From positions 1-13,566 of the forward strand of contig JASHUH010000425.1 in NCBI GenBank assembly GCA_030040115.1: a DNA stretch of 13,566 nt, given 5' to 3'. The notes under the pieces were generated by a model. It was not told the DNA's origin. It saw nothing but the letters and a program-made list of their open reading frames with translations, and ran no database searches. Numbering within the stretch: position 1 is the stretch's first letter; each line of letters opens with the position of its first letter. A program made the translations under genes and the position numbers. The DNA is from Acidobacteriaceae bacterium. Lineage in GTDB: Bacteria > Acidobacteriota > Terriglobia > Terriglobales > Acidobacteriaceae. Below are positions 1 through 13,566 of the stretch, one piece after another.

Positions 1-45
1 GGTGAGGAGCTGCGGAATTTCCCCAAGCGCGCTTCCATGCCGTAG
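1..45 (+). CDS. C-terminal tail of an unidentified upstream gene (partial)
   Basis: Frame 1 is open from the first base and ends at TAG 43-45, reading GEELRNFPKRASMP. The next gene starts 14 nt later on the same strand, as in an operon. Genes of the DUF164 zinc-ribbon family often follow a Nif3-like gene, but these 14 residues are too few to confirm that. It could also be non-coding sequence that happens to be open. Confidence 0.35.
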   Translation, partial: GEELRNFPKRASMP

Positions 46-59
46 ACTTTTGGGAACGG

Positions 60-845
60 ATGCAGGAGCGGATCGAAAACCTCATCAAGCTGCAAAGGAT
101 TGAACTGGATCGGGCCCGGCTCAACCAGGAAGCCCGGGCTCTGCCAGCCGAAAGCGCGCAAGCTGAAGCGGCGCTGGGCGCGGCCGAGCGCCGCTCCGCC
201 GACGTCTCCGCCGCACTGAATCGCGAGGACTCCATACGCACCCGGCTGGAGCGCGAGATCGATGGGCATCGCCAAAAAGCGGCGCGTTTTCGGGCGCAGC
301 TCGACGCGGTGAAAACTCCCGCGCAGGCCGAGGCCATCGAGCACGAAATCCAGTTTGCCGGCGCTGAAATTGAGCGTCTGGAAAACGAAGAATTTGCCAG
401 CCTCGAGCGCACCGAGGCGCGAGAAGCCGAATTGGCCGAGTCTCGCGCCCAGGTGGAGCTTTTGGCCGCGTCGCTCGAAGCCGTTCGCGTTCGAGCGGCC
501 GCGCGCCAGCAGGAGCTTGTGGCGGAGCTTGCCGCGCTCGACGAGGACCGCGGAGACATACGGCAGCGCATTGACCCCGAGTTCCTGAACCGGTTTGACC
601 GCCTCGCATCTGCTCGCGGAACGGGTATTGCGCGCGCAGAAAACCAGCAGTGCACCGGCTGCCGTATGGGCCTGCGCCCGCAGACGTGGAACCAGCTCCG
701 CGAGGGCGAATTGCTGGCCTGCGACAGTTGCCAACGCCTGCTCTACTGGGACCCTGCGTTTGCGCCGGCGCCGAAGGCGCCCCAGCCGGAAGCGGTTCCC
801 GGAGCCGGGCGCGCCATCCGCAAGCCTCGCCAAGCGGGCGCCTGA
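60..845 (+). CDS. Coiled-coil C4-type zinc-ribbon protein (DUF164 / CT398-HP0958-like)
   Basis: The protein has 261 residues. Residues 1-165 are a long charged Ala/Glu/Arg-rich helical region of the antiparallel coiled-coil type, including a KTPAQAEAIEHEIQ turn segment (85-98) at the place where this family has its conserved helix. A C-terminal zinc ribbon follows: C198-x2-C201 and C221-x2-C224, then a YWDP segment. The tail after residue 232 is Pro/Ala-rich and probably disordered. The family is established as a cytoplasmic hairpin plus zinc knuckle. One member, HP0958/FlgZ of Helicobacter, binds RNA and the RpoN sigma factor, but most members have no proven function. The start is the ATG after GGGAACGG; this purine stretch is only a weak ribosome site. 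Other long open frames over this region are composition artefacts. Confidence 0.88.
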   Translation: MQERIENLIKLQRIELDRARLNQEARALPAESAQAEAALGAAERRSADVSAALNREDSIRTRLEREIDGHRQKAARFRAQLDAVKTPAQAEAIEHEIQFAGAEIERLENEEFASLERTEAREAELAESRAQVELLAASLEAVRVRAAARQQELVAELAALDEDRGDIRQRIDPEFLNRFDRLASARGTGIARAENQQCTGCRMGLRPQTWNQLREGELLACDSCQRLLYWDPAFAPAPKAPQPEAVPGAGRAIRKPRQAGA

Positions 846-852
846 CGGCGTC

Positions 853-885
853 TCCCCGGCTCGCTTTCGGCGAAAGGACCGGGGA
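853..885 (+). terminator. Strong hairpin after the zinc-ribbon gene
   Basis: TCCCCGG (853-859) pairs perfectly with CCGGGGA (879-885). Inside lies a second stem, CTTTC (864-868) with GAAAG (872-876), closed by GGC. It starts 7 nt after the stop codon. No T-run follows, so it is either a weak or factor-assisted terminator or an mRNA-stabilising 3' hairpin. Confidence 0.45.
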
Positions 886-1037
886 TAAATTGGGCCGATG
901 GAGTAAAATTCTTTCCGCTGGCGCAACTTTTCTTTGCATTGTGGGTCTCAAGTCGCCAGGACGATACGCTTGGAGACGATTGCGGGCCTTTCCTTTCCCG
1001 CACCCGCAGAAGCCGCGAGAGCCAATGTAGCCCGCGC

Positions 1038-1055
1038 GGCCCGGGACGCCGGGTC
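1038..1055 (+). other. GC hairpin in the leader of the lipoprotein gene
   Basis: GGCCCGG (1038-1044) and CCGGGTC (1049-1055) form a 7-bp stem with one G-T pair and a GACG loop. It lies about 80 nt before the lipoprotein start and could be a leader hairpin. No function can be read from the sequence. Confidence 0.3.
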
Positions 1056-1074
1056 AACTTGCCTCTGCATAGCA

Positions 1075-1106
1075 GTGAGGGCGAGACCATTGCCAAGTCC
1101 CCTCAC
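1075..1106 (+). promoter_or_regulatory. 7-bp inverted repeat upstream of the lipoprotein ribosome site
   Basis: GTGAGGG (1075-1081) and CCCTCAC (1100-1106) are perfect inverted copies with an 18-nt spacer, ending 14 nt before the AAGGAG ribosome site. The arrangement fits either an operator or a leader hairpin. No convincing -35/-10 pair was found beside it, so a regulatory role is only a possibility. Confidence 0.3.
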
Positions 1107-1120
1107 ATGAAGCCTCACGT

Positions 1121-1126
1121 AAGGAG
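1121..1126 (+). promoter_or_regulatory. Ribosome binding site AAGGAG that fixes the lipoprotein start
   Basis: AAGGAG lies 7 nt before ATG 1134. The frame stays open upstream to an ATG at 939, but only the 1134 start gives a good ribosome site and an N-terminal lipoprotein signal. Confidence 0.85.
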
Positions 1127-1133
1127 ACCGGAA

Positions 1134-2666
1134 ATGCGAAAGACCTTGCTTTTCCCCGTCCAGGCGGCGACGCTCTGCGTCCTGCTGGCCGGCTGCAGCT
1201 CGAATCTGACCAACTCCACGTCGACTCCTGCGCCCACAGCGAGCGCGACGCCCGTTACGCTCAGCATGACGGACGATCCGCCAACCGGCGTTTCGGTGCT
1301 GTTCTTCCAGATCACGCTTACCGACGCCTCCCTCACCCCCGCGTCCTCTTCCTCATCGACGTCGCCCGTTTCTCTTCTCGGCAGCACTCCGGTGCAGATC
1401 GACGTCACCCAGCTTCAGGCGCTCTCAGCATTTTTGAGCACCGCCAATGTGACAGCCGGAATGTACAGCAGCCTGAGCCTTACCTTCAGCAGTCCGCAGC
1501 TGGTGATTTTCAACGCCTCCAACACATCGATCGCGAGCTCGTGTGCGGTGGGAACGGTTTGCGAAATCTCGCCCAGCGTGGACGGCTCGACGACGGTGAG
1601 CTTGACGTCGGCTCCGTTCCCGGTGACGATTTCAGCAACCTCGCCCCTCGGATTCCTGATCGATTTCCACCTCAACACCATCATTCAGTCCGATCTGTCG
1701 GTGAACCTGGCCGTCTCAAACGGCGTGACCGTGGCCGAGTTGCCGCCGGCCACCCCGACGCAGCCTCCTCAATTCGGGTCGGTGTCCGGCACGGTGGGAA
1801 CTGTGACTGCAAGTTCGAGCCAGTTCACGCTACAGACGGCCTGGGGAAAGACCTTCACCATCGCGACCACCGATTCGACCACGTATACCGATTTCCCGAC
1901 CAGCGCGTGCACGACGGCCGGCTTTTCCTGCGTGGCTCAGGGGCAGGTGGTGCAGGTCCAAGTCGCAGGCGTGCAGACTGGCGGAATTCTGACCGCCGGC
2001 CAGATCACCTACCTGCAAGCTGCGAGTCAGCAGACCGTGGAGGGGACTATCATCGGGTACAACGCCACGCAGTTGAAGCTGATCTTGCACGACAATCGCA
2101 TGAATTCGGCCAGCTTGCCCCTGGGAGCGATGGCTGCGGTCACTCTCGCTAACGGCGCCACGTTTTCCGTCGACGCCAATGGCTTCACGATTCCATCCGG
2201 AATGGTCTTTACTGGGGTCGAAAGCCTGACGGTCGGCCAAAACGTTGCGGTGACCGTCGAACCGGGAACGCTCACTTTCCCGAGCAAGTTCAATGTTGTT
2301 GCCGGGTGGGGACCACCCTCGTCGATCACCTTCACCACCAACAACGTGCAACTGGAGCCGAGCCAGATGAGCGGAACCGTGGCATCGATCGACTCGTCGG
2401 CATCCAGCTTTACGCTGGCCAGTTTTCCGAGTATTGCCTTTGGCCCATGGGCTACCGAGGCGGCGCAGGGGATCACGGTGGATACAACGTCTGGGACGAC
2501 TTACCAGGACTTCAGCATGGATAGCTTTGCTGGCCTAGAAGACAACGACGCAGTTTCTGTCAACGGATGGCTCTTTGAAAGCAATAATGGCCTGCAGGGC
2601 TCGGCGACGACCCCGCCCGTTGTCCTGGCGCAAACCATCACCTTGCACTCGATGGGCATGTTTTAG
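1134..2666 (+). CDS. Secreted lipoprotein with DUF4382 and repeated DUF5666-type units
   Basis: The protein has 510 residues. Residues 1-21 are a lipoprotein signal: MRK, a hydrophobic core, then lipobox LLAG-C21, so the mature protein should be lipid-anchored at Cys21. A Ser/Thr/Pro-rich linker follows to about residue 40. Residues 41-200 resemble DUF4382, with the opening VTLSMTDDPP, a VFFQITLTDASLTP-like strand and a TAGMYSSLSLTF segment. After a TPTQPP linker, three related beta units begin SGTVGTV (about 218), EGTIIGY (about 303) and SGTVASI (about 413), as in DUF5666 proteins. No catalytic motif is visible and the molecular role of these domains is unknown. Such proteins are frequent in Acidobacteriota and are probably surface binding or structural proteins. 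The gene stands alone and converges on the ABC-F gene. Confidence 0.88.
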   Translation: MRKTLLFPVQAATLCVLLAGCSSNLTNSTSTPAPTASATPVTLSMTDDPPTGVSVLFFQITLTDASLTPASSSSSTSPVSLLGSTPVQIDVTQLQALSAFLSTANVTAGMYSSLSLTFSSPQLVIFNASNTSIASSCAVGTVCEISPSVDGSTTVSLTSAPFPVTISATSPLGFLIDFHLNTIIQSDLSVNLAVSNGVTVAELPPATPTQPPQFGSVSGTVGTVTASSSQFTLQTAWGKTFTIATTDSTTYTDFPTSACTTAGFSCVAQGQVVQVQVAGVQTGGILTAGQITYLQAASQQTVEGTIIGYNATQLKLILHDNRMNSASLPLGAMAAVTLANGATFSVDANGFTIPSGMVFTGVESLTVGQNVAVTVEPGTLTFPSKFNVVAGWGPPSSITFTTNNVQLEPSQMSGTVASIDSSASSFTLASFPSIAFGPWATEAAQGITVDTTSGTTYQDFSMDSFAGLEDNDAVSVNGWLFESNNGLQGSATTPPVVLAQTITLHSMGMF

Positions 2667-2686
2667 CGAACGCGAGCGCGATCAAG

Positions 2687-2712
2687 CCCAGGTCTCAAAG
2701 TCGAGACCTGGG
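2687..2712. terminator. 10-bp hairpin in the convergent gap, possible bidirectional terminator
   Basis: CCCAGGTCTC (2687-2696) and GAGACCTGGG (2703-2712) pair perfectly around an AAAGTC loop. The hairpin lies 20 nt past the lipoprotein stop and about 90 nt past the ABC-F stop on the other strand. It reads the same way on both strands, so it could serve both transcripts. No T-run follows on either side, which weakens the case for an intrinsic terminator. Confidence 0.55.
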
Positions 2713-2801
2713 GCGCCCGGCGGCCTTCTCCGGCGCGTGTTCATGACCGGAGCAGGCCGTGTCTTTTTGCCCGAATCCCGCTGGCTTGGGTCCGTTGCCA
2801 G

Positions 2802-4808
2802 TTATGGCAAGCTGGTTTGCGTTTCGAGCTGGGTCATCAGCTCTTCCCATTCCGCGGTGAGCGCAGATAACTGTGCGCGCAACTGCTCGGCCAGCGCCGC
2901 TAGGCGCCCGGTCTCGGCGGCTGAAACGTAAACGCCCAACTGTTGCTCGGTATGCGCAAGCGCGGCTTCGACGCGCGGAATCTCTTCTTCGAGGAAGGCG
3001 CAGCGGTCTTCCATCTGTTTCTGCTTGATGGGATTCAGACGCCGCGGACGGGCTCTCCCAGCATCAGACCCCGGCGCGCCGTCGCCGCCGTTCGCCGTGG
3101 CTGATCCGGCGACCGCCGCATGGTCCGGCGAATCTGCCGGACCGGCCGGTTCTATGGCGTTCGCGGCGGATTGCAGGTCATCCGCAGAGGATTGCGCCGC
3201 GGCCAGCGATTCTTTGCGGCGCAGATAATCCTCGTAATTGCCCTCGTACATGGTTACCGCGCCATTTTCAACCTCGAGCACACGCGTAGCCAGCCGATCG
3301 ATGAAATAGCGGTCGTGGGAGACGAAGATCACGGTTCCCGAAAACGCGGCCAAGGCTTCAAGGAGGACGTCTTTGGCGCGCATGTCGAGGTGGTTGGTCG
3401 GCTCGTCGAGAAGCAGGAAGTTCGACGGCGAGACCAGAATCCGCGCCAGCGCGTAGCGATTGCGCTCCCCGCCTGAGAGCACGCCGAGGGGCTTGAAGAC
3501 GTCGTCGCCGGAGAAAAGAAAGCAGCCGAGCAGGGAGCGCAGCTCCACCTCTGGAACTTTCATGGCGGCGCGGCTGATGTCGTCGAGGATGCGCGCTTCC
3601 GGGTCGAGCGCTTTGTATTGGTCCTGCGCGAAGTATTCGGTGACCACGTGATGGCCCAGCCGCACCGCGCCCTCGGTCGGCGCTTCGGCGCCGGTAAGCA
3701 GTTTGATCAGTGTCGATTTGCCCGCGCCGTTCACGCCCACCAGCGCCACGCGGTCCCTGCGCTCGATGCTGAAGCGCGCATGGGCGAAGACCTGCTTGGG
3801 GCCGTAGCTTTTGCCGAGACCCTCGGTCTCCACGACGACCCGTCCCGACGGCGCGGGTTGCGGGAACTTGAAGTGAATCGCCGGCTCTTCTTCGGGAATC
3901 TCGATGCGCTCGATCTTGTCGAGCTTCTTGATGCGCGACTGCACCTGTTTGGCCTTGGTGGCCTGGTAGCGGAAGCGATTGATGAACGCCTCCAGATGCT
4001 CGATCTGCCCGCGCTGGTTACGGTAGGCGGCCTCAAGCTGGGCGCGGCGCTCTTCCTTCTGCTTAAGGTACTTCGTAAAATTGCCCTGGTAAATGGTCAG
4101 GCGCTTGTTCCAGATTTCGACCGTGCGGTCGATGGTGACGTCGAGGAAGTAGCGGTCGTGGGAGATGAGAATGTAGCCGAAGGGATAATTTTTCAAATAA
4201 TCTCCGAGCCAGTTGCGGGATTCTAGATCGAGATGGTTGGTGGGCTCGTCGAGAAGCAGCAGATTGGGCTTGGCGAGGAGCAATTTGGCAAGCGCGATGC
4301 GCATCTGCCAGCCGCCGGAGAACTCATCAGTTTGGCGCGTCCAATCCTGTTTATCGAAGCCGAGGCCGGTGAGCACCGCGCCCACCTGCGCGTCGAGCGC
4401 GTAGCCGTCCAGGGCATGAAACCGTTCCTGCGACATCGAGTAGCGTTCCGCGGCGGAGGCATACTCCGCGCCGGCGTGATCGAGTTCGGCCATTTGCGCG
4501 GCGAGCGCGACCGCCTCGCGCTCCATAGCGCGAATCTCCTCGAAGACGGTAAGGCACTCCTCAAAGACTGTGCGGCCGGTGAGCTGCAATCCTTCCTGCG
4601 GCAGATAGCCGATGCTCATGCCGCGAGTCCGCTCGATGGCGCCGTAGTCGAGCGTCTCCAAGCCTGTCACCACCTTCATTAGCGTAGATTTGCCGGCCCC
4701 ATTGGCGCCGACCAGCGCGGTTTTTTCCTTGTCGCGGACGAGCCAGTTCGCCTCAAGGAAAAGCACCCTCGGCCCGAAGCGCTTGCCCGCATTTTGGAGA
4801 GAAAGCAT
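2802..4808 (-). CDS. ABC-F family ATPase (Uup-like)
   Basis: This 668-residue protein has two fused ABC ATPase domains and no membrane segments. Domain 1 has Walker A GANGAGKST (34-42), signature FSGGW (163-167), Walker B LLLLDEP (183-189) and switch ISHDRY (215-220). An Arg/Lys-rich helical linker (about 235-305) matches the P-site tRNA interaction motif region. Domain 2 has Walker A GVNGAGKST (358-366), LSGGE (444-448), LLLDEP (465-470) and VSHDRY (496-501). A low-complexity Ala/Gly/Asp-rich stretch (540-588) leads to a C-terminal coiled coil (about 594-660), as in Uup. ABC-F proteins act on ribosomes; some relieve stalling or protect from antibiotics, which cannot be told from sequence. 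The start is fixed by an in-frame TAA two codons upstream. The gene begins 6 nt after the preceding gene's stop, and its AAGAGG abuts the ATG, so translation is probably coupled. Confidence 0.95.
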   Translation of the reverse strand: MLSLQNAGKRFGPRVLFLEANWLVRDKEKTALVGANGAGKSTLMKVVTGLETLDYGAIERTRGMSIGYLPQEGLQLTGRTVFEECLTVFEEIRAMEREAVALAAQMAELDHAGAEYASAAERYSMSQERFHALDGYALDAQVGAVLTGLGFDKQDWTRQTDEFSGGWQMRIALAKLLLAKPNLLLLDEPTNHLDLESRNWLGDYLKNYPFGYILISHDRYFLDVTIDRTVEIWNKRLTIYQGNFTKYLKQKEERRAQLEAAYRNQRGQIEHLEAFINRFRYQATKAKQVQSRIKKLDKIERIEIPEEEPAIHFKFPQPAPSGRVVVETEGLGKSYGPKQVFAHARFSIERRDRVALVGVNGAGKSTLIKLLTGAEAPTEGAVRLGHHVVTEYFAQDQYKALDPEARILDDISRAAMKVPEVELRSLLGCFLFSGDDVFKPLGVLSGGERNRYALARILVSPSNFLLLDEPTNHLDMRAKDVLLEALAAFSGTVIFVSHDRYFIDRLATRVLEVENGAVTMYEGNYEDYLRRKESLAAAQSSADDLQSAANAIEPAGPADSPDHAAVAGSATANGGDGAPGSDAGRARPRRLNPIKQKQMEDRCAFLEEEIPRVEAALAHTEQQLGVYVSAAETGRLAALAEQLRAQLSALTAEWEELMTQLETQTSLP

Positions 4809-4814
4809 CCTCTT

Positions 4815-6398
4815 TTATTTTCGCAGAGAGTTTGCCGCGCAGCCGGCATCGGCGGCTGGCGCACCAGTGCTCGATATCGGAAGGCTATTTCCGCTTGCCG
4901 CAGGTCCGGGCGCATCCGGAATCTTGCAAACCGCATAGCCGCGCTGCTGATAGGGGCAGTTCATGCCTTCAGGCGCCGGCCCATGAATGATCGTCCAATT
5001 TACCGGGTACTCACGCGCCAACCGCAGGAAATCGTCTTTGCTGAAGTGGTCCAAGCCGTAGCTCGCGTTGCTCATCCGCTTCCATTCGGGGGCCAGAGCG
5101 GGAAAGATCGCTACTGCACCCCCGTCTTTGTAATAGTCGGCCAGAGAGGAGCGTGCGCTGACGGCGCGGAAACCATGCGCATCCACGCCGGGCTGCTCGA
5201 AGTAGCGGGAATCGACGGCAAAGATGGCGCCGGTGGGGGTATTGCGGCGAATCCAGAGCAAGGCGTTGACCCACGCGTTGGAGCTCGTCGCGCACCCCGG
5301 CCATTCAATGTGCGGGCTCGCGGGATAGGTGGCGCGCTGCACCGCGAACATCCCCGCGGCGAGGGGAACGCAGAGCGCCGGGATCGTCCAAGGGCGGCCC
5401 TTGGCCCAGTATTCGCCGATGATGCCGCCCAAAAAGAGGATGAAGATCATGGTGATCAGGTGAAAGCAGCGCAGCGGCTGCAGGCGGGCAAACATATCGA
5501 ATTCGTAAGAACTGGAAATGATGGCGGCGGCGAGAATCGAGATCGCCCCGAAGGGAAGCAGGGCCAGACTAAGCCGCGCGAACCCCGGCGTGATTCCGCG
5601 CAATTTAGCTTTCGAAAACCATAAAAGGAAGGCCAGCGGAGCCAGCAGTCCCAACCATGCGTACCACGGCCAGGTGAAGAGGAAATAGAAGTTGCGTGCG
5701 TAGAGAGCTTCACGATAGGGGCCTTGTGCAGGCCCAAACCCAAAACTGAGCGGCAGCGCCACCAGGACCGAAGCGGCGGCTGGAATCTCGCGTGCTTTGG
5801 CGGCGGCGACGCGCTCGACAAGCCAGGGCACGGATGCGAGAAAGACGAGGTACGCCGCCATTTGCGGATGAATGCCCGCGGTCACAATAGTCAGGAGCGT
5901 GGCGGGAAGATAGCGGCGCTCAAGAAACGCGGTGATGGCAAACAACGTGAGCGGAGTGGAGAACGAGCGCGCCGTGATGTAGGGATCCACCAGCATGAGC
6001 CCGGTGTTGGCGGCCGGCATGGTGAGCACGGCGGCGAAGATGAGCACCGCGGACCAGCGCGCGCGCTTGGCGCGAAAGCTTGCCAGCGCCAGCAGCCATG
6101 CGGCGACGAGAGTGGCGAAAACGGTGGCGATGTAGCAGAGAAAGAGCGTCCAATCCATCGAAAGGCGCGTGAGTTGCGCGGTCCAGGCCAGGAGGGGAGC
6201 GAAGAGCGACAGCCGTTCATGAGAGAGGAAAAACTCGCTCCCGTAGGGATAAAGCTGCGGATGAAGCAGCTTGCGCGCCGCGGGGATATAGATTTCGCCG
6301 TCGTCGACTCCAAGGTGGTAGCCGTGGACCGTGACGGCGGCGAGGGTGAGCAGACCCAGGCGCACCATCGGCAGACGCTGGTCTGGCGCTCCCTTCAT
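4815..6398 (-). CDS. Polytopic membrane protein, GT-C glycosyltransferase-like
   Basis: The protein has 527 residues. An N-terminal membrane segment (about 11-27) is followed by an acidic loop GVDDGEIYIP (30-39, with D32, D33, E35), the position and character of the catalytic loop in GT-C enzymes. About nine more hydrophobic segments follow (roughly 62-78, 84-105, 115-135, 145-158, 165-192, 205-222, 238-262, 275-295, 312-330, 336-352). A LQPLRCFHL motif (306-314) sits in a loop. Residues 378-495 form a soluble, probably periplasmic domain (WIRRNTPTGAIFAVDSRY; Cys481 and Cys491 could pair). GT-C enzymes use polyprenyl-phosphate sugars on the outer face of the inner membrane; assigning this protein to them is an inference. 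It lies 46 nt after the prenyltransferase gene and 6 nt before the ABC-F gene. The start is supported by AGAGG with a 5-nt spacer. Confidence 0.72.
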   Translation of the reverse strand: MKGAPDQRLPMVRLGLLTLAAVTVHGYHLGVDDGEIYIPAARKLLHPQLYPYGSEFFLSHERLSLFAPLLAWTAQLTRLSMDWTLFLCYIATVFATLVAAWLLALASFRAKRARWSAVLIFAAVLTMPAANTGLMLVDPYITARSFSTPLTLFAITAFLERRYLPATLLTIVTAGIHPQMAAYLVFLASVPWLVERVAAAKAREIPAAASVLVALPLSFGFGPAQGPYREALYARNFYFLFTWPWYAWLGLLAPLAFLLWFSKAKLRGITPGFARLSLALLPFGAISILAAAIISSSYEFDMFARLQPLRCFHLITMIFILFLGGIIGEYWAKGRPWTIPALCVPLAAGMFAVQRATYPASPHIEWPGCATSSNAWVNALLWIRRNTPTGAIFAVDSRYFEQPGVDAHGFRAVSARSSLADYYKDGGAVAIFPALAPEWKRMSNASYGLDHFSKDDFLRLAREYPVNWTIIHGPAPEGMNCPYQQRGYAVCKIPDAPGPAASGNSLPISSTGAPAADAGCAANSLRK

Positions 6399-6403
6399 GG
6401 CTT

Positions 6404-6408
6404 CCTCT
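6404..6408 (-). promoter_or_regulatory. Ribosome binding site AGAGG of the GT-C-like gene
   Basis: Read on the minus strand, AGAGG lies 5 nt before the ATG ending at 6398. It sits within the 46-nt gap after the prenyltransferase gene, which supports independent initiation inside an operon. Confidence 0.6.
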
Positions 6409-6444
6409 TGGATTCAGGTTAAATGCGCCCGGCGAAGGCAGGCG

Positions 6445-7419
6445 TTAGCGAATGCCCGACTTGGGGAAGATTTGCGCAAGCCAGGGGAAATGCACAAATG
6501 AGGTAACCACCAAAACCGTGCTGCACAGCGCCAGCAGCATCATGAGGCGAGGCTCGCGGTAAAGCTTCTCAGGATTCTGCACCGGACTGTCGTATTGGAA
6601 GGACAGCTTGAAATAGGCAGCCATCAGCAATGCAATGAAGGGAAACGCAAAGATCATCTCCATGCGGTAACGCATGATGAAGGCGCCGAAGAAGAGCATA
6701 GACGCCGAGGCGTAGAAAAGCACCGAAGTGAGCAAGGAATGCTGAGTATAAAAGACGAACGACTTCCGGTAGCGCTGGGCGCATTCGACGCCCATCTGGC
6801 GATATTCGCTGAACCGCTTCAGGCCCATGAAGTATGCGCCGAGCATCCAGTAGGCAAGGAGCATCGACGCGGGTGGAAGCACGGTGGTGGTGACGATATA
6901 CCAGCCCACGCAAAACCGGATGGGGTTGTTGATGGATTCCGCGAGAACGTCGAGATAGGGAACGTCCTTTAAGCGCAGCGGCGGCACGTTATACGCGCAC
7001 CCCATCACCCACAGGGTGGCAACAGAGATCAGTATCGGCGGGGATACGGCGACCGCCAGCAAAAAACCGGCGGCTCCCGAAAGCAGCCACTGAGCATAAG
7101 CGGCTGGCACATTGACGGCGCCCGACGCCGCGGGCCGCCTGCATTTGGTGGGGTGCAGGCGGTCAAAGGGAGCGTCGAGCAATTCATTGAGCACGTAGTT
7201 GCTGCTCGAGACCGCGACCACCGCGAAGAGCCCCAAAACTGTGCGCATGATCACGGCCGTGCTCAAGTCGGAGCCGACAATACTTGCCGCAATTATAATA
7301 CCGGGGATGACGAAAATTTGCTTGACGGAGTGATCGAGGCGAAATAGGCTCACGTGCGCGGCAATGCAACTGCGCAACCGGCTGCGGGTCGCGGCGGATG
7401 TGCTCGTAGCCAGGCTCAT
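6445..7419 (-). CDS. UbiA-superfamily prenyltransferase, decaprenyl-phosphate phosphoribosyltransferase-like
   Basis: The protein has 324 residues with about eight or nine membrane segments. Motif 1 is N78-x3-D82-x3-D86 followed by RLHPTKCRRPAASG (87-100), and motif 2 is the stretch from Y143 through LRLK to D157 (YNVPPLRLKDVPYLD). This combination, with HPTK-x-RP after the aspartates, matches the branch that includes mycobacterial Rv3806c, which transfers 5-phosphoribose from PRPP to polyprenyl phosphate, and the related NoeC of Azorhizobium. It is less like the aromatic-substrate UbiA enzymes. The product would be a polyprenyl-phosphoryl 5-phosphoribose in the inner membrane, a precursor for arabinose or ribose donors. 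It is the first gene of a minus-strand operon with the GT-C-like protein. No good ribosome site precedes the ATG (an AGGAA lies 16 nt away), so the start is slightly uncertain. Exact substrate is inferred. Confidence 0.85.
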   Translation of the reverse strand: MSLATSTSAATRSRLRSCIAAHVSLFRLDHSVKQIFVIPGIIIAASIVGSDLSTAVIMRTVLGLFAVVAVSSSNYVLNELLDAPFDRLHPTKCRRPAASGAVNVPAAYAQWLLSGAAGFLLAVAVSPPILISVATLWVMGCAYNVPPLRLKDVPYLDVLAESINNPIRFCVGWYIVTTTVLPPASMLLAYWMLGAYFMGLKRFSEYRQMGVECAQRYRKSFVFYTQHSLLTSVLFYASASMLFFGAFIMRYRMEMIFAFPFIALLMAAYFKLSFQYDSPVQNPEKLYREPRLMMLLALCSTVLVVTSFVHFPWLAQIFPKSGIR

Positions 7420-7448
7420 ATCGTTTTTATTGGATTTCCTTCACCCCG

Positions 7449-7454
7449 ATAATA
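7449..7454 (-). promoter_or_regulatory. Candidate -10 element TATTAT for the minus-strand operon
   Basis: Read on the minus strand, TATTAT lies about 30 nt before the prenyltransferase ATG. A hexamer at the usual -35 distance (GTTTAA) matches the consensus poorly, so this is a tentative promoter. Confidence 0.3.
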
Positions 7455-7800
7455 CGCGAGAATCGCGCCGATTAAACCGGAAACATGCTGCAATAGCCTC
7501 ATAGCTGCCCCCCGCGCGGAAGATGAGTGGCGAGGACTCGCAAGAGCGAAAAGAGCCGGACGGGGAAGAGCGGCTGAAATGCGGAGCCTGAAACGCCGGC
7601 TGAACTGAGGCGCCCGAGAAGCTGCTCAACGCCAGAGGTCAAAGCTGCTCGTATGCGCCTTGTGAAGCCGCAGGTGCCGCTTCGCCGCGAAGTAAACCTG
7701 GCCTTCCTCTCGTCCGTCATACAAACAAGCATAGATACGTTGAGCCTCGAAAATGTGGCCACGCCGAACCGAAAAGGGCGCCATCCTATTCCGAAGGGTG

Positions 7801-7805
7801 AAGGG
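7801..7805 (+). promoter_or_regulatory. Ribosome binding site AAGGG of the small membrane protein
   Basis: AAGGG lies 6 nt before ATG 7812. It selects this start over an in-frame ATG at 7653 that has no ribosome site and would bury the hydrophobic N-terminus. Confidence 0.6.
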
Positions 7806-7811
7806 CCCACA

Positions 7812-8063
7812 ATGCTAAAGCTGTCCCGAGTTTTTGGCTTTGCACTAATCATGATGGGCGCGACGATGTTGTTTGAACAGGCCGCTTACGGGTACACCGA
7901 TCCCGAAACAGGTTTGCTAGCTGTCCAGGCGGCTGGGGCGGCGCCGGTTGCGGCAGGTTGGTGTCTGCGCCGCAAAATTTATGCACTTCTACACCGGAGC
8001 ATTTCCGACAAGACAGAGCCGCCGGCTCAGGCGAACAACGAGCAAGACGCAACCCGGCCGTGA
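7812..8063 (+). CDS. Small membrane protein with YTDPETG motif
   Basis: The protein has 83 residues. An N-terminal hydrophobic stretch (5-22) could be a signal or membrane anchor. YTDPETG (28-34) comes next, then a second hydrophobic helix (about 35-51), the basic CLRRK segment (51-55), and a polar tail that is probably cytoplasmic. Short proteins with a Y-x-DP-x-(S/T)G motif followed by one helix and basic residues recur next to NoeA-like methyltransferase and sulfatase-fold genes; this statement is from general familiarity with such loci and their function is unknown. Its stop overlaps the GTG start of the methyltransferase by 4 nt, so it leads a coupled three-gene operon. A role as a membrane partner or scaffold for the next two proteins is an inference. 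Confidence 0.75.
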   Translation: MLKLSRVFGFALIMMGATMLFEQAAYGYTDPETGLLAVQAAGAAPVAAGWCLRRKIYALLHRSISDKTEPPAQANNEQDATRP

Positions 8064-9550
8064 AGACCCAAAGCGATTCCGTGCAGCCCGATCTTCTCCC
8101 AGCCGAGCACTCCGAAATGCTGGAGTTGACCTTCCGCGATTCGGCCGGTCAGCTTCGGCTTACGGAAAACTGCGCCTTGCGGCGAATTCACCCCGGAGCT
8201 GAAGAAGCTACGCGCGATTTTCTTACTTCTCCGTTGCGCGCCACCCTCGAGGGCAGCGGCGATCTGATCGCCAGCAGGATTGCAGATCCTTGTCAGTATT
8301 CATGCGTGCGGCCAAGCGAATTGTGGCTGGAACATCCGCGCATCGATCCGCTCAGCTCCCCCTGGGAATGGTCGGCGGGGCAATGGCAGGCTGCCGCGGA
8401 GCTAACCCTGCGCATTGAGGTCCAAGCTGTCGAAGCTGGCTGGACGCTGAAAGACGCTACTCCGCTCAACATCCTCTTCTTGGGAGCGCGGCCCATCCTG
8501 GTGGATGTCCTCTCACTTGAACGCCGCGACCCGCGATCGAGCGTTTGGCTGGCTTACGCGCAATTTGTGCGCACGTTTCTTCTTCCGCTGGTGGCGGCGA
8601 AATCTCTCGGCTGGCCATTACAAAACACGCTCTTCGAGCGTGACGGATACGAGCCGCGTGCGATCTATCGCGCACTTAATCCGTGGCGGCGTTTCCATCC
8701 CGACCTGTTCGACGTGGTCACACTGGCGGCATGGTTCGAGAACGCGAGGAAAGAAACAAAAAGAACGCGCGCAGATCCCGCTCCGCGCGATCTGGAACTT
8801 GTAACCCACATTCTCCGCTGCCGCATCGCCCGGCTGCTCAAGCAAACGCGCCGCGCCACGCCCGGCGGGAACCGAAGCCGGTGGAGCGATTACACGCAGT
8901 GGGCCGGCCATTATAGCGCGGCGGATCTCGGCGCCAAGCAGCAATTTATGCGCTTCGTCCTGGAGCGTTGGCGGCCCGCACGAGTGCTCGATATCGGAGC
9001 CAATGCGGGAGTGTACTCGCTGTTGGCGGCCGAGGCCGGGGCGCAGGTAGCGGCTCTCGACAATGACGCCGGAGCTATCGAGCAATTGTGGAGAACCGCC
9101 GCCCGGCAGTCGAAGCCCATCACCGCCCTGGCGGCGAACATTGCCCGTCCTACGCCTGCGGCGGGTTGGAGAAATCGCGAACATCTTTCACTCCTCGATC
9201 GACTGAGCGGGAGTTTCGATCTGGTGCTGATGCTGGCGGTGCTTCATCACCTCATCTTGCGCGAGCAGTTGCCCTTGGGACATGTTGCCGAACTCTGCGC
9301 CTGGCTCACGCGCCGCTGGCTTGTGCTGGAATGGGTTCCACCTTCAGATCCCATGCATCAAGAGTGGCTGCGCGGCCGGGATCACCTCTATGGGCAGCTC
9401 TCGGAGAGCGATCGGATGGAGGCTTTTTCTTCGTATTTTCAAATTGCCCGTCGCATCCCCCTGGCCGATCATCGGGTGCTTTTGCTGTTCGAGCGCCGCG
9501 CCGGCGACACCGGCCTGGAGCAACCGGGGCCGGGAGCCGGCCGGGCATGA
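8060..9550 (+). CDS. NoeA-like two-domain SAM-dependent methyltransferase
   Basis: The protein has 496 residues from the GTG start chosen here, which overlaps the previous stop as GTGA. An ATG at 8117 is an alternative; neither has a strong ribosome site. Residues 20-260 form a conserved N-terminal domain with WLEHPRIDP (89-97), WTLKDATPLNILF (128-140), VDVLSLERRDP (148-158) and AQFVRTFLLP (167-176). Residues 290-480 are a class I methyltransferase domain: motif I VLDIGANAGVYS (309-320), acidic loop ALDND (332-336), and FDLVLMLAVLHHL (386-398). The family is named for rhizobial NoeA, a host-specific nodulation protein whose exact substrate is not settled. The protein has no signal peptide and should be cytoplasmic. 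The D132-x4-N137-x11-D149 spacing recalls the active site of kinase-like folds. Its stop overlaps the next start as ATGA. Confidence 0.86.
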   Translation: MKTQSDSVQPDLLPAEHSEMLELTFRDSAGQLRLTENCALRRIHPGAEEATRDFLTSPLRATLEGSGDLIASRIADPCQYSCVRPSELWLEHPRIDPLSSPWEWSAGQWQAAAELTLRIEVQAVEAGWTLKDATPLNILFLGARPILVDVLSLERRDPRSSVWLAYAQFVRTFLLPLVAAKSLGWPLQNTLFERDGYEPRAIYRALNPWRRFHPDLFDVVTLAAWFENARKETKRTRADPAPRDLELVTHILRCRIARLLKQTRRATPGGNRSRWSDYTQWAGHYSAADLGAKQQFMRFVLERWRPARVLDIGANAGVYSLLAAEAGAQVAALDNDAGAIEQLWRTAARQSKPITALAANIARPTPAAGWRNREHLSLLDRLSGSFDLVLMLAVLHHLILREQLPLGHVAELCAWLTRRWLVLEWVPPSDPMHQEWLRGRDHLYGQLSESDRMEAFSSYFQIARRIPLADHRVLLLFERRAGDTGLEQPGPGAGRA

Positions 9551-11085
9551 TGAAGCGGATTGCACAAGCCTGGGCGCTGGCGGCCATTGTGCTGCTGCCG
9601 AATTACATCGACTTGACTTCCGGGGACGGGGATGCGCGGATGAGAGTTGCCACTCCGCTCACGCGCATCGCACTGGCGCATCTGACGGACATGGCGATCG
9701 TCACCGGGCTGTTCGCCGGCGCAATCGCGCTGCTGCGCAAAGCGCCCTGGTGGCCAAGGCTGCGCTGGGCCTGGATCGGACTGTTGCCGCCACTTCTGTT
9801 CATCCGCAATCTCAATCTGATTCCCTTCCACGTGCCGGCGGCCGTTATCGGGGCGGCAAGCGCTGTGTGGATCGGCCTGTTGGTCCTTCTTGGCTTGCGC
9901 TTTCCTCAAGCGGCGCCGGGACTTGGCCGCGCGGGCAGCGCGCTGCTGGCGGGATTTGCGTGCTTTGCCCTGGTGATGACCGCTCAACTGGTGCGCGCCA
10001 CCGTCTGGCGACCCGGGCCGCAGGCCTTCGCGGCGCCGATTCCGGCGCCGACCGCGACCAAGCCGCGACTGGTTTGGATCCTCTTCGACGAGCTTGCCTA
10101 TCAGCAGACCTTTGGAAGCCGCGATCCTTCGCTCCATCTGCCCAACTTCGACCGTCTCCGCGCCGAGAGCACGCTCTACACGCACGTGACGCCCATCGCA
10201 TATCGCACCACGCGCGCGGCGCCGAGCCTTTTGCTCGGCCGCATGGTTACGAATGTCGCCTATGCGGCGGATAACCGTTATTGGGTGGAAACGAGGCGCG
10301 ACCCGCATTGGGCGCGCTTCGACGCCGGCGCTTCGCTGTTCGGTCTGGCCAAGCGCGAGGGCGTGACGACGGCCATCGTGGGTTGGTATATCGCGTACTG
10401 CCCGGTTTTCGCCGGGCTGGTCACGCAATGCTATTGGAGCAACGACGACGCGCAGGACCGGGGCCCCACATCGCTCGACGCCAGCTATGGAGAGGACGTA
10501 TGGTTTCCGCTGCGCATGCTGGCCGAACAGGCCTTTGCGCCGGAGCGAGCCTGGGCCGACGATGCTCGCTGGGGTGCCGAGGGGCATATCGCCTCAGTAA
10601 AAGACCTGAGTTGGCACGCTATGAAGACGCTGGCGACCAGCAACGCGGATCTGATTTTTCTGCATCTGCCGACGCCGCACCCTCCGGCCTTTTGGAACCG
10701 GCGCATCGCTGAATTCGCCATCGGCGGATCGTATCTCGATTCGCTCGATTATACGGACCGGCTTCTGGGCCGGATGCTTACCGTGCTCGAAGCGCAGCCG
10801 CGCTGGGCCGCGACCACGCTTCTGGTGCAGGGCGATCATGCGTGGCGCACGCCCATGTGGCGGCCGCTGCCGGGCTGGAGCGCCGAAGACGAGCGCGTCT
10901 CGCATGGCGGCGCGTGGGACCCGCGTCCGGTGCTGATGATCCACGCGGCGGGCCAACAGGCGCCGCACACCGTGGGCGCGCCAACCAGCCTGATGTACGT
11001 TCACGACTTCGTCGCCCAACAGATTCAGCTTCTGGGCGGGTTCAAGAAAAGCGATCTCAGAAACGAAAGACCAGGCCGGTGGTGA
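9547..11085 (+). CDS. Membrane-anchored alkaline-phosphatase/sulfatase-superfamily hydrolase or transferase
   Basis: The protein has 512 residues from ATG 9547, which overlaps the methyltransferase stop. Upstream in-frame codons overlap that gene and are not used. Five predicted membrane helices (about 5-22, 40-63, 72-90, 95-118, 130-153) precede a periplasmic domain (173-500). That domain opens with VWILFDELAYQQTF (D181, E182 as metal ligands), followed by YRTTRAAPSLLLGR (219-232) at the nucleophile site, H373 and H378, QGDH (428-431), and SHGG (452-455). This layout is shared with LtaS, EptA and sulfatases. The site lacks the C/S-x-P-x-R signature needed for formylglycine, so Thr221 or Thr222 is the likely nucleophile, favouring phosphate-ester chemistry or phosphoalcohol transfer over sulfatase activity. 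The substrate is unknown; the context suggests an envelope glycan or lipid. The last 9 or so codons overlap the convergent barrel gene. Confidence 0.85.
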   Translation: MMKRIAQAWALAAIVLLPNYIDLTSGDGDARMRVATPLTRIALAHLTDMAIVTGLFAGAIALLRKAPWWPRLRWAWIGLLPPLLFIRNLNLIPFHVPAAVIGAASAVWIGLLVLLGLRFPQAAPGLGRAGSALLAGFACFALVMTAQLVRATVWRPGPQAFAAPIPAPTATKPRLVWILFDELAYQQTFGSRDPSLHLPNFDRLRAESTLYTHVTPIAYRTTRAAPSLLLGRMVTNVAYAADNRYWVETRRDPHWARFDAGASLFGLAKREGVTTAIVGWYIAYCPVFAGLVTQCYWSNDDAQDRGPTSLDASYGEDVWFPLRMLAEQAFAPERAWADDARWGAEGHIASVKDLSWHAMKTLATSNADLIFLHLPTPHPPAFWNRRIAEFAIGGSYLDSLDYTDRLLGRMLTVLEAQPRWAATTLLVQGDHAWRTPMWRPLPGWSAEDERVSHGGAWDPRPVLMIHAAGQQAPHTVGAPTSLMYVHDFVAQQIQLLGGFKKSDLRNERPGRW

Positions 11086-11602
11086 AGCGGTCGTGGCTGG
11101 CGCCGGGGGGACTTTGGGTAGGCGCGGCGATGTAGTCGGCGCCCACCCGCCAGGCGAAGAAAGGCAGGATGCGGACATCGACGCCGCCTCCGAGAGCGAT
11201 GGCGAGCGCAGTGTTCGAAATGTGCCCGGGGCCCCCGCTGTTGGCCGAGTGCTCGCCGCCGACGAGGCCGTGCGCGAACACGTGGATGCCGGCTGCGCCG
11301 AGGGTGACGCGCGGGCCGAAGAGGAAGGTCGTGGTGCGCGGGACGCTGGCGCCGGCGCCGAGGCCGTAATGAGCCACGTCGACTTCCGCGCCCAGAAACG
11401 GCATCCAGCTAAAGTTTCCCGCAGCTTCCCACCCGTTTAACCCCCCAATATTGGCATTGAAGGTGTTGCTGCCGAGGCGGCCATAGCCGAGATAGAGGTC
11501 GGCGGAGGGGTCCGCAGCCCGAGCAGGGGTGGGGGCGCAGAGGAGCAGGAAGGGAAGGATCAGCGGCAGAGCGAGAAAAGAAAACCGGGAACGATTGCGC
11601 AT
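11057..11602 (-). CDS. Small outer-membrane beta-barrel protein (OmpA/opacity-porin type fold)
   Basis: The protein has 181 residues from the ATG ending at 11602. It has a clear signal peptide: RNRSR, a hydrophobic core (9-22), then a predicted cleavage after ARA at residue 29. The mature part has alternating aromatic/hydrophobic strands (ADLYLGYGRLG, WEAAGNFSWMPFLGAEVDVAHYG, TTFLFGPRVTLG, IHVFAHGLVGGE, TALAIALGGGVDVRI, FFAWRVGADYIAA, DRFTTGLVFRF) and ends in Phe, the usual BAM-recognition ending. This is an 8-stranded-barrel pattern, as in acidobacterial outer-membrane beta-barrel proteins. Function is unknown. An upstream in-frame ATG at 11671 lacks a ribosome site and would put the signal 23 residues in. 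Its 3' end overlaps the hydrolase gene on the other strand by 29 nt. Confidence 0.85.
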   Translation of the reverse strand: MRNRSRFSFLALPLILPFLLLCAPTPARAADPSADLYLGYGRLGSNTFNANIGGLNGWEAAGNFSWMPFLGAEVDVAHYGLGAGASVPRTTTFLFGPRVTLGAAGIHVFAHGLVGGEHSANSGGPGHISNTALAIALGGGVDVRILPFFAWRVGADYIAAPTQSPPGASHDRFTTGLVFRF

Positions 11603-11608
11603 TAACGT

Positions 11609-11613
11609 CTCCT
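11609..11613 (-). promoter_or_regulatory. Ribosome binding site AGGAG of the barrel gene
   Basis: Read on the minus strand, AGGAG lies 6 nt before the ATG ending at 11602, which decides the start and places the signal peptide at the N-terminus. Confidence 0.8.
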
Positions 11614-11870
11614 GGACAAATGGGCGCCTGCGATGTGTGGATTCCGCCGGGCCCGAGTAGTGAACCTTCATTGAACTGATGGCGCGGCAGCAGACACGGG
11701 TTGGCTGCCGTGGACGGACCGGCCGCCTGCCGCCGGCGCGGGATGAAACCCAGGAGCGCGTTTCCGACGAGGCGGCGAATCCATGGGACGGAGCCCTTCA
11801 CGCCGGTTGAATGGGTTCTTCCCTATCTCTTGGGCGTGCGAAATTAGCCTTTCTGCTAAAATAGCTAATC

Positions 11871-11899
11871 CACCCCCCTCCCCCCACCTTTTTTTCCCG
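11871..11899 (+). other. Polypyrimidine tract
   Basis: Apart from isolated A residues the stretch is all C and T: CCCCCCTCCCCCC (11873-11885), then a run of seven T (11889-11895) and CCC. It has no coding sense. Such tracts are prone to slippage and can form triplex structures. Confidence 0.6.
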
Positions 11900-11908
11900 A
11901 GCAAGTGG

Positions 11909-11948
11909 CGCGTTTTCAGTGGCTTGCGCGTAAATTTATGAAAACGCG
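11909..11948. repeat. 10-bp perfect inverted repeat CGCGTTTTCA / TGAAAACGCG
   Basis: CGCGTTTTCA (11909-11918) and TGAAAACGCG (11939-11948) are exact inverted copies separated by 20 nt. The centre-to-centre distance of 30 bp is close to three helical turns, as expected for two protein-binding half-sites on one face, though a cruciform or hairpin is also possible. The nearest start, the barrel gene, is over 300 nt away. Confidence 0.55.
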
Positions 11949-12157
11949 TAGCTTACTCGCATGCGGCAGAAAACAAAGAAGTTAAATCTTTTTTTCGGAA
12001 AATTTGCACCGAAAAATGTGCATTTCCTCCGCTTGGAAGCGCCCTGATTCTTCATGGATTGGCCCTCCTTTGCCCCAAAGGCCGCTGGCCCCGGGCTGCC
12101 GGCTTGCATTTTGGAACTAGTTGCTAAGTGGCCAAGCGCCGTTGCGAAACGTCCTTC

Positions 12158-12214
12158 GGGGGCTTAAAGCCCCGCTATTGATGAGCCTCACAAGGCGCGG
12201 CTGAAAGCCGTGCC
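12158..12214. repeat. Paired GC hairpins, REP-like intergenic element
   Basis: Two hairpins lie 20 nt apart. The first is GGGGCTT (12159-12165) with AAGCCCC (12167-12173). The second is GGCGCGGCT (12194-12202) with AGCCGTGCC (12206-12214), nine pairs with one G-T and a GAA loop. Paired elements of the 'gggggctaaagccccc ... gctgaaagccgtgcc' type are common between genes in Acidobacteriota, which is the main reason to call this a dispersed repeat; copy number cannot be seen from one window. Confidence 0.6.
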
Positions 12215-12418
12215 CTTTCAAGGCGGCGTTTATGCAATCGCCGCCAGGGCTGGACGCGTTCCTAAACATTCAGGATAAGGTTAACAATTTGGAGGAATTT
12301 CCCGGCATTCCGGGTCTGGAGAGTAACTGCTTCTATACGAGTGAGTTGGAAAGCAAATGCGCCATGGGAGGGGTTGACATGTTAGAAGTCCGTCTTTCCG
12401 AGCCCTCGAGATCGAGAC

Positions 12419-12441
12419 ACTTCGACAAGTTCAGGGCAGGC
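12419..12441. repeat. Short dispersed-repeat-like segment (CTTCGACAAGTTCAGGGCAGG)
   Basis: Read forward, the segment resembles the 'cttcgacaagctcagggcagg' unit met between genes in many bacterial genomes. Only one copy is present in the window, so its repeat nature rests on recognition rather than on a second copy. It lies about 50 nt beyond the 3' end of the doubtful minus-strand gene, a usual place for such units. Confidence 0.4.
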
Positions 12442-12488
12442 GGGCTGGGACCCGGTGTCATGGCATGTCCGGTTTGCAAATCGGAATC

Positions 12489-12929
12489 CTATAAACCGAA
12501 GGATTTGGCAGCGGTTGAGAACACCGCCTGGAACGGCTTGGCAGGATTGCGCCTCGCGTCCAGAAGGCATTGCGCCAGAAACGCTCCCAACTCGAAAGCT
12601 CGCGTGTTCGCCAGCTCTGCGAGAATTTCCTGCACCCAAGGCGCGTCCGGCATTCGCTCATCCAGCCGCCAGAGGCACCCTGGAGGCTCCCGACCGTCAG
12701 CCGGTCGCGTCCAGAGGATCAATCGTTCCTGGAGGTCACCGTTCGCGGCGTGTCTCCGCTCCGATGCGGCGTGGCTGTGATTTCCGTTCGCATCCAGTCC
12801 GCCGTAATAGAGATATAGTTGTGAGCTCTCCCGCTCCTGTTGACGGATGGGAATAAAGATAGTGAAGGAAACGGATCCCTTTGAGCCCATGAGCTGAACC
12901 CCAGGGGCCGGATTCGCAGTCTGCGGCAT
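12489..12929 (-). CDS. Hypothetical protein, doubtful
   Basis: This 146-residue frame gives a protein of ordinary composition, with a beta-like N-terminal part (SVSFTIFIPI, QLYLYYGGLD) and an amphipathic helical C-terminal part (APWVQEILAELANTRAFELGAFLAQCLLDA). Its codon third positions favour G and C in about two thirds of cases, in line with coding sequence. I do not recognise a family. No ribosome site precedes the ATG at 12929 or the internal Met14. Several plus-strand frames also cross this segment but give low-complexity Arg/Ser-rich products. It may be a real small gene, a decayed gene, or chance. Confidence 0.4.
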   Translation of the reverse strand: MPQTANPAPGVQLMGSKGSVSFTIFIPIRQQERESSQLYLYYGGLDANGNHSHAASERRHAANGDLQERLILWTRPADGREPPGCLWRLDERMPDAPWVQEILAELANTRAFELGAFLAQCLLDARRNPAKPFQAVFSTAAKSFGL

Positions 12930-13397
12930 GGCCCGTTGCCGGGACTGCGCAAAATCGGGGAAATATCTTCAATCAAGGCTGGGAAGGCTGCTATTGCAGC
13001 AAGCGCCCTCCACGAGAAATGGCACAGTTTAGGGACAAGCCACAAAGCGCCGCACTTTAGCTTCGAGTCGCGTGGAGTCTCCGGCCGTCCCGGGCTCTGT
13101 TTGGTCTTTGATAATCGGTAAAAGGGGCGGGCCGTCTGGGAAGGCAGCCCGCAGACTCGGTATGTTTATGGAGCTACGTGATAAGACCACCCTACGACTT
13201 TTTTTTATGATCTGGACAAGACTTTTGTTACGCGAGTGCACTTTTGTCATGGAATACAGATTACTTTAGTCCTCTATTTTAGTCCTCTATCCCGATGGAG
13301 CGCGAGTAGGCTGGGAGCTTTCCCAGGTTGATCTCGTGCTTCGGGTACGCGAGGATGGAGGGAGGAAGCGCTCATTAGAAATATGGGGTTCGCCTAA
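12930..13397. other. Intergenic region before the right-edge gene
   Basis: No supported gene is present. It holds a run of eight T near 13200, weak GC inverted repeats around 13127-13156 (GCGGGC with GCCCGC, overlapping GTCTG with CAGAC), and the 13-nt tandem duplication. No convincing promoter for the right-edge gene was found. Confidence 0.45.
13265..13290 (+). repeat. Perfect 13-nt tandem duplication
   Basis: TTTAGTCCTCTAT occurs at 13265-13277 and again directly after it at 13278-13290 with no mismatch. It lies about 110 nt before the right-edge gene. Confidence 0.85.
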
Positions 13398-13566
13398 ATG
13401 CCGCACCAAGAAGCCACATTCGCGCACCGTGAAAACCGTGACGGCGCCATCGATTCCATTTGCCGGCGCTGTTTCGTCACCGTGGGCACGTCGGTGCGGG
13501 AGGTTGAACTGGAGCAGACGGAGAAAAATCACGCCTGCGATCCGGCCCTGCTGGAGCGCTGGAATC
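13398..13566 (+). CDS. Small CxxC...HxC zinc-binding-type protein (partial, runs off right edge)
   Basis: The first 56 residues are visible. MPHQEATFAHREN leads to D-x-IDSIC22-x2-C25-F-x-TV, then an acidic helical stretch (VREVELEQTEKN), H45-A-C47-D. The order FxHR...IxxIC-x2-CF-x-TV...E...HxCDP is that of a small-protein family common in Acidobacteriota, whose Cys/His set probably binds zinc; the function is unknown. The ATG is the earliest possible start because the codon just before it (13395-13397) is an in-frame TAA. GGGG 9 nt upstream is a weak ribosome site. A four-codon frame (ATG 13383, MGFA) ends at that same TAA. Confidence 0.65.
   Translation, partial: MPHQEATFAHRENRDGAIDSICRRCFVTVGTSVREVELEQTEKNHACDPALLERWN

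Follow-up and report, generated by a model that had tools for sequence, protein, structure and literature searches.

Back-to-back candidate envelope-glycan modules in an acidobacterial locus: a putative lipid-linked pentose gene pair beside a noeA-noeB-like cassette

Two divergent operons lie at positions 4815–11085 of the window, i.e., the whole stretch of 13,566 nt analysed from contig JASHUH010000425.1 of an Acidobacteriaceae bacterium (assembly GCA_030040115.1). The locus raises the question if their products decorate one surface glycan, as a preliminary description of this DNA had proposed, or modify different molecules. Given the homology, gene order and conserved active-site residues observed here, we lean towards reading it as two envelope-glycan modules placed back to back, a pentose module transcribed leftward and a noeA-noeB cassette transcribed rightward. 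A check of the window for open reading frames found all five genes where they had first been placed and confirmed both 4-nt overlaps of the rightward operon, GTGA (8060–8063) between the small gene and the noeA-like gene, and ATGA (9547–9550) between the noeA-like and noeB-like genes. The operons are separated by 392 nt (7420–7811); a consensus scan of 7380–7850 gave no promoter or terminator pattern (no sigma-70-like promoter), and there was no Rfam match in this interval.

The leftward UbiA-like and GT-C-like pair

The 324-aa product of 6445–7419 (minus strand) is a polyprenyl-phosphate phosphoribosyltransferase-like protein of the UbiA superfamily (Pfam UbiA, E 1.8e-21). Eleven residues contacting PRPP/Mg are reported for Rv3806c (PMC10994848, in excerpt), and nine of these were kept in the window protein (R22, K28, Y70, N73, D77, K87, R90, Y138 and K143, in Rv3806c numbering), with Q135, Y157 and the nearby D74 changed. 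The same nine were present in all 34 rows when 33 relatives were aligned with it, save for K28, which is replaced by R in 4 rows and kept in the other 30; the clade is set apart by E in place of D74, G/A/S in place of Q135 and N in place of Y157, and Lys208 was not conserved. A residue equivalent to D74 is required in C. youngae ORF15 (PMC11127046, in excerpt). These altered positions would suit an aromatic-substrate or other prenyltransferase that does not involve PRPP, as would the failure of the protein to reach any curated cut-off: the DPPRS equivalog model scored 69 bits against a cut-off of 234, and the best-scoring model, PRK08238, 80 bits against 351. The window protein and its relatives formed a clade of their own, and a deep tree, which left MenA unplaced, did not resolve the kin of this clade, a further point on that side. 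That explanation is nevertheless quite improbable, inasmuch as K28, Y70, K87 and R160 are kept here but missing from E. coli UbiA, CyoE and MenA and from the other UbiA of the source genome, and the homologues are neighboured by GT-C, HAD and GtrA genes. R160 is common to the clade and annotated DPPRS. A grouping with aromatic-substrate UbiA enzymes, the outcome that the preliminary description had set against its phosphoribosyltransferase reading, was thus not what we found as regards the separate clade and the absence of the aromatic-enzyme residue pattern, and the pocket residues support that reading; the deep kinship was left undecided by the tree. A partial S. fredii UbiA match was set aside as a short frame without most of the pocket residues.

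A GT-C-like gene (DUF6798 type or PMT_2) adjoined the UbiA homologue on the same strand at 14 of 28 resolved loci with at least 40% identity, and such neighbours occurred in other genera as well (G312, G146, G227, G275 and G328). HAD genes adjoined UbiA homologues in G313, G271 and two of the three plasmid loci read, and a GtrA gene stood beside the homologue in all three. The product of the UbiA-like enzyme is, from its sequence, likely a lipid-linked pentose donor; the clade adds to the lipid-sugar synthases that probably use PRPP, and supplies residue markers for them.

The neighbor in the window (4815–6398, minus strand) is a polytopic membrane protein of 527 aa, in whose C-terminal part DUF6798 was matched below the Pfam cut-off (E 0.0015); all 12 aligned members of its group matched this domain, the best at E 1.2e-6. 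Within the stretch GVDDGEIYIPA, D33 and E35 were invariant across the 12 aligned rows. Because of an acidic loop-1 motif, which we take to be a GT-C hallmark, and of the operon context, the protein was assigned as GT-C-like, a putative glycosyltransferase. The alignment profile gave just two matches in the PDB, both of E 0.06 and judged to be chance, and an AlphaFold model built from four sequences (pLDDT 38) was discarded as unusable. The proposed GT-C-like partner stands as to its recurrence beside UbiA, and found no structural match as to its fold.

In the scheme that we infer for this pair, including its substrates, topology, phosphatase and flippase, the UbiA-like enzyme would load a polyprenyl phosphate with phosphoribose from PRPP on the inner side of the membrane. 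A phosphatase and a flippase, whose genes would lie elsewhere, would complete the donor and flip it, and in the periplasm the GT-C-like protein would hand the pentose on to a glycan. No flippase gene of the MATE or GtrA type was seen in the window. GtrA (PF04138) was absent from the source genome, which is 85% complete; MATE matches were present there, none of them near the locus, and a 97% complete genome with all five genes (G054) had no MATE match. As to an arabinose branch, a search of the source genome for DprE1 through FAD_binding_4 gave seven matches, and among the two that were read one scored as the sugar-lactone-oxidase type, below cut-offs; the pentose may be either ribose or arabinose.

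The rightward noeA-noeB-like cassette

Judged by homology and gene order, the rightward operon is a complete noeA-noeB cassette. Its middle gene (8060–9550, plus strand, GTG start) encodes 496 aa with a Methyltransf_11/12 match (E about 5e-6), and was 29% identical to annotated S. meliloti NoeA over 470 columns (pairwise E 4e-41; E about 1e-29 by tblastn). The methyltransferase first described as NoeA-like is thus a NoeA homologue, to which membership of a cassette is added. Its N-terminal part is kinase-like (R41, D132, N137, D149) and its C-terminal part a class I SAM methyltransferase; the four residues and D311-x-G-x-N were invariant in 53 rows and occur also in NoeA. An AF2 model (pLDDT 89.4) had N-terminal secondary structure compatible with a kinase fold, a fold that is stated for a homologue in PMC9758233 (in excerpt); the Foldseek matches listed for the whole model were methyltransferase structures.

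The third gene (9547–11085, plus strand, ATG start) encodes a membrane-anchored enzyme of 512 aa with a Pfam Sulfatase match (E 5.2e-11). A profile of 65 cassette AP-fold sequences found S. meliloti NoeB among six-frame ORFs at E 5.3e-7, and the two proteins compared pairwise gave E 7e-4; D181, T221, H373, H378, D430 and H431 are common to both, with Thr-221 the predicted nucleophile. By these comparisons the protein is a remote NoeB homologue, which narrows the periplasmic phosphatase/sulfatase fold proposed earlier to a NoeB-like member of the alkaline-phosphatase superfamily. Formylglycine sulfatases carry the signature CxPxR, and an enzyme of this kind was ruled out because Thr occupies the nucleophile position.

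The small gene (7812–8063, plus strand, ATG start) encodes a membrane protein of 83 aa with, in order, a signal-like N-terminus, AYG, YTDPETG, a hydrophobic stretch and basic residues; YTDPETG is a variant of YxDPGxG. The cassette was surveyed in loci selected for no other feature than their NoeA similarity (the best 80 of 573), and in this sample a YxDPGxG ORF lay upstream of the noeA-like gene at 62 of 79 assessable loci (0.003 expected per locus). Among 68 small proteins, an A-x-A-like site immediately preceded the motif Y in 54, 11 had neither such a site nor a nearby Met, and 28 passed a basic-tail test. The motif is accordingly predicted to form the mature N-terminus. In the same best 80 loci the AP-fold gene was immediately downstream of the noeA-like gene at 51 of 73, and of the 22 without it in that place, seven carried one elsewhere in the flanks. 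Fourteen other genomes carry an intact NoeA-like orthologue (61–68% identity), and in every one of them the small, NoeA-like and AP-fold genes were together; G007, where the NoeA-like copy is broken, had neither cassette neighbor beside it. The cassette was found in many phyla, usually without a UbiA of the window type nearby.

As to function, the NoeA-like protein may phosphorylate a sugar and methylate the sugar (or the phosphate itself, as in WbdD), in the periplasm the NoeB-like Thr-dependent enzyme may process this phospho-substituent or transfer it, and the small protein would be a membrane-anchored accessory with its motif at the mature N-terminus. The spread of the three genes in free-living bacteria offers simple organisms for finding noeA/noeB chemistry, and suggests that rhizobia may have taken over an envelope-glycan tool.

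Linkage between the two halves

A neighborhood count, proposed with the first description, covered 99 near relatives, of which four had all five genes on one contig, and in another genus (G312) the NoeA-like, NoeB-like, UbiA and GT-C-like genes lay within 12.3 kb. We give nearly even chances to the explanation that the two operons simply lie side by side in this lineage, each acting on a molecule of its own. The halves occur apart in both directions: six genomes had the cassette without UbiA (G006, G013, G029, G034, G037 and G045), whereas G031 (100% complete) had the UbiA/GT-C-like pair without the cassette, and G048 appears to have lost the cassette and retained the pair. Among the best 80 of 573 cassette loci, UbiA was in the flanks of four, all from the genus of the window; in 13 of the 14 genomes of the family with both halves, these were on separate contigs or at a distance of about 185 kb or more; and outside the family there was no excess of co-occurrence (5 of 266 genomes against 6.0 expected). 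Mere neighborhood is at odds with the G312 cluster, for which chance would account at about 0.02 over the six non-window genomes with both halves on one contig, and with the co-occurrence seen closer to the window. In the genus, where 16 genomes have the cassette, both halves were found in 10 of 59 genomes against 4.3 expected (p 0.0005), or, once the broken copy of G007 is left out, in 9 against 4.1 (p 0.002), and in the family in 14 of 250 against 5.3 (p 6e-5), or, counted by genera, in 7 of 79 against 3.3 (p 0.016), all uncorrected for phylogeny or missing sequence.

The same excesses, the G312 cluster and the adjacency within the genus are what one system would produce, in which the noeAB-like enzymes phosphorylate or methylate the pentose added by the UbiA/GT-C pair. 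This is rather unlikely given the frequent dissociation in both directions, the usual large distance within the family and the lack of association beyond it. The single decoration system first proposed thus keeps the family co-occurrence and G312 on its side, and loses ground on the flanks, the separation within the genus and the count outside the family. A pathway shared by both halves is possible, and any common target is likewise something we infer for the two-module reading. A broader conjecture, which we consider improbable, is that noeA-noeB cassettes throughout bacteria are a general membrane system for putting methyl-phosphate or other phospho marks on sugars that are lipid-linked or at the surface, in which the small protein, its YxDPGxG N-terminus exposed to the periplasm, is the docking or acceptor subunit, and that in this family the mark sits on the pentose delivered by UbiA/GT-C through variant donor chemistry (E74/G135/N157 clade).

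Comparison with known systems

Rv3806c DPPR synthase (PDB 8j8j) matched the window UbiA by phmmer at E 7.4e-8 and shares the nine PRPP/Mg contacts; it differs at D74E, Q135G and Y157N and in the DPPRS curated score, which the window protein did not reach. The three-component pentofuranose systems (PPPRS, MATE flippase and GT-C GT136; PMC11127046, in excerpt) likewise join a UbiA-fold phosphoribosyltransferase with a GT-C-like gene, whereas the window UbiA has no phosphatase domain or adjoining flippase, its GT-C-like neighbor is of the DUF6798 type, and the equivalents of D74, Q135 and Y157 differ.

The NoeA-like protein resembles the O-antigen chain terminator WbdD in uniting a kinase-like part and a SAM methyltransferase; the Foldseek match (4azt, E 9e-7, about 200 columns) was too short to cover both domains, the sequence match was marginal (E 0.08), and the domain order of WbdD is the reverse. 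Closer in design is the Lani_1193-1195/NoeA family (PMC9758233), a kinase-methyltransferase fusion whose conserved neighbors, an AP-fold protein among them, occur in 65% and 38% of 816 neighborhoods. The kinase and methyltransferase nature of NoeA and its conserved neighbors were already published there; the YxDPGxG motif is not mentioned in the accessible text of that paper, and the present analysis adds the separate UbiA clade and the placing of the motif at what is predicted to be the N-terminus of the mature small protein.

In rhizobia, the naming of noeA and noeB as host-range genes dates from 1995, and the texts consulted (PMC9758233 and PMC4053727, in excerpt) go no further than to suggest their reaction. 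The parallel first drawn with NoeC and NoeA is weak, as noeAB and noeCHOP are assigned to different Sinorhizobium species (PMC4053727). The S. meliloti operon runs nodL, a 71-aa YLDPGTG ORF directly upstream of noeA, noeA and noeB, and the window shares the small ORF-NoeA-NoeB order, with NoeA homologous nearly end to end and the metal and nucleophile residues of the AP superfamily common to both NoeB proteins; it differs in lacking nod genes, in its acidobacterial soil host, in the remoteness of the NoeB similarity and in the UbiA/GT-C pair that adjoins the cassette. Each half of the locus thus looks like a known system, the one like the rhizobial noeA-noeB relatives and the other like a lipid-linked pentose gene pair.

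Gene layout and the rightward noeA-noeB cassette

The window carries all five genes at the positions given in the preliminary description, and the two overlaps of 4 nt were confirmed as well. The GT-C-like (4815-6398) and UbiA-like (6445-7419) genes are read leftward with a 46-nt gap between them; 392 nt separate them from a divergent rightward operon for a small protein (7812-8063), a NoeA-like protein (8060-9550) and an alkaline-phosphatase-superfamily (AP-fold) enzyme (9547-11085). The source genome (G000; 4.1 Mb, 85% complete), of which the window is a single contig, carries a second NoeA-like paralogue (46%) at G000:C232:845-2227. The window also holds a DUF4382/DUF5666 lipoprotein-like ORF (939-2666) and an ABC-F ATPase gene (2802-4808), and in genomes G031, G050, G029, G039 and G054 the latter gene stays no more than about 4 kb from the GT-C-like gene.

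The rightward operon is a noeA-noeB cassette. A tblastn search against plasmids gave 65 records, 57 from Sinorhizobium; among the 30 listed, the gene name noeA stood under the match in four (H9, H10, H26, H27), and the remaining Sinorhizobium rows had no feature or no annotation there. The gene order is nodL, 71-aa ORF, noeA, noeB in S. meliloti ml46, and nodL, 71-aa ORF, SAM methyltransferase, sulfatase-like gene in Rhizobium sp. T136. The rhizobial 71-aa ORFs show a signal-like stretch followed by YLDPGTG, and on Singulisphaera and Gemmatirosa plasmids the NoeA-like gene is likewise preceded by a similar small ORF. A profile search of genome contigs, built on ten aligned NoeA-like proteins (A1), confirmed at least 573 stretches, of which the best 80 were used; by title these came from Acidobacteria, Verrucomicrobia, Proteobacteria, Chloroflexi, Gemmatimonadetes, Lentisphaerae, Rokubacteria and candidate phyla, and the nearest named matches of the window protein among them were Acidobacteriaceae metagenome genomes. 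Within these best 80, a small ORF preceded the NoeA-like gene in 62 of 79 assessable loci (0.003 expected per locus), and an AP-fold gene lay directly downstream in 51 of 73. Seven of the 22 loci lacking an adjoining AP-fold gene carried one elsewhere in the flanks; a Granulicella/Edaphobacter set among the misses had neither small ORF nor AP-fold gene in the stretch.

Residues and predicted roles of the cassette proteins

Residues R41, K131, D132, N137, D149, D311, G313, N315 and G317 were invariant in 53 NoeA-like sequences (52 of the best 80 loci plus the window). The AlphaFold model of the window protein (pLDDT 89.4, pTM 0.89) matched methyltransferase structures in all 50 Foldseek matches listed, including NodS and WbdD. 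The kinase plus methyltransferase nature of NoeA-type proteins is not new, because it was already published, with their conserved neighbours, in PMC9758233.

Small proteins were compared in 68 cases (63 of the best 80 loci, four plasmid loci and the window). An A-x-A-like site directly preceded the motif Tyr in 54, a Met stood within two residues of it in three, and 11 had neither; all 68 had a hydrophobic stretch C-terminal to the motif, and 28 passed a net +3 test. From these sequence features we infer that the mature protein would begin with YxDPGxG on the outside, anchored by a single transmembrane helix. The window (YTDPETG) was alone among the 68 in having E at the fifth motif position, which is otherwise G in 66 and A in one (YIDPAAG). 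In the papers searched, the motif strings occurred in four, all on other subjects to judge by their titles and opening abstract lines.

In the AP-fold enzyme, D181, T221, H373, H378, D430 and H431 were invariant across 16 sequences including NoeB. The AP-fold profile matched NoeB at E 5.3e-7 among six-frame ORFs (7e-4 for the window enzyme pairwise), and its PDB matches (65, 60 of them listed) consisted mostly of sulfatases and also included phosphonate monoester hydrolases and lipoteichoic acid primase/synthase. The predicted Thr nucleophile points to phospho-transfer or hydrolysis.

The UbiA-like enzyme

PRPP/Mg contact residues of the mycobacterial DPPR synthase (DPPRS) Rv3806c were taken from PMC10994848. 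The window UbiA retains R22, K28, Y70, N73, D77, K87, R90, Y138 and K143 and has lost Q135 and Y157; among the retained contacts only K28 varies across 34 rows (R in four). These rows (window, 30 relatives, three plasmid homologues) cover only the stretches that were retrieved; for the phylum these were 18 of its 47 UbiA matches, 16 of which yielded a UbiA ORF, and the UbiA genes of G016, G021, G189 and G364 were missed by ORF calling. D81 and R160 are also retained, D74 is E in all 34 rows and Lys208 is variable. K28, Y70, K87 and R160 are absent from E. coli UbiA, CyoE and MenA and from the source genome's other UbiA.

In a 32-row tree the four DPPRS rows formed one clade (98/92), CyoE, UbiA and the source genome's other UbiA were placed apart, and MenA, on a very long branch, was unplaced; the deep kin of the window clade were not resolved. 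A grouping with aromatic-substrate UbiA enzymes, which the preliminary description had set against its own reading, is thus disfavored by the residues and left undecided by the tree. NCBIfam scores of the window UbiA fell below the cut-offs. In a more remote group of UbiA proteins (loci L188, L194, L195, L196) the K28 position is occupied by R; all four loci have a conserved neighboring gene of cluster c3, which matched Methyltransf_23 in the single member scanned, and three have two further conserved neighbors (c15, c16).

Linkage of the two halves and comparison with known systems

Among 59 same-genus genomes, 16 had UbiA, 16 had the cassette NoeA (broken in one of them) and 10 had both (4.3 expected, p 0.0005; nine genomes, p 0.002, excluding the broken copy). 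For the 250-genome family sample (matches at E 1e-70) the counts were UbiA 28, NoeA-like 47 and both 14 (5.3 expected, p 6e-5), or by genera both in 7 of 79 (3.3 expected, p 0.016); for 297 phylum genomes they were NoeA-like 60, UbiA 47 and both 15 (9.5 expected, p 0.03). All these p values are uncorrected for phylogeny and incomplete genomes. The family part of the phylum sample had both in 10 of 31 genomes (5.5 expected), and the part outside the family in 5 of 266 (6.0 expected).

UbiA adjoined the full cassette in seven of the 10 genus genomes (G000, G016, G019, G023, G039, G050, G054), and all five genes shared a single contig in G000, G039, G050 and G054. In G007, UbiA stood beside the small and AP-fold genes only, G040 fits a contig break, and in G021 the halves were apart. 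Of the 14 family genomes with both, only the window's had them close together; in four the distance was about 185-230 kb on a shared contig, in one it ran to megabases, and in eight the two lay on different contigs. G312, from another genus and outside the family sample, has four of the genes (NoeA-like, AP-fold, GT-C-like, UbiA) within 12.3 kb, all on the same strand (L179 2160-14449), and no YxDPGxG match was found in that stretch; the chance of such closeness is roughly 0.02, based on six phylum-sample genomes besides the window with both halves on one contig. The conserved neighborhood whose absence the preliminary description named as a refutation therefore holds within the genus and mostly fails beyond it.

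Two rearranged loci were seen. The short contig G048:C442 (L052) is colinear over 1-3131 with window 4711-7672 and, after 27 nt, with 10809-10937, so that it lacks the small gene, the NoeA-like gene and the greater part of the AP-fold gene; it may be a deletion remnant or a misassembly. The NoeA-like gene on G007:C315 (L040, L128) is split in two and lies apart from that genome's UbiA/GT-C/small/AP-fold locus.

A same-strand DUF6798-type or PMT_2 neighbor accompanied 14 of 28 resolved UbiA loci of at least 40% identity (G000, G007, G021 with a 31% paralogue, G031, G039, G040, G048, G050, G054, G146, G312, G227, G275, G328), and a HAD neighbor two (G313, G271); of the three annotated plasmid UbiA loci examined, two had a HAD gene and all three had GtrA. 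Of 99 genomes, 58 carried GT-C-like relatives at E 1e-8, among them 56 of the 59 from the genus (the closer group, of at least 56% identity, was in 30 of the 59, one a fragment), and 17 of the 99 (16 of the 59) had UbiA orthologues; the GT-C-like protein therefore does not need this UbiA.

As to Nod factors, PMC2443382 discusses noeCHOP in connection with their arabinosylation in Azorhizobium, and PMC4053727 lists noeAB under S. meliloti/medicae and noeCHOP under S. saheli. The best model for the leftward UbiA/GT-C-like pair is the system described in PMC11127046.
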